Source of the DNA: Herbaspirillum robiniae
GTDB lineage: Bacteria > Pseudomonadota > Gammaproteobacteria > Burkholderiales > Burkholderiaceae_D
NCBI RefSeq assembly: GCF_002213415.1
Contig: NZ_NJGU01000001.1
Coordinates: forward strand, 372,001 to 436,000
DNA length: 64,000 nt
Direction of reading: 5' to 3'
A program made the position numbers and the translations under genes. A model generated the notes under the pieces. It did not search any database. It saw only the letters and a program-made list of their open reading frames with translations, and was not told the DNA's origin. Positions 1 through 64,000 of this stretch are shown here, piece after piece (within the stretch, counting starts at the first letter, position 1; each line of letters begins with the position of its first letter).

Positions 1-2
1 TC

Positions 3-1307
3 GACCTCAGCCCGCCGGCCTCCTTCATGATCCGCTCCGCGGCCGCCACCTTGCAGTTCGGCGGTGCGGAAGCGCTGCGCAGCCTGATCAACGAGGGCCG
101 CCAGCATCGCCTGCAGCTGTACGCGGTGGATGAAGACAACAAGGACCTGATGGGCCGCGAAGTCTCGCCCAAGCTGGTGGAAGAGGCGCGCGCGCTGCTC
201 AGGACCGAGCGCGAACGCGACCGGCGCGTGGTCGAGCTGGTGCGGGCCGCCAACGGCCACAGCTACCTGATGTTCATTCCGGCCCCGTCCGACGAATTCG
301 CTCCCGGGCCCGGCCCGGGCCCCGGCCGCGAGCCGCGCCACATGCGCGACCGCGGGCCGCAGCCGCTGTTCTTCCCGAGCATGCCGATCGCCGTGGCGCT
401 GGTGGCCAGCCTGGTGTTCGCGCTGCTGCTGGCCTGGTATTTCTCCTATCCGATCCGCCATCTCAAGAACGCCTTCAACCAGGCCGCCTCCGGCAACCTG
501 GACCTGGAACTGGAGCCGGTGATGAGTTCGCGCAGCGACGAGCTGGCCGACCTCGGGCGCGACTTCGACGTGATGACGGCCAAGCTGCGCACGCTGATGG
601 AAAGCCAGCGCCGCCTGCTGCACGACGTCTCGCACGAGCTGCGCTCGCCGATCGCACGCCTGCAGATGGCGATTGGCCTGGCGCGCGTGCAGGACAAGGA
701 CAAGCTGGACCTGACGCTGGAACGCATCGAGCGCGAGAGCGTGCGCATGGACAAGCTGGTGGGCGAGCTGCTGACATTGTCGCGGCTGGAAGCCAACGTG
801 CCAGGCTCGATGGAAGAACCGATCGCGATCCAGCCCATGCTGGCCGACATGATCAACGACGCCAGCTTCGAGGCGGGCGCCAACGGCAAGCACATCGAAG
901 GGCACATCGACTGCCGGGTGCAGATCAAGGGCAATCCCGAACTGCTCTACCGCGCCATCGAGAACGTGCTGCGCAACGCCATCAAGCACACCGCCGCTGA
1001 CACCACGGTGGAACTCCATACCCAGCTGGACGAGATCAACAAGCTGCTGCACCTGTCCATCCTGGATCGCGGACCGGGCGTGCCTGAAGATGAGCTCAAC
1101 AGCATTTTCGAACTGTTCTTCCGCAGCAGCCGCACCAAGAGCAACAGCTCCGGCCACGGCCTGGGCCTGTCCATCGCGCGCCGCATCATCGACGCCCACA
1201 GCGGCTTCATCCGCGCCGCCAACCGCCGCGACGGCGGGCTGCGCGTGGACATCACCCTGCCCTTCATGGCCGACGAGCCGGTCAAGGGACAGACGCTGGA
1301 ATCCTGA
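3..1307 (+). CDS. Two-component sensor histidine kinase, Cpx-type (5' end outside window)
   Basis: Inner-membrane sensor kinase that would autophosphorylate on histidine and pass the phosphate to a response regulator lying upstream of the window. The frame is open to the left edge, so the N terminus (first membrane segment and part of the sensor domain) is missing. Numbering from the in-frame ATG at 27: a periplasmic remnant to about residue 115, including a Gly-Pro repeat and an Arg-rich stretch; a membrane helix near 118-140; HAMP; the H-box HDVSHELRSP with phospho-acceptor H203; an N-box (NVLRNAIKH); and ATP-lid glycine boxes DRGPGVP and GHGLGLS. The arrangement resembles CpxA/RstB-like kinases. 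The kinase family is certain; the cognate signal is unknown. Confidence 0.9.
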   Translation, partial: DLSPPASFMIRSAAATLQFGGAEALRSLINEGRQHRLQLYAVDEDNKDLMGREVSPKLVEEARALLRTERERDRRVVELVRAANGHSYLMFIPAPSDEFAPGPGPGPGREPRHMRDRGPQPLFFPSMPIAVALVASLVFALLLAWYFSYPIRHLKNAFNQAASGNLDLELEPVMSSRSDELADLGRDFDVMTAKLRTLMESQRRLLHDVSHELRSPIARLQMAIGLARVQDKDKLDLTLERIERESVRMDKLVGELLTLSRLEANVPGSMEEPIAIQPMLADMINDASFEAGANGKHIEGHIDCRVQIKGNPELLYRAIENVLRNAIKHTAADTTVELHTQLDEINKLLHLSILDRGPGVPEDELNSIFELFFRSSRTKSNSSGHGLGLSIARRIIDAHSGFIRAANRRDGGLRVDITLPFMADEPVKGQTLES

Positions 1308-1334
1308 TTGCAGCAAACCGCCTGAGCCCCAGGC

Positions 1335-1378
1335 AAAACGGCCCGCCCTGCGTGAAGCAAGGCGGGCCGTTTTCTTTT
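1335..1378. terminator. Rho-independent terminator, probably bidirectional
   Basis: A perfect 13-bp stem (1335-1347 with 1361-1373) is flanked by A-rich sequence on the left and T-rich sequence on the right. It sits 27 bases after the kinase stop and 30 bases beyond the stop of the convergent hydrolase gene, so it can serve both. Confidence 0.85.
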
Positions 1379-1407
1379 GGCGCGATCGAGGCGCTCGCTT
1401 CGGGCGC

Positions 1408-2679
1408 TTATCTGCCGGTTTGCGGATCGGCCCGGTTGATGATCGCCGACATCAGGCCGCGCTGCACCGTGGTCTGGAAGGACTGCAGTTCGCTCAGCGC
1501 CTTCTCCGGCGGATACGGGATCGGCAAACGGTTGAACAGCACCGCCCACGACCAGCCGTCCTCGCGCGCCTGCAGATAGCCGTAGGTGCCGGTGGTGAGC
1601 GCGCCGCTGTGCGAGATGATGTTCACGCCGTCCATCTTGGTCACCACCCAGCCCAGGCCGTTGTTGTTGTCGGGCATGGCGCCGTTGCGCTGCTTCATCA
1701 GCGCAACCGTCTCAGGCTTGAGCAGGGCCGCTCCCTTGGCCGTGCCCTGGGCGGCATCGACGAAGCGCACCAGGTCGGCCGCCGTGGCGGCCCAGCCGCC
1801 ATGCGCGTCCATCGTCTGCAGGTGGAAGCCGAAGTACGATTCCGCGCCGGTGGCGCCGCTGCCGTCCTGGTCGGGCACCGGCGGCCAGCGCGGATCGTCG
1901 TAGTAGACGGTCTCGTTGGCCACGCGCTGCACGCGCTTGTCGGCGGCGATCACGGCGCTGCTCACGCCGGCGGGCTTGAACACCAGCTCCTGCACCGCCT
2001 GCTCATAGGGCTTGCCGCTCTTGTATTCGATGATGCGACCGAGGATGTTGTAACCGAAGTTGCTGTAGTGGACTTCCACACCCGGCGGCACGTCCAGCGA
2101 GCGTTGCTTCAGCATGAAGGCGATCACGTCGCGCGCCGACGCAGGCGCCTTGACGTTCATGGTGCGCGCGATGTCGATGAGGTCGTATTGCGGATCGTAG
2201 TCGGTGGCGCCCCAGCCGGAGGTATGCTGCAACAGGTCGCGCAGCGTCACCTTGAGCACGCGCGGATCGCGCGGATTGGCGAATTCGGGATAGGCCGAAT
2301 CCGGCAGCAGGCCGTCCGGCCCGAATACCTTCCGGTCCAGCGCCTGCGGCAGCTCGTTCTCGAACAGCTTGAGTACCGCCACCGCCGTCACCGGCTTGGA
2401 GATGCTGGCGATGCGAAACACCGTCTGCGGCGTGGCCGGCGTATTGGTCTCCATCACGGCCATGCCGTAGCCGCGCTGGTAGACCAACTCGCCCTTGTAG
2501 GCGATGGCGATGCTGGCGCCGGGAATCGGGTACTTGCCCAGCAACTGCTCCATCTGCGCATCCACCCGTCCGGCCAGCTCCTGATCCTGCGCCTGGGCAT
2601 GTGCCGACGAGGCGGCGCCGGCGATGAATGCGATGGACAACGCCGCCGGCAGCAGCCGGCGGATGTGGCTGAAAATCAT
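1408..2679 (-). CDS. Secreted serine hydrolase, beta-lactamase class C / S12 family
   Basis: A 423-residue protein with a Sec signal peptide (hydrophobic segment about 9-25, likely cleavage after AHA near residue 28). The S12 catalytic set is complete: nucleophile motif S92-I-S-K95, Y205-S-N207, and H357-S-G359 in place of KTG. Such enzymes include esterases, D-aminopeptidases and penicillin-binding-like proteins. A dedicated AmpC beta-lactamase is less likely, since KTG is replaced by HSG and the chain is longer than AmpC. It lies 50 bases after the SPFH gene on the same strand and may be the last gene of an nfeD-SPFH-hydrolase unit. The substrate cannot be told from sequence. Confidence 0.85.
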   Translation of the reverse strand: MIFSHIRRLLPAALSIAFIAGAASSAHAQAQDQELAGRVDAQMEQLLGKYPIPGASIAIAYKGELVYQRGYGMAVMETNTPATPQTVFRIASISKPVTAVAVLKLFENELPQALDRKVFGPDGLLPDSAYPEFANPRDPRVLKVTLRDLLQHTSGWGATDYDPQYDLIDIARTMNVKAPASARDVIAFMLKQRSLDVPPGVEVHYSNFGYNILGRIIEYKSGKPYEQAVQELVFKPAGVSSAVIAADKRVQRVANETVYYDDPRWPPVPDQDGSGATGAESYFGFHLQTMDAHGGWAATAADLVRFVDAAQGTAKGAALLKPETVALMKQRNGAMPDNNNGLGWVVTKMDGVNIISHSGALTTGTYGYLQAREDGWSWAVLFNRLPIPYPPEKALSELQSFQTTVQRGLMSAIINRADPQTGR

Positions 2680-2729
2680 GCGTGTTCCTCTTCCGAATTC
2701 CTGTTGATCCCGGCGGCGCCTGCGCCGCC

Positions 2730-3644
2730 TTATTTCTGCTGCGTCTTGACCACCTGCATGGCCGCGGCGATCAATCCGCTCATGTCCGACAGGTTGGCCG
2801 GCACGATGATGGAGTTGTTGGTCTTGGCGAGTTGGCCGAAGGCGCTCACGTACTGCTCGGCGACCTTCAGGTTCACCGCGTCGGAACCGCCCGGCTCCTG
2901 GATCGCGGCCGCCGTCTTGCGGATCGCCTCGGCGCTGGCTTCGGCAATCGCGAGGATCGCCGCGGCCTGGCCCTGGGCGCGGTTGATGGAGGCCTGCTTC
3001 TCGCCTTCGGACTTGGCGATGGCGGCCTCGCGTTCGCCGGTGGCGATGTTGATCTGCTCCTGCTTGCGGCCTTCGGAGGCGGCGATCAGCGCGCGCTTCT
3101 CGCGTTCGGCGGTGATCTGCGCCTGCATCGCGTGCAGGATTTCCTTGGGCGGCGTCAGGTCCTTGATCTCGTAGCGCAGCACCTTCACGCCCCAGTTCTC
3201 GGCCGATTCGTCGATGGCGCTGACGATGGCGGTGTTGATGTGGTCGCGCTCCTCAAAGGTCTTGTCCAGTTCCATCTTGCCGATCACCGAGCGCAGCGTG
3301 GTCTGGGCCAGCTGGGTGATCGCCGCGATGTAGTTCGACGAGCCGTAGGAAGCGCGCATCGGATCGGTGATCTGGAAGTACAGGATGCCGTCCACCTGCA
3401 GCTGGGTATTGTCCTTGGTGATGCAGACCTGCGGCGGCACGTCCAGCGGGATCTCCTTCAGGATGTGCTTGTAGGCCACGCGGTCGATGAAAGGCACCAC
3501 CACGTTCAGGCCCGGCCCCAGCGTGGCGTGGTATTTGCCGAGGCGCTCGACGACCCAGGCATGCTGTTGCGGGACCACCTTGACCGTCTGCACGACGAAC
3601 ACGATGGCGATGAAGAAAATGACCAGGGTGACGCTTCCCAGCAT
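2730..3644 (-). CDS. SPFH/band-7 membrane protein, QmcA/stomatin-like
   Basis: A 304-residue protein with one N-terminal membrane helix (about residues 3-22), then a band-7/SPFH domain starting VVPQQHAWVVERLGKY, and a long Ala/Glu/Lys-rich coiled coil (about 175-255). Size and order match QmcA/stomatin proteins (E. coli QmcA is about 305 residues), which oligomerise in the membrane and scaffold proteases or microdomains. The nfeD gene is 36 bases upstream on the same strand, the usual pairing for this family, which supports a joint function. The partner protease is not evident here. Confidence 0.92.
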   Translation of the reverse strand: MLGSVTLVIFFIAIVFVVQTVKVVPQQHAWVVERLGKYHATLGPGLNVVVPFIDRVAYKHILKEIPLDVPPQVCITKDNTQLQVDGILYFQITDPMRASYGSSNYIAAITQLAQTTLRSVIGKMELDKTFEERDHINTAIVSAIDESAENWGVKVLRYEIKDLTPPKEILHAMQAQITAEREKRALIAASEGRKQEQINIATGEREAAIAKSEGEKQASINRAQGQAAAILAIAEASAEAIRKTAAAIQEPGGSDAVNLKVAEQYVSAFGQLAKTNNSIIVPANLSDMSGLIAAAMQVVKTQQK

Positions 3645-3680
3645 GAGGCTCTCCTTAGGTGTGATGCAGGATCTGCGGTA

Positions 3681-4115
3681 TCAGCGCGGCGCGACGATGA
3701 GCCGGCTGCCGCGTATCTCGCGGATGACGTAGGCGCCGGGCAAGGCGTGGTGGCCGGCCTGCAGCTCCACGTCCCACAAGGCGCCGCGATAAGGCACGCG
3801 GGCGATGTGCTGGCTGCCGTGCTCCTGCCAGGCCGCCACTTCCACGGTCTGGCCGATGTCGAGGATGACGTTGGGATCCTTGTTGGCGTCCGTGCCGCGC
3901 AGGCGGCCGAAGCGGCTGCGGCGCAGCGCCAGCACGGCGGCCACGCCGACCACGGCCGCCGCCAGCAGCTGCCATTCAGCCTGCGCGCCGGCGAGCGCGG
4001 CAACGCCGCCGGCAGCCACGCCCAGCGCGATCATCAGCAGGTAGAAGGTTCCGGTGAACAGTTCGGCTGCGATCAGCACGCCGGCCAGCACGAACCAGAT
4101 GGCCCAATCCGTCAT
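3681..4115 (-). CDS. NfeD-like membrane protein (short form)
   Basis: A 144-residue protein: two to three membrane helices in residues 5-65 (including LFTGTFYLLMIALGVAAGG), then a C-terminal OB-fold-like domain (about 80-144) with the typical TVEVAAW...ARVPYRGALWDVEL pattern. There is no N-terminal ClpP-like protease domain, so it belongs to the short NfeD class. Family members interact with their neighbouring SPFH protein. It is probably the first gene of the minus-strand unit that continues into the SPFH gene. Confidence 0.9.
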   Translation of the reverse strand: MTDWAIWFVLAGVLIAAELFTGTFYLLMIALGVAAGGVAALAGAQAEWQLLAAAVVGVAAVLALRRSRFGRLRGTDANKDPNVILDIGQTVEVAAWQEHGSQHIARVPYRGALWDVELQAGHHALPGAYVIREIRGSRLIVAPR

Positions 4116-4189
4116 GTGCGATTCCTTTGAAAAACACCGGTTTTCCCTCCGGCAAGGGCGGCATTAGTCTACCCCACAATCATGCGCCC

Positions 4190-4224
4190 AAAAACAAAGG
4201 CGCGGACATTTCTGCCCGCGCCTT
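4190..4224 (-). terminator. Terminator after ppsA
   Basis: A 9-bp perfect stem (4197-4205 with 4216-4224) is followed, in minus-strand reading, by a T-rich stretch (TGTTTTT). It lies 47 bases after the ppsA stop and before nfeD. Confidence 0.75.
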
Positions 4225-4270
4225 CATGCTTGTCGTATCCGCCGCCGTCTTCACGGCGACGGACAAGCCG

Positions 4271-6688
4271 TTACTTCTTCTTTGCCAGGTGCTGCCAGGT
4301 GTCGATCACGGTATCCGGATTGAGGGAGATCGATTCGATACCCTGCGCCATCAGCCACTCGGCGAAGTCCGGGTGGTCGGAAGGACCCTGACCGCAAATG
4401 CCGACGTACTTGCCCTTGGCCAGGCAGGTCGAAATGACCTTGCTCAGCAGGGCCTGCAGCGCCGGATCGCGCTCGTCGAAGTCGGCCGCCAGCAGTTCCA
4501 TGCCGGAGTCGCGGTCCAGGCCCAGGGTCAGCTGGGTCAGGTCGTTGGAACCGATCGAGAAGCCGTCGAAGTGCTCCAGGAACTGCTCGGCCAGGATGGC
4601 GTTGGACGGCACTTCGCACATCATGATGACGCGCAGGCCATTCTCGCCGCGCTTCAGGCCGTACTTGCCCAGGAGACCGATGACCTTCTCGGCCTGGCCC
4701 AGGGTACGCACGAACGGCACCATCACCTCGACGTTGGTCAGGCCCATGTCTTCGCGCACGCGCTTCATGGCCTGGCATTCCATCTGGAAGGCTTCGGCGA
4801 AATCGTCCGCCAGGTAGCGGGCGGCGCCGCGGAAGCCCAGCATCGGGTTTTCTTCGTCCGGCTCGTAGCGCGAACCGCCGATCAGCTTCTTGTACTCGTT
4901 GGACTTGAAGTCCGACAGGCGCACGATCACCGGCTTGGGCCAGAAGGCCGCGGCGATGGTGGCGATGCCTTCGGCCAGCTTGTCGACGTAGAAGGCCTTG
5001 GGCGAAGCGTGGCCGCGAGCCACCGACTCCACGGCCTTCTTCAGGTCGTTGTCGATGTTCGGGTATTCCAGGATCGCCTTCGGGTGCACGCCGATGTTGT
5101 TGTTGATGATGAACTCCAGGCGCGCCAGGCCCACGCCGCCGTTGGGGATCGACTGGAAGTCGAAGGCCAGCTGCGGGTTGCCCACGTTCATCATGACCTT
5201 CAGCGGGATTTCCGGCAGTTCGCCGCGCGCCACTTCGGTCACTTCGGTTTCCAGCAGGCCGTCGTAGATCTTGCCTTCGTCGCCTTCGGCGCAGGACACG
5301 GTCACCAGGGTGCCGTCCTTCAGCACGTCGGTGGCGTCGCCGCAGCCCACGACCGCCGGCACACCCAGCTCACGGGCGATGATCGCCGCGTGGCAGGTAC
5401 GGCCGCCGCGGTTGGTGACGATCGCCGAAGCGCGCTTCATCACCGGCTCCCAGTTGGGGTCGGTCATGTCGGCCACCAGCACGTCGCCGGGCTGCACGCG
5501 TTCCATCTCGGCAGGGTCGTTGATCACGCGCACCGGACCGGCGCCGATCTTCTGGCCGATCGCGCGGCCGGTGGCCAGCACGGTGCCCGAGCTCTTGAGC
5601 TTGAAGCGTTGCTGGGCGTCGGTCGCCTTCTGTTGCGACTTCACGGTTTCCGGACGCGCCTGCAGGATGTACAGCTTGCCGTCGCGGCCGTCCTTGCCCC
5701 ACTCGATGTCCATCGGACGCTGGTAGTGCTTTTCGATGATGGTGGCGTACTTGGCCAGCTCGACCACTTCGGCGTCGGTCAGCGAGTAGCGGTTGCGCAG
5801 TTCGACCGGCACGTCGACGGTCTTGACCGAACGACCGGCCTTGGCTTCGCCGGTGAACTCCATCTTGATCAGCTTGGAGCCCAGGTTGCGGCGGATCACC
5901 GGCTGCTTGCCCAGTTCCAGCATCGGCTTGTGGACGTAGTATTCGTCCGGGTTCACGGCGCCCTGCACCACGGTTTCGCCCAGGCCGTAGCTGGAGGTGA
6001 TGAAGACCACATCCTTGAAGCCGGACTCGGTGTCGATGGTAAACATCACGCCGGCCGCGCCCAAGTCAGAGCGGACCATGCGCTGCACGCCCGCCGACAG
6101 CGCGACTTCAGCGTGGGTGAAGCCCTTGTGCACGCGGTACGAGATCGCGCGGTCGTTGTACAGCGAGGCGAACACGTGCTTCATCGCTTCGAGCACGTTG
6201 TCGATGCCGACCACGTTCAGGAAGGTCTCCTGCTGACCGGCGAAGGATGCGTCCGGAAGGTCTTCCGCGGTGGCGGAGGAACGCACGGCGAACGACATCT
6301 CGCTGGTCGAATCGGCGACCAGCTTGTCGTAGAAGGAACGGATTTCCTGATCCAGACGCGGCTGGAACGGGGTGTCGACGATCCATTGACGGATCTCCGC
6401 GCCGGCGGCTGCCAGCGAGCGCACGTCGTCGATATCCAGGCCTTCAAGGCGCGCGGCAATGCGTGCAGCCAAGGTCTGGCCACCGTCGGCGCTGTGTTCA
6501 AGGAAATCGCGGAAGGCTTGCGCAGTTGTGGCGAAACCGCCCGGCACGCGTACACCTGCCCCGGCCAGCTGGGAGATCATTTCACCCAGCGATGCGTTTT
6601 TGCCACCGACGGACTCGACGTCCGTCATGCGAAGAGTTTCAAAGGAGGCTACGTATACTGCCCCCTGGGTGTTTACTGCGTTGGACAT
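4271..6688 (-). CDS. ppsA: Phosphoenolpyruvate synthase
   Basis: Converts pyruvate, ATP and water to phosphoenolpyruvate, AMP and phosphate, the entry step of gluconeogenesis from C3 compounds. The 805-residue product has the N-terminal ATP-grasp domain ([12 protein letters not shown]), the phospho-histidine swivelling domain with [14 protein letters not shown] (catalytic H433), and the C-terminal PEP-binding barrel ending with the GQGPSD loop. The start was set at 6688, where AGGGG stands 6 bases upstream; an in-frame ATG at 6733 would add 15 residues of unlikely sequence. The gene is divergent from its regulator ppsR. Confidence 0.96.
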
Positions 6689-6923
6689 GACAACCCCTAG
6701 CTTGATGATAAGAAATCTTCGCGGGTGCGGCATGCGTCTGTTGATTTTTGTTATTCTGCGACGGTTGCGGCAGCAATGGCGGCATCGGAGACGAGCCCAG
6801 AGACATCACGAAACGCGCGCACGCACCGAGGACGTTTGCCAATGCAAACATCGTAAGATACTCGGTCAGACTGCGGGGGCGATTGATGGTCATCAGGATG
6901 AGCTTCTCGATCTGTTGCTAGGC

Positions 6924-6952
6924 ATTGTAACCCGCGAAATCATTTTTGTTCA
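6924..6952 (-). promoter_or_regulatory. Candidate sigma-70 promoter for ppsA
   Basis: On the minus strand TGAACA (6952-6947), a 17-base spacer and TACAAT (6929-6924) form a good -35/-10 pair. Transcription from it would give a 5' leader of about 230 bases before the ppsA ATG. That leader contains an inverted repeat, GTTTGC-CAAT-GCAAAC, at 6834-6849. The whole 304-base gap 6689-6992 holds no credible gene. A plus-strand pair TTGTTC (6946-6951) and TAATAT (6970-6975) could serve ppsR and overlaps this -35. Confidence 0.5.
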
Positions 6953-6992
6953 TCGCAGCACTTTTTTTTTAATATTTATTTCCGACAACACT

Positions 6993-7847
6993 ATGCTCGA
7001 CCCCATGCCCCTCCCGCGCACCGCGCCGGTCATCGCCGCCAACCGCACGGTGTTCTTCGTCTCCGACGGTACCGGCATCACCGCCGAGACGCTCGGGCAT
7101 TCCGTGCTGAGCCAGTTCGAGCTGCGTTTCAAGCAGTTGCGCCTGCCCTTCATCGACACGCTGGACAAGGCGCATGACGCCACCCGCAAGATCAACGAGG
7201 CCTATCAGGTCGACGGCAAGCTGCCCATCGTGTTCTCCACGCTGGTGAAGTCGGAGCTGTCGTCGGTGATCCGCCAGGCCAAGGCCATGCACATGGACCT
7301 GTTCCAGACCTTCGTCGAGCCGCTGGAGCAGGAGCTGGAGATGAAGTCCACCCACACCATCGGCCGCAGCCACAACACCGCGGACTCCGAGGAATACAAG
7401 AACCGCATCGAGGCCATCAACTTCTCGCTGGCGCATGACGACGGCCAGTCCAACAAGAACCTGTCGGAAGCCGATGTGATCCTGGTGGGCGTGTCGCGCT
7501 CGGGCAAGACCCCGACCAGCCTCTACCTGGCCATGCAGTTCGGCATCAAGGCGGCCAACTATCCGCTCATCCCGGAAGACTTCGAACGCGACAAGCTGCC
7601 CAGCGGCCTGCTGCCGCACAAGAAGAAGATCTTCGGCCTGACCATCGCCGCCGAACGCCTGGCCGAGGTGCGCAACGAACGCCGCCCCGGCAGCAAATAT
7701 GCCGCGCTGGAAAATTGCCGCTACGAAATCAACGAGGCCGAGAAGATGATGCGTCGCGAAGGCATCCGCTGGATGTCGTCGACCGCCAAATCCATCGAGG
7801 AGATCGCGGCCACCATCCTGCAGGAAATCAAGCCGGAGACCCGCTGA
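6993..7847 (+). CDS. ppsR: PEP synthase regulatory protein (kinase/pyrophosphorylase)
   Basis: A DUF299-family bifunctional enzyme that inactivates PEP synthase by ADP-dependent threonine phosphorylation next to the catalytic histidine and reactivates it by phosphate-dependent removal. The 284-residue product has the family start [19 protein letters not shown] and the P-loop-like G166-V-S-R-S-G-K-T173. Start chosen at ATG 6993; ATG 7005 is an alternative, and neither has a clear ribosome-binding site. Its position divergent from ppsA matches the known functional pairing. An AT-rich T-tract (6961-6970) lies just upstream. Confidence 0.95.
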
Positions 7848-7867
7848 GCGGCGGCGATCGTCCATGC

Positions 7868-7899
7868 AAAAGAGCCGGCATGCGCCGGCTCTTTTTTTT
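7868..7899. terminator. Bidirectional terminator between ppsR and the DUF6314 gene
   Basis: A perfect 12-bp stem (7868-7879 with 7884-7895) with a 4-base loop, A-run on the left and T-run on the right, lies between two convergent genes. On the minus strand it would end the long lpx/bam transcript. Confidence 0.9.
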
Positions 7900-7919
7900 G
7901 CATTGATGTCGTCGCTTCT

Positions 7920-8396
7920 TCAGGGCTGGAGCCGCTCGTACACGGTCAGCACCCGCGTTCTTTTCTTGGGACCGCTGATGAAGGTTTCCATCGTGAAGCC
8001 GTTCTCGCCGTCCAGCGTGTAGGCCGCGTTGTAACAGTCCGGCCCGCAGAGATGGTCGGCCGCCGGCGCCAGCAGGTCGCCCTTGAGTTCGTAGCGCTGG
8101 TAGGACTGGCCGCCGCGCTCGCCGTCGGCGAACAGCACTTCCACATCGGCATCGCCGAAGCGGTAATCGAAGACGCGGGTAAAGGGAATCGGCCGGGCGC
8201 CGGCGGACACCGGCAGCATGCGCAGGGTGCCGCGCTCGCGGTAGATCAGTTGCCGCGGCAGTTCGCCCGCGACGAATTCGCAGTCGCCGCCGGCCTGCGC
8301 CTGCGGCTCTTCGCGCCCCTCCCAGATCGTGCGCGCAAAACGCCAGGGCCCGCGCAGGAAATCCGCGAGGGCGGGAATATCTGCTGGAGGGAACAC
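7920..8396 (-). CDS. DUF6314 family protein
   Basis: A small soluble protein of about 158 residues, function unknown. It resembles DUF6314 proteins: an N-terminal FLRGPWRFARTI segment, a central F-D-Y-R-F-G-D...V-E-V-L-F-A-D-G strand pair, a conserved H-L-C-G-P-D-C-Y motif and a C-terminal ISGPKKRTRVLTVYER. The fold is probably a lipocalin-like barrel (inference). GTG at 8396 was chosen because GGAGG stands 7 bases before it. GTG 8399 and an ATG at 8456, which would overlap the methyltransferase gene, are alternatives. It is the last gene of the minus-strand block, 17 bases after the methyltransferase stop. Confidence 0.75.
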   Translation of the reverse strand: MFPPADIPALADFLRGPWRFARTIWEGREEPQAQAGGDCEFVAGELPRQLIYRERGTLRMLPVSAGARPIPFTRVFDYRFGDADVEVLFADGERGGQSYQRYELKGDLLAPAADHLCGPDCYNAAYTLDGENGFTMETFISGPKKRTRVLTVYERLQP

Positions 8397-8413
8397 CACG
8401 CCGCCTCCGCGCT

Positions 8414-9205
8414 TCAACGGCCGGCGGTGCGCTGGCGGACCTGCTCGAAGAAGCATACCGCCGCCGCCGCCGCCACGTTGAGCGACTCCATCTCGCCCAG
8501 GTGCGGAATCACGACCTCATGCGAGGCCGCTTCCTGCAGGTGCGGCGACACGCCCTGCCCCTCGTGCCCGAACAGCCAGGCGACGGCGCCGGACAGGTCG
8601 CAGTCGTAGATGGTCTGCGCCGCGTGCGAACTGGTGGCCAGCACCGGAATGCGGCTGTCGGCGCACAGCGGCTCCAGTTCGGCGTTCTCGAAGATGTCCA
8701 GCACGAAATGCGCGCCCATGCCGGCGCGCAGCACCTTGGGCGACCACGCGGCGGCCGTGCCCGCCGAACAGAACACCTGGCCGATGCCGGCGGCGGCGGC
8801 GCTGCGCAGCACCGAGCCCAGGTTGCCCGGATCCTGCAGGCCGTCCAGCAACACGGCCGACTCGGCCAGCGCCTGCGGCGCCTTGGGGTTGGGCGTGCTC
8901 ACCACCAGCAGCAGGCCCACGCCGTTCTCGACCTGGCTGACCGCGTTGTAGAGGTTGTCCGGCAACCCCAGGCACAGCACGCGGCTGCGCTCGCATTGTT
9001 CGAGGATGGGCGCAACCTCGGGATGATGCAGCGCGCTCTCGGCCACGATGCACATCTGCGGCGCGCCGCGATGCTGCAGCCACGCCTGCGCCAGGTGCAC
9101 GCCGTCCAGCAGCGTGAGGCCGGCGCGGCGGCGCGCCTGGCTGCTGCCGGCGAGCTGCTTCAGGTCCTTGAATTGCGGATTGTCCTTGGAGCTGATGATC
9201 TTCAT
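8414..9205 (-). CDS. RNA 2'-O-methyltransferase, SpoU/TrmH family
   Basis: A 263-residue SAM-dependent methyltransferase of the trefoil-knot SPOUT class. The SpoU motifs are present: [18 protein letters not shown] (motif 1), [11 protein letters not shown] (motif 2) and [19 protein letters not shown] (motif 3). An N-terminal substrate-binding region (residues 1-95) resembles RlmB/YsgA-type enzymes that modify rRNA or tRNA ribose; the target base cannot be assigned. The ATG at 9205 overlaps the rnhB stop as ATGA, implying translational coupling. Confidence 0.9.
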
Positions 9206-9837
9206 GCGCGGCGCCCCGGCTTGGGTTCGACGGGAAGCAGTGCCTTGACCGGCGCATATGAACGCCGGTGCACCGGCGACACGCCGTGCAGGCTCAGCAT
9301 CTCCAGGTGCAATGCGGTGGGATAGCCCTTGTGCCTGTCGAATCCGTAGTGCGGATAGGTGTCGTGCAGCACCATCAGCGCGGCGTCGCGCGCGGTCTTG
9401 GCCAGGATGGACGCGGCCGAGATGGCCGGCACCTTGTCGTCGCCCTTGACGATGGCTTCGGAGCGGATGCTCATCACCGGGCAACGGTTGCCGTCGATCA
9501 GCGCCAGCGTCGGCTGCGTGGCCAGGCCTTCCACCGCGCGGCGCATGGCCAGCATGCTGGCGTGCAGGATGTTGAGCTCGTCGATCTCCTGTTCGCTGCA
9601 GGAGGCGATGGACCAGGCCAGGGCATTGGCCTTGATCTCCAGCGCCAGGCTGTCGCGCGCCGCCTCGGAGAGCTTCTTGGAGTCGCGCAGGCCGTTCACC
9701 GGGCGCGAAGGGTCGAGGATCACCGCGGCGGCGAACACCGGGCCGGCCAGCGGGCCGCGGCCGGCCTCGTCCACGCCGCAGATGATCTCGCCGGCGTAGT
9801 CGAACAGGGACAAAGTCTGGGGCGCCGCCTTGGGCAT
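9202..9837 (-). CDS. rnhB: Ribonuclease HII
   Basis: Cleaves the RNA strand of RNA-DNA hybrids and starts removal of misincorporated ribonucleotides. The 211-residue product has the signature [14 protein letters not shown] with catalytic D23 and E24, D115 (LIDGN) and D133 (KGD), matching the four acidic residues of E. coli RNase HII. The start at 9837 fits family length; further upstream codons are lpxB-side spacer. It follows lpxB by 55 bases, as in many proteobacteria. Confidence 0.95.
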
Positions 9838-9892
9838 GTCGGTTTCCTTCTCGTATCTCTTGAATCTTCTTGCGGCCACGCGGGCGCGCAGC

Positions 9893-11068
9893 TTACTTGC
9901 GGCGGGCGCCCAGCACTTCGCACACGGCGTTGGCGCTTTCGCGGCTGGTGTCGCGCAGCAGCGCATGATGCATGTCGGTGAAGCGGCGCACCAGACGCTG
10001 CTGGTGCGCATGGTCTTCCAGCTGGTGCCACATGGCGTTGGCCAGCGCCTGCGGCGTGGCGTCGTGCTGCAGCAGCTCGGGCACCAGGAACTCGCGCGCC
10101 AGGATATTGGGCAAGCCTATCCACGGCTGGTAGCCCATGTGACGCATGATCTGGTACGAGGCCCACACCACCTTGTAGGAGATCACCATCGGTTTCTTGT
10201 ACAGCGCCACCTCCAGCGAGGCGGTGCCGGACGCCACCAGGACCGCATCGGCCGCTTCCATCGCGCAATGCGACTGGCCGCTGATGAGCTTCAGTTCCAG
10301 GTCCTCATATCCGCCCTGCCTGATCTGCTCCTGGAAGAAGGCCATCTGCCGCTCCCCGGCCATCGGCGCAACGAACTGCAGCTGCGGATCGCGCTTGCGC
10401 AGCAGGCGGGCCGCGGCGAGGAAGCCTTCGCCGTTGTGCTTGAGCTCGCCCATGCGGCTGCCCGGCAGGATGGCCACCACGCGCCTGTCGGCGGCCAGTC
10501 CCAGGCGCGCCCTTGCCGCGGGCAGATCCGGCTGCATCGGGATCACTTCGGCCAGCGGGTGGCCCACATAGGTCACCGGAATGCCGGCATTGCGGTAGAT
10601 ATTTTCTTCGAACGGGAAGATCACCAGCATGTGCGACACCGCGCGCGCGATCTTCTTGATGCGCCAGCCGCGCCAGGCCCAGATCTGCGGCCCGATGAAA
10701 TGCATGGTCGGGATGCCGGCCTTGCGCAGTTGTTCTTCCAGCCCGAGATTGAAGCCGGGATAGTCGACGCCGACGAACACGTCCGGCCTATCCGCCAGCA
10801 ACCTGTCGCGCAACTCGTTCTGGATGCCCTTGATCTCGCGGTAGCGCGGGATCACTTCGAACAGCCCGCGCACCGTCAGCTTGTCCATGGCCCAGTCGCT
10901 GGTGAAGCCTTGCGCCATCATGTGCTCGCCGCCGATGCCGTGCAAGCGCACCTCCGGCAGGCGTTCGCGGATGCCGGCCAGCAAGCGGCTGCCGAGCAGG
11001 TCGCCCGAGTTTTCGCCGGCGACCAGCGCGATCGATTGCCTGCGAGCAAGGTCAGCGGATGATGCCAC
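9893..11068 (-). CDS. lpxB: Lipid-A-disaccharide synthase
   Basis: Peripheral inner-membrane GT19 glycosyltransferase joining UDP-diacylglucosamine and lipid X to form the lipid A disaccharide. The 391-residue chain starts with the glycosyltransferase motif [11 protein letters not shown] and contains [17 protein letters not shown], and the nucleotide-binding ILPGSRMGE. Length is close to the E. coli enzyme (382). Its start overlaps the lpxA stop by 17 bases, so the two are coupled. Confidence 0.95.
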
Positions 11069-11840
11069 GGGCCGAGGCTTCGATGAATTCGCGCAGCAGG
11101 CGGATGTATTCGGCGGAATGGGCCGACTTGGCTTCCATCTGCGCCAGCTCCTGCTTGGCCTCTTCCAGCGGCAGGTTGGAGCGATAGATCACCTTGTAGG
11201 CGCGCTTGATCTCCATGATCTGCTCGCTGGTGAAGCCACGGCGCTTCAGGCCTTCGCTGTTGATGCCGGCCGGCACCGCGCGATTGCCGGCGGCGGTCAC
11301 GAACGGTGGCACATCCTGGCTGACGGCGGCCGTGAACGCGGTCATCGCGTGCGCGCCGATGTGGCAGAACTGGTGCACGGTGGTGAAGCCGCCCAGGAAG
11401 ACGTGATCGCCCAGGTGCACGTGGCCGGCCAGCGTGGCGTTGTTGGCCAGGATGATGTTGTTGCCCAGCTGGCAGTCGTGCGCCAGGTGGACGTAGGCCA
11501 TGATCCAGTTGTCGTTGCCGATGCGGGTGGCGCCGGCATCCTGCACCGTGCCGCGGTTGAAGGTGACGAATTCGCGGATGGTATTGCGGTCGCCGATTTC
11601 CACGGTGGTCGGCTCGCCGGCGTACTTCTTGTCCTGCGGAGCGGCGCCGATGGAGGCGAACTGGAAAATCTCGTTGTCGCGGCCGATGGTGGTGTGGCCT
11701 TCGACGACCACATGCGGGCCGATGCGGGTGCCCGCGCCGATGCGCACATGCTCGCCGATGACGGCGTAGGCGCCGACTTCGACGCTGGCGTCCAGTTCGG
11801 CTCCGGGCGCGATGACGGCGGTTGGATGAATCTTCGACAT
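11052..11840 (-). CDS. lpxA: UDP-N-acetylglucosamine acyltransferase
   Basis: First enzyme of lipid A synthesis, transferring a hydroxyacyl chain from ACP to UDP-GlcNAc. At 262 residues it equals the E. coli enzyme. The N-terminal two thirds are hexapeptide repeats (left-handed beta helix), starting [20 protein letters not shown], with the family segment [23 protein letters not shown] and [13 protein letters not shown]. The C-terminal third is helical. It lies between fabZ and lpxB in the classic order. Confidence 0.96.
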
Positions 11841-11902
11841 AGCGTGTTCTGACTCGATAAGCGCATCCCGAATCCGGGAAACGCGGCAACATTCAATGAA
11901 TC

Positions 11903-11942
11903 AGGCCCGGCGCCGATCGCTTGTCGATCGCCGGCCGGGCCT
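11903..11942. repeat. Stem-loop in the fabZ-lpxA gap
   Basis: About 16 pairs with one bulge (arms 11903-11918 and about 11925-11942) form a very GC-rich hairpin in the 129-base gap between fabZ and lpxA. No T-run follows on the minus strand, so it looks like an mRNA-stabilising or processing structure rather than a full terminator. Confidence 0.6.
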
Positions 11943-11969
11943 GCATGCTCTGCCTTGCGGCGTTCCGGC

Positions 11970-12437
11970 TCAGGCGTTCTGGCTGGAGTCGGCCACGCTG
12001 CGCATGGTGCACATCAGGTCGGCTTCGACCGCGACCTGGCCATCCACGGACGCCACGGCGGTGTATTTCCAGATGCCGCGCGCGGCGCGGGTGATCTTGA
12101 CGTCCATCTTCAGCTGGTCGCCGGGGCCGACCGGACGCTTGAAGCGCGCGTTGTCGATGCCCACGAAATAGACCACGGTGTTCTCGTCGGGCTTGCGGCC
12201 TTCGGTCAGGAAGGACAGCAGCGCGGCGGTCTGCGCCAGCGCCTCGATCATCAGCACGCCGGGCATGACCGGCACGTGCGGGAAGTGGCCGTTGAAGAAC
12301 TCTTCGTTGACGGTCACGTTCTTGATGGCGGTGATCGTCTTGTCTTCCAGGCTCCAGTCCAGTACACGGTCCACCAGCAGCAGCGGATAGCGGTGCGGCA
12401 GGTACTGTTTGATTTGGTTGATGTCGAGGCTATTCAT
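11970..12437 (-). CDS. fabZ: 3-hydroxyacyl-ACP dehydratase FabZ
   Basis: Hot-dog-fold dehydratase of fatty-acid elongation. The 155-residue product has the family start (I)[16 protein letters not shown] and the catalytic pair H51 ([11 protein letters not shown]) and E65 (MIEALAQ). It competes with LpxA and LpxD for hydroxyacyl-ACP, which explains its place among the lpx genes. The start overlaps the lpxD stop by 8 bases. Confidence 0.96.
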
Positions 12438-13488
12438 TCTCTTCTTGATTCGGGTTAAGCGTTTTCAGCGTTTTTTCCAACGCCCGGATTTTCTCACGCA
12501 TCGAGCCCAGATTGCGCACCAATGCGGCGGATTTTTCCCAATCGCGATGCTCCGTGATCGGATAGAAGCCGGTGTACTGGCCGGGTTCCAGGATCGAGCG
12601 CAGCGCCAGCGTGCCGGCCGAGACGTGCACCCGGTCGACGATGGTGATGTGCCCGTGGATCATGGCGGCGCCGCCGATCGAGCAATATTTACCAATCGTC
12701 GCGCTGCCGGCGATGCCGGCGCAGGCCGCAATCGCGGTGTGCGCGCCGATGTGGCAGTTGTGGGCGATCTGGATCTGGTTGTCGAGCTTGACGCCCTCCT
12801 CGATCACCGTATCGGCCAGCGCGCCGCGATCGATCGTGGTGTTGGCGCCGACTTCGACGTCGTCGCCGATCATCACGCGGCCGACCTGCGGGATCTTGAT
12901 CCACTGCCCGGCTTCATTGGCGAAACCGAAGCCGTCGGCGCCGATCACCGCCCCGGAATGGACGATGCCCCGGGCGCCGATCTGGCAGCCGTGGTGCAGC
13001 GTGGCGCGGGCATGGAAATGGGTGTCGTCGCCGACGCGCGCATTGCGGCCGACGAAACTACCGGCGTCGATGCGCACGCGCTCGCCGATGACGGCGCCCG
13101 CCTCGATCACGACATGCGGGCCGATCACCGCGCTGGCGGCCACTGTCGCGCCCGGCTCGACCACCGCGCTGGCATGGATGCCGGGCGGAACCGCCACCTC
13201 TGCCTGCGCCTGGAACAGCTGGGCCGCACGCGCGAAGTAGGCGTAGGGATTCTTTGTGACGATGCGCGCGCCGCCGTAGACCTGCACCTGGGCGTCGTCC
13301 GCCTCGGACAGGATCAGCGCGGCAGCCTGCGTCTGGTCTGCCTGGGCGCGGAACTTGGGATTGGAAAGGAAGGTGATATGCGCCGAACCCGCGGCGTCCA
13401 GCGGCGCGATGCCCTGGACTTCCAGATTCGCATCGCCCTTCAGCTGCCCGCCCAAGCGTTCGACCAATTGTGCCAGCCTGATGCTCAT
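12430..13488 (-). CDS. lpxD: UDP-3-O-(3-hydroxyacyl)glucosamine N-acyltransferase
   Basis: Third acylation-pathway enzyme of lipid A, a trimeric hexapeptide-repeat acyltransferase. The 352-residue product has the N-terminal uridine-binding domain ([12 protein letters not shown]...), the beta-helix region ([20 protein letters not shown]), the catalytic-His stretch [21 protein letters not shown], and a C-terminal helix with coiled-coil tail. ATG 13488 was chosen because GGAAGG stands 5 bases before it; the frame is open 20 codons further upstream. Confidence 0.95.
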
Positions 13489-13578
13489 CTTGGCCTTCCG
13501 ATTGATATGCGTTGCTTCAAATGCCAAATCGCCGCCGCGTCGCGTCACATCACGCGAAACGGCGGCCCTTCAAGCGGC

Positions 13579-13616
13579 ATGCGGGCGCGGAGGCGTTTCC
13601 GCCCCGGCGCCCGCAT
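13579..13616. repeat. Stem-loop between skp and lpxD
   Basis: A perfect 10-bp GC stem (13579-13588 with 13607-13616) with further pairing inside the loop sits in the 141-base gap just after the skp stop. No T-run follows on the minus strand. Confidence 0.6.
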
Positions 13617-13629
13617 CGTCGCACGGCGA

Positions 13630-14148
13630 TTACTTCGCCAGTTCTTTCAGCACCTTGTCGGTGATGTCGATACGCTTGCTGGCGTAGACCGCTTCCTGGA
13701 AGACGATATCGTACTTTTCGGCTTCGGCGATCTGGCGGATGACCTTGTTGGTGCGCTCCAGAACCACGGCCAGTTCTTCATTGCGGCGCTGGTTCAGGTC
13801 TTCGCGGAACTCGCGCTGCTTGCGCTGGAATTCCTTGTCCAGGTCGGACAGGTCACGCTGACGCTTGGCGCGGTCGGAGTCGGACAGCACGGCGCCGTCC
13901 TTGTCCAGCTTTTCCGACTGGGTCTTCAGACGCGCGGCCATGTCTTGCAGTTCGCGGTCGCGCTTGGCGAATTCCGCTTCCAGCTTGGATTGGGCGGCCT
14001 TGGCCGGCACGGCTTCACGGAAGATGCGCTCGGTGCTGACGAAGGCGATCTTCGAGCTCTCCTGTGCGTGGACGGCCGAGGCACTCATCAGGCAGGCGGC
14101 CATCACGACGGTCTGCAGGGACAGGAATGATTTGGTAATGAACTTCAA
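13630..14148 (-). CDS. skp: Periplasmic OmpH/Skp chaperone
   Basis: Holds unfolded outer-membrane proteins on the way to the BAM complex. The 172-residue precursor has a signal peptide (cleavage near AVHA-QE, residue 28) followed by the core strand KIAFVSTERIF and two long charged helices (about 55-130, rich in Lys, Arg, Glu and Gln), the tentacle arms of Skp. It lies 38 bases downstream of bamA, the standard order, and co-expression with its client pathway is expected. Confidence 0.94.
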   Translation of the reverse strand: MKFITKSFLSLQTVVMAACLMSASAVHAQESSKIAFVSTERIFREAVPAKAAQSKLEAEFAKRDRELQDMAARLKTQSEKLDKDGAVLSDSDRAKRQRDLSDLDKEFQRKQREFREDLNQRRNEELAVVLERTNKVIRQIAEAEKYDIVFQEAVYASKRIDITDKVLKELAK

Positions 14149-14186
14149 GGTTGCTCTCCGTATTACAAAATTCGATAACGACCGCT

Positions 14187-16562
14187 TTAGAAGCCGGTAC
14201 CCAGTTGGAACTGGAAGGTTTGAGACTTGTCGCCGTCCTTCAGGTTCAACGGCTTGCCGTAGCTCAGCTTCAACGGACCGATCGGCGACACCCAGCTGAT
14301 ACCGACACCGGCCGAATAACGCAGGTCGTTGAACTTGATGTTCTGGCCATCGGCGAAGACGTTGCCGCCGTCAAAGAAGGTGAACCAGCGCAGCGTACGA
14401 TCCTGGCCCGAGCCCGGGAACGGGAATTGTAACTCCGCATTGGCGTAGAAACGAGAGGCGCCGCCCATGGAGTCGCCGTACTGGTCCTTCAGGCTGCCCA
14501 GCGACGAAGCCTCGTAGCCGCGCACGGTGCCGATGCCGCCGGCGTAGTAGTTCTTGAACACCGGGTACGGCTTGCCGCCGAAGCCGCGGCCGTAGTCCAG
14601 TTCGCCGTTCAGCGCCAGCGTCACCGCCTTGCTGAAGAAGGGCTGGAAGTACTGGTGCTGGTAGCTGGCGCGATAGTACTTCAGCGTGCCCAGCGACGAC
14701 ACTTCGAGGTTGGCGCGCATGAACTGGCCGGTGGTCGGCACCAGGGCGCTGTCGCGGCCGTCGCGCTGCCACGCCACGGTCAGCGGGATGCTGGTGGTGC
14801 GGGCGCTGCCGATGCCGCAATTGTTGGTGGTCGAGGTCACATCGCAACCTGCCGCGCCGGCGCCGCCGAAGTCGCGCACGTACTGGCGATACAGCGACGG
14901 GCTGGTGTTGTCGGTGCTGACGTCGGTGTTTTCGATGCCCACGCCGAAGAACACGCGGTCCAGTTCCGAGAACGGCACGCCGAACTTGACGCTGCCGCCC
15001 AGGGTCTTGACGCGGTAATCACCGGTTGCGTACACCGACGGGCGGATGGTACGCAGGTAGATTTCGTAGGTGCGGCTGATGCCGTCGTCGGTGAAGTACG
15101 GGTTGGTGGTCGACACCGAGATCGTGCGGTAGCGCGAGCTGGTGTTGATGTCGATGCCCACGGTGTTGCCGCTGCCGAACGCGTTTTCCTGCGAGATCGA
15201 GCCGGTCAGGCTGAGCTTGTCGGATTGCGAGAAACCCGCGCCGATCATGATGTTGCCGGTCGGCTTTTCCTCGACCTTCATGTTGACGTCGACCTGGTCG
15301 TTGGCGCCAGCCACTTCCGGCGTCTCGATGTTGACTTCCTTGAAGTAGCCCAGGCGGTCCACGCGGTCGCGCGAGAGCTTGATCTTCTCGCCGTCGTACC
15401 AGGAGTCCTCGAACTGGCGGAATTCGCGGCGGATCACTTCGTCGCGGGTCTTGGTGTTGCCAGCGATGTTGATGTGACGCACGTACACGCGCTTGCCCGG
15501 GTCGATCATGACCGTGAAGGCGACTTCCTTCTTCTCGCGGTCGACGTTCGGGTTGGCGTTGACGTTGGCGAAGGCATAGCCGAAGTTGCCCAGGCGCTCA
15601 CCGATCTTCTTGGTGCTGTCGGTCAGCTTGGAGCCGGAGTACACGTCGCCCTTCTTCAGCTGCATCAGCTTGGCCAGCTCGGGCTCCATGCCGAACATCT
15701 CGCCTTCCAGCTTGATGTCGGAGACGGTGTACTTCTCGCCTTCCTTGATGTTGACAGTGATGTAGATGTCTTTCTTGTCCGGGGTGATCGACACCTGGGT
15801 GGACTCGACCTGCATCTCCAGGTAACCGCGGTCCAGGTAGTAGGAGCGCAGGGTTTCGATATCGCCCTGCAGCTTTTCCTTGGAGTACTGGTCGGCCTTG
15901 GTGTACCAGGTGAACCAGCCCGGGGTGGTCAGCTTGATCTGGTCGCGCAGCGTGCTGTCGGAGAAGACCTTGTTGCCGACGAAGTTGATCTGCTTGATGC
16001 GCGAGACTTCGCCTTCGTCGACGGTGAAGGTGATGGCCACGCGGTTGCGTTCGACCGGGGTCACCGTGGTCGACACCTTGGCGCCGTACAGGCCGCGCGA
16101 CAGGTATTGACGCTTCAGTTCCTGCTCGGCGCGATCGACCTGCGAGCGGTCGAAGATGCGGGACTCGGCGACGCCGATTTCCTTCAGGGCCTTGGTCAGC
16201 TGTTCCTTGTCGAATTCCTTGATGCCGGAAAAGTCGACGCTGGCGATCGCCGGGCGCTCGACCACCTGCACCACCAGCACGTCGCCTTCGGCTTCGATGC
16301 GCACGTCGCGGAAGAAACCGGTGGCGTACAGCGCCTTGATGGCGGCGGTGCCCTTTTCATCGTTGAAGGTATCGCCCACGCGCACCGGCAGGTAGCTGAA
16401 GACGGTGCCGGCTTCGGTACGCTGGATGCCTTCGACGCGGATGTCCTTGACCACGAACGGCGTGACCGCCATGGCTTGGCTGGAACACAGGGCGAAAGCG
16501 GCTGCGGCGATCAGGCGACGGGAGAGTGTCGGGATGGGATATTGCGCAGGGTGTAATTTCAT
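14187..16562 (-). CDS. bamA: Outer-membrane protein assembly factor BamA
   Basis: Central barrel of the BAM complex that inserts beta-barrel proteins in the outer membrane. The 791-residue precursor has a signal peptide (cleavage after AMA, residue 32), five POTRA domains (about 35-440, first strand FVVKDIRVEGIQRTEAGTV), and a 16-strand barrel that includes the VRGYEASSLG lid-loop motif. The C terminus ends in phenylalanine, the usual recognition signal for BAM itself. A disulfide-prone loop with two close cysteines (around CDVTSTTNNCG) lies in an extracellular loop. Confidence 0.97.
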   Translation of the reverse strand: MKLHPAQYPIPTLSRRLIAAAAFALCSSQAMAVTPFVVKDIRVEGIQRTEAGTVFSYLPVRVGDTFNDEKGTAAIKALYATGFFRDVRIEAEGDVLVVQVVERPAIASVDFSGIKEFDKEQLTKALKEIGVAESRIFDRSQVDRAEQELKRQYLSRGLYGAKVSTTVTPVERNRVAITFTVDEGEVSRIKQINFVGNKVFSDSTLRDQIKLTTPGWFTWYTKADQYSKEKLQGDIETLRSYYLDRGYLEMQVESTQVSITPDKKDIYITVNIKEGEKYTVSDIKLEGEMFGMEPELAKLMQLKKGDVYSGSKLTDSTKKIGERLGNFGYAFANVNANPNVDREKKEVAFTVMIDPGKRVYVRHINIAGNTKTRDEVIRREFRQFEDSWYDGEKIKLSRDRVDRLGYFKEVNIETPEVAGANDQVDVNMKVEEKPTGNIMIGAGFSQSDKLSLTGSISQENAFGSGNTVGIDINTSSRYRTISVSTTNPYFTDDGISRTYEIYLRTIRPSVYATGDYRVKTLGGSVKFGVPFSELDRVFFGVGIENTDVSTDNTSPSLYRQYVRDFGGAGAAGCDVTSTTNNCGIGSARTTSIPLTVAWQRDGRDSALVPTTGQFMRANLEVSSLGTLKYYRASYQHQYFQPFFSKAVTLALNGELDYGRGFGGKPYPVFKNYYAGGIGTVRGYEASSLGSLKDQYGDSMGGASRFYANAELQFPFPGSGQDRTLRWFTFFDGGNVFADGQNIKFNDLRYSAGVGISWVSPIGPLKLSYGKPLNLKDGDKSQTFQFQLGTGF

Positions 16563-16614
16563 CTATCGTTCATCAACAGTGTGTTCGCCGCGGCACTGCC
16601 TGACAAGATGCTGG

Positions 16615-16657
16615 TAAGCAATTGAAAACGGACGCGCTGTCCATTGCCAATTGCTTA
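16615..16657. repeat. Inverted repeat in the rseP-bamA gap, upstream of bamA
   Basis: Arms TAAGCAATTG (16615-16624) and CAATTGCTTA (16648-16657) pair perfectly, with an inner GGAC/GTCC stem. The element lies about 55-95 bases before the bamA ATG in the 185-base gap. It could be a leader hairpin, an operator, or a weak end for the rseP transcript. Confidence 0.5.
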
Positions 16658-16747
16658 ACAACTGCCATCGGGGTTGGCCGGCAAATGTAAAAAATCCGGT
16701 CATTTCGCCCGCACCGCTTTTTCGGCGGTCCGGGCATCAGGCCGGAT

Positions 16748-18121
16748 CTATCCTTGGAACATCAAACGCACGATGTCGTTGAAAGCAGCCACGAGCATCA
16801 ATGCCATCAGTATCCCCAGGCCGGCGCGCTGCGCGATTTCCCCAAACCGCTCGGAAACGGGCCGCCCTGTCAAAATCTCCAGCGCATAATACAGCAAATG
16901 ACCGCCATCTAAAACCGGGATTGGCAAGAGATTCATCACTCCCAGGCTGATACTGATGAAAGCCAGGAAGCTGAGATAGCTGACCAGGCCCACGCGTGCG
17001 GTCTGGCCGGCGTAATCGGCGATGGTGATGGGGCCGGTGATGTTCTTCAGGGAGACCTGGCCGACGATCATCTTGCCGATCATCTTGATGGTCATCACGC
17101 TGGTGTCCCAGGTCCGCCGCGCGCCCTTGGACACCGCTTCCAGCGGGCCGTCGCTGATGGTCGCCATCTCCGGCGCCAGCGGCACTTCGACCTTGATGCG
17201 GCCGATGCGCTTGCCGGAAGCACCGTCCTCGACGCTGTCCGGCACCACCGCGACGTCAAACGTCGCCTGGCCGCGCAAGCCGTGCAGCTGCAGGGTCTTG
17301 CCGGCGGATTCGCGCACCTTCTCGACGAACGCCAGGCCGTCGCGCACCGCCACGCCGTCGATGGCGACGATCCGGTCGCCGGTCTGCAGGCCGGCCGCCT
17401 TGGCCGGGCCATCCATGATCTTGCCCAGGACCGCGGGCGGGCGCGCCAGGCCCAGGCCCAGCTTGGCCAGGAAATCGCCTTCCAGCTCGTTGCTGGAAAC
17501 GCCGTCCAGGCGCAGCGTGACCGTATTGAGCAGCTTGCCCGCCCCGTTCGGGTTGGGTCGCTCGACGTCGATGCGGGCATCAGCCTTGGCCAGCACCGAC
17601 TGCATGAGTTTCCAGCGCACTTCCGACCACACCTGCACCGCTTCGCCATTGATGGCGGTGATGCGGTCGCCGGCGCGCAGGCCGGCCTGGTAGGCGGCGC
17701 TCTGCTGCTCGGCGCCGCGCAAGGCCGGCACCGGCTCGGGCACGCCATGCATGTAAAGTCCTGCAAACAGCAGGATCGCCAGCAGGAAATTGGCGATCGG
17801 GCCGGCGGCCACGATGGCGATGCGGCGCCAGACCGACTGCCGGGTGAACTCCCGCTTCAGGTCTTCCGGGGCGATGTCCTGCAAATCCTGCTCGCGCGCA
17901 TCCAGCATCTTGACGTAGCCGCCCAGCGGCAGGATCGACAAGGCCCACTCGGTCTGGTCGCGGCCGAAGCGGCGCGACCAGATCACGCGTCCCATCCCTA
18001 CCGAGAAGCGCAGCACCTTCACGCCGCACCAGCGCGCCACGAGATAGTGCCCCAGCTCGTGCACCACCACCAGGGTGCCGAGGGCGACGAAGAAGGCGAT
18101 CAGGGTATGCAGCAGCGTCAT
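16748..18121 (-). CDS. rseP: Regulator of sigma-E protease RseP (site-2 metalloprotease)
   Basis: Inner-membrane zinc protease that makes the second cut in the anti-sigma-E factor. The 457-residue product has the zinc motif H21-E-L-G-H25 in the first helix, two periplasmic PDZ domains (about 110-200 and 205-290), and the third metal ligand in [12 protein letters not shown] near residue 400. Total length is close to E. coli RseP (450). Its ATG overlaps the dxr stop as ATGA. Confidence 0.96.
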
Positions 18122-19290
18122 TGTGAAATCAGGGCCTCGGCATGGGCGCGCGCCTGCGCATCCTGCTCCAGCAAGGCGCCGATATCGGCCGCTTGCCGGT
18201 TGGGAATCGCGGACATGACGCGTTGTATCAATTGATCGATCATCCTGAAACCAATGCGGCGATCAAGGAAGGCTTGCACGGCAACCTCGTTGGCGGCGTT
18301 CAGGATCGCGGCCAGCGTGCCGCCGGCGCGCAAGGCATCATACGCCAGTTTCAGGCAGGGAAAACGACCGAAATCGGGTTGACTGAACGACAACTGCGCG
18401 ATCTGCGCCAGGTCCAGCGGCGCCACGCCGGAAGCGATGCGCTCCGGATAGGCCAGCGCATTGGCGATCGGGGTGCGCATGTCGGGATTGCCCAGCTGCG
18501 CCAGCACCGAGCCGTCGGCATAGGACACCATGGAGTGGATCACGCTCTGCGGATGGATCACCACCTCGATCTTGTCGGCCGGCGCGCCAAACAGCCAGTG
18601 CGCCTCGATCACCTCCAGCCCCTTGTTCATCATGGTGGCCGAGTCGACCGAAATCTTGCGCCCCATCACCCATTTGGGGTGGGCCACCGCCTCCTCCACC
18701 GTGACCTCATTGAGCGTGGCGACGTCGCGCGTGAGGAACGGGCCGCCGGAGGCGGTCAGCAGGATCTTTTCGACGCCGTGCGCCGGCATGGAACGGGTAT
18801 AACCCGGCGGCAGGCACTGGAAAATCGCGTTGTGCTCGCTGTCGATGGGCAGCAGGCCGGCGCCGTTGGCGGCCACCGCGTCCATCAGCAACTGGCCGGA
18901 AATGACCAGCGCCTCCTTGTTGGCCAGCAGGATCTTCTTGCCGGCGCGGGCAGCGGCCAAGGTCGACGCCAGGCCGGCTGCGCCGACGATGGCGGCCATG
19001 ACCATGTCGCAGCCGTCGGCGGAGGCGATATCGCACAGCGCCTCTGGTCCGCAGGCGACCTGCGTGGGCAAGCCCTTGCCGCGCAGCAGCGACTCAAGCT
19101 CCGCGGCTGCGGCGGCCGAGCCGACCACCGCCACCTCGGGACGAAAGCGCTCGCACTGCTGCGCCAGTTCGGCCACGCGGGAATGGGCGCTCAGGGCATG
19201 GACGCGATATCGGTCGGGATGACGGGCGACCACGTCCAGCGTGGAAACGCCGATGGAACCGGTGGAGCCGAGAATGCTGATGGACTGCAT
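18118..19290 (-). CDS. dxr: 1-deoxy-D-xylulose-5-phosphate reductoisomerase
   Basis: Second step of the methylerythritol-phosphate route to isoprenoids: NADPH-dependent conversion of DXP to MEP. The 390-residue chain has the NADPH motif [15 protein letters not shown] at the N terminus, the metal-binding [13 protein letters not shown], and the catalytic-loop region [22 protein letters not shown]. It lies between cdsA and rseP, the usual betaproteobacterial order, and feeds IPP for UppS a little upstream. Confidence 0.97.
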
Positions 19291-19315
19291 GGAATTTCCG
19301 GAGGAAGCCGGCGGC

Positions 19316-20142
19316 TCAGGGCGCCGCCAGCCAGAGATCGATCAGTGCCGCCAGCGGCAGCACCGGAATGAGCGCGTCGATGCGATCGAGCACGCCGCCG
19401 TGTCCGGGCAGCAGATTGCTGCTGTCCTTCATGCCGGCGCGGCGCTTCAACTGCGACTCGAACAGGTCGCCGACCACGCTGGCGACCACCATCACGGTCA
19501 GCACGCCGACGAAGCCGAGCCAACCCCAGCGGCTGTAGAGGCGCAGCTCGAAGGTCTCGCCCAGGCCGACCGACATGGCCACCGCCGCCGAGATGACCAG
19601 CACCGCCAGCCAGCCGCCGATGGCGCCTTCCCAGGATTTACCCGGGGAAATCGAGGGCGCCAGCTTGTGGCGGCCGAAACCCTTGCCGGCGAAATAGGCG
19701 CCGATATCGGCCACCCACACCACCGCCATCACCGACAGCAGGTACAGCGGCGAACGCTGGAACAGATCCACGATGGCCACGAAGCAGCCCAGGATGGACA
19801 GCATGTAGGTGCCGTTGAGCAGGCGGTTGGCGAACACCTCCGCCCTGGGCAGGCCCAGCGCCAGCGCCGGCGCGAACCGTATCGCCCACAGCACCACGCA
19901 CAGCACGTACAGCGGGCGCACGCTGGGCAAGCCGCTGAAGAACAGGATCACGCAAAAGGCCAGCGTCCACAGCACCGCCCACACCGCCGGGCGCGGGCTC
20001 TTGAACAGGCGGAAACATTCCCAGGCGCCGGCCGCGAAGAACACCAGCACCACCATCGCGAAGGCCGGGAAATAATCGAAATACAAGATCGGCAACAGGA
20101 TTGCCAGCAGGATCAACGCCGTGATGACACGCGTCTTGAGCA

Positions 20143-20143
<1 letters not shown>
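19316..20143 (-). CDS. cdsA: Phosphatidate cytidylyltransferase
   Basis: Makes CDP-diacylglycerol from CTP and phosphatidic acid, the precursor of all phospholipids here. The 275-residue protein is mostly membrane helices and ends with the CDS family signature ([21 protein letters not shown] followed by DRID). The start codon overlaps the uppS stop by one base in TGATG, indicating coupled translation. Confidence 0.95.
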
Positions 20144-20901
<758 letters not shown>

Positions 20902-21056
20902 GAAAAATTATTTAGTGCATTAATGGCTTCGAGCCGCACCATGGTAGCGGGCTGCCGGGACTTTGACAAACCGGGCGGCCAATGAGATCCCTACCCTTTT
21001 GCCGGCAGCTTTTGCGCTGCCCGCCGCACATTTGCTTCTCTTTCTGATTCTGTGCC

Positions 21057-21087
21057 GCGCGGCGGGAATCTCCATTCTCCGCCGCGC
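21057..21087. repeat. Stem-loop in the frr-uppS gap
   Basis: A 9-bp GC stem (21057-21065 with 21079-21087), extended by GAAT/ATTC inside, follows the frr stop by about 20 bases on the minus strand. There is no T-run after it. The rest of the 207-base gap (20902-21108) holds no gene. Confidence 0.5.
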
Positions 21088-21108
21088 GCAGGCCCTGCAG
21101 GAACGGCG

Positions 21109-21669
21109 TCACACCGTCATGACTTCCTTTTCCTTGTCGCCGACCAGCTTGTCGATTTCAGCGACGAACTTGTCGGTCAGCTTCTGGATATCGTCCTGGC
21201 CGCGACGCTCGTCGTCTTCCGACGCGATCTTGTCCTTGACCAGCTTCTTCAGGGTTTCGTTGCCTTCGCGACGGATGTTGCGCACCGCGATCTTGGCGTC
21301 TTCCGCCTCGCCCTTGACCAGCTTGACCATCTCCTTGCGGCGCTCTTCGGTCAGCGGCGGCATCGGCACGCGGATCAGTTCGCCGTGGGTGGCGGGGTTC
21401 AGGCCCAGGTCGGCCTCGCGGATCGCCTTTTCGACGACGGCGACCATTTTCTTCTCGTACGGCTGCACGCCGATGGTACGGGCATCGACCAGGGTCAGGT
21501 TCGCTACCTGCGACAGGCCGGTGGGGGAACCGTAATAGTCGACCATCACTTGATCCAGCAGGCCGGTGTGTGCGCGGCCGGTGCGGACCTTGGCCAGGTT
21601 GGCCTTGAGCTGCTCGATCGACTTGCTCATTTTCTGTTCACTGTTCTTTTTGACGTCAGCGACACTCAT
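21109..21669 (-). CDS. frr: Ribosome-recycling factor
   Basis: With EF-G, releases ribosomes from mRNA after termination. The 186-residue protein matches the family length (185) and has the helical-bundle motifs [22 protein letters not shown], a short beta domain ([19 protein letters not shown]) and the C-terminal [24 protein letters not shown] helix. Located after pyrH, the conserved order. Confidence 0.97.
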
Positions 21670-21715
21670 GCTGCTCTCCTAACTTGATGCAATAACTTGG
21701 CTTGTCTTGAATGCA

Positions 21716-21737
21716 AATGCCCCGGAAAGGGGGCATT
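21716..21737. repeat. Stem-loop in the pyrH-frr gap
   Basis: A perfect 8-bp stem (21716-21723 with 21730-21737) around a 6-base loop sits in the 116-base gap between pyrH and frr. No T-run follows on the minus strand. Confidence 0.5.
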
Positions 21738-21785
21738 GTAAACGGGAATACCGGCCCATGGCCGGATTCCCTCTGCGAATATGGA

Positions 21786-22502
21786 TCAGACGTGGACCAG
21801 GGTGCCCTCGTCGTCGCCCATCACCACGCTCTTGAGCGCGCCCGGCTTGACGATCGAGAAGACCTTGATCGGCAGCTTCTGGTCGCGGCACAGCGCGAAA
21901 GCGGTGGCGTCCATCACCTGCAGGTGCTTGGCGATGGCTTCGTCGAACGAGATCGACGCGTAGCGGGTGGCCGAGGGATCCTTCTTCGGGTCGGCGGTGT
22001 AGACACCGTCCACCTTGGTGGCCTTGAGCACGATCTGGGCGCCGATTTCCGAGCCGCGCAACGCAGCGGCGGTGTCGGTGGTGAAGAAGGGGTTGCCGGT
22101 GCCGGCGGCGAAGACCACGATCTTGCCTTCTTCCAGGTACTGCAGCGCCTTCGGGCGCACGTAAGGCTCGACCACCTGTTCGATGCCGATGGCCGACATC
22201 ACGCGGGCGGTCAGGCCGGCCTGGCGCATGGCGTCGGCCAGTGCCAGCGAGTTCATGACGGTGGCCAGCATGCCCATGTAGTCGGCGGTCGCGCGATCCA
22301 TGCCCTGGGCGCCCGGCGCCACGCCGCGGAAGATGTTGCCGCCGCCGATCACGATCGCCAGTTCCACGCCCAGTTTGCTGATTTCTGCCACATCCGCGAC
22401 CATGCGTTCGATGGTCGCGCGATTGATACCGTAGGCGTCGTCGCCCATCAGTGCTTCGCCGGAAAGTTTGAGGAGTACGCGCTTATAAGCAGGTGTTGTC
22501 AT
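21786..22502 (-). CDS. pyrH: Uridylate kinase
   Basis: Phosphorylates UMP to UDP; a hexameric amino-acid-kinase-fold enzyme. The 238-residue product has [14 protein letters not shown], the [10 protein letters not shown] motif, [16 protein letters not shown] and [12 protein letters not shown], and ends with GTLV. The start was set at ATG 22502 (MTTPAYKR); the open frame continues about 87 codons upstream without family sequence. E. coli PyrH has 241 residues. Confidence 0.97.
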
Positions 22503-22730
22503 TGCAGGGCTCCGTGTTCTATCCGATTTTGAATTGCCGTTGACACATCCCGTACCACTCCCGCTCAGGCGAAGCGGCGCTGCTTCACCGCGGGAGACGT
22601 CAGGACGCATAGTAGATTTGCTGCTGCGCCTTATTGTTTTTTTTGCCACCTTCCATCCTGCCCTTCGCGTGTGGACCGCGAAGGCCATGACAGTAGATGC
22701 CGCTTTCCCGGAAAGTTCCGGAGAGAGCTT

Positions 22731-22760
22731 AAAAAAACGGGCCTCTCGGCCCGCTTTTTT
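22731..22760 (-). terminator. Terminator after tsf
   Basis: A 6-7 bp GC stem (CGGGCC/GGCCCG, 22738-22743 with 22748-22753) is flanked by A7 and T6, 8 bases beyond the tsf stop. It separates rpsB-tsf from pyrH-frr; the 266-base gap 22503-22768 must then contain a promoter for pyrH, though I could not pick it out. Confidence 0.8.
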
Positions 22761-22768
22761 CACAACGC

Positions 22769-23656
22769 TTACTGAGCTTGTTTCGCTGCAGCCACTTGCG
22801 CAGCCACTTCAGCTGCGAAGTCGTCCTGCTTCTTCTCGATGCCCTCGCCCACCACGTACATGGCGAACGACTTCACGGAGGAGTTGGCCGCCTTCAGCAT
22901 CTGCTCGACGCTTTGCTTGTCGTTCTTCACGAAAGCCTGGTTGAACAGCGAGACTTCCTTCAGGTACTTCTGCACCGAACCTTCGACCATCTTGGCGACG
23001 ATGTCGGCCGGCTTGCCGGATTCGGCAGCCTTCAGGGCGGCGACCGAGCGTTCCTTCTCGATCAGGTCGGCCGGCACTTGCTCGGACGACAGGGCCACCG
23101 GCTTCATGGCGGCAATGTGCATCGCCACGTCCTTGCCGACTTGCTCGTCGGCGCCTTCGAACTCCACGACCACGCCGATGCGGGTGCCGTGCAGGTAGGA
23201 CACCAGCTTGGCCGAGGTTTCGAAACGCTGGAAGCGACGGAACGACATGTTCTCGCCGATGCGACCGATCAGTTCGGTGCGCAGCTCTTCCAGGGTCTTG
23301 CCGTCAGGCAGCTTGCAGGCGCCCAGGGCAGCCACGTCGGCCGGATTTTGCTCGGCCACCAGCTTGGCGGCAGCCTGGACCAGGCCGATGAACTCGTCGT
23401 TCTTGGTCACGAAGTCGGTTTCGCAGTTCACTTCGACCAGCGCGCCGACGTTGCCGGCGATGTAGGTCGAGATCACGCCTTCGGCGGTGATGCGCGAGGA
23501 TGCCTTGGAGGCCTTGCTGCCCAGCTTGACGCGCAGGATCTCTTCGGCCTTGGCCAGATCGCCGTCGGCTTCGGTCAGCGCCTTCTTGCATTCCATCATC
23601 GGCGCGTCGGTCTTCGCGCGCAGTTCACCCACCAATGCTGCGGTAATTGCCGCCAT
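22769..23656 (-). CDS. tsf: Elongation factor Ts
   Basis: Nucleotide-exchange factor for EF-Tu. The 295-residue protein has the UBA-like N-terminal domain ([23 protein letters not shown]) and the EF-Tu-contacting [14 protein letters not shown] motif near residue 80, followed by two EF-TS core subdomains. Follows rpsB as in nearly all bacteria. Confidence 0.97.
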
Positions 23657-23721
23657 ACTATTCTCCTGACTTGGAGGCGCCCCGCGAACCGCGAAACGCC
23701 TGAAAACTCGAAAATTGACTC

Positions 23722-23765
23722 AAAAAAAAGGGGTCACCGCGACAATCCCGCTGCACCCCTTTTTT
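23722..23765 (-). terminator. Terminator/attenuator between rpsB and tsf
   Basis: An 11-bp stem (23724-23734 with 23755-23765) with A- and T-runs on both ends lies in the 131-base rpsB-tsf gap, 22 bases after the rpsB stop. It is probably a partial terminator adjusting the tsf level relative to rpsB. Confidence 0.7.
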
Positions 23766-23787
23766 GTACTGCACGGAAGAAGCAGAA

Positions 23788-24528
23788 TTAAGCCTGCTCG
23801 ACCTCGACGAACTCGTCGCCCTTGACAGCTTCGACCACGTCGTTGACAGCGTTTGCACGGCCTTCCAGCACGGCGTCAGCCATGCCGCGGGCGTACAGAG
23901 CGATCGCCTTGGCGGAGTCGTCGTTACCCGGGATCACGTAGGTGACGCCTTCGGGCGAGTGGTTGGTATCGACCACGCCGATGACCGGGATGCCCAGCTT
24001 GGCGGCTTCGGTGATGGCGCCCTTGTGGTAGCCGACGTCGATCACGAAGATGGCGTCAGGAATGCCGCCCATGTCCTTGATGCCGCCGATGGCCTTTTGC
24101 AGCTTTTCTTGCTCGCGGCTGAACAGCAGGGCTTCCTTCTTGGACAGCTTCTCGACCGAACCGTCTTCGATCGCGGCTTCCATGTCCTTCAGGCGCTTGA
24201 TCGAGGTCTTGATGGTCTTGAAGTTGGTCAGCATGCCGCCCAGCCAGCGCTGGTCAACGAAAGGCACGCCTGCGCGCTGAGCTTCGCCAGCCAGGATTTC
24301 GCGGGCTTGACGCTTGGTACCGACGAACAGGATGGTGCCGCGGTTGGCGGACAGCTGGCGCACGTACTTTTGCGCTTCCTGGAACAGGCCCAGGGTCTTT
24401 TCCAGGTTGACGATGTGAATCTTGTTGCGATGGCCGAAAATGAAGGGGGCCATCTTGGGGTTCCAGAAGCGGGTTTGGTGACCGAAGTGGACACCGGCTT
24501 CCAGCATTTCGCGCATGGTAACGGACAT
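23788..24528 (-). CDS. rpsB: 30S ribosomal protein S2
   Basis: Small-subunit protein needed for 30S function. The 246-residue product has the signature start [41 protein letters not shown], and P-D-A-I-F-V-I-D-V with the [10 protein letters not shown] motif. ATG 24528 was chosen because GGAG stands 7 bases upstream; it also gives the usual family length. Confidence 0.97.
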
Positions 24529-24699
24529 GAATTTCTCCAGGGTTAGGTCTGGAATCCGCTCGGTCATCCGGCTCATGCAGCCAGACACCCTTTTAGCGAA
24601 CGGATTCGCGTTTCAAAAAATACAATCAAAACATGATGACGACAGGAAACTCCCTGCAAACATCGCCATGTCCAACCTGACATTTCAAGTTAGCCCGAT

Positions 24700-24728
24700 A
24701 TTCTACCCGGCCCCGGCAATTTGTTCAA
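24700..24728 (-). promoter_or_regulatory. Promoter for rpsB
   Basis: On the minus strand TTGAAC (24728-24723), a 17-base spacer, and TAGAAT (24705-24700) form a strong sigma-70 pair. The start would fall near 24693, giving a leader of about 165 bases before rpsB, long enough for S2 autoregulation (inference). The 332-base gap 24529-24860 holds only this leader and the two divergent promoters. Confidence 0.75.
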
Positions 24729-24793
24729 GTCTCACATGAAGTACCGAATCCCTGCCCGCCCCGGGCGCGAAGACCGGGCGTCGCCTGCCGCGG

Positions 24794-24823
24794 CCGACAG
24801 AAAATACCCCTGTCGTCTATAAT
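24794..24823 (+). promoter_or_regulatory. Promoter for map
   Basis: A perfect TATAAT at 24818-24823 preceded by CCGACA (24794-24799) with an 18-base spacer. Transcription would start near 24830, some 30 bases before the map ATG. Confidence 0.7.
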
Positions 24824-24860
24824 CCCATCTTGACGATTTTCTAGCGAATTGCAATTCACC

Positions 24861-25685
24861 ATGGGCAACATCATCATCAAAACCGCCGAAGACATCGAAG
24901 GCATGCGCGTGGCCGGCCGCCTGGCCGCCGAGGTGCTGGACTATATCGCCCCCTTCGTGAAACCCGGCGTGACCACCGGCGAGATCGACCGCCTGTGCCA
25001 CGAATACATGACCAACGTGCAAGGCACCATCCCGGCGCCGCTCAATTATTGCCCGCCCGGCTACACGCCCTACCCCAAGGCCATCTGCACTTCGCTCAAC
25101 GACGTGATCTGCCACGGCATCCCGGGCGACAAGGTAATGAAGAGCGGCGACGTGCTCAACATCGACGTCACCGTCATCAAGAACGGCTATCACGGCGACA
25201 CCAGCCGCATGTTCTTCCTGGGCGAGCCGTCCATCCTGGCGCGCCGCCTGACCGACATCACCTATGAATGCATGTGGCTGGGCATCTCGAAGATCAAACC
25301 CGGCGCGCACCTGGGCGACATCGGCCACGTGATCCAGCAGCATGCCGAAAAAGCCGGCTACAGCGTGGTGCGCGAGTTCTGCGGCCACGGCATCGGCAAG
25401 GTGTTCCACGAAGAGCCGCAGGTGCTGCACTACGGCCGCCCGGGCACGCTGGAGAAGCTGGCCGCCGGCATGATATTCACGGTCGAGCCGATGATCAACG
25501 CCGGCCGCCGCGAAATCCGCGAAATGGGCGACGGCTGGACCATCAAGACCAAGGATCGCAGCCTGTCGGCGCAGTGGGAGCACACGGTGCTGGTGACCGA
25601 AACCGGCTTCGAGGTCCTGACCGTGTCGCCGGGCATGCCCGCGCCGCCGGCCTTCATCCAGAACCAGGTGGCCGCGGCGGCCTGA
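24861..25685 (+). CDS. map: Methionine aminopeptidase type I
   Basis: Removes the initiator methionine from nascent proteins. The 274-residue product has the dinuclear metal ligands in the usual order: LNIDVTVIKNGYHGDTSRMF (two Asp), REFCGHGIGKVFHEEP (His), FTVEPMI (Glu) and QWEHTVLVTE (Glu). ATG 24861 was preferred to TTG 24849, which would add four residues; neither has a strong ribosome-binding site. Map usually sits divergent from rpsB or next to glnD, as here. Confidence 0.96.
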   Translation: MGNIIIKTAEDIEGMRVAGRLAAEVLDYIAPFVKPGVTTGEIDRLCHEYMTNVQGTIPAPLNYCPPGYTPYPKAICTSLNDVICHGIPGDKVMKSGDVLNIDVTVIKNGYHGDTSRMFFLGEPSILARRLTDITYECMWLGISKIKPGAHLGDIGHVIQQHAEKAGYSVVREFCGHGIGKVFHEEPQVLHYGRPGTLEKLAAGMIFTVEPMINAGRREIREMGDGWTIKTKDRSLSAQWEHTVLVTETGFEVLTVSPGMPAPPAFIQNQVAAAA

Positions 25686-25709
25686 TCGCCCGGACAGCCC
25701 GGCCGGCGC

Positions 25710-25759
25710 TCGGCGGAAATCGCGATGGATACCGGTTCGGTCATCGCGATTTCCGCCGA
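25710..25759. repeat. 18-bp perfect inverted repeat between map and glnD
   Basis: Arms 25710-25727 and 25742-25759 are perfect complements around a 14-base loop. It lies 25 bases after the map stop. No T-run follows on the plus strand (AAAACGTTTTGG instead), so it may be a Rho-shielding or mRNA-end structure rather than a standard terminator. The remainder of the gap to glnD has no gene. Confidence 0.75.
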
Positions 25760-25898
25760 AAACGTTTTGGGAACAGCTGCAAGCGCCGCCTGCCCGCACA
25801 CCCCGGGCATGAAACCTGCTAAAAGCCGGAGGCCGCACGGGGACGCGGCAAGATGACCGACCAGCGGCCGCCCCGCCGCCACAACAAGATCCGAACCG

Positions 25899-28451
25899 AT
25901 GCCGACACTCGCCGTCACGCTCAAGAAACAGCTCAAGGCCGCCCGCCAGCAGGCCATCGAGGTGTTCCAGACCAATCACAAGACCGAACAGCTGCTGACC
26001 CAGCTGCGCCGCAACGTCGACGGCGCGCTCACGCAGGCCTGGGACGAGCTGGCCATGCCGGCCGACGCCGCACTGGTGGCCGTGGGCGGCTACGGCCGCG
26101 GCGAGCTGTTCCCGCACTCTGATGTTGACGTGCTGATCCTGCTGACCAAGACGCCCGAAGGCGCCGAAAAGGAAAAACTGGAGTCGCTGGTCCAGCTGTT
26201 CTGGGACATCGGCCTGGAGATCGGCCACAGCATCCGCACCATCGACGAATGCATGGACGAGTCGGCCGCCGACATCACGGTGCAGACCAGCCTGCTGGAA
26301 GCCCGCCTGGTGACCGGCAGCCGCAGCCTGTTCAAGCACCTGCAGGAGCGCTACCAGGCCGCGCTGGACCCGCTGGCCTTCTTCCAGGCCAAGACGCTGG
26401 AGATGCGCCAGCGCCACATCAAGTACGAAGACACCCCCTACAGCCTGGAACCCAACTGCAAGGAAAGCCCGGGCGGCCTGCGCGACCTGCAGGTGATCCT
26501 GTGGGTGGCCAAGGCGGCCGGGCTGGGCGACTCCTGGAGCAAGCTGGCCGAGCACGGCATGCTGACCTCCACCGAGGCGCGCCAGCTGCGCCAGAAGGAG
26601 CGCGCCTTCAAGGACATCCGCATCCGCCTGCACATCCTCACCGACCGCCGCGAAGACCGCCTGGTGTTCGACATCCAGACGCCGATCGCGGAAACCTTCG
26701 GCTTCAAGACCACCGATACCCGCCGCGCCAGCGAATACCTGATGCAGCGCTATTACTGGGCCGCCAAGGCGGTGACCCAGCTCAACTCCATCCTGCTGCA
26801 GAACATCGAAGCCCACCTGTTCCCCCAGGACATGGTGCCCAAGCAGATCAACGAGCGCTTCAACGAGGTCAACGGCTTCGTCGACATCGCTCATGACGAC
26901 GTGTTCGAGCAGACCCCGTCGGCGATGCTGGAGGTGTTCCTGGTGCTGTCCGAGCACCCCGAGCTCAAGGACATGTCGGCGCGCACCGTGCGCGCGCTGT
27001 GGCACGCGCGCTTCAAGATCGACAACGCGTTTCGCGCCAACCCGGAAAATCACCGTCTGTTCATGCAGATCATCCAGAGCAGGCGCGGCATCACGCACGC
27101 GCTGCGCCGCATGAACGCCACCAGCGTGCTGGGCCGCTACCTGCCCAACTTCCGTCACATCGTCGGCCAGATGCAGCACGACCTGTTCCACGTCTATACG
27201 GTGGACCAGCACATCCTGATGGTGGTGCGCAACGTGCGCCGCTTCACGATGAGCGAGCATGCGCACGAATACCCGTTCTGCAGCCAGCTGATGGCCAACT
27301 TCGGCCAGCCCTGGGTGCTGTACGTGGCCGCGCTGTTCCACGACATCGCCAAGGGCCGCGGCGGCGACCACTCCAAGCTGGGCATGGACGACGCGCGCCA
27401 GTTCTGCGAGCAGCACGGCATCTCGCAGGAAAACACCGAGCTCATCGTGTTCCTGGTCGAGCAGCACCTGGCCATGTCGCACGTGGCGCAAAAGCAGGAC
27501 CTGTCCGACCCGGACGTCATCACCGCCTTCGCGCAACTGGTCAAGGACGAGCGCCACCTCACCGCGCTCTACCTGCTGACGGTTGCCGACATCCGCGGCA
27601 CCAGCCCCAAGGTATGGAACGCCTGGAAGGGCAAGCTGCTGGAAGACCTGTACCGCATCACGCTGCGCGTGCTGGGCGGCGAAGCGCCCTCGGCCGACCG
27701 CGAGCTGAAGAACACCCAGCAGGAAGCGATCAAGACGCTGCGCCTGTACGGCCTACCGGCCGACGCCCACGAGCACTTCTGGAAGCAGCTGGACGTGGCC
27801 TATTTCCTGCGCCACGACGCCTCCGACATCGCCTGGCAGACGCGCTGCTTCTACGACAAGGTCGACACCGCCGTGCCGCTGGTGCGCTGCCGCCTGGCGC
27901 CGATCGGCGAAGGCGTGCAGGTGGCCGTCTACACGCCCGACCGCCCCGACCTGTTCGCGCGCATCTGCAGCTATTTCGACGAGAAGAGCTTCAGCATCTT
28001 CGACGCCAAGATCCACACCACCAGGAACGACTACGCGCTGGACGCCTTCCTGATCAACGCCCCGGTGTTCGCCAAGAACTACCGCGACATCATCAACCTG
28101 ATCGAGCACGAGCTGGGCGAACTGCTGCAGTCCGACGCCCCGCTGCCGGCGCCGTCCAAGGCGCGCCTGTCGCGCCTGTCGCGCACCTTCCCGGTCAACC
28201 CCTCGGTGGACCTGCGCCCGGACGAGCGCGGCCAGTACTACCTGCTGTCGGTCTCGGCCAACGACCGGGCCGGCCTGCTCTATTCGATTTCCAACGTGCT
28301 GGCCAAATTCAAGATCAACCTGCACACCGCCAAGGTGATGACGCTGGGCGAGCGGGTGGAAGACGTGTTCCTGATCGACGGCCCGGCGCTGTCCCAGCCG
28401 CGCAACCAGATCCTGCTGGAGACCGAGCTGCTCAAGACGCTGCGCATCTGA
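25899..28451 (+). CDS. glnD: Bifunctional uridylyltransferase/uridylyl-removing enzyme (PII regulator)
   Basis: Senses glutamine and adds or removes UMP on PII proteins, the top of the nitrogen-control cascade. The 850-residue chain has an N-terminal nucleotidyltransferase domain (G63-G64-YGRGEL and D75-V-D77), the GlnD helical linker (DTPYSLEPNCKESPGGLRDLQ), an HD domain for removal (ALFHDIAKGRGGDHS, H481-D482), and two C-terminal ACT domains (about 690-770 and 800-850) that bind glutamine. All catalytic residues appear present. It is relevant to the nearby cyanophycin genes, since that polymer is a nitrogen store. Confidence 0.97.
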   Translation: MPTLAVTLKKQLKAARQQAIEVFQTNHKTEQLLTQLRRNVDGALTQAWDELAMPADAALVAVGGYGRGELFPHSDVDVLILLTKTPEGAEKEKLESLVQLFWDIGLEIGHSIRTIDECMDESAADITVQTSLLEARLVTGSRSLFKHLQERYQAALDPLAFFQAKTLEMRQRHIKYEDTPYSLEPNCKESPGGLRDLQVILWVAKAAGLGDSWSKLAEHGMLTSTEARQLRQKERAFKDIRIRLHILTDRREDRLVFDIQTPIAETFGFKTTDTRRASEYLMQRYYWAAKAVTQLNSILLQNIEAHLFPQDMVPKQINERFNEVNGFVDIAHDDVFEQTPSAMLEVFLVLSEHPELKDMSARTVRALWHARFKIDNAFRANPENHRLFMQIIQSRRGITHALRRMNATSVLGRYLPNFRHIVGQMQHDLFHVYTVDQHILMVVRNVRRFTMSEHAHEYPFCSQLMANFGQPWVLYVAALFHDIAKGRGGDHSKLGMDDARQFCEQHGISQENTELIVFLVEQHLAMSHVAQKQDLSDPDVITAFAQLVKDERHLTALYLLTVADIRGTSPKVWNAWKGKLLEDLYRITLRVLGGEAPSADRELKNTQQEAIKTLRLYGLPADAHEHFWKQLDVAYFLRHDASDIAWQTRCFYDKVDTAVPLVRCRLAPIGEGVQVAVYTPDRPDLFARICSYFDEKSFSIFDAKIHTTRNDYALDAFLINAPVFAKNYRDIINLIEHELGELLQSDAPLPAPSKARLSRLSRTFPVNPSVDLRPDERGQYYLLSVSANDRAGLLYSISNVLAKFKINLHTAKVMTLGERVEDVFLIDGPALSQPRNQILLETELLKTLRI

Positions 28452-28479
28452 CGTCCGCCTGCGCGGCAGACAACGGGCA

Positions 28480-28510
28480 CGGGCCGGCAACGCCTTGGCG
28501 CGCCGGCCCG
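28480..28510. repeat. Stem-loop after glnD
   Basis: A 9-bp GC stem (28480-28488 with 28502-28510) with a further CGCC/GGCG stem inside lies 28 bases after the glnD stop. No T-run follows. Confidence 0.5.
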
Positions 28511-28524
28511 GCAGGCCTTACAAT
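28495..28524 (+). promoter_or_regulatory. Candidate promoter for the pseudouridine synthase gene
   Basis: TTGGCG (28495-28500), an 18-base spacer and TACAAT (28519-28524) stand about 58 bases before the ATG. The -35 overlaps the hairpin behind glnD. Confidence 0.45.
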
Positions 28525-28581
28525 CTCCCCCTCGCCGCCCGCCGGCTTCCGAATGAACCGTTTCACGCAAGGCAACACCCC

Positions 28582-29328
28582 ATGACCGAACCCGTCCGCC
28601 TCTCCAAACGCATGTCCGAACTCGGCCTCTGCTCGCGCCGCGAGGCCGACGAGTGGATCGAGAAAGGCTGGGTGCGCGTGGACGGCGAGGTGGTGTCGGT
28701 GCTCGGCAGCAAGGTGCTGCCGCACCAGAAGGTCACCGTGGAGCGCCAGGCCGCGGCCGAGCAGTCCAAGCGCGTCACCATCCTGATCAACAAGCCCATG
28801 GGTTACGTCAGCGGCCAGGCCGAAGACGGCTACAAACCCGCCGTGGTGCTGGTCAACGCCGAATCGCGCTGGAGCGAGGACCAGGCCGAAACCGAGTTCC
28901 ATCCGCGCCAGTTGCGCAGCCTGGTGCCCGCCGGCCGCCTGGACATCGACTCGGTCGGCCTGCTGGTGCTGACCCAGGACGGCCGCATCGCCAAACACCT
29001 GATCGGCGAAGATTCGCCGGTCGACAAGGAATACCTGGTGCGCGTGAAATACACCCGCCCCGGCAAGCTGCCGGAGCAGGATCTGAAACGCCTGAACCAC
29101 GGCCTGATCATGGACGGCAAGCCGCTGCGTCCGGCCAAGGTCTATTGGCAGAACGACGACCAGCTGAGCTTCACGCTGCGCGAAGGCAAGAAGCGCCAGA
29201 TCCGCCGCATGTGCGACATGGTGGGACTGAAGGTGATCGGCCTGAAGCGCGTGCGCATCGGCGGCGTCAAGCTGGGCGAGCTGCCGCCGGGGCAATGGCG
29301 CTACCTGCGCCCGGACGAGCGCTTCTGA
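28582..29328 (+). CDS. rRNA pseudouridine synthase, RsuA/RluB/E/F family (RluF-like)
   Basis: Isomerises uridine in rRNA. The 248-residue product has an N-terminal S4 RNA-binding domain (residues 5-50, RLSKRMSELGLCSRREADEWIEKG) and the catalytic domain with INKPMGYVSGQ and AGRLDIDSVGLLVLTQDG, where D121 is the catalytic aspartate, then KEYLVRVK and the KKRQIRRMCDMVGLKVIGLKR end. Sequence style is closest to RluF, but the target uridine is not provable. The ATG 28582 begins the family sequence; the frame is open upstream. Confidence 0.88.
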   Translation: MTEPVRLSKRMSELGLCSRREADEWIEKGWVRVDGEVVSVLGSKVLPHQKVTVERQAAAEQSKRVTILINKPMGYVSGQAEDGYKPAVVLVNAESRWSEDQAETEFHPRQLRSLVPAGRLDIDSVGLLVLTQDGRIAKHLIGEDSPVDKEYLVRVKYTRPGKLPEQDLKRLNHGLIMDGKPLRPAKVYWQNDDQLSFTLREGKKRQIRRMCDMVGLKVIGLKRVRIGGVKLGELPPGQWRYLRPDERF

Positions 29329-29362
29329 GCGCGATTGTCCGCCCGGCTATGGGCATCGTATA

Positions 29363-29397
29363 AAAAAAGGCCCTGGATGAAGTCCAGGGCCTTTTTT
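29363..29397. terminator. Bidirectional terminator
   Basis: A 15-bp stem (29363-29377 with 29383-29397) with a 5-base loop, A-run and T-run lies between two convergent genes, the pseudouridine synthase and the DUF1854 gene. Confidence 0.9.
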
Positions 29398-29428
29398 CTT
29401 GCTGCGCCGCTTTGGCGTGGAAGGCGAC

Positions 29429-29929
29429 TCAGAGGAAGCGGTCGAGGATCTTGCGGCTGTGCTTGTCCAGGGCCTTGAGGTCGCGCACCAGGAACTGGAT
29501 GCTGTGGCTGTCGGCGATCAGCAGCGCCGAGTTCGGCAAGCGGCGGATGTCTTCCTCGCCCTTGAGCGTGAAGGTGGTAACGCCGCGCGAGGTCTGTACG
29601 GTCCAGTCGCTGGGCGTGGCGTAAGTGGAAACGCCGACGATGCGCGAGATTTCCGGCATGAACTCGCGGCTGGCCAGCTCTTCCTCGATCAGCTTGCGCA
29701 CCTCCGCGCCCACCTGCTCCAGCCGGTCGATCCAGACCAGCTCGTGGCCGTCGCTGGACACCACCGACAGGCCGCCGTCGGGGGCGCTGACCGGGAAGGC
29801 CCGCACCGGAATCACGTTGTCGTGGGCCACGCCGTCGGCGCCGGTCAAGACCAGGCGCCCGAAGCTGTTGCGATGCAGGCTGAACGACGGCTGCCCGCCG
29901 GGATTGTTGGTCGTCATGGTCACTGTCAT
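29429..29929 (-). CDS. DUF1854 family protein of the cyanophycin locus
   Basis: A 166-residue soluble protein of unknown function, recognised as DUF1854; proteins of this family in Burkholderiales are typically found beside cyanophycin genes. No signal peptide or membrane helix is seen. Conserved-looking segments include FGRLVLTGADG, VIPVRAFPVSAPDGGLS, GHELVWIDRLEQV, REFMPEISRIVGVST and the C-terminal LNS/ALLIADSHSIQFLVRDL. Its start overlaps the ABC transporter stop by 4 bases (ATGA), so the pair is made together. The tie to cyanophycin is by neighbourhood, not by a known reaction. Confidence 0.85.
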   Translation of the reverse strand: MTVTMTTNNPGGQPSFSLHRNSFGRLVLTGADGVAHDNVIPVRAFPVSAPDGGLSVVSSDGHELVWIDRLEQVGAEVRKLIEEELASREFMPEISRIVGVSTYATPSDWTVQTSRGVTTFTLKGEEDIRRLPNSALLIADSHSIQFLVRDLKALDKHSRKILDRFL

Positions 29930-32202
29930 TCCCCCTTCTCGTCATCGCTGACCGAGACTTCCGCGTCGCCGTCAGGATTGCGCGCCTGCGCCTGGTAGAG
30001 CTTGTAGTAATGGCCTTCGCGCGCCATCAGCTCCTCGTGGTTGCCGACCTCGACCACCTGGCCGCGGTCCAGCACCACCAGGCGATCGGCCTTGCGCAGC
30101 GTCGACAGGCGGTGCGCGATGGCGATCGTGGTGCGGCCCTGGACCAGATTGTCCAGCGCCTTCTGGATTTCCTTTTCGGTGGTGGTGTCGACCGAGGACG
30201 TCGCCTCGTCCAGGATCAGGATGCGCGGGTCGATCAGCAGTGCGCGCGCAATCGAGATGCGCTGGCGTTCGCCGCCGGACAGCGCCTGGCCGCGCTCGCC
30301 CACCAGCGAGTCGTAACCCTGCGGCAGGCGCAGGATGAACTCGTGGGCGTGGGCCGCGCGGGCGGCGGCGATGATTTCCTCGCGGGTCGCATCCGGCTTG
30401 CCGTAGGCGATGTTCTCGGCGATCGTGCCGAAGAACAGGAACGGCTCCTGCAGCACCAGGCCGATGTTGCGGCGGTATTCCGAAATCGGCAGCGAGCGGA
30501 TGTCGACGCCGTCGATGCGGATCGATCCCTCCGACACGTCGTAGAAGCGGCAGATCAGGTTGACCATGGTCGACTTGCCCGAACCGCTGTGCCCCACCAG
30601 GCCGATCATCTCGCCAGGGGCGATGGTCAGGCTCATGTTGCGGATCACCGCGCGGTTGCCGTAGCGGAAGCCGATGTTGCGCACCTCGATGGCGCCCTTC
30701 ACGTTCTCCAGGTGGACCGGATTGGCCGGCTCGGGGACGCTGGAGACGTGGTCGAGGATGTCGAAGATGCGCTTGGCGCCGGCGGCGGCCTTCTGCGTGA
30801 CCGACACGATGCGGCTCATCGAATCCAGGCGGGTGTAGAAGCGGCTGATGTAGGCCAGGAAGGCGGTCAGCACGCCGACGGTGATCTGGTTGCTGGACAC
30901 CTGCCAGATGCCGAACACCCACACCACCAGGAGGCCGACTTCGGTCAGGAAGGTCACCGTCGGGGTGAACAGCGACCATATCTTGTTGACGCGGTCGTTG
31001 ACCACCAGGTTATGGCGGTTGGCCTCGCGAAAACGCGCCACTTCCCGCTTCTCCTGGGCGAAGGCCTTCACCACGCGGATGCCGGGGATGGTGTCGGCCA
31101 GCACGTTGGTCACCTCCGACCAGATGCGGTCGATCTTCTCGAAGCCGTGGCGCAGGCGGTCGCGCACCACGTGAATCATCCAGGCGATGAACGGCAGCGG
31201 CAACAGCGTCACCAGCGCCAGCCACGGGTTGATGGAGATCAGGATGGCCGCCGTCATGATGATCATCAGCACGTCGATGGCGAAATCCAGCAGGTGCAGC
31301 GACAGGAACACGCAGATGCGGTCGGTTTCCGAACCGATGCGCGCCATCAGGTCGCCGGTGCGCTTGCCGCCGAAGTATTCCTGCGACAGCCGCAGCAGGT
31401 GCTCGTAGGTCGTGGTGCGCAGGTCGGCGCCGATGCGCTCGGACACCAGCGCCAGGATATAGGTGCGCGCCCAGCCCAGGCCCCAGGCCAGCAGGGCCGC
31501 GCCCAGCAATCCCGAGAGGTAGAGCATGGCGAGATGGGTGTTGATCGGCGCGCCGTTCTGGAACGGGATCAGCACATTGTCCATCAGCGGCATGGTCATG
31601 TACGGCGGCACCAGCGTGGCCGCGGTCGAGGCCAGCGTCAGCAGGAAGCCCAGCAGCAGCGAGCCCTTGTAGGGCCTGGCGAAGCGCGACAGGCGGAACA
31701 GCGCCCAGGTCGACGGCGGCGCTTCCTTGGTTTCGGGGCAGATGGCGCAGGTTTCCTGGCCTTCGGGGATCGGCGCCTTGCATTGCGGGCAGACGTCGCC
31801 CTCTTCCACCGGCTTCACGCCGGAGGCCAGCAGGTCGCGCTGCTGCTCGAACAGCTTGATCAGGCGCAGCGCCTGCGGATTCTGGGCCAGCGTGTAACGC
31901 CAGGCGGCCAGGCGGCCGGCGCCGTCGCACAGCTCGAGCGTGCCGACGCCGGCGTGGTCGAAGTGCTTCAGCGTCAGCGCCGGATCGTATTCCCACTCCT
32001 GCCAGACCGTGCCTTCGGGCGTATTGGCCAGCAGCCGGGTTTCGGTGGCGACCACCAGCGAGGGACGGAATTGCAGTTGCGTGTCGAGGTCCAGCTCCAG
32101 CCAGGCCACGATCTTCTCGCTGGCGGCCAGGCGGGCGGCGATTTCCGTTCTCCAGCGTTCGGGCAGGCTGGCGGTGGCGGAAGGATGGGAATCAGTAGTC
32201 AT
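29926..32202 (-). CDS. ABC exporter with N-terminal zinc-ribbon extension, cyanophycin-associated
   Basis: A 758-residue fused transmembrane-plus-ATPase half transporter of the MsbA/type IV exporter kind. The first 165 residues are an unusual soluble extension that ends in a four-cysteine zinc ribbon (C138, C141, C152, C155). Six membrane helices follow (about 180-470), then the ATPase with Walker A GHSGSGKST, signature LSGGERQR, and Walker B ILILDEATSS. It probably works as a homodimer in the inner membrane. The adjacent DUF1854 gene and divergent cyanophycin synthetases suggest a role in polymer handling; the transported substrate is unknown. The C-terminal 35 residues are acidic. Confidence 0.88.
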   Translation of the reverse strand: MTTDSHPSATASLPERWRTEIAARLAASEKIVAWLELDLDTQLQFRPSLVVATETRLLANTPEGTVWQEWEYDPALTLKHFDHAGVGTLELCDGAGRLAAWRYTLAQNPQALRLIKLFEQQRDLLASGVKPVEEGDVCPQCKAPIPEGQETCAICPETKEAPPSTWALFRLSRFARPYKGSLLLGFLLTLASTAATLVPPYMTMPLMDNVLIPFQNGAPINTHLAMLYLSGLLGAALLAWGLGWARTYILALVSERIGADLRTTTYEHLLRLSQEYFGGKRTGDLMARIGSETDRICVFLSLHLLDFAIDVLMIIMTAAILISINPWLALVTLLPLPFIAWMIHVVRDRLRHGFEKIDRIWSEVTNVLADTIPGIRVVKAFAQEKREVARFREANRHNLVVNDRVNKIWSLFTPTVTFLTEVGLLVVWVFGIWQVSSNQITVGVLTAFLAYISRFYTRLDSMSRIVSVTQKAAAGAKRIFDILDHVSSVPEPANPVHLENVKGAIEVRNIGFRYGNRAVIRNMSLTIAPGEMIGLVGHSGSGKSTMVNLICRFYDVSEGSIRIDGVDIRSLPISEYRRNIGLVLQEPFLFFGTIAENIAYGKPDATREEIIAAARAAHAHEFILRLPQGYDSLVGERGQALSGGERQRISIARALLIDPRILILDEATSSVDTTTEKEIQKALDNLVQGRTTIAIAHRLSTLRKADRLVVLDRGQVVEVGNHEELMAREGHYYKLYQAQARNPDGDAEVSVSDDEKGE

Positions 32203-32296
32203 TTAACGGCAACGTTGAGCCCGATGCGAGCAGTTTGGCATTGTGATGAATCGGAGACCGGGAGCGAAGCTGCGGTCCGGCTGCGGGCAGCGCGCG

Positions 32297-32302
32297 ATTA
32301 TA
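32297..32302 (-). promoter_or_regulatory. Candidate -10 element for the ABC exporter operon
   Basis: A perfect TATAAT on the minus strand, about 95 bases before the exporter ATG. The -35 region is poor (TCGAAC at 16 bases), as often with activated promoters. Confidence 0.4.
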
Positions 32303-32823
32303 GCGCAGCGCCCCTGCTGTTCGATACGCGTGCATATGTGTCCAACGCATAACGCAAGACACCGCCAATCGGTGCACGCATGAGCTCATCGGCGTTTCCC
32401 GCAGGATGCGAAACACGGCCGACAGCGCCCCTGCGGGCATGTCCATGCCTTGTTGACCGTCGTTTTTTTGGTTAATTCGCTCCACGCGCGCCGGACAGTC
32501 TGCGACAATAGCGCCCATCCATTCCTCACAAGCATAATTCCAATGAGATCCGCCGCCTTCTCCTGCAAAACCGACAAGTTTTTCCGCGAGAGGCGCGCCC
32601 CCTGAATTTCCCCGGCGCAAGCAGCCGCTTGCCCTTTTGTCATCCTCCAGTAAACCAAATGCCTTCCGGCACGTTAGTGGAGCATGCGCTATTCTGACGG
32701 AATGCTGACCGGGAAATTCTGTCGTAACTTCCAGAACCCGAAAACACGGCTCGCATCTGGCGCCGGTGCGCCGGGCCGGCGGCGGCGCATCCCGGTTTTA
32801 CGAAGTCACACGGACGACAAGCC

Positions 32824-32836
32824 TGAAAACGTTTCA
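32824..32836. promoter_or_regulatory. Palindromic operator-like site upstream of the cyanophycin synthetases
   Basis: TGAAA-ACG-TTTCA is a perfect 5-bp inverted repeat around a 3-base centre, 98 bases before the first synthetase ATG. It resembles LacI/Cra-type operators but does not match their exact spacing. Confidence 0.35.
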
Positions 32837-32934
32837 CAAATAACAGACAGCCCCGGCAGCAAACTGCGGTTCGGCACCACTGACAAGATACAAACGGCTC
32901 ACCAGCAGCACCTTTTTGTGGCATATCTCCAGAC

Positions 32935-35133
32935 ATGAAAAACATCGAATTCCTCCGTTTCCTGCCTTTGAAAGGTCCGAACATCTGGACTTACCGCTCG
33001 GCCCTCGAAGTGTGGATCGATATCGGCGAACTGGAAGATTTCCCGTCGAACACCATTCCCGGCTTCACCGAGCGCCTCACCACCTGGCTGCCCACGCTGA
33101 TCGAGCACCGCTGCAGCTATGAAGTGCGCGGCGGCTTCGTCAAGCGCCTGGAAGAAGGCACCTGGCCCGGCCACATCCTGGAGCACGTCACGCTCGAGCT
33201 GCAGAACCTGGCCGGCCTGCCCGGCGGCTTCGGCAAGGCGCGCGAAACCAATGTGCGCGGCGTCTACAAGGTGGTGGTGCGCGCCCGCCACGAGACGGTC
33301 ACCCGCGCCGCGCTGTATGCCGCCCGCGACCTGGTGATGGCCGCCATCGAGAACCAGCCCTACGACCTCGAGGCCACGCTCTCCAAGCTGCGCCGCATGG
33401 TCGACAAGCTCTGCCTGGGCCCGAGCACCGCCTGTATCGTCGACGCCGCCGATGAGCGCCGCATCCCCACCATCCGCCTGTCCGAGGGCAACCTGGTGCA
33501 GCTGGGCCACGGCTGCAAGTCGCGCCGCATCTGGACCGCCGAGTCCGACGACACCGGCGCCATCGCCGAAGGCATCTCGCGCGACAAGGACCTGACCAAG
33601 TCGCTGCTGGAAACCTGCGGCGTGCCGGTGCCCGAAGGCCGCCTGGTCGAGAGCCCCGAAGACGCATGGGACGCCGCCGAGGACATCGGCCTGCCGGTGG
33701 TGGTCAAGCCCTGCGACGCCAATCACGGCCGCGGCGTCTTCATCGACCTGAACACCCGCGAGGAAATCGAGACCGCCTACAAGGCCGCGCTGGAAGAAGG
33801 CAGCGGCGTGCTGGTCGAACGCTTCGTGCCGGGCCTGGAGCACCGCCTGCTGATCGTCGGCGGCAAGCTGGCCGCCGCCGCCCGCGGCGAACCGATCTTC
33901 ATCGTCGGCGACGGCCAGTCCACCGTCCAGCAGCTGCTGGACGAACTCAACAGCGATCCGCGCCGCGGCCTGCTGGAAGAACACCTGCTGGATCCGGTGC
34001 TGCTGGAGCGTGAACCAGCCGCCGTGCTGGAGCTGCAGCGCCAGAACCTGAGCACCGAATCGGTGCCGGCCGCCGGCCGCCGCATCCTGCTGCTGCGCAA
34101 CGGCAACGTCTCCTCCGACATCACCGACAAGGTGCACCCCAGCGTCGCCGCCGCCGCCTCGCTGGCCGCGCGCATCGTCGGCCTGGACATCGCCGGCGTC
34201 GACATCGTGGCCGAAGACATCTCGCGCCCGCTGGCCGACCAGGGCGGCGCCATCGTCGAGGTCAACGCCGGCCCCGGCCTGCTGATGCACCTGAAGCCGT
34301 CCGAAGGAGAACCGCGCCCGGTCGGCGAAGCCATCGTCAACAACCTCTTCGGCGAAGAGGAAACCGGCCGCATTCCCGTGGTCGGCGTCACCGGCACCCA
34401 CGGCAAGACCACCATCTCGCGCCTGGTCGCCCGCATCATCCACCTCTCCGGCAAACATGTCGGCCTGGCCTGCGGCGACGGCCTGTACTTCGGCGAACGC
34501 CAGGTCGAGCGCGGCAACCGCGCCAACTGGGACGCCGCGCATCGGGTACTGCTGAACCGCGCGGTGGAAGCCGCCGTGTTCGAGAACGGCAGCGTGTCCA
34601 TCCTCTCCGAAGGCCTGGCCTACGACCGCTGCCTGGTCGGCGTGGTCGCCAACATCGACCCCGACGACAGCCTGCCCGAGTACTACATCGAGAACGCCGA
34701 GCAGATCGCCACCAAGGTCAAGCGCACCCAGGTCGACCTGGTGCTGCCCGAAGGCGCGGCCGTGCTGAACGCCGACGATCCGCTGGTGGCCGACATGGCC
34801 CAGCTGTGCGACGGCGAAGTGATCTTCTTCGGCATGGAGCCGCACTCCGAGCTGCTGGCCGCGCACCTGAAGGAAGGCAAGCGCGCCGTGTTCCTGCGCG
34901 GCGGCGACCTGATCCAGGCCGAGGGCGAGCGCGAATGCAAGGTCAGCTCGGTGGACGCCATTCCGCTGACCGAAAACGGCGCCGTGGCCTACCAGGTCGA
35001 GAACGTGCTGGCGGCAGTGGGCGCGGCGTGGGCACTGGGCATCTCGCCCGAAGTGATCCGCGCCGGCATCGAGCTGTTCGGCACCGAACAGGCCGAGCAG
35101 CAAGGCCTGAAGTTCAAGACCCAGGCCGCCTGA
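32935..35133 (+). CDS. Cyanophycin synthetase paralog, C-terminally shortened (CphA2/CphA'-like)
   Basis: A 732-residue member of the cyanophycin synthetase family, which polymerises aspartate and arginine (or the beta-Asp-Arg dipeptide) using ATP. It has the N domain (1-160) with the motif H80-I-L-E83-H84-V-T-L-E88, an ATP-grasp domain (about 205-480, starting SRDKDLTKSLLE), and a Mur-ligase-like domain with P-loop G487-T-H-G-K-T-T493. It stops soon after AVGAAWALGISPEV, so the C-terminal lobe of about 150 residues that completes the Mur-type active site in its neighbour is absent. The same shortening defines CphA2 enzymes. It lies 74 bases before the second synthetase. Start at ATG 32935; the ribosome-binding site is weak. 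Confidence 0.88.
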   Translation: MKNIEFLRFLPLKGPNIWTYRSALEVWIDIGELEDFPSNTIPGFTERLTTWLPTLIEHRCSYEVRGGFVKRLEEGTWPGHILEHVTLELQNLAGLPGGFGKARETNVRGVYKVVVRARHETVTRAALYAARDLVMAAIENQPYDLEATLSKLRRMVDKLCLGPSTACIVDAADERRIPTIRLSEGNLVQLGHGCKSRRIWTAESDDTGAIAEGISRDKDLTKSLLETCGVPVPEGRLVESPEDAWDAAEDIGLPVVVKPCDANHGRGVFIDLNTREEIETAYKAALEEGSGVLVERFVPGLEHRLLIVGGKLAAAARGEPIFIVGDGQSTVQQLLDELNSDPRRGLLEEHLLDPVLLEREPAAVLELQRQNLSTESVPAAGRRILLLRNGNVSSDITDKVHPSVAAAASLAARIVGLDIAGVDIVAEDISRPLADQGGAIVEVNAGPGLLMHLKPSEGEPRPVGEAIVNNLFGEEETGRIPVVGVTGTHGKTTISRLVARIIHLSGKHVGLACGDGLYFGERQVERGNRANWDAAHRVLLNRAVEAAVFENGSVSILSEGLAYDRCLVGVVANIDPDDSLPEYYIENAEQIATKVKRTQVDLVLPEGAAVLNADDPLVADMAQLCDGEVIFFGMEPHSELLAAHLKEGKRAVFLRGGDLIQAEGERECKVSSVDAIPLTENGAVAYQVENVLAAVGAAWALGISPEVIRAGIELFGTEQAEQQGLKFKTQAA

Positions 35134-35207
35134 GCTCGACCGGCAACCGGAACACGCAAGCGACACAGACCAGATTCAAGATCAAGAGACATTAGGAAAA
35201 CCTGTCC

Positions 35208-37781
35208 ATGGACGTATCCCGCATACGCGCACTGCGCGGCCCCAACCTCTGGTGCAGACACACCGCCATCGAAGCCATCGTCTCCTGTCCGGAATCGGAA
35301 CGGGTGGTGGACGACATGCCCGGCTTCGAGGTGCGCCTGCGCGCCCGCTTCCCGCAAATCGGCTTCCTTGAGCCCGACGGCGGCAAGCAGGCCGTCTCGA
35401 TGGCCCACGCGCTGGCCGCCGCCGCGCTGGCCCTGCAGTCGCAGGCCGGCTGCCCGGTGACCTTCAGCCGCACGGTCTCCACCATCGAGACCGGCATCTA
35501 CCAGGTCGTCGTCGAATACAGCGAAGAGGAAGTCGGCCGCCTGGCCTTCGACCTGGCGCTGGAGCTCTGCCTGGCCGCCCAGGCCGACACGCCGTTCGAC
35601 CTGACCGGCGCGCTGGCCCGCATCCGCGAGCTCGACGAAGACGTGCGCCTGGGCCCCAGCACCGGCTCCATCGTCAATGCCGCCGTCAAGCGCGGCATCC
35701 CGTTCCGCCGCCTGACCCAGGGCAGCATGGTGCAGTTCGGCTGGGGCAGCCGCCAGCAGCGCATCCAGGCCGCCGAGACCAGCAACACCAGCGCCATCGC
35801 CGAATCGATCGCGCAGGACAAGGACCTGACCAAGATGCTGCTGCATGCGGCCGGCGTGCCGGTCCCCAACGGCCGCGTGGTCACCACCGTGGAAGACGCG
35901 CTCAAGGCCGCCGAGGAAATCGGCTCGGCCGTGGTGATCAAGCCGCTGGACGGCAACCAGGGCAAGGGCGTGGCGGTCAACATCAGCACCCGCGCCCAGA
36001 TCGAACATGCCTTCGCCAATGCCGCGAAGATCAGCGACGAAGTGATCGTCGAGCGCTACCTGCCCGGCCACGACTTCCGCCTGCTGGTCATCGGCAAGAC
36101 CCTGGTGGCCGCGGCCCGCCGCGATCCGCCGCAAGTCATCGGTGACGGCGTGCACACCATCCGCCAGCTGATCGACCAGGTCAACGCCGACCCGGCGCGC
36201 GGCGACGGCCATGCCACCTCGCTGACCAAGATCCGCCTGGACGACATCGCGCTCTCCGTGCTGGCCGGCCAGAATCTGGACCCTGAGGCCATTCCCGCCC
36301 AGGGCGTGCGCGTGGTCCTGCGCAACAACGCCAACCTCTCCACCGGCGGCACCGCCACCGACGTCACCGACGACGTCCACCCCGACATGGCCGCGCGCGC
36401 CATCGCCGCGGCGCAGATGGTCGGTCTCGACATCTGCGGCGTGGACGTGGTCTGCAACTCGGTGCACATGTCGATGGAAGAACAAGGCGGCGGCATCGTC
36501 GAAGTCAACGCCGCGCCCGGCCTGCGCATGCACCTCTCGCCGTCCTACGGCAAGAGCCGCGACGTCGGCGAGGCGATCATCTCGACCATGTATGAAGACG
36601 GCGACGACGGCCGCATCCCGGTAGTGGCCGTGGCCGGCACCAACGGCAAGACCACCACCGTGCGCCTGATCACCCACCTGCTGGCCAAGACCGGCCTGCG
36701 CGTGGGCATGACCAATACCGACGGCGTCTACATCGACGGCCTGCGCACCGACACCGGCGACTGCAGCGGCCCGCGCAGCGCGCGCAACGTGCTGTTCCAT
36801 CCGGACGTGGACGCGGCCGTGCTGGAAACCGCCCGCGGCGGCGTGCTGCGCGAAGGCCTCGGCTTCGACCGCTGCGCCGTGGCCGTGGTGACCAACATCG
36901 GCATGGGCGACCACCTGGGGCTGTCCTACATCAGCACCGTGGAAGACCTGGCCGTGGTCAAGCGCGTGATCGTCGAGAACGTCGCGCCCACCGGCACCGC
37001 CGTGCTCAACGCGGCCGATCCGATGGTCTCGAAGATGGCGGCCTCCTGCCCCGGTTCGGTGACCTTCTTCGCGCTCGATCCCCAGCACCCGATCATGGCC
37101 ACCCACCGCGCCCAGGGCCACCGCATCGTCTACCGCGACGGCGACGCCATCGTGGCCGCGCAGGGCGATTTCGAGAAGCGCCTGAAGCTGTCCGGCATCC
37201 CGCTGACCGGTAGCGGCGCCATCGGCTTCCAGGTCGAGAACGTGATGGCCTCGGTCGGCGCCGCCTGGGCGCTGGGCCTGGACTGGGAACAAGTCACCGG
37301 CGCCCTGGCCAGCTTCATCAGCGACAGCGGCACCGCCCCGGGCCGCTTCAACCTGTTCGACTACAAGGGCGCCACCCTGATCGCCGACTACGGCCACAAC
37401 CCGGACGCCATCGCGGCCCTGATCAAGGCCGTGGACAGCATGCCCGCCAAGCGCCGCTCGGTGGTCATCAGCGGCGCAGGCGACCGCCGCGACGTCGACA
37501 TCACCCGCCAGACCGAACTGCTGGGCGACGCCTTCGACGAAGTCGTGCTGTACCAGGACCAGTGCCAGCGCGGCCGCGTCGACGGCGAAGTGATCGCGCT
37601 GCTGCGCCAGGGCCTGGAGAAAGCCACCCGCACCAGCGACGTCAAGGAAATCTACGGCGAATTCCTCGCCATCGATACCGCCCTGGCATCGCTGAAGGAC
37701 GGCGACCTGTGCCTGATCCTGATCGACCAGGTGGAGGAAGCGCTGGCGCACATCAACATGCGCGTGAGCGAAAAGCAGTAA
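35208..37781 (+). CDS. cphA: Cyanophycin synthetase
   Basis: The full-length 857-residue enzyme making multi-L-arginyl-poly-L-aspartate, a nitrogen and carbon store, without ribosomes. Domains: N domain (1-160), ATP-grasp domain that adds aspartate (about 200-475, AQDKDLTKMLLHAAGVPVPNG), and Mur-ligase domain that adds arginine, with P-loop G477-T-N-G-K-T-T483 and a complete C-terminal lobe (NLFDYKGATLIADYGHNPDAI, GDRRDVDI). Where the upstream paralog has an HxxEH...E motif in the N domain, this protein reads H67-A-L-A-A-A-A-L-A, with alanines at three of the four positions. Probably co-transcribed with the paralog. No cyanophycinase gene lies in the window. Confidence 0.95.
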   Translation: MDVSRIRALRGPNLWCRHTAIEAIVSCPESERVVDDMPGFEVRLRARFPQIGFLEPDGGKQAVSMAHALAAAALALQSQAGCPVTFSRTVSTIETGIYQVVVEYSEEEVGRLAFDLALELCLAAQADTPFDLTGALARIRELDEDVRLGPSTGSIVNAAVKRGIPFRRLTQGSMVQFGWGSRQQRIQAAETSNTSAIAESIAQDKDLTKMLLHAAGVPVPNGRVVTTVEDALKAAEEIGSAVVIKPLDGNQGKGVAVNISTRAQIEHAFANAAKISDEVIVERYLPGHDFRLLVIGKTLVAAARRDPPQVIGDGVHTIRQLIDQVNADPARGDGHATSLTKIRLDDIALSVLAGQNLDPEAIPAQGVRVVLRNNANLSTGGTATDVTDDVHPDMAARAIAAAQMVGLDICGVDVVCNSVHMSMEEQGGGIVEVNAAPGLRMHLSPSYGKSRDVGEAIISTMYEDGDDGRIPVVAVAGTNGKTTTVRLITHLLAKTGLRVGMTNTDGVYIDGLRTDTGDCSGPRSARNVLFHPDVDAAVLETARGGVLREGLGFDRCAVAVVTNIGMGDHLGLSYISTVEDLAVVKRVIVENVAPTGTAVLNAADPMVSKMAASCPGSVTFFALDPQHPIMATHRAQGHRIVYRDGDAIVAAQGDFEKRLKLSGIPLTGSGAIGFQVENVMASVGAAWALGLDWEQVTGALASFISDSGTAPGRFNLFDYKGATLIADYGHNPDAIAALIKAVDSMPAKRRSVVISGAGDRRDVDITRQTELLGDAFDEVVLYQDQCQRGRVDGEVIALLRQGLEKATRTSDVKEIYGEFLAIDTALASLKDGDLCLILIDQVEEALAHINMRVSEKQ

Positions 37782-37796
37782 TCCGGCCTCGCCATG

Positions 37797-37828
37797 AAAA
37801 AAGCCGCAACCTTGGTTGCGGCTTTTTT
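37797..37828. terminator. Bidirectional terminator between cphA and def
   Basis: A 15-bp near-continuous palindrome (37797-37811 with 37814-37828) with A-run and T-run, 15 bases after the cphA stop, between convergent genes. Confidence 0.92.
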
Positions 37829-37879
37829 TATCGCCGTCCGGGCCGCGCGGGCAACGCGCAAGATCGCGCGTAAGCCGGC

Positions 37880-38416
37880 TCAGTCGTCCTGATTCGGGTC
37901 GAGCTCCGGGAACAGCACTTCCGTAAAGCCGAACTGCGTGAAATCGCGGATGCGCATCGGGTACAGGATGCCCTGCAGGTGATCGCATTCGTGCTGCACC
38001 ACGCGCGCGTGGAAGCCGTCCACCGTGCGGTCGATGGCGTTGCCGTCCTGGTCGAAGCCCTGGTAGCGCAGCCGGCTCCAGCGCGGCACCACGCCACGCA
38101 TGCCCGGCACCGACAGGCAACCTTCCCAGCCGTCTTCGACCTCGTCGGACAGCGGCGTGAGCACCGGATTGATCAGCACCGTCTCGGGCACGGCTGGCGC
38201 ATCCGGATAGCGCTGGTTGCTGCCGAAACCGAAAATCACCAGTTGCAGGTCGATGCCGATCTGCGGCGCGGCCAGTCCGGCGCCGTTGACGGCGCGCATG
38301 GTTTCAAACATGTCCTCCACCAGCCCGGCCAGCTCGGGCGTGCCGAATTGCGTGATGGGTTGCGCCTGGCGCAGCAGGCGGGGGTCTCCCATTTTCAGGA
38401 TGTCGCGAATAGCCAT
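37880..38416 (-). CDS. def: Peptide deformylase
   Basis: Removes the formyl group from the initiator methionine of new proteins, using a metal ion. The 178-residue product has the three family motifs: [17 protein letters not shown] and [11 protein letters not shown] 38416 has GGAG 8 bases upstream. It is unlinked to fmt here and likely a second or stand-alone deformylase; a paralog elsewhere cannot be excluded. Confidence 0.95.
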
Positions 38417-38523
38417 CTGCAAAAACTCCAAAGAAAAACGCCCGGCAATACCGGGCGCCTGCTGCATTATCGCCGATCCCGCAGGCCGCCGCAGGAGCGG
38501 CGACCGCCGGACGGCGGATCTTC

Positions 38524-39414
38524 TCAGCCCTGCCTGGAGCCGATTTCCTTCAGGAACTCGGTGAAGCCGGGGCCGGTCTCGGGGTGCTTCATGCCCATGG
38601 CCACCATCGCCTTCAGGTAGCCCAGCTTGGAGCCGCAATCGTAGCGCTGGCCATGGTAGCGATACGCCAGCACGGACTCGGCCTGCATCAGTTTGGCGAT
38701 GCCGTCGGTCAGCTGGATCTCGCCGCCGGCGCCGCGACCGATGTTCTCCAGGTAGTCGAAGATGCGGTTGTTCAGCACGTAGCGGCCGACCACGGCCAGC
38801 GTCGACGGCGCGTCTTCCGGCGCCGGCTTTTCGACGATGGCGTTCACGCGTTCCAGGTCGGGTTGATAGGCGGTGGAGCTGACGATGCCGTACTGCTTGG
38901 TTTCAGCCTTGGGCACTTCCTGCACGGCCAGCATGCTCATGCCTTCGCGGGCGTAGATATCGGTCATCTGCGCCAGCACCGGCTTGACGCCGGCGTCGGT
39001 GTCCATGAAATCGTCGGCCAGCAGCACCGCGAACGGCTCCTCGCCCACCACCGGACGCGCGCACAGCACGGCGTGGCCCAGGCCCAGCGGGGTCGACTGG
39101 CGGATGAAGATGCAGTTCACGTTCTTGGGCACGACGTTCTGGACGATCTCCAGCAGCTTTTGCTTGCCGGCGGCTTCCAGTTCGCTTTCCAGTTCATAGG
39201 CCTTGTCGAAGTGGTCTTCGATGGCGCGCTTGTTGCGGCCGGTGATGAAGACCATCTCGGTGATGCCCGCGGCCACCGCCTCTTCAACCGCGTAGTGGAT
39301 CAGCGGCTTGTCGACGATGGGCAGCATTTCCTTGGGCTGCGCCTTGGTCGCAGGCAGGAAGCGGCTGCCCAGGCCGGCGACGGGAAAAACGGCTTTCTTG
39401 ATCCTTTTGATCAT
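38524..39414 (-). CDS. galU: UTP-glucose-1-phosphate uridylyltransferase
   Basis: Makes UDP-glucose for LPS core, exopolysaccharide and other glycosides. The 296-residue protein has the nucleotide-binding start [41 protein letters not shown], and [25 protein letters not shown]. Two ATGs stand side by side; the second (39414) has the better spacing (GGAG 5 bases upstream), the first (39417) would add one residue. It lies alone between def and ligA. Confidence 0.95.
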
Positions 39415-39516
39415 CATTGCTCCATGGGGAAGTGATATCTCTGGCGCGCCCGGCCTGCCTTGGAAATGAGAGCCGGGCGCAGTTTAATACAGTTTCGACA
39501 ACGAATTATGTTCGTT

Positions 39517-42926
<3,410 letters not shown>

Positions 42927-43388
42927 GCTGCGCATCCCTTCAGTCTGGCTGGCTGGGTGGCGCCGGTGTCGGCGCAGCGTGGCATGTTCGGCTCGAAGAA
43001 GCTGCTCATTGAAGGAATCCGAATCCTATAAATCCAAGAGTGCCTGACCCGCGTTCGCCGTCATGGCGGCAATCCCGGCATCCAATACGAATGCGCCGGC
43101 AGGAGCAATGGCTCCCGCGGCGATGGTCGGATGCGTCGTACGGACTGGCTGCGGCAAGATCGCGGTCAAGATATTGTTATTGTTCAAAGCCCGTGGGGGC
43201 CGTAAAAAGCATATCCGGCCTGGTAAAAACACGTAAAACACGCCCAAGGCCGGGCTGTATGACAAGGTCTTCAGGGTAGTGTTCCTGGCCCCTGCTTGTC
43301 AAGCCGACAAAGGCCGGGAAGCCGCGCCGCTGGCCCGTGCCGGAGGATGTTGCCACCCCGGCAAGAGTTGCGCGCGGCCGCGTTGGCC
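42927..43388. other. Intergenic region between smc and zipA
   Basis: About 460 bases without a credible gene. A 79-codon open frame (43026-43265, minus) has no ribosome-binding site and no recognisable sequence. An AT-rich stretch at 43150-43250 probably contains the zipA-ligA promoter, separating it from smc. No terminator with a T-run was seen after smc. Confidence 0.5.
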
Positions 43389-46300
43389 TCAGGCGGCCTG
43401 CTCCGCGCTGGAGAAGTTGGCGGCCGACTCCATGTCCACCGCCACGATGCGCGAGACGCCCTGCTCCTGCATCGTCACGCCGATCAGCTGCTGCGCCATC
43501 TCCATCGCGATCTTGTTGTGCGAGATGAAGAGGAACTGCGTGTGGTCGGACATGCGCTTGACCATGTTGGCGAAACGCTCGGTGTTGGCGTCGTCCAGCG
43601 GCGCGTCCACCTCGTCGAGCAAGCAGAACGGCGCCGGGTTGAGCTGGAACATCGAGAACACCAGCGCGGTCGCGGTCAGCGCCTTCTCACCGCCCGAGAG
43701 CAGGTGGATGGTGGCGTTCTTCTTGCCTGGCGGCTGCGCCATGACCTGCACGCCGGAATCCAGTATCTCGTCGCCGGTCATGATGAGCTTGGCCTGGCCG
43801 CCGCCGAACAGCACCGGGAACAGCTCGGAGAAGTGGTGGTTGACCTTGTCGAAGGTGACCTGCAGCAGGTCGCGGGTTTCCATGTCGATCTTGTGGATCG
43901 CGTCCTGCAGCGTGGTGATGGCTTCGTTCAGGTCGGCGTGCTGGGCATCCAGGAAATGCTTGCGCTCGGAGGCCGTGGCCAGCTCGTCCAGCGCGGCCAG
44001 GTTGACCGCGCCCAGCGCCGCGATGGCGTTGGTCAGGCGGGTCACTTCGCCCTGCAGGTAGGACGGGCGCATGTCGGCGGTCAGTTTCTCCGACAGCGCG
44101 GCCTCGTCGGCCTGGGTCTGCGCCAGCGCCTCGGAGAACTGCTCCTGGTTCAGGCGCGCGGCCTGTTCCTTCAACTGCAGTTCGGTGATGCGGTCGCGCT
44201 GCGGCTGCAGGCTGCGTTCGGCCTGCATGCGGTTTTCCTCGTGCGTGCGCAGTTGCTGCGACAGCTGGTCCAGCTCGTGGCGGGCATCGGCCAGCGCGCG
44301 CTCCTGCTCGCTGCGGCGGTCCAGCAGCTCCTGCAGGCCGGCCTGGGCGGCCTGGTCGTCCAGGCTTTCCAGTTCCAGGCTGCCCTGCTGCATGCTGGCG
44401 AACAGCTGCGCCGCCTGCTCCAGCGCGGTGGCGATGCTGCGCTTCAATTCCTCGATCTTGCTGCGGTGCGACTTCTCGGCGAATTCGGTTTCCTGGGACG
44501 AACGCTCCAGCTCGCGCAAACGCGTGCGGGCGTCGTTCAACTGCTGCTCGCGAGTCAGGTAATCGGTCTGGCCGTTCTCGTGCTGCTCCTGCAGCTCGGC
44601 CAGTTCGATGTCGAGCTGCTCGAAGCGGGCCTCGGACTCGGCCTGCACCTGCTGCTGCTCGGCTTCCTGCATGCCGATTTCTTCAAGGTCGGTGGCGATC
44701 TGGGTGCTGCGCTGGTTGAAGCGCTCCTGCACTTCGGCCAGCTTCATCACCTCGATCTGCAGGCTGTGCGCCGACTGGGTCAGCGACGCGGTGCGCTGGC
44801 GCAGCTCCTGCAGGCGCTGCGAGGCCGACGACAGCGCCGCCTCGGCGCGCACGGCGCGGCCCTTGGCTTCTTCGGCCAGCATGTACTGCGCGCGCTGCTG
44901 CTTGGTGATGTTTTCGATTTCCTGCTGGCGCGCCAGCATGCCGTCCTGCTCCGAATCTGAGGCATAGAAGCGCACGCTGGACTGGCTGACCACATGGCCC
45001 TGGCGCGTGACGAACACGCCGCCCAGCGGCAGCGTGGAACGCTCGGCGAAGGCGATGGCGGTATCGTCGGCGACGTAGACGTCGCGCAGCCAGTCGTTCA
45101 TCAGCGCGCGCTGGCCGGGGTCGTTCAGCTGCAGCAGGTTGATGAAGGGCTTCAAGCCGTTGGCGGCGGCCGGCGCCGGCTGGGCCAGGCCGGCGTTGGG
45201 CGCGTACAGCGCCAGCTTGGCCGGCGGCGCGTCGGAGAAGAAGGCCTTGGCCCAGTCCAGGTTGGACATCTCCAGCGCCGACATGCGCTCGCGCAGCACG
45301 GCTTCCAGCGCGGTTTCCCAGCCCTGCTCGATGTGCAGCTTCTGCCACAGGCGCGGCAGCTCGGCCAGGCCGTGCTTTTCCAGCCAGGGCTGGACCTTGC
45401 CTTGCGCCTGCACGCTTTCCTGCAATTGCTTCAGCGCCGACAGGCGGGCTTCCAGCTGCGCGTTAGCCGAGGTTTCCTTGCTGACCAGTTCCTGCGCGGC
45501 GCGGCGTTCCTCTTCCAGGCGCGGCACCTGTTCCTGGGCTTCTTCCAGGTACATGTTGGCCTCTTCCAGCGAGGCCTGCTTCTCTTCCAGCTGCAGCTTG
45601 AGGTTGGAGAGGTGGACGTCGTCCGGCATGGCCATGCCGTTCTTTTCCTGCATCAGGCGCTCGCGGCGCGCGGCCAGGCCCGACAGGATGTTGGAGGCGT
45701 TGCGCTGGTGCGTGGACTGCAGCTCGATCTGCTGCTGCACCTGCATGATCTTGCCGCGCGACTCGGTGGTCTTCAGCTGCGATTCGCGCCAGGCTTGCTC
45801 CAGCGACGGCAGACGCTCGTTGGCGTCCTGCACGGCCTGCTGCGACTGCTCCACGCGCATGCCGAATTCTTCCAGCGCGATCTCGGCCTCGGCCAGCTCA
45901 TCCTGCTGCTGCGAACCCTGGCGCTGCCACTGGTCGCGCTGCGCGGTCAGCGAGTTCAGCTGCGACTGCAGGCGGTTGCGCGACTCGATGACGAACTTGA
46001 TCTGTGCTTCCAGGCTGCCGATCTCGGAGTTGGTCTGGTACAGGTGGCCCTGCGCCTGGTGCAGGCGGTCGCCGGCGCCGTAGTGTGCCTGGCGCATGTG
46101 CTCCAGCTCGGCCTCGACATGGCGCAGCTTGGCGGTCTGTTCTTCCAGGTCGATCTGGGCGCGCTCGATCTCCTTGAAGAACTTCTCCTGTTCCGCCTTG
46201 GCTTCGTTCTTGCGCAGCAGCCACAGGAGCTTCTGCTTTTCTTCCTGGTCGCCTTGCAGCTCGTGGAATTTCTTGGCCACGGCGGCCTGGGCTTCCAGCT

Positions 46301-46919
46301 TTTCCAGGTTGGTGTTCAACTCGCGCAGGATGTCTTCCAGGCGGGTCAGGTTTTCGGTGGTGTCGTGCAGGCGATTCTCGGTTTCGCGGCGACGCTCCTT
46401 GTACTTGGAGACGCCGGCGGCTTCTTCGAGGAAGATGCGCAGCTCTTCGGGGCGCGCTTCGATGATGCGCGAGATCATGCCCTGGCCGATGATGGCGTAG
46501 GCGCGCGGGCCCAGGCCGGTGCCAAGGAAGATGTCCTGGATGTCGCGGCGGCGCACCGACTGGTTGTTGATGTAGTAGGACGAGGTGCCGTCGCGCGTCA
46601 AGGTGCGCTTGACGGCGATTTCGGCGTACTGGCTCCACTGTCCGGCGGCCTTGCCGGCGGAGTTGTCGAACACCAGCTCGACCGAGGCGCGGCCGGCCGG
46701 CTTGCGGTGGGTGGAGCCGTTGAAGATGACGTCCTGCATCGACTCGCCGCGCAGCTCGGAAGCCTTGGATTCGCCCAGGACCCAGCGCACGGCGTCGATG
46801 ATGTTGGATTTGCCGCAACCGTTCGGCCCGACCACACCCACCAGCTGCCCTGGAACCTGGAAATGCGTTGGCTCGACGAAGGACTTGAATCCCGATAATT
46901 TAATGGAAGTTAGACGCAC
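43389..46919 (-). CDS. smc: Chromosome partition protein SMC
   Basis: Structural-maintenance-of-chromosomes ATPase that loads on DNA with ScpA/ScpB and helps arrange and separate the chromosome. The 1176-residue chain has the N-terminal head with Walker A GVVGPNGCGKSNIIDAVRWVLGE, two long coiled coils (about 170-500 and 660-1000), a hinge (about 510-650), and the C-terminal head with LLSGGEKALTATALVF and Walker B (PAPFCLLDEVDAPLDDANTERF). Start chosen at GTG 46919, giving VRLTSIKLSGFKSF; the upstream ATG 47003 would add 28 unlikely residues. Confidence 0.95.
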   Translation of the reverse strand: MRLTSIKLSGFKSFVEPTHFQVPGQLVGVVGPNGCGKSNIIDAVRWVLGESKASELRGESMQDVIFNGSTHRKPAGRASVELVFDNSAGKAAGQWSQYAEIAVKRTLTRDGTSSYYINNQSVRRRDIQDIFLGTGLGPRAYAIIGQGMISRIIEARPEELRIFLEEAAGVSKYKERRRETENRLHDTTENLTRLEDILRELNTNLEKLEAQAAVAKKFHELQGDQEEKQKLLWLLRKNEAKAEQEKFFKEIERAQIDLEEQTAKLRHVEAELEHMRQAHYGAGDRLHQAQGHLYQTNSEIGSLEAQIKFVIESRNRLQSQLNSLTAQRDQWQRQGSQQQDELAEAEIALEEFGMRVEQSQQAVQDANERLPSLEQAWRESQLKTTESRGKIMQVQQQIELQSTHQRNASNILSGLAARRERLMQEKNGMAMPDDVHLSNLKLQLEEKQASLEEANMYLEEAQEQVPRLEEERRAAQELVSKETSANAQLEARLSALKQLQESVQAQGKVQPWLEKHGLAELPRLWQKLHIEQGWETALEAVLRERMSALEMSNLDWAKAFFSDAPPAKLALYAPNAGLAQPAPAAANGLKPFINLLQLNDPGQRALMNDWLRDVYVADDTAIAFAERSTLPLGGVFVTRQGHVVSQSSVRFYASDSEQDGMLARQQEIENITKQQRAQYMLAEEAKGRAVRAEAALSSASQRLQELRQRTASLTQSAHSLQIEVMKLAEVQERFNQRSTQIATDLEEIGMQEAEQQQVQAESEARFEQLDIELAELQEQHENGQTDYLTREQQLNDARTRLRELERSSQETEFAEKSHRSKIEELKRSIATALEQAAQLFASMQQGSLELESLDDQAAQAGLQELLDRRSEQERALADARHELDQLSQQLRTHEENRMQAERSLQPQRDRITELQLKEQAARLNQEQFSEALAQTQADEAALSEKLTADMRPSYLQGEVTRLTNAIAALGAVNLAALDELATASERKHFLDAQHADLNEAITTLQDAIHKIDMETRDLLQVTFDKVNHHFSELFPVLFGGGQAKLIMTGDEILDSGVQVMAQPPGKKNATIHLLSGGEKALTATALVFSMFQLNPAPFCLLDEVDAPLDDANTERFANMVKRMSDHTQFLFISHNKIAMEMAQQLIGVTMQEQGVSRIVAVDMESAANFSSAEQAA

Positions 46920-47120
46920 GTTATCGACAAATTGAACTGGTTGGCGGAAAGCGGGAAATTTGCTTCCGGAAAGGCCGGTATCATAACATCGCAGCCGCCG
47001 CATCAGGCCAAAAATGGCCGTCCGGCTTCCCTTTTCGCCTTCCCGCCCGCGCGCGGACTTTTACCTCTTCACGCCACATGAAACGGCGATGTATGCGCGC
47101 ACATTGCGGCGACTTTTCGG

Positions 47121-47126
47121 TATAGT
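47121..47126 (+). promoter_or_regulatory. Candidate -10 element for the first binding-protein gene
   Basis: TATAGT, followed by GAG, stands 77 bases before the ATG at 47203. The same TATAGTGA string occurs before the second paralog at 48438. The -35 is weak (CGCACA at 47098-47103). Confidence 0.35.
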
Positions 47127-47202
47127 GAGCCGTAGAACAAGCGGAACGGCAACGCCCGTATCCGCCCGGGGACGCCTGAACGAACATCAACATGGGGGCT
47201 TC

Positions 47203-48360
47203 ATGAGCGCATCCCGATCGCGGCGCCGCATTCTTGCGAGCGCCGGCGGATTATTGCTGGCAACGGCGGCGCGGCTGGCGCCGGCGGCGGCGCGCGAACA
47301 GATCGTCAATATCGGCTTTGCCGGCGGTTTTGGCGTCAAGCTGCAGAGCAACCTCAGCTTCGGGGCGCGCGACGGCGCCCTGCTGGCGGTGGAAGAAGCC
47401 AACCAGCGCAACATCGTCATCGGCGGCAAACCCGTGCGCTTTGCGCTGCTGGTGGTGGACGACCAGTCCGAGCCAAATTTCGCCCGCATCGCCGCCAACT
47501 CCTTCGTGGCCGCCAATGTCAGCGGCGTGATCGGCCACAACACCACCGACACCAGCGTGGCGGCCACGCCGATCTACGCCGAAGCCGGCATCCCGCAAAT
47601 CAGCCCGACCTCCACCGGCCGCAGCTTCACCTCGCGCGGCTACAGGAACGTGTTCCAGTTGCTGGGCCACAGCGACATCACGGCCAACCATCTGGCCGAC
47701 ATCACCGAACAGACCATCCGGGCGCGCCGCGTGGCGGTGCTGGACAACGCCACGCAACTCGGCCAGTCGCTGGCCGAGGGCTACATCGCCAGGCTGCGGC
47801 AGGCGGGAATGACCATCGTGGCGCGCGAATCGGTCGGCGGCAAGAGCTCGGACTTCAGCGCGACGCTGGCGCGCATCAAGGCCGCCAATCCCGACCTGAT
47901 GTTTTTCACCGCGGTGGGCCCGCAGGTCGTGGCGCTGGTGCAAAGCCACCAGCGCATGGGGCTGGACTGCAAGCTGCTGGCCACCGGCGGCGGCGTCAAT
48001 CTCGAGTTCCCCCGCACCGGCCTGTATCCGGACGGCTCCTACGTGCTGCTGCACGGCCTGCAGGTGGAGCGCCGCCCCGGCTACGCCGAGTTCGAGAAGA
48101 ACTACCGCCGGAAGTACGAATCGGCGCTCACCGCCTACACCATGTTTTCCTATGACGCGGTCGGCATGCTGATCGACGCCATGCGACGGGTCGACAGCAC
48201 CGACCCGAAACTGCTCACCGCCGAACTGCACAGGATGCAATACCGCGGCATCTCCGGGCCGATCGCCTTCGCCGCCGACGGCAGCCAGGTCAATCCGCCC
48301 TACACGCTTTACCGCGCCGCGCGCGACATCTGGCAGCAGGCGCGGACCTTCGGCGGCTGA
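47203..48360 (+). CDS. ABC-type periplasmic binding protein, LivK/type-1 fold (first of tandem pair)
   Basis: A 385-residue exported solute-binding protein of the Leu/Ile/Val (type-1) class. The N terminus SRSRRRILASAGG with a following hydrophobic run looks like a twin-arginine or Sec signal, cleaved near residue 30 (AAA-RE). Then come VNIGFAGGFG, ARDGALLAVEEANQR, VIGHNTTDTSVAATPIYAEAG and ISPTSTGRSF, all typical. GGGGG stands 5 bases before the ATG. No permease or ATPase genes are adjacent. It is close in sequence and equal in length to the next gene, so the two are recent duplicates. Ligand unknown. Confidence 0.88.
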   Translation: MSASRSRRRILASAGGLLLATAARLAPAAAREQIVNIGFAGGFGVKLQSNLSFGARDGALLAVEEANQRNIVIGGKPVRFALLVVDDQSEPNFARIAANSFVAANVSGVIGHNTTDTSVAATPIYAEAGIPQISPTSTGRSFTSRGYRNVFQLLGHSDITANHLADITEQTIRARRVAVLDNATQLGQSLAEGYIARLRQAGMTIVARESVGGKSSDFSATLARIKAANPDLMFFTAVGPQVVALVQSHQRMGLDCKLLATGGGVNLEFPRTGLYPDGSYVLLHGLQVERRPGYAEFEKNYRRKYESALTAYTMFSYDAVGMLIDAMRRVDSTDPKLLTAELHRMQYRGISGPIAFAADGSQVNPPYTLYRAARDIWQQARTFGG

Positions 48361-48437
48361 CGCCGCGGCCAGGACGCAAAACGCAAAAAGTCCGGATCTC
48401 GCCAAATCTTGCGAGCAAGGGATACGCAGGCCGGTGC

Positions 48438-48443
48438 TATAGT
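48438..48443 (+). promoter_or_regulatory. Candidate -10 element for the second binding-protein gene
   Basis: TATAGT followed by GAAT, 66 bases before the ATG at 48509; mirrors the element before the first paralog, suggesting the promoter was copied with the gene. Confidence 0.35.
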
Positions 48444-48508
48444 GAATCCACCGAACATCGTCAGGCATGCCGTGGGGAAACGGCATGAACCACAGCAGGG
48501 GGAAAGCC

Positions 48509-49666
48509 ATGGCCACATCAACCTGGCGCCGGCGCCTGATCGCCTGCGCCGGCGCACTCGCTGCAGGCGCACCGGCGCTGCGCGCCCTGGCCGCTGACGG
48601 CACGCGGCTCGTCAACATCGGTTTTGCCGGCGGACTGGGCAACAAGCTGCTCACCAACCTCAGCTTCAGCGCGCGCGATGGCGCACTCCTGGCCATCGAG
48701 GAAGCCAACCAGCGCAAGATCGTCATCGGCGGGCAGCTGACCCGCTTCGCCCTGCTGCCGGTGGACGACCAGTCCGACATCAACTTCGCGCGCCTGGTGG
48801 CCAACTCCTTCGTCAGCGCGAAGGTGGCCGCCGTCATCGGCCACAACACCACCGAAACCAGCGTCGCCACCACGCCCATCTATGCCGACGCCGGCATCGC
48901 CCTGATCAGCCCGACCTCCACCGGCAGGCAGTTCACCTCGCGCGGCTACAAGAACGTGTTCCAGCTGCTGGGCCACAGCGACGTCACCTGCGAATACCTG
49001 GCCGACGTCGCCGCCAACATCATCCGCGCCCGCCGCATCGCGCTGCTGGAAAACGGCACTTCGCTGGGGTCGGCGCTGGCCGAGGGATTCATCCGCAATC
49101 TCAAGTCGCAGGGACAGAAAATCATCGTGCGCGACGCCGTCACGCCCAAGACCTCCGACTTCAACGCCGCCCTCACCCTGCTCAAGAACAGCGACCCCGA
49201 CCTGGTCTTCTTCACCGGCGGCGGCCCGCAAATCCAGCCCTTCCTGCAGAATTTCCAGCGCATGAAGCTGCGCTGCCAGCTGCTGATGACGGGAGGCGCG
49301 CTCAACAGCGAGTTTCCCCATACCGGGCCGTATCCGGAGGGCGCCTACCTACTCACGCACGGCCTGCCACCCGACCGGCGCCCGGGCTACGCGGACTTCG
49401 AGAAGGCTTACCGCCGCCGCTTCGACACCTCCATCAACAGCTACACCATGTTCGCCTATGACGCGGCCGGCATGGCCATCGAGGCGATGCAGAAACTGGA
49501 CTCGGCCGACTCGCGGCTGGTCCTAGCCGAGCTGCACCGGATGAAATACAAGGGCATATCAGGCAACGTCGCCTTCGCCACCGACGGCAGCCAGCTCAAT
49601 CCGCCCTATACGCTCTACCGGGCCGAACAGAAGAACTGGCGGCCGCTGAAATCCTGGGGCGGCTGA
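48509..49666 (+). CDS. ABC-type periplasmic binding protein, LivK/type-1 fold (second of tandem pair)
   Basis: A 385-residue paralog of the preceding protein, same length to the codon, with the shared blocks VNIGFAGG, ARDGALLAIEEANQR, VIGHNTTETSVATTPIYADAG, ISPTSTGRQFTSRGYKNVFQLLGHSD and the C-terminal NPPYTLYRA. The N-terminal TWRRRLIACAGALAAGAPALRALA is a signal peptide, cleaved near residue 30. ATG 48509 is preceded by GGGGGA, 6-7 bases away; ATG 48467 or 48485 would extend the leader. Divergence at several pocket-region positions suggests a different ligand (inference). Confidence 0.88.
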   Translation: MATSTWRRRLIACAGALAAGAPALRALAADGTRLVNIGFAGGLGNKLLTNLSFSARDGALLAIEEANQRKIVIGGQLTRFALLPVDDQSDINFARLVANSFVSAKVAAVIGHNTTETSVATTPIYADAGIALISPTSTGRQFTSRGYKNVFQLLGHSDVTCEYLADVAANIIRARRIALLENGTSLGSALAEGFIRNLKSQGQKIIVRDAVTPKTSDFNAALTLLKNSDPDLVFFTGGGPQIQPFLQNFQRMKLRCQLLMTGGALNSEFPHTGPYPEGAYLLTHGLPPDRRPGYADFEKAYRRRFDTSINSYTMFAYDAAGMAIEAMQKLDSADSRLVLAELHRMKYKGISGNVAFATDGSQLNPPYTLYRAEQKNWRPLKSWGG

Positions 49667-49704
49667 CGCTTGACAGTCAACAGTCGACGTTTGGCCGCCC
49701 CATG

Positions 49705-49732
49705 AAAAAACGCCGCATAAGCGGCGTTTTTT
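49705..49732. terminator. Bidirectional terminator between the binding-protein pair and the chemoreceptor
   Basis: A 12-bp stem (49705-49716 with 49721-49732), 4-base loop, A6 on the left and T6 on the right, between convergent genes. Confidence 0.92.
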
Positions 49733-49756
49733 ACTCGTCGATGCGGGCTGAGCGGC

Positions 49757-51514
49757 TCAGAACGTTTCCCATTCGCCGTCGTCATCGGCCGACTTGGCCT
49801 TAGCCTTGGCGGGCACGGAAGCCGGCGCCGGCAAGGGCTTGGCCGCAGCCGCGGCCGGCTTGGCCGCCTTGGGCGCATCGAGACGTGCCGCAGCAGGCTT
49901 GGCCGCGACAGGCGATCGCTTGGCTGCTGCGGGCGCGGCCGGGATCCCTGCTGCGGCTTCCAGCTCGCCGTCGACGCGGAAGGCCGCCACTGCCTGCTTC
50001 AGCCGCCGCGCCTGATCTTCCAGCGAACCCGCCGCCGCTGCGGCCTCCTCCACCAGCGCCGCGTTCTGCTGCGTGACCTGGTCCATCTGGCCGATAGCGT
50101 GGTTGACCTGCTCGATGCCGTTGCGCTGCTCTTCAGATGCGGCCGAGATCTCGCCGACGATGTCGGTCAGGCGGCGCACCGCGGACACCACTTCACCCAT
50201 CGTCTCGCCGGCGCGCGCCACCTGGTCGGAGCCGCTGCCCACGCGCTGCACCGAGTCCTCGATCAGCGCCTTGATTTCCTTGGCGGCCTGCGCGCTGCGC
50301 TGGGCCAGCGAGCGCACTTCGGACGCCACCACGGCGAAGCCGCGGCCTTGCTCGCCCGCACGGGCCGCTTCGACCGCTGCATTGAGCGCCAGGATGTTGG
50401 TCTGGAAAGCGATGCCGTCGATCACGCCGATGATGTCGGAAATCTTGCGCGAACTCTCGGTGATGCCTTCCATCGTCTGCACCACCTGCCCCACCACCTC
50501 GCCGCCGCGGCTGGCGATGTCGGAGGCATTGTTGGCCAGCTGGCCGGCCTGGCGCGCGTTGTCGGCGTTCTGCTTCACGGTCGACGTCAGCGAGTCCATG
50601 CTGGAGGCGGTGGTCGCCAGCGAACCGGCCTGCTCTTCGGTGCGCGAAGACAGGTCGAGGTTGCCCGCGGCGATCTCGCGCGCGCCGATGTCGATGGCGT
50701 CCGTGCCCTGGTGGATGCCCTTGATCACCGCTGCCAGGCGCTCGCGCATGGAAGACATTTCATACAACAGGCTGCGGGTGTCGCCGGGACGCGTCTGCAC
50801 GCGCACGGTCAGGTCGCCGGAGGCGATCCGGGTGGCGATGTCGACTGCATAGGCCGGCTCGCCGCCCAGGCTGCGCGTGATGCGACGGATGATGGCCAGC
50901 ATCATCGCCGAGACCACCACGCCGACCACCAGCAGGATGCCCAGCAGCTTGATCAGGTCGGCCTGGAACTGCGCCTGCACGTCGCTCAGGAACACGCCGG
51001 TGACGATGAACCAGTCCCAGTCCTCGTTGTGGATCACGTAGCTCATCTTGGGCGTGCGGTTGCTGTCGTCGGTGCCCGGCAGGCGGCCCATGTATTCGAC
51101 GAAGCCCTTCTTCTCGGCCTTGCCCACCTTCACCATCTCGCTGTAGTAGGCCTTGCCGGCCGAGTCCTTGCGGTCGGCCACGTTCTTGCCGACCATGCCC
51201 TTGTTGGACGGCAGCAGCAGCACCACCGGCTGGGAGTCGAAGACAAAGAGGTAATTGTCGGTGTCGTAACGCATGGCGCCGATGCGCTCCAGCGCCGACT
51301 TCTGGGCATCGGCCTTCTGCAGGCGCCCGGCGGCGACGTCGGCCACATAGCTGGCGACCACGCCGTTGGCGGCTTCCACCACCCGGCGCAGGCCGTCCTT
51401 GCGTTCGTTGATCATGTTTTCGCGGGCGCTGAAGGCGGACCACGCTGCGAGCAGCAGCAGGCCGACCCACATCACCGCCAGGGCGGACAGCAGCTGCGCT
51501 TTAAGGCTTTTCAT
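49757..51514 (-). CDS. Methyl-accepting chemotaxis protein with C-terminal CheR/CheB tether
   Basis: A 585-residue inner-membrane chemoreceptor. A membrane helix (about 7-28), a periplasmic single-Cache domain (about 35-185, [29 protein letters not shown]), a second helix (about 190-212), HAMP, then the cytoplasmic signalling domain with the invariant hairpin [24 protein letters not shown]. An Ala/Pro/Lys-rich tail of about 75 residues ends in EWETF, the pentapeptide class that tethers CheR and CheB. ATG 51514 has GGAG upstream; the frame runs 16 codons further. The ligand is likely a small carboxylate, as for other such Cache domains (inference). Confidence 0.92.
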
Positions 51515-51742
51515 TGTTGTTCTCCGTATGACGCTGCCGGCGCGAAAGGCGGCCGGCGACAAAAATTGGCGAACGGCAACGATAAATCACAAAAGCACAC
51601 GACAATCGCCTGAATACACCGGCATCGCCCCCGCGATTTTCCGGATTGCATTTTCGACAACCGGCGGCCGACGCGCATTGCAATGCCGTTTTGCCAACAA
51701 TTCGCGTGGCAAGGGGCGGTTCAAGAGATGTTGCAATAACGG

Positions 51743-51748
51743 TATAAT
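51743..51748 (+). promoter_or_regulatory. Candidate promoter (-10) for dapC
   Basis: A perfect TATAAT with a poor -35 (TTCAAG, 51720-51725, 17-base spacer). The start would fall near 51755, about 76 bases before the GTG start. The 316-base gap 51515-51830 otherwise holds the divergent chemoreceptor promoter and no gene. Confidence 0.55.
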
Positions 51749-51830
51749 CGCAAGCTTTCCCTCAGCCCTTTGCCAAGGCCGCCCGCGACATGACGCGGAC
51801 CCGGCCGCGAGGCTTTTCCAGTTCAGCGCC

Positions 51831-53042
51831 GTGAATCCCCTACTCGACCAACTGCAGCCCTACCCCTTCGAAAAGCTGAAGAAGCTGTTCGCCGACGTCA
51901 CGCCCGATCCTGCCTACCGCCACATCAGCCTGGGCATCGGCGAGCCCAAGCACCCCACGCCGCCCTTCATCCAGAAGGCGCTGGCCGACAACCTGGCCGG
52001 CCTGGCCAGCTATCCCGCCACGCTGGGCAGCGAAGCGCTGCGCGGCGCGATCGCCGACTGGCTGCAAAACCGCTACGGCATTCCCCGCCCCGATCCGGCT
52101 ACCGAGATCCTGCCGGTCAACGGCTCGCGCGAGGCGCTGTTCGCGCTGGCGCAGACCGTGATCGACCCGCGCAAGCCGGGCGCGCTGGTGATGTGCCCCA
52201 ATCCGTTCTACCAGATCTACGAAGGCGCGGCCTACCTGTCGGGCGCGCAGCCGTATTTCGTCAACTCCGACCCGGCGCGCAATTTCGCCCCCGACTTCAG
52301 CAAGGTCCCCGAGGACGTCTGGCAGCGCGTGCAGCTGCTGTTCGTGTGCTCGCCGGGCAACCCGACCGGCGCCGTGCTGTCACTGGAGGACTGGAAGGAG
52401 CTGTTCGCGCTGTCGGACCGCTACGGCTTCGTGATCGCCTCCGACGAGTGCTATTCGGAAATCTACTTCAAGCAGGACCCGCCGCTGGGCGGCATGGAGG
52501 CCGCGCGCAAGCTGGGCCGCGGCTATGAGCGCCTGATCTCGTTCTCTAGCCTGTCCAAGCGCTCCAACGTGCCGGGCATGCGATCTGGTTTCGTGGCCGG
52601 CGACGCCGCCATCCTGAAGAAATTCCTGCTCTACCGCACCTACCACGGCGGCGCCATGAGCCCGGTGATCCAGGCCGCGTCGGTGGAGGCATGGAAGGAC
52701 GAGACCCACGTACAGGACAACATCGCCAAGTACGTGAAGAAGTTCTCCCAGGTCACGCCGCTGCTGCAGGAAGTGCTGGACGTGAGCCTGCCCGACGCCA
52801 GCTTCTACCTGTGGGCCCGGGTCGACAAGCTGGCCGACATCAGCGACACCGAATTCGCCCGCCGCCTGTACGCCGAATATAATGTCACCGTCCTGCCGGG
52901 CAGCTACCTGGCGCGCGAAGCGCACGGCGTCAACCCGGGCGCCGGCCGCATCCGCATGGCGCTGGTGGCCGAAGTCGAAGAATGCCTGGAGGCGGCGCAA
53001 CGCATCGTCGCCTTCACCAAAAAGCTGGCGGGCAAGGCCTGA
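51831..53042 (+). CDS. dapC: N-succinyldiaminopimelate aminotransferase
   Basis: PLP enzyme making N-succinyl-L,L-diaminopimelate, on the succinylase route to lysine and meso-DAP for peptidoglycan. The 403-residue class I/II aminotransferase has [15 protein letters not shown] at the start, [21 protein letters not shown] and the PLP-binding [10 protein letters not shown] with K243. Start taken as GTG 51831, since no in-frame ATG lies just upstream and the family sequence begins here. The pathway assignment is supported by dapD and dapE downstream. Confidence 0.93.
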
Positions 53043-53107
53043 GCGCCTGGCGCCGCCGTTTCAACAAAACGTTTTTACTTTTCACCCAACCGTTCATAGA
53101 CATCAAC

Positions 53108-53944
53108 ATGACACAGTCCATTCAGCAAATCATCGATCAGGCGTGGGAAGACCGCGCCAGCCTGTCCCCCAAGACCGCTCCGGCCGACATCCGCAATGCG
53201 GTGGCCGAAGTGATCGCAGGCCTGAACGATGGCACCCTGCGCGTCGCCAATCGTCAAGGCGTCGGCCAGTGGGAAGTCAACCAATGGGTGAAGAAGGCCA
53301 TCCTGCTGTCCTTCCGCCTGGAAGACAACGTCGTGGTGTCGTCGGGCGCGCCCGGCTACCCGCAGTTCTACGACAAGGTGCCGACCAAATTCGCCAACTA
53401 CACCGCTGAAGATTTCGCCAAGGGCGGCTTCCGCGTGGTGCCGCCGGCGGTTGCTCGTCACGGTTCCTTCATCGGCCGCAACGTGGTGCTGATGCCGTCC
53501 TACGTCAACATCGGCGCCTACGTCGATGAAGGCGCCATGGTCGACACCTGGGCCACCGTCGGCTCGGCCGCCCAGATCGGCAAGAACGTCCACCTGTCCG
53601 GCGGCGTCGGCATCGGCGGCGTGCTGGAGCCGGTGCAGGCCGGCCCGGTCATCATCGAAGACAACTGCTTCATCGGCGCCCGTTCGGAAGTCGTGGAAGG
53701 CGTGATCATCGAAGAGAACTCGGTGCTGTCGATGGGCGTGTACATCGGCCAGTCGACCAAGATCTACGATCGCGAAACCGGCGAAGTGCATTACGGCCGC
53801 GTGCCGGCCGGCTCCGTGGTGGTGCCGGGCAACCTGCCGTCCAAGGATGGCAAGTACAGCCTGTACGCCGCGATCATCGTCAAGAAGGTCGATGCGCAAA
53901 CCCGTTCGAAGACCTCGATCAACGAACTGCTGCGCGGCGAGTAA
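53108..53944 (+). CDS. dapD: Tetrahydrodipicolinate N-succinyltransferase
   Basis: Transfers succinyl from succinyl-CoA to tetrahydrodipicolinate. The 278-residue protein has a helical N-terminal domain ([24 protein letters not shown]) and a hexapeptide-repeat beta helix ([46 protein letters not shown] read as successive turns). The ATG 53108 gives the usual length. It follows dapC by 65 bases; no strong ribosome-binding site is visible. Confidence 0.96.
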
Positions 53945-53968
53945 TTCCTGACGCAGTGTAGTACCCCG

Positions 53969-54002
53969 CGCCGCGCCGGCTGTCACGTACACCGGCGCGG
54001 CG
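53969..54002. repeat. Stem-loop after dapD
   Basis: An 11-bp perfect GC stem (53969-53979 with 53992-54002) around a 12-base loop, 25 bases after the dapD stop, without a T-run. Likely an mRNA-processing or partial stop structure between dapD and the ArsC-like gene. Confidence 0.6.
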
Positions 54003-54037
54003 TCGTGTTCTGAAGCATCACCATCGAGAACCCAAGC

Positions 54038-55527
<1,490 letters not shown>

Positions 55528-55564
55528 GGCCCGCTCGCCAAGTCCTGCGTCGCATCACATTTCT

Positions 55565-55651
55565 CCGTCATCCCCGCGAACGCGGGGATCCAGCGTCGTT
55601 TGTGATACAGCAACGAAAGCCGCTGGATCCTGACTTTCGTCAGGATGACGG
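55565..55651. repeat. REP/BIME-like composite palindrome between dapE and prmB
   Basis: Outer arms CCGTCATCC (55565-55573) and GGATGACGG (55643-55651) are perfect complements. Inside, a 9-bp stem with two-base loop (55570-55578 with 55581-55589), a 10-bp GGATCCAGCG/CGCTGGATCC pair (55586-55595 with 55621-55630), and an 8-bp stem (55627-55634 with 55639-55646) can form a cross. The layout and the ATCCCCGCGAA core resemble widely dispersed proteobacterial and Neisserial repeats. Only one copy is in the window. Confidence 0.7.
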
Positions 55652-55703
55652 CATATGCAAGCAAGGCAGCCAGAATCATCGCGCTCACCAAGAGATCAAC
55701 ACC

Positions 55704-56594
55704 ATGACCACCCATACCTTCGCCACCGTACGCGACCTCCTGCGCTACGCCGTGACCCGCTTCAACACCGAACAACTGTTCTTCGGTCACGGCAGCAGCA
55801 ATGCCTTCGACGAAGCCGCCTATCTGATCCTGCACACCCTGAAGCTGCCGCTGGACCAGCTCGATCCTTTCCTCGACGCCCGCCTGCTGCCCGATGAGGT
55901 TGCCGCCGTCATGAAGGTGATCGAACGCCGCAGCAAGGACCGCGTGCCGGCCGCTTACCTCACCAACGAGGCCTGGCTGGGCGCCTATCGCTTCTACGTG
56001 GACGAGCGCGTGATCGTGCCGCGCTCCTTCATCGCCGAGCTGATCCCCCATCATTTCTCGCCGTGGATCCAGGATCCGGAAGCGATCGAGAACACACTGG
56101 ACCTGTGCACCGGCTCCGGCTGCCTGCCCATCCTGCTGGCCGACGCCTTCCCCAACGCCCAGGTCGACGCCGTCGACATCTCCTCCGACGCGCTGGAAGT
56201 GGCGCACCGGAACGTCGCCGACTACCAGTTGCAGGACCGCATCACGCTGGTCGAGTCCGATCTCTACACGCAGCTCACGCCGCGCAAGTACGACCTCATC
56301 ATCAGCAACCCGCCGTACGTGAACTCCGGCTCGATGGCCAAGCTGCCGCCGGAATACCTGCGCGAGCCGCAGCTGGCGCTGGCCGGCGGCGACGACGGCA
56401 TGGACCTGGTGCGCAAGATCGTGGCCGGCGCCGCCGAACGCCTGACCGAGAACGGCGTGCTGGTGGTGGAGATCGGCAACGAGCGCGCATTCGCCGAGGC
56501 CGCCTTCCCCGAGCTGGAACTGACCTGGCTGACCACCAGCGCCGGCGACGACATGGTGTTCCTGGTCACCGCCGAACAACTGCAACTCGGCTGA
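55704..56594 (+). CDS. prmB: Ribosomal protein uL3 glutamine N5-methyltransferase
   Basis: SAM-dependent enzyme methylating a glutamine of ribosomal protein L3. The 296-residue product has the HemK/PrmB layout: helical N-terminal domain, SAM motif DLCTGSGCLPILLADAFP, DAVDISSDAL and the catalytic NPPY (N202-P-P-Y205). ATG 55704 begins the family sequence. The palindrome upstream may have inserted between dapE and prmB. Confidence 0.92.
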   Translation: MTTHTFATVRDLLRYAVTRFNTEQLFFGHGSSNAFDEAAYLILHTLKLPLDQLDPFLDARLLPDEVAAVMKVIERRSKDRVPAAYLTNEAWLGAYRFYVDERVIVPRSFIAELIPHHFSPWIQDPEAIENTLDLCTGSGCLPILLADAFPNAQVDAVDISSDALEVAHRNVADYQLQDRITLVESDLYTQLTPRKYDLIISNPPYVNSGSMAKLPPEYLREPQLALAGGDDGMDLVRKIVAGAAERLTENGVLVVEIGNERAFAEAAFPELELTWLTTSAGDDMVFLVTAEQLQLG

Positions 56595-56634
56595 CCCGCA
56601 CGGGCCGCACGCACCTTTTGATTCCGATTCACCG

Positions 56635-58626
56635 ATGATCCGTTTCCAGCAAGTCTCCCTCCAGCGCGGCGTCAAGCCGCTGCTGGAAAACGTCGACCTC
56701 ACGCTCAACCCGGGCGACAAGATCGGCCTGATCGGCGCCAACGGCGCCGGCAAGTCCAGCCTGTTTGCCATGCTGCGCGGCGAGCTGCATGCCGACCAGG
56801 GCAATGTCGACTTCCCCGCCAAGTGGCGCATGGCCTACGTGGCGCAGGAAACGCCGGCGCTCGACCGCCCCGCCATCGAGTACGCCATCGACGGCGACGT
56901 CCACCTGCGCCAGCTGCAGGCCGAGCTGGCCGACGCCGAAGCGCAGCCCGACGGCGCGCACGACGGCAACCGCATCGCCGAGCTGCACACCGCACTGGCC
57001 GATGCCGACGCCTACACCGTGCGCTCGCGCGCCGAGCAACTGCTGCTGGGCCTGGGCTTCTCGCTGGAACAGATGGAGCGCCCCGTGGCCAGCTTCTCCG
57101 GCGGCTGGCGCATGCGCCTGAACCTGGCGCAGGCGCTGATGTGCCCATCGGACCTGCTGCTGCTGGACGAACCGACCAACCACCTGGACCTGGACGCCAT
57201 CATCTGGCTGGAAGACTGGCTGAAGCGCTATCCCGGCACGCTGCTGATCATCTCGCACGACCGCGATTTCCTGGACGGCGTGGTCAACGTGATCGTCCAC
57301 ATCGACGACCGCAAGCTCAAGCGCTACTCCGGCAACTACTCCTCCTTCGAGCGCCAGCGCTCGGCGCAGCTGGAGCTGATGGCCGGCATGATCGAAAAGC
57401 AGCAGCGCCAGCGCGCCCACCTGCAATCCTTCATCGACCGCTTCAAGGCCAAGGCCACCAAGGCGCGCCAGGCGCAAAGCCGCATGAAGGCGCTGTCGAA
57501 GATGGAAGAGCTGGCGCCGCTGCGGGCGGCGGCCGAGTTCTCGTTCGAATTCCGCGAGCCGCTGTCGGCGCCCAATCCGCTCCTGGTCATGGAGAAGGTC
57601 AACGCCGGCTATCGCCTCGAGGGCAAGGGCAGCGAGCCCGACGAAGAGAAGATCATCGTGCGCGGCATCGACTTCTCGCTGCAGAACGGCCAGCGCATCG
57701 GCCTCTTGGGCGTGAACGGCGCCGGCAAGTCGACGCTGATCAAGACCGTGGCGGGCGAGATCGATCCGCTGTCGGGCACCGCGCGCCTGGGCAAGGGCCT
57801 GGTGATCGGCTACTTCGCCCAGCACCAGGTCGAGATGCTGCGCCATGACGAGTCGCCGCTGTGGCACATGACGCGGCTGGCGCCGGACGTGCGCGAGCAG
57901 GAACTGCGCAATTTCCTCGGCAGCTTCAACTTCAACGGCACCATGGCCAGCTCGTCGATCGCGCCCTTCTCGGGCGGCGAAAAGGCGCGCCTGGCGCTGG
58001 CGCTGATCGTGTGGCAGCGCCCCAACCTGCTGCTGCTGGACGAACCGACCAACCACCTCGACCTCGAAACCCGCGAGGCGCTGACCATGGCGCTGGCGCA
58101 GTTCGAAGGCACGCTGATCCTGGTCTCCCACGATCGCCACCTGCTGCGCGCCACCACCGACCAGTTCCTGATCGTGGCCGACGGCAAGCTGCAGGATTTC
58201 GACGGCGACCTGGACGACTACAAGGACTGGCTGTTCAAGACCAAGCTGGCGGCGCGCGCCGAAGGCTCGGATGCGGCGGCGCCCCTGCCGTCGAAGTCCG
58301 CCCCCGCCGCAGTCGTCGCCGACGCCGCGCCGGCTGTCGACCGCAAGGAGCAGAAACGGCTCGAGGCCGAACAGCGGCAGAAGATATCGGTGCTGAAAAA
58401 GCCGATCGAGCAGCGCCTCAAGCGCCTGGACGAGCAGATCGCCAAGCTCAATGCGCGCAAGTCCGAGATCGACACGCGCCTGGCCAGCCCCGACATCTAC
58501 GACGCCGCCAACAAGGAAGAACTGAAGACCCTGATCACCGACCAGGCCTATTGCGCCAAGGAGCTCGACCAGCTGGAAAACGAATGGCTGGAGCAGCAGG
58601 ACGCACTGGAACAGCTGCAGGCCTGA
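56635..58626 (+). CDS. yheS: ABC-F family ATPase, YheS type
   Basis: A 663-residue soluble twin-ATPase of the ABC-F family, which act on stalled or initiating ribosomes. It has Walker A motifs at G34ANGAGKS41 and G359VNGAGKS, two FSGG-type signatures (SFSGGWRMRL and PFSGGEKARLALAL), two LLLLDEPTNHLDL Walker B motifs and a C-terminal coiled-coil extension rich in Lys and Glu (about 565-660). It aligns with E. coli YheS through the first 540 residues. Follows prmB by 40 bases. Confidence 0.93.
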   Translation: MIRFQQVSLQRGVKPLLENVDLTLNPGDKIGLIGANGAGKSSLFAMLRGELHADQGNVDFPAKWRMAYVAQETPALDRPAIEYAIDGDVHLRQLQAELADAEAQPDGAHDGNRIAELHTALADADAYTVRSRAEQLLLGLGFSLEQMERPVASFSGGWRMRLNLAQALMCPSDLLLLDEPTNHLDLDAIIWLEDWLKRYPGTLLIISHDRDFLDGVVNVIVHIDDRKLKRYSGNYSSFERQRSAQLELMAGMIEKQQRQRAHLQSFIDRFKAKATKARQAQSRMKALSKMEELAPLRAAAEFSFEFREPLSAPNPLLVMEKVNAGYRLEGKGSEPDEEKIIVRGIDFSLQNGQRIGLLGVNGAGKSTLIKTVAGEIDPLSGTARLGKGLVIGYFAQHQVEMLRHDESPLWHMTRLAPDVREQELRNFLGSFNFNGTMASSSIAPFSGGEKARLALALIVWQRPNLLLLDEPTNHLDLETREALTMALAQFEGTLILVSHDRHLLRATTDQFLIVADGKLQDFDGDLDDYKDWLFKTKLAARAEGSDAAAPLPSKSAPAAVVADAAPAVDRKEQKRLEAEQRQKISVLKKPIEQRLKRLDEQIAKLNARKSEIDTRLASPDIYDAANKEELKTLITDQAYCAKELDQLENEWLEQQDALEQLQA

Positions 58627-58775
58627 GGCGGGACCGGTGCAATATGGCGTTCCGGCCGCCCGCATAAGCTTCCTACATCAATGTATGAAGCGAGCCCTTG
58701 AACTTTGGCAAAACGAAGGCATCATTGCGGCCTGGCTGCTTTTTCCGCAGCACTCATTCTGAAAGGAAGCATGCG

Positions 58776-59579
58776 ATGAACAAGAACTTCAAGAAATGGC
58801 TGCTGGCCGCCGCCGGCGCGACCCTGCTGGCATCGAGCCTGTCGGCCTCCGCCGCCGACCTGCTGCAGACGGTCAAGAGCCGCGGCACGCTGAAGGTCGC
58901 CCTGGAAGGCAACTATCCCCCGTTCAATTTCAAGGATCCCAAGACCGGCCAGCTGACCGGCTTTGAGGTCGATGTGGCCAACCTGCTGGCCGCCAAGCTG
59001 GGCGTCAAGCCCGAGTTCACCACCACCGAGTGGAGCGGCATCCTGGCGGGCCTGGGCGCCGGCAAGTACGACGTCATCATCAACCAGGTCGGCATCACCG
59101 ACGAGCGCCAGAAGGCCTTCGATTTTTCCGATCCCTACACCCTGTCGGCCGCCCAGCTGATCGTGCGCAAGGACGAGAAGCGCGAATTCAAGAGCCTGGA
59201 CGACCTGAAGGGCAAGAAGCTCGGCCTGGGCCAGGGCACCAACTTCGAGCAGAAGGCCAAGAGCGTGCCGGGCATCGACGTGCGCACCTATCCCGGCTCG
59301 CCGGAGTACCTGGCTGACCTGGCTGCCGGCCGCATCGACGCCGCGCTCAACGACAGCCTGCTGGTGGGCTACATCCTGAAGTCGACCAAGCTGCCCCTGA
59401 AGGGCGGCAGCCCGGTGGGCGCGGTCGACAAGATCGGCATCCCGTTCCGCAAGGACAATCCGGAATTCAAGGCCGCGCTGAACAAGGCCCTGGCCGACAT
59501 CAAGGCCGACGGCAGCTTCAAGCAGGTTTCCGAGAAATGGTTCGGCATTGACGTAAGCCAGCCGCCGAAAGCACAATAA
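58776..59579 (+). CDS. Periplasmic amino-acid binding protein, cystine (FliY/TcyJ) type
   Basis: A 267-residue exported solute-binding protein of family 3 with a Sec signal peptide (cleavage near SASA-AD, residue 27). The blocks TVKSRGTLKVALEGNYPPF, VIINQVGITDERQKAFDFSDPYT and QVSEKWFGIDV are closest to E. coli FliY, which binds cystine. ATG 58776 has AAGGA about 8 bases upstream. The permease gene follows after a gap with two stem-loops. Cystine is the likely ligand, with glutamine or a general polar amino acid as alternatives. Confidence 0.88.
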   Translation: MNKNFKKWLLAAAGATLLASSLSASAADLLQTVKSRGTLKVALEGNYPPFNFKDPKTGQLTGFEVDVANLLAAKLGVKPEFTTTEWSGILAGLGAGKYDVIINQVGITDERQKAFDFSDPYTLSAAQLIVRKDEKREFKSLDDLKGKKLGLGQGTNFEQKAKSVPGIDVRTYPGSPEYLADLAAGRIDAALNDSLLVGYILKSTKLPLKGGSPVGAVDKIGIPFRKDNPEFKAALNKALADIKADGSFKQVSEKWFGIDVSQPPKAQ

Positions 59580-59584
59580 GGCGC

Positions 59585-59606
59585 GCGCCGGGCTCAAGCC
59601 CGGCGC
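59585..59606. repeat. Hairpin after the amino-acid binding-protein gene
   Basis: A 10-bp perfect GC stem (59585-59594 with 59597-59606) immediately after the stop codon. Confidence 0.6.
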
Positions 59607-59638
59607 ACCGGAACACCCCGCCTCGCGCCGAGGCAGAT

Positions 59639-59667
59639 TTATCCCCGCATTGCGGGGATAATTTTTT
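59639..59667 (+). terminator. Partial terminator between binding protein and permease
   Basis: A stem of 9-11 pairs (59639-59649 with 59651-59661) followed by T6, 8 bases before the permease ATG. As in other importer operons, it would let more binding protein than permease be made. Confidence 0.75.
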
Positions 59668-59674
59668 ATATCGA

Positions 59675-60340
59675 ATGCCTATGGAAATCCTGGAACTGCT
59701 GCAGCAAGCCGCCCCCACGCTGATGAAAGGCGTCGGCTACACCCTGCTGTTCGCGCTGGCGTCCATGCTGGGCGGGCTGGTGCTGGGATTCATCCTGGCG
59801 GTGGCGCGCATCGTGCCCTGGCGCCCGGTGCACTGGCCGGCGGCGATCTATGTCAGCCTGATGCGCGGCACGCCGCTCCTGGTGCAGATTTTCGTGGTCT
59901 ATTACGGCCTGCCCAGCGTAGGCATCGAATTCTCGCCGCTGACGGCCGGCGTGCTCACGCTGAGCCTGAACGCCGGCGCCTACCTGTCGGAGAGCCTGCG
60001 CGGCGCCATCCTGGGCGTGACGCACGGCCAGTGGAATGCGTCCTACAGCATCGGCCTGACCTATTTCCAGACGCTGCGCTACATCATCGTGCCGCAGGCT
60101 GTGCGCATCGCCGTGCCGGCCATGAGCAATACGCTGATCAGCCTGATCAAGGACACCTCGCTGGTCTCGGTCATCACCGTGACCGAGCTGATGCTGGCGA
60201 CCAAGGAAGTGATCGCCGTGACCTTCCGGCCGCTGCCGCTGTATATCGCGGCCGCCGGCGTCTACTGGATGCTCAGCCTGTGCTTCGAAGCCTTGCAGCA
60301 CAGGCTCGAGAAGAAGCTCGGGAGGGCGCACCAGGCCTGA
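59675..60340 (+). CDS. Amino-acid ABC transporter permease, cystine (TcyL/YecS) type
   Basis: A 221-residue inner-membrane permease of the polar amino-acid family with five membrane helices. It contains the family motif YISL-MRGTPLLVQIF and the EAA loop (SIGLTYFQTLRYIIVPQAVRIAVPAMSN), and is closest to E. coli YecS. The matching ATPase gene is not next door, so it must be elsewhere. Start ATG 59675 or 59681; neither has a ribosome-binding site, as the terminator hairpin lies just before. Confidence 0.88.
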   Translation: MPMEILELLQQAAPTLMKGVGYTLLFALASMLGGLVLGFILAVARIVPWRPVHWPAAIYVSLMRGTPLLVQIFVVYYGLPSVGIEFSPLTAGVLTLSLNAGAYLSESLRGAILGVTHGQWNASYSIGLTYFQTLRYIIVPQAVRIAVPAMSNTLISLIKDTSLVSVITVTELMLATKEVIAVTFRPLPLYIAAAGVYWMLSLCFEALQHRLEKKLGRAHQA

Positions 60341-60373
60341 TGCCCGGAAAGGCCCGCGCGGCCGCAAAAATAA

Positions 60374-60410
60374 AAAAGCCCGGACGAGAACTCATCCGGG
60401 CTTTTCTTTT
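60374..60410 (+). terminator. Terminator after the permease gene
   Basis: An 11-bp stem (60374-60384 with 60395-60405), closed by an inner GAG/CTC pair, and a T-rich run. The plus-strand permease and the minus-strand gene at 60473 converge here. Confidence 0.85.
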
Positions 60411-60472
60411 CATAAAATTACCGCCATCGCGTGGCGCGGCGCATACGCTTCACCGCATTTTATTTCCGCGCA

Positions 60473-60757
60473 TCAACGCTTGACGCGGTAGATGTCCTGG
60501 CCGACCTCGTTGATCTGGCGCCGCAGTTCGCGCCGCTCGTCGGGACTGAGTTTGCCGGCGCGGCGCTGCTCCTGCTCGGCCGCCATCTGGTTGCGATGAT
60601 CCTGCGCGTTGAAATCGCCGCCGCCGTGCTGACGGAAATCGCCTTGCCCACCAGGCATCGGCCGGCCGCCTTGCGGAGGGGCTGCCAGCGAGGCAGACAC
60701 CGCTCCCAGCGCCAGCATCGCGGCCAGACAGAGCTTGATGACGACAGCAATCTTCAT
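60473..60757 (-). CDS. Small secreted basic protein of unknown function
   Basis: A 94-residue precursor with a signal peptide (hydrophobic about 5-22, cleavage near SLA-AP) and a mature part that is Gly/Pro-rich (PPQGGRPMPGGQGD), then Gln/Arg/Glu-rich with a helix LSPDERRELRRQINEVGQDIY. The LSPDERR pattern recalls small envelope-stress proteins (CpxP/LTxxQ class), but length and identity are not enough to assign it. ATG 60757 chosen; the frame runs 10 codons upstream. Divergent from ompR. Confidence 0.7.
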   Translation of the reverse strand: MKIAVVIKLCLAAMLALGAVSASLAAPPQGGRPMPGGQGDFRQHGGGDFNAQDHRNQMAAEQEQRRAGKLSPDERRELRRQINEVGQDIYRVKR

Positions 60758-60847
60758 AACGCGTTTTTCCACAAATGCGAGAATCAAATTCAGAATACTT
60801 TTGATGTTACGTTCGACTTGATTCCAGTGTAGGCCGCAGGCCGCGAT

Positions 60848-60877
60848 GGTATAAGATGATTAAGGTAAGGTATGTAA
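60848..60877 (-). promoter_or_regulatory. Candidate promoter for the small secreted protein
   Basis: On the minus strand TTACAT (60877-60872), an 18-base spacer and TATACC (60853-60848). It overlaps the TGTAAC repeat, so OmpR binding there would affect it. Confidence 0.4.
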
Positions 60878-60888
60878 CAGTTTGTAAT
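60873..60888 (+). promoter_or_regulatory. OmpR-like direct repeat
   Basis: TGTAAC (60873-60878) and TGTAAT (60883-60888) are two half-sites exactly 10 bases apart on the same strand, the spacing used by OmpR/PhoB-family regulators. It sits between ompR and the small secreted protein gene. An ATG at 60887 within it is unlikely to be the ompR start. Confidence 0.5.
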
Positions 60889-60940
60889 GAATACTCGGCC
60901 GCGACTTGCTCTAAATCGCGAAGACGCTACCATAGGCACC

Positions 60941-61702
60941 ATGAACTCTACCAACGGCAACAATACTAATACGACAACTTCCGCCAATCAATTCAAAGTG
61001 TTGGTGGTGGATGACGATATCCGTCTGCGCGACCTGCTGCGCCGCTATCTGACCGAACAGGGTTTCAACGTGGTCACCGCGGAAAACGCGCAGGCCATGA
61101 ACAAGCTGTGGATCCGCGAACGCTACGACCTGCTGGTGCTGGATCTGATGCTGCCGGGCGAAGACGGCCTGGCCATCTGCCGCCGCCTGCGCGGCGCCGG
61201 TGACCAGACTCCCATCATCATGCTGACCGCCAAGGGCGAAGACGTGGACCGCATCATCGGCCTCGAGATGGGCGCCGACGATTACCTGCCCAAGCCCTTC
61301 AACCCGCGCGAACTGGTGGCCCGCATCAATGCCGTCCTGCGCCGCAAGGGCCCGGACGAACTCCCCGGCGCCCCGTCTGAGACGCCGGAGACCTTCGAGT
61401 TCGGTGATTTCGTGCTCGACCTCGGCACCCGCACCCTGAAGAAGAACGGCGAGAGCATCTCGCTGACCACCGGCGAGTTCTCGGTGCTCAAGGTGTTCGC
61501 CCGCAACGCGCGCCAGCCGCTGTCGCGCGAGAAGCTGATGGAAATGGCGCGCGGCCGCGAATACGAAGTCTTCGACCGCAGCCTGGACGTGCAGATCTCG
61601 CGCCTGCGCAAGCTGATCGAACCGGATCCTGCCAACCCGCTGTACATCCAGACCGTCTGGGGTCTCGGCTACGTCTTCATCCCCGAAGGAAAGCCGCGCT
61701 GA
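60941..61702 (+). CDS. ompR: Osmolarity response regulator OmpR
   Basis: Response regulator of the OmpR/PhoB class that controls porin and envelope genes. The 253-residue product has the receiver (LVVDDDIRLRDLLRRYL, phosphorylated D68 in LDLMLPGEDG, and the KGEDVDR and LPKPF region) and a C-terminal winged-helix domain (LTTGEFSVLKVF, RLRKLIEPDPANP, VWGLGYVF). Start taken at ATG 60941, with AGG 6 bases upstream. The N-terminal Asn/Thr-rich 20 residues are an extra tail. Co-transcribed with envZ, 43 bases downstream. Confidence 0.95.
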   Translation: MNSTNGNNTNTTTSANQFKVLVVDDDIRLRDLLRRYLTEQGFNVVTAENAQAMNKLWIRERYDLLVLDLMLPGEDGLAICRRLRGAGDQTPIIMLTAKGEDVDRIIGLEMGADDYLPKPFNPRELVARINAVLRRKGPDELPGAPSETPETFEFGDFVLDLGTRTLKKNGESISLTTGEFSVLKVFARNARQPLSREKLMEMARGREYEVFDRSLDVQISRLRKLIEPDPANPLYIQTVWGLGYVFIPEGKPR

Positions 61703-61745
61703 TCCCCTGCCTCGCCCATACCGCTGATCCGCAGGCCGTTCGCCG

Positions 61746-63107
61746 ATGAAAGTCCGCTCCCAATCAGGATGGTTTAGCAACGGCCTGTTCTGGCGTACGT
61801 TCTTCCTCCTGACCTTCCTGATCACCGCCAGCATGGTGGCCTGGGTGGCCAGCTTCCGCATGGTCGAACGCGGCCCGCGCGCGGAGCAGCTGGCCGCGCA
61901 GATCGTGTCGGTGGTCACCATCACGCGCGCGGCGCTGACGCACTCGGCGCCCGAAATGCGGCGCGAACTGCTGTTCGACCTGGCCAGCAACGAAGGCATC
62001 CGCATCTACCCGCTGGAAAAGTCCGACAAGATCGTTCCGCCGGAAGATTCGCCCATCGTCCCCGAGCTCGAGTACTACGTGCGCCAGTCGCTGGACGAGA
62101 ATACCCTGTTCGCCTCCAGCGTCAACGACGTGGAAGGCTTCTGGATCAGTTTCAACATCGACGACGACCAGTACTGGCTGATGCTCGACCGCGGCCGCCT
62201 GGATCGCACCTCGGGCCTGCAGTGGCTGGGCTGGGGATCGATTGCGCTGTTCCTGTCGCTGATCGGCGCGGTCTTCATCTCGACCCTGATCAACCAGCCG
62301 CTGGCGCGCCTGACCGCAGCCGCGCGCGCCATCGCCAAGGGTCGCCAGCCTGAGCCGCTGCCCGAATCCGGCCCCACCGAGATCGAGGAAGCCAATCGCA
62401 GCTTCAACCAGATGGTGGCCGACCTGAACCGCGTCGAATCCGACCGTGCCCTGATCCTGGCCGGCATCTCGCACGATCTGCGCACGCCGCTGGCACGCAT
62501 GCAGCTGGAAGTGGAGATGGCCAACCTCTCCGACGAGGCGCGCGACGGCATGCACTCCGACCTGGCCCAGATGGACAGCATCATCGGCCAGTTCCTCGAC
62601 TACGCCAAACCCTTCGACGCCAGCAACCTCGAGACCATCGACCTGGCGGCGCTGCTGCACGACGTCGCCGCCAAGGCGACGCGCCTGACCGACGTCAGGA
62701 TCAGCGGCGACATCGCCACCAGCGCCGAAGTCGCCGGCAACGGCACCGAGCTTGCGCGCGTGTTCAGCAACCTGGTGGAAAACGCCCGCCGCTACGGCAA
62801 GACACCGGGCACCGACTGCGCCGAGATCGACCTGCGCAGCCGCGTCGAGGGCCATAACGTGATCATCGAGATCGGCGACCATGGCCCCGGCGTGCCCGAC
62901 AGCGAATGCGAACGCCTGCTGCGTCCCTTCACCCGGCTGGAAGTCGCCCGCAGCCAGGCCAACGGTTCCGGCCTGGGACTGGCCATCGTCAACCGCATCG
63001 TGCTGCGCCACAACGGCAAGCTGGCGCTGAAGGGCCACGACGAAACCCACGGCGGCCTGCTGGTCCAGATCACGCTGCCGCTGCAGCATCACCGTCGCCA
63101 TGGCTGA
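61746..63107 (+). CDS. envZ: Osmosensor histidine kinase EnvZ
   Basis: Inner-membrane kinase and phosphatase partner of OmpR. The 453-residue product has membrane helices at about 15-37 and 160-185, a periplasmic domain of about 120 residues, HAMP, an H-box GISHDLRTPLARMQLE with H243, N-box (VFSNLVENARRYG) and glycine boxes (DHGPGVP and GSGLGLAIVNRIV). Its last 8 bases overlap the start of the next gene. Confidence 0.95.
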   Translation: MKVRSQSGWFSNGLFWRTFFLLTFLITASMVAWVASFRMVERGPRAEQLAAQIVSVVTITRAALTHSAPEMRRELLFDLASNEGIRIYPLEKSDKIVPPEDSPIVPELEYYVRQSLDENTLFASSVNDVEGFWISFNIDDDQYWLMLDRGRLDRTSGLQWLGWGSIALFLSLIGAVFISTLINQPLARLTAAARAIAKGRQPEPLPESGPTEIEEANRSFNQMVADLNRVESDRALILAGISHDLRTPLARMQLEVEMANLSDEARDGMHSDLAQMDSIIGQFLDYAKPFDASNLETIDLAALLHDVAAKATRLTDVRISGDIATSAEVAGNGTELARVFSNLVENARRYGKTPGTDCAEIDLRSRVEGHNVIIEIGDHGPGVPDSECERLLRPFTRLEVARSQANGSGLGLAIVNRIVLRHNGKLALKGHDETHGGLLVQITLPLQHHRRHG

Positions 63108-63660
63108 GCGCAGGATCCCGGCCGTCCTGTTCTGGGCGGCATCCGCCCTGCCCGCGCTGGCGGCGGCGCAAAGCTACGCCGACCGCAATTTCAGCGTCGC
63201 GCCCGGCGCGCGCGACGGCAGCAGACCCATCGTCGTGCTGTCTCCGGTGCAACCGGCGCCGCCGCCTCCACCCGCGCCGGCCGTGCCGCGCAACGGCCCG
63301 GTCGGCTCCTACGCTTCGGACGCCGCCGGCCCGGACATCCGCGCCAAGAATGCCGACTACGCCACGTCGTTTCGCGTGGTCGAGCGCATCCCGCCCGGAT
63401 CGGTCATCCGGGATGTGGCATGGCGTTACGGGGTAAAAAACAAACCGCCCGGGTTCGAGGCGGTGCTTTGCTGGCAGGACGCCTCGACCTGCTGGACCGT
63501 GAGCGATGCCAACAGCGGCAATACCAGCTTCTTCAACGGCCGTGACGCCGCCCGTCCCTTCACGCTCTACTACCGCGTCAAGGGCGGCGGACATTTGCCC
63601 AACGGCCCGGTCAAGGGCGACATGAATCAGATCATCGTCACCTTCGACGTGCCGGGCTGA
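63100..63660 (+). CDS. Secreted proline-rich protein of unknown function
   Basis: A 186-residue precursor with a signal peptide (VLFWAASALPALAAA, cleavage near AAAQS), a Pro-rich linker (VQPAPPPPPAPAVPRNGP, about 50-65) and a C-terminal domain (about 80-186) with FRVVERIPPGSVIRDVAWRYG and two cysteines (C123-type pair, CWQDASTCW), possibly a disulfide. No catalytic motif was recognised. The start overlaps the envZ end by 8 bases, so it is translationally coupled to envZ. Confidence 0.7.
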   Translation: MAERRIPAVLFWAASALPALAAAQSYADRNFSVAPGARDGSRPIVVLSPVQPAPPPPPAPAVPRNGPVGSYASDAAGPDIRAKNADYATSFRVVERIPPGSVIRDVAWRYGVKNKPPGFEAVLCWQDASTCWTVSDANSGNTSFFNGRDAARPFTLYYRVKGGGHLPNGPVKGDMNQIIVTFDVPG

Positions 63661-63673
63661 ACGGCGCGGCGAC

Positions 63674-64000
63674 TCAGCCGGCGAGGTCGTCGATCTCGCG
63701 CGACTTCTGCAGCGCATCGTCGATGCGCTCCACCGCAATCACCTTCAAGCCTTCGATCGGCTGCTTGGGCGCGTTCGCCTTGGGAATCACCGCAATCGAG
63801 AAGCCCAGCTTGGCCGCCTCGCGCAGGCGCTCCTGGCCGCGCGGCGCCGGACGGATCTCGCCGGCCAGGCCGACTTCGCCGAACACCACCAGGCCGCGCG
63901 GCAGCGGCTTGTTGCGCATCGAGGAGTTGATCGCCATCAGCACGGCCAGGTCGGCCGCCGGCTCGGTGATCTTGACGCCGCCCACCGCGTTGATGAAGAC
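63674..64000 (-). CDS. radA: DNA repair protein RadA, C-terminal part (5' end outside window)
   Basis: RadA/Sms, a RecA-like branch-migration helicase. Only about the last 108 residues are in the window; the frame is open to the right edge, starting VFINAVGGVKITEPAADLAV. The Lon-protease-like C-terminal domain is clear from GLVVFGEVGLAGEIRPAPRG and RLREAAKLGF. The stop lies 14 bases after the convergent secreted-protein gene. Confidence 0.93.
   Translation of the reverse strand, partial: VFINAVGGVKITEPAADLAVLMAINSSMRNKPLPRGLVVFGEVGLAGEIRPAPRGQERLREAAKLGFSIAVIPKANAPKQPIEGLKVIAVERIDDALQKSREIDDLAG

Follow-up and report, generated by a model that had tools for sequence, protein, structure and literature searches.

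Among the cyanophycin synthetases described so far, SuCphA1 holds three active sites in one chain (Sharon et al. 2022, PMC9262961). Its N domain carries a Cx19HxxEH site (C59, H79, E82 and H83), aided by H57, F67, R70 and E87, which mutation and cryo-EM identified as a primer-making endo-cyanophycinase that cuts cyanophycin into primers; the H57A, C59A, R70A, H79A and E82Q substitutions reduced or abolished primer-independent activity, and the activity of the site is slow and yields oligomers, not dipeptides (PMC9262961). The same article describes CphA1 as self-sufficient, with a balance of cutting and building that is not settable by expression levels, and reports that the isolated Su N domain, carrying two solubilising mutations, makes TmCphA1 primer-independent in trans, the primer-dependent TmCphA1 itself making cyanophycin in E. 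coli (PMC9262961 Table 1). In TeCphA1, the incoming Asp is bound via N394 of the large loop (389-399), R323 and R458, beside S396, and in the CphA1 tetramer, Mcore touches three Gcores (PMC9427784). CphA2 is without the M P-loop and Mlid (PMC9427784), and it is also without the N-site motif (PMC9262961).

Cyanophycinase is stated to be absent from Betaproteobacteria, and Sideroxydans has an adjacent cphA pair, named CphA1/CphA2, and no cyanophycinase (PMC5178258). The Group 1 cluster of sludge organisms consists of two cphA genes and an ABC transporter, with no cphB, and both cphA copies of Accumulibacter are evenly expressed (PMC10687191). For the R. eutropha H16 homologs, reviews report that cyanophycin was not detected (PMC8560796, PMC11362209). 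Such tandem pairs are therefore already in print. The original study of the R. eutropha genes, by Adames in 2013, reportedly noted a loop missing from CphA'. The consulted sections of PMC10687191 and PMC5178258 deal with which genes are present and how they are expressed, and make no mention of a reciprocal loss of active sites; our literature search, outside whose scope most subscription papers lay, found no paper on a split or reciprocal loss of active sites.

The window analysed here, a stretch of 64,000 nucleotides from Herbaspirillum robiniae (contig NZ_NJGU01000001.1), contains two adjacent CphA-family open reading frames on the + strand, the short-clade paralog S (732 aa, 32935..35133) and the full-length L (857 aa, 35208..37781); all features of S and L given below lie on that strand. 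It is the same kind of locus as the Group 1 sludge clusters and that of Sideroxydans, that is, neighbouring cphA genes without cphB, with the ABC gene present in Group 1 (PMC10687191, PMC5178258). S and L are the sole strong CphA matches in their genome, two others being far weaker, and the closest related loci are those of Herbaspirillum, the top ten among the best 80 of 145 relatives having 90–95% identity to S. The fold and the N-site residues of SuCphA1 (Cx19HxxEH, H57, R70, E87) are common to S, and its Asp-pocket and M-site residues are common to L, so that the three sites found there in one chain are here divided over two tandem-encoded paralogs. S consists of an N domain with the hydrolytic site, a G domain without the Asp pocket and an M core without the DH and ETARGG residues, with no Mlid; L has the G-domain Asp pocket and the M site intact and has lost the N site. 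This arrangement is probably a split cyanophycin synthetase 1, whose gene was duplicated and whose sites were divided, with S and L acting as one unit in which S would cut in trans.

The generality of the arrangement was followed in two samples, the best 80 of 145 relatives of the locus (related-locus set) and 399 genomes of Burkholderiales, the order to which the window belongs, 147 of which had a CphA match over the cut-off. From the latter, 140 regions were retrieved, one of them (G276) from outside the order: 132 carried S as the immediate upstream neighbour of L, both on one strand, two carried L alone at a contig end, and six carried a solo CphA, so that the gene order was constant in 132/132 regions with both genes. 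Because the two samples overlap in species, the 206 paired loci were clustered at 90%, and after removal of near-duplicates and of pairs with L below 780 or S below 690 residues, 153 non-redundant pairs were left, to which all counts out of 153 refer. Two loci discussed below, L331 and L335, stand outside this set. The initial L class (211 sequences) includes fragments as well as L104, which is only distantly related and does not count as a true L.

The initial annotation had pointed to H80-I-L-E83-H84...E88 of S, and these residues are indeed encoded at exactly 33172..33198 (start of codon 80 to end of codon 88), within a helix of residues 78–92 in the AF2 model. The alignment it had proposed, of the N domains with a primer-independent CphA, placed the motif residue for residue on H79, E82, H83 and E87 of SuCphA1 (PDB 7lg5/7txv), i.e., on the hydrolytic third site, and this match with a published active site rules out a chance motif. 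The HxxEH segment had been picked out without the rest of the site: S carries the full SuCphA1 set of H58, C60, R71, H80, E83, H84 and E88, in which the overlooked H58 and C60 (33106..33114) correspond to Su H57 and to C59, the third zinc ligand, and R71 (33145..33147) corresponds to Su R70, required for full primer-independent activity (PMC9262961). The attribution of HxxEH to M16-type peptidases holds for the helix, which the site has in common with the M16 inverzincins, but a strict M16 peptidase, with an H-H-E/D/H set and a downstream third ligand, was ruled out, since the third ligand matches Cys59 of Su, which lies upstream; moreover, the domain is small, and the kinship with M16 is called distant (PMC9262961). 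The Cys-His-His metal set is one that the S site has in common with peptide deformylase.

In L, the equivalent stretch, H67-A-L-A70-A71...A75 (35406..35432), reads as previously noted, with alanines at the E, H and E positions, and the loop that would hold the zinc-ligand Cys and the R70 equivalent is missing. The complete Cx19HxxEH motif occurs in 153/153 S and 0/153 L (HxxEH alone in 3/153 L), and H57, C59, R70, H79, E82, H83 and E87 are all kept in every one of the 153 S. Among the 153 L, H79 is present in 134, E82 in 115 and H83 in only 4, the C59 position is a gap in 150 and another residue in three, and the R70 position is a gap in all; the alanines of this L are therefore one local form of a general loss, and the E/H/E-to-A replacement describes this protein correctly but not the clade, whose other members often keep H79 and E82. 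The proposal that the hydrolytic site had moved to the short paralog is thus partly supported, namely by the presence of the site in S and its absence from L in 153/153 pairs.

Invariance in S extends to 24 of 160 N-domain columns, and the probability of seven specified columns all being invariant ones is about 7e-7. The mean pairwise identity is 0.65 for the S N domain, 0.62 for the L N domain and 0.68 for the S G domain; the argument is therefore carried by the site residues instead of by the N domain as a whole, because conservation of the S N domain is barely above that of L and below that of its own G domain. Positions 603 and 607, N-site polymer contacts in Su, hold R and D in every one of the 153 S, within an M core that is otherwise poorly conserved; in the present S, they are R597 and D601 (34723..34737), equivalent to Su S603 and E607 (PMC9262961). 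Some Su side chains in contact with cyanophycin at the N site do differ in S, E90 being replaced by N in 119/153 and the S60 position being S in 78 and G in 67 of 153.

The G domain gives the converse picture. In S, the Asp-binding R323 is replaced by G318 (33886..33888) and R458 by L450 (34282..34284), and the large loop of G-omega is shortened by five residues, including the S396 position, in the MAFFT alignment (34087..34119) (PMC9427784). All 153 S lack five residues of the loop, which has its full length in 153/153 L and in 19/19 solo enzymes; R458 has given way to L, I or P and R323 to G, S or A in all 153 S, and R323, N394, S396 and R458 are kept in all 153 L. In the present L, N376 and S378 (36333..36341), equivalent to N394 and S396 of the Asp-recognition loop, and R440 (36525..36527), equivalent to R458, are intact, so that, judged by its Asp pocket, L qualifies as a complete CphA1 synthetase and S does not.

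The M domain of S is degraded as well: the P-loop Lys remains in 71/153 S, against 153/153 L, ETARGG in 0/153 S, against 146/153 L, and R561 in 0/153 S; only 13/153 S exceed 850 aa, Mlid being mostly gone, and conservation of the M core is low (0.48). By contrast, K499, T500, E558, R561, R731, H748 and R777 are kept in all 153 L, as is the motif DHLG, by which D585 was counted, and D568-H569 of the present L (36909..36914) match the M-site D585 and H586. Taking P-loop, ETARGG and Mlid together, the M site is that of a complete CphA1 in L and not in S. The aligned residues are strong evidence for placing the cutting site in S and the building sites in L.

The description of S as a truncated paralog was apt for the lost Asp pocket and the degraded M site, but it misses the ATP-grasp residues of the G domain, K261, E300, R309 and N452, which are retained in 153/153 S. 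Such residues would be superfluous in a pure cleaving subunit; S may have a second function, and the cleaving model does not explain their retention. The P-loop His267 is likewise kept in 150/153 S (H264 here, 33724..33726), whereas it is Gln in 151/153 L (Q251 here). Having this Gln in place of the catalytic His, the G site of L may differ from that of other enzymes, but the change was not read as inactivation, because Gln also occurs in the single-gene enzyme L306, as it does in the single-gene L331. TmCphA1 (PDB 7lgn), which like L is without the N site, has H at 267, unlike L, and L is accompanied by an upstream S in 132/132 loci with both genes. E215, a polymer contact in TeCphA1, is uninformative: S and L have both lost it, and only 8/19 solo enzymes have E at that position.

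The AF2 model of S (pLDDT 88.5), with the N-site motif in a single helix (78–92), retrieved TeCphA1 and SuCphA1 first in Foldseek (TM to query 0.83–0.86), followed by the Tm and A. baylyi CphA1 (0.77–0.79) and CphA2 (0.62–0.66), so that S is predicted to have the CphA1 fold; the L model is poorer (pLDDT 77.2), with a helix (65–79) at the equivalent place. These values bear on an alternative in which S is a CphA2-like enzyme with a dispensable M domain and a G domain that would join beta-Asp-Arg dipeptides or short fragments. As in the cyanobacterial CphA2 (PDB 7ta5, 8fxh), Mlid is missing and the M site degraded in most S (PMC9427784), the ATP residues of the G domain are retained, and the adjacent Sideroxydans pair has been called CphA1/CphA2 (PMC5178258). 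The comparison, which spans the N motif, the M site and Mlid, overall sequence and fold, nevertheless makes this alternative quite unlikely: the N-site motif of 153/153 S is absent from CphA2 (PMC9262961), S is closer to CphA1 in sequence (539 vs 200 bits) and in fold, and R458, the holder of the incoming alpha-carboxylate, is lost.

The most eroded S, that of locus L335 (genome G078), is a frame of 674 aa, about 60 residues shorter than usual, the shortening falling mainly within the G domain; it carries H267A, E450D and N452T and has no M P-loop, with K261, E300 and R309 still in place, yet all seven N-site residues, as well as R603 and D607, are retained. The loss of H267, E450 and N452 together with a kept N site speaks against a CphA2-like role, and it also bears on the idea that S is a decaying copy kept solely as a structural partner of L. 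The poorly conserved M core and the mostly lost Mlid would agree with decay, but N-site residues that are invariant in 153 S and survive even in L335 make it extremely improbable.

Under the preferred reading of a split CphA1, S keeps the N-domain metallohydrolase site, which would cut the polymer between dipeptide units, and L keeps the two ligase sites, G for the addition of backbone Asp and M for that of side-chain Arg. S and L would form one unit, probably a mixed tetramer assembled via the Gcore and Mcore parts kept in S; L would elongate, and S would cut the product of L in trans, creating new chain ends and setting chain length. The site content of each protein, its generality and the shared origin of the two can be read from the sequences; from these, we infer that S cuts polymer, acts on the product of L and assembles with L. 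A hand-off between S and L is possible because the isolated Su N domain works in trans, and this published effect supports the proposed cutting in trans by S (PMC9262961).

Candidate purposes of the cutting are priming, trimming for export and mobilisation, of which priming would be the most direct extension of the published biochemistry. A pure primer model, however, does not account for the reported silence of the R. eutropha genes, because TmCphA1, although primer-dependent, does make polymer in E. coli (PMC9262961). That silence would be better explained by an obligate two-protein unit, or by a product that is trimmed and exported, than by priming alone. Because reviews report no cyanophycin from the R. 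eutropha H16 genes (PMC8560796, PMC11362209), the product of the pair is only putative, and the division of sites could explain why the R. eutropha cphA genes seem inactive. Many members of one bacterial order appear to carry the three CphA1 sites on two genes, and the two-gene set is a candidate for primer-independent production.

Upstream of S and divergent from it lie genes for an exporter-type ABC transporter (29926..32202, − strand; NCBIfam NF052233, cyanophycin metabolism-associated, 1461 bits against a cut-off of 880) and a DUF1854 protein (29429..29929, − strand; NF052234/PF08909, cyanophycin metabolism-associated). The ABC gene was near 78/80 and DUF1854 near 73/80 pairs of the related-locus set (best 80 of 145 relatives), and the ABC gene was near 121/134 pairs in the genome sample; where either is missing, the contig or stretch often ends too soon. 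Neither was near any of 19 solo enzymes, although absence of the ABC gene is weak evidence for the 13 seen with only about 1.5 kb of flank, or at eight further solo loci, which, like the six other solo enzymes, mostly had about 4 kb of flank. In the whole sample, the ABC protein exceeded the cut-off in 138/399 genomes, exactly the 138 with split-type genes (four of which were assigned separately, one of them, G397, from the start of L alone), and in 0/9 solo-CphA genomes. Cyanophycinase (TIGR02069) over the cut-off was found in 1/30 pair genomes, 5/5 solo genomes and 0/12 genomes with neither.

Scarce cyanophycinase together with a linked ABC transporter suggests that trimming or export of the product, and not priming alone, may be involved. 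One alternative goes further and drops storage altogether: L would make, and S would cut, a short oligomer exported by the linked ABC transporter with DUF1854. The exact match of the ABC gene with split-type genomes, its absence from solo-CphA genomes, the near-absence of cyanophycinase from pair genomes, the missing cyanophycin in R. eutropha (PMC8560796, PMC11362209) and the loci in which ABC, DUF1854, S and L all run in the same direction (L051, L052, L067-L069, L072, L074 and L079) favour it, but gene linkage is not function, and co-inheritance accounts for part of the match because the 138 genomes are related; we regard it as possible, though not likely. The fuller form, in which the split enzyme no longer serves storage, L building, S cutting to set length, and ABC and DUF1854 exporting the oligomers, is put forward as a somewhat doubtful conjecture; if true, it would explain both the scarce cyanophycinase and the lack of cyanophycin in R. 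eutropha.

The scarcity of cyanophycinase also invites the opposite assumption, that S is the missing depolymerase, its N site mobilising stored polymer made by L. The genome of the window has no TIGR02069 match over the cut-off and no PF03575 protein, the absence of cyanophycinase from Betaproteobacteria is stated in print (PMC5178258), and a PF01112 protein (the isoaspartyl-peptidase family to which IaaA belongs) was found in 12/30 pair genomes, including this one, and in 5/5 solo genomes. Against this, the known N-site activity is slow and yields oligomers instead of dipeptides (PMC9262961), PF01112 gave no match in 18/30 pair genomes, IadA exceeded the cut-off in 0/35 genomes, and a PF03575 protein of some kind is present in 7/30 pair genomes, which leaves a depolymerase role unlikely. 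Counts of cphA in sludge organisms such as Accumulibacter do not show storage: 29/30 pair genomes had no cyanophycinase over the cut-off, and all 138 split-type genomes have the exporter-type gene.

The division of sites presumed for the split CphA1 is consistent with the phylogeny. In the G-domain tree, S and L each form one clade and are sisters (SH-aLRT 99, 97 and 98), and in a careful tree, S, L and L331 group with 100/98 support. The closest enzymes beyond this group (L097, L098, L332-L334) are solo enzymes from the same class whose sites are intact. This points to the probable duplication of an enzyme in which every site was active, followed by a division of its functions. The 19 solo enzymes examined first have the N site, H267, R309, R323, N394, S396, R458, D585 and H586; a motif regex recovered the N site in only 6/19, owing to a variable C-to-H spacing, against 19/19 by eye. 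The N-site, loop and R458 motifs are also present in three further solo enzymes, those of G467, G598 and G731.

L331 (genome G863), which together with L335 serves as a natural control for the split reading, is a single CphA that adjoins the ABC and DUF1854 genes with no S between, its frame being cut by the contig end and its genome being a MAG with 8% contamination; the ABC gene is absent from the other 47 genomes of the G863 class. It has a full N site, the G- and M-site residues and, as in L, Q at 267, so from its residues it looks functionally unsplit. Its N domain is closer to S (53% vs 34% to L), its G domain (61% to L vs 55% to S) and M core (57% to L vs 41% to S) are closer to L, and its G domain groups with L (99/97), the placement inside versus beside L having 52/74 support; in the N and M trees, L331 falls outside the clade formed by L. 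Because its G domain falls with L, L331 is not a clean outgroup to S and L; it could be a member of the L line in which the N site was never lost, or a recombinant. In two other single-gene enzymes, L305 and L306, the N site was lost without a split.

The short-clade paralog S is full length (868–890 aa) in Cupriavidus, Ralstonia, Achromobacter and their kin, at loci L022, L024–L030, L032–L034, L036, L038–L050, L145–L148, L150 and L151. In the 13 non-redundant proteins from these loci, the P-loop lysine of the M domain and His586 (SuCphA1/TeCphA1 numbering) were retained, but R561 and the Asp pocket were not; therefore, the loss of Mlid in S probably occurred later than the split between S and the full-length CphA, L.

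Genes for the ABC exporter-type protein, DUF1854 and S run in the same direction at 12 related loci (L051, L052, L061, L067–L069, L072, L074, L077, L079, L082 and L084), where they likely form an operon, whereas the ABC/DUF1854 pair is divergent in Herbaspirillum. The ABC protein of the window (29926–32202, minus strand) has, preceding the membrane domain, an N-terminal extension of about 165–180 aa, at the end of which lies a CxxC...CxxC cluster (CPQCKAPIPEGQETCAIC) resembling that of a small zinc ribbon.

Among single CphA proteins, that of a Deinococcus deserti plasmid 1 locus (L305, 3914–6691) has lost the N site, while its Asp pocket and H267 are retained; the genes listed next to it include no cyanophycinase, in which respect its relative L301 differs. 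The divergent CphA of a Chryseobacterium plasmid (L306, 3728–6301), also without the N site, carries Gln at position 267, as L does, and may make a different product. Directly 3′ of solo CphA1, a second gene, Mur-ligase-like, was often found (L276, L277, L280–L282, L303 and L337–L340), encoding about 575–670 aa with a match limited to the M domain; in five f205 genomes, it is followed by cyanophycinase and one PF01112 gene.
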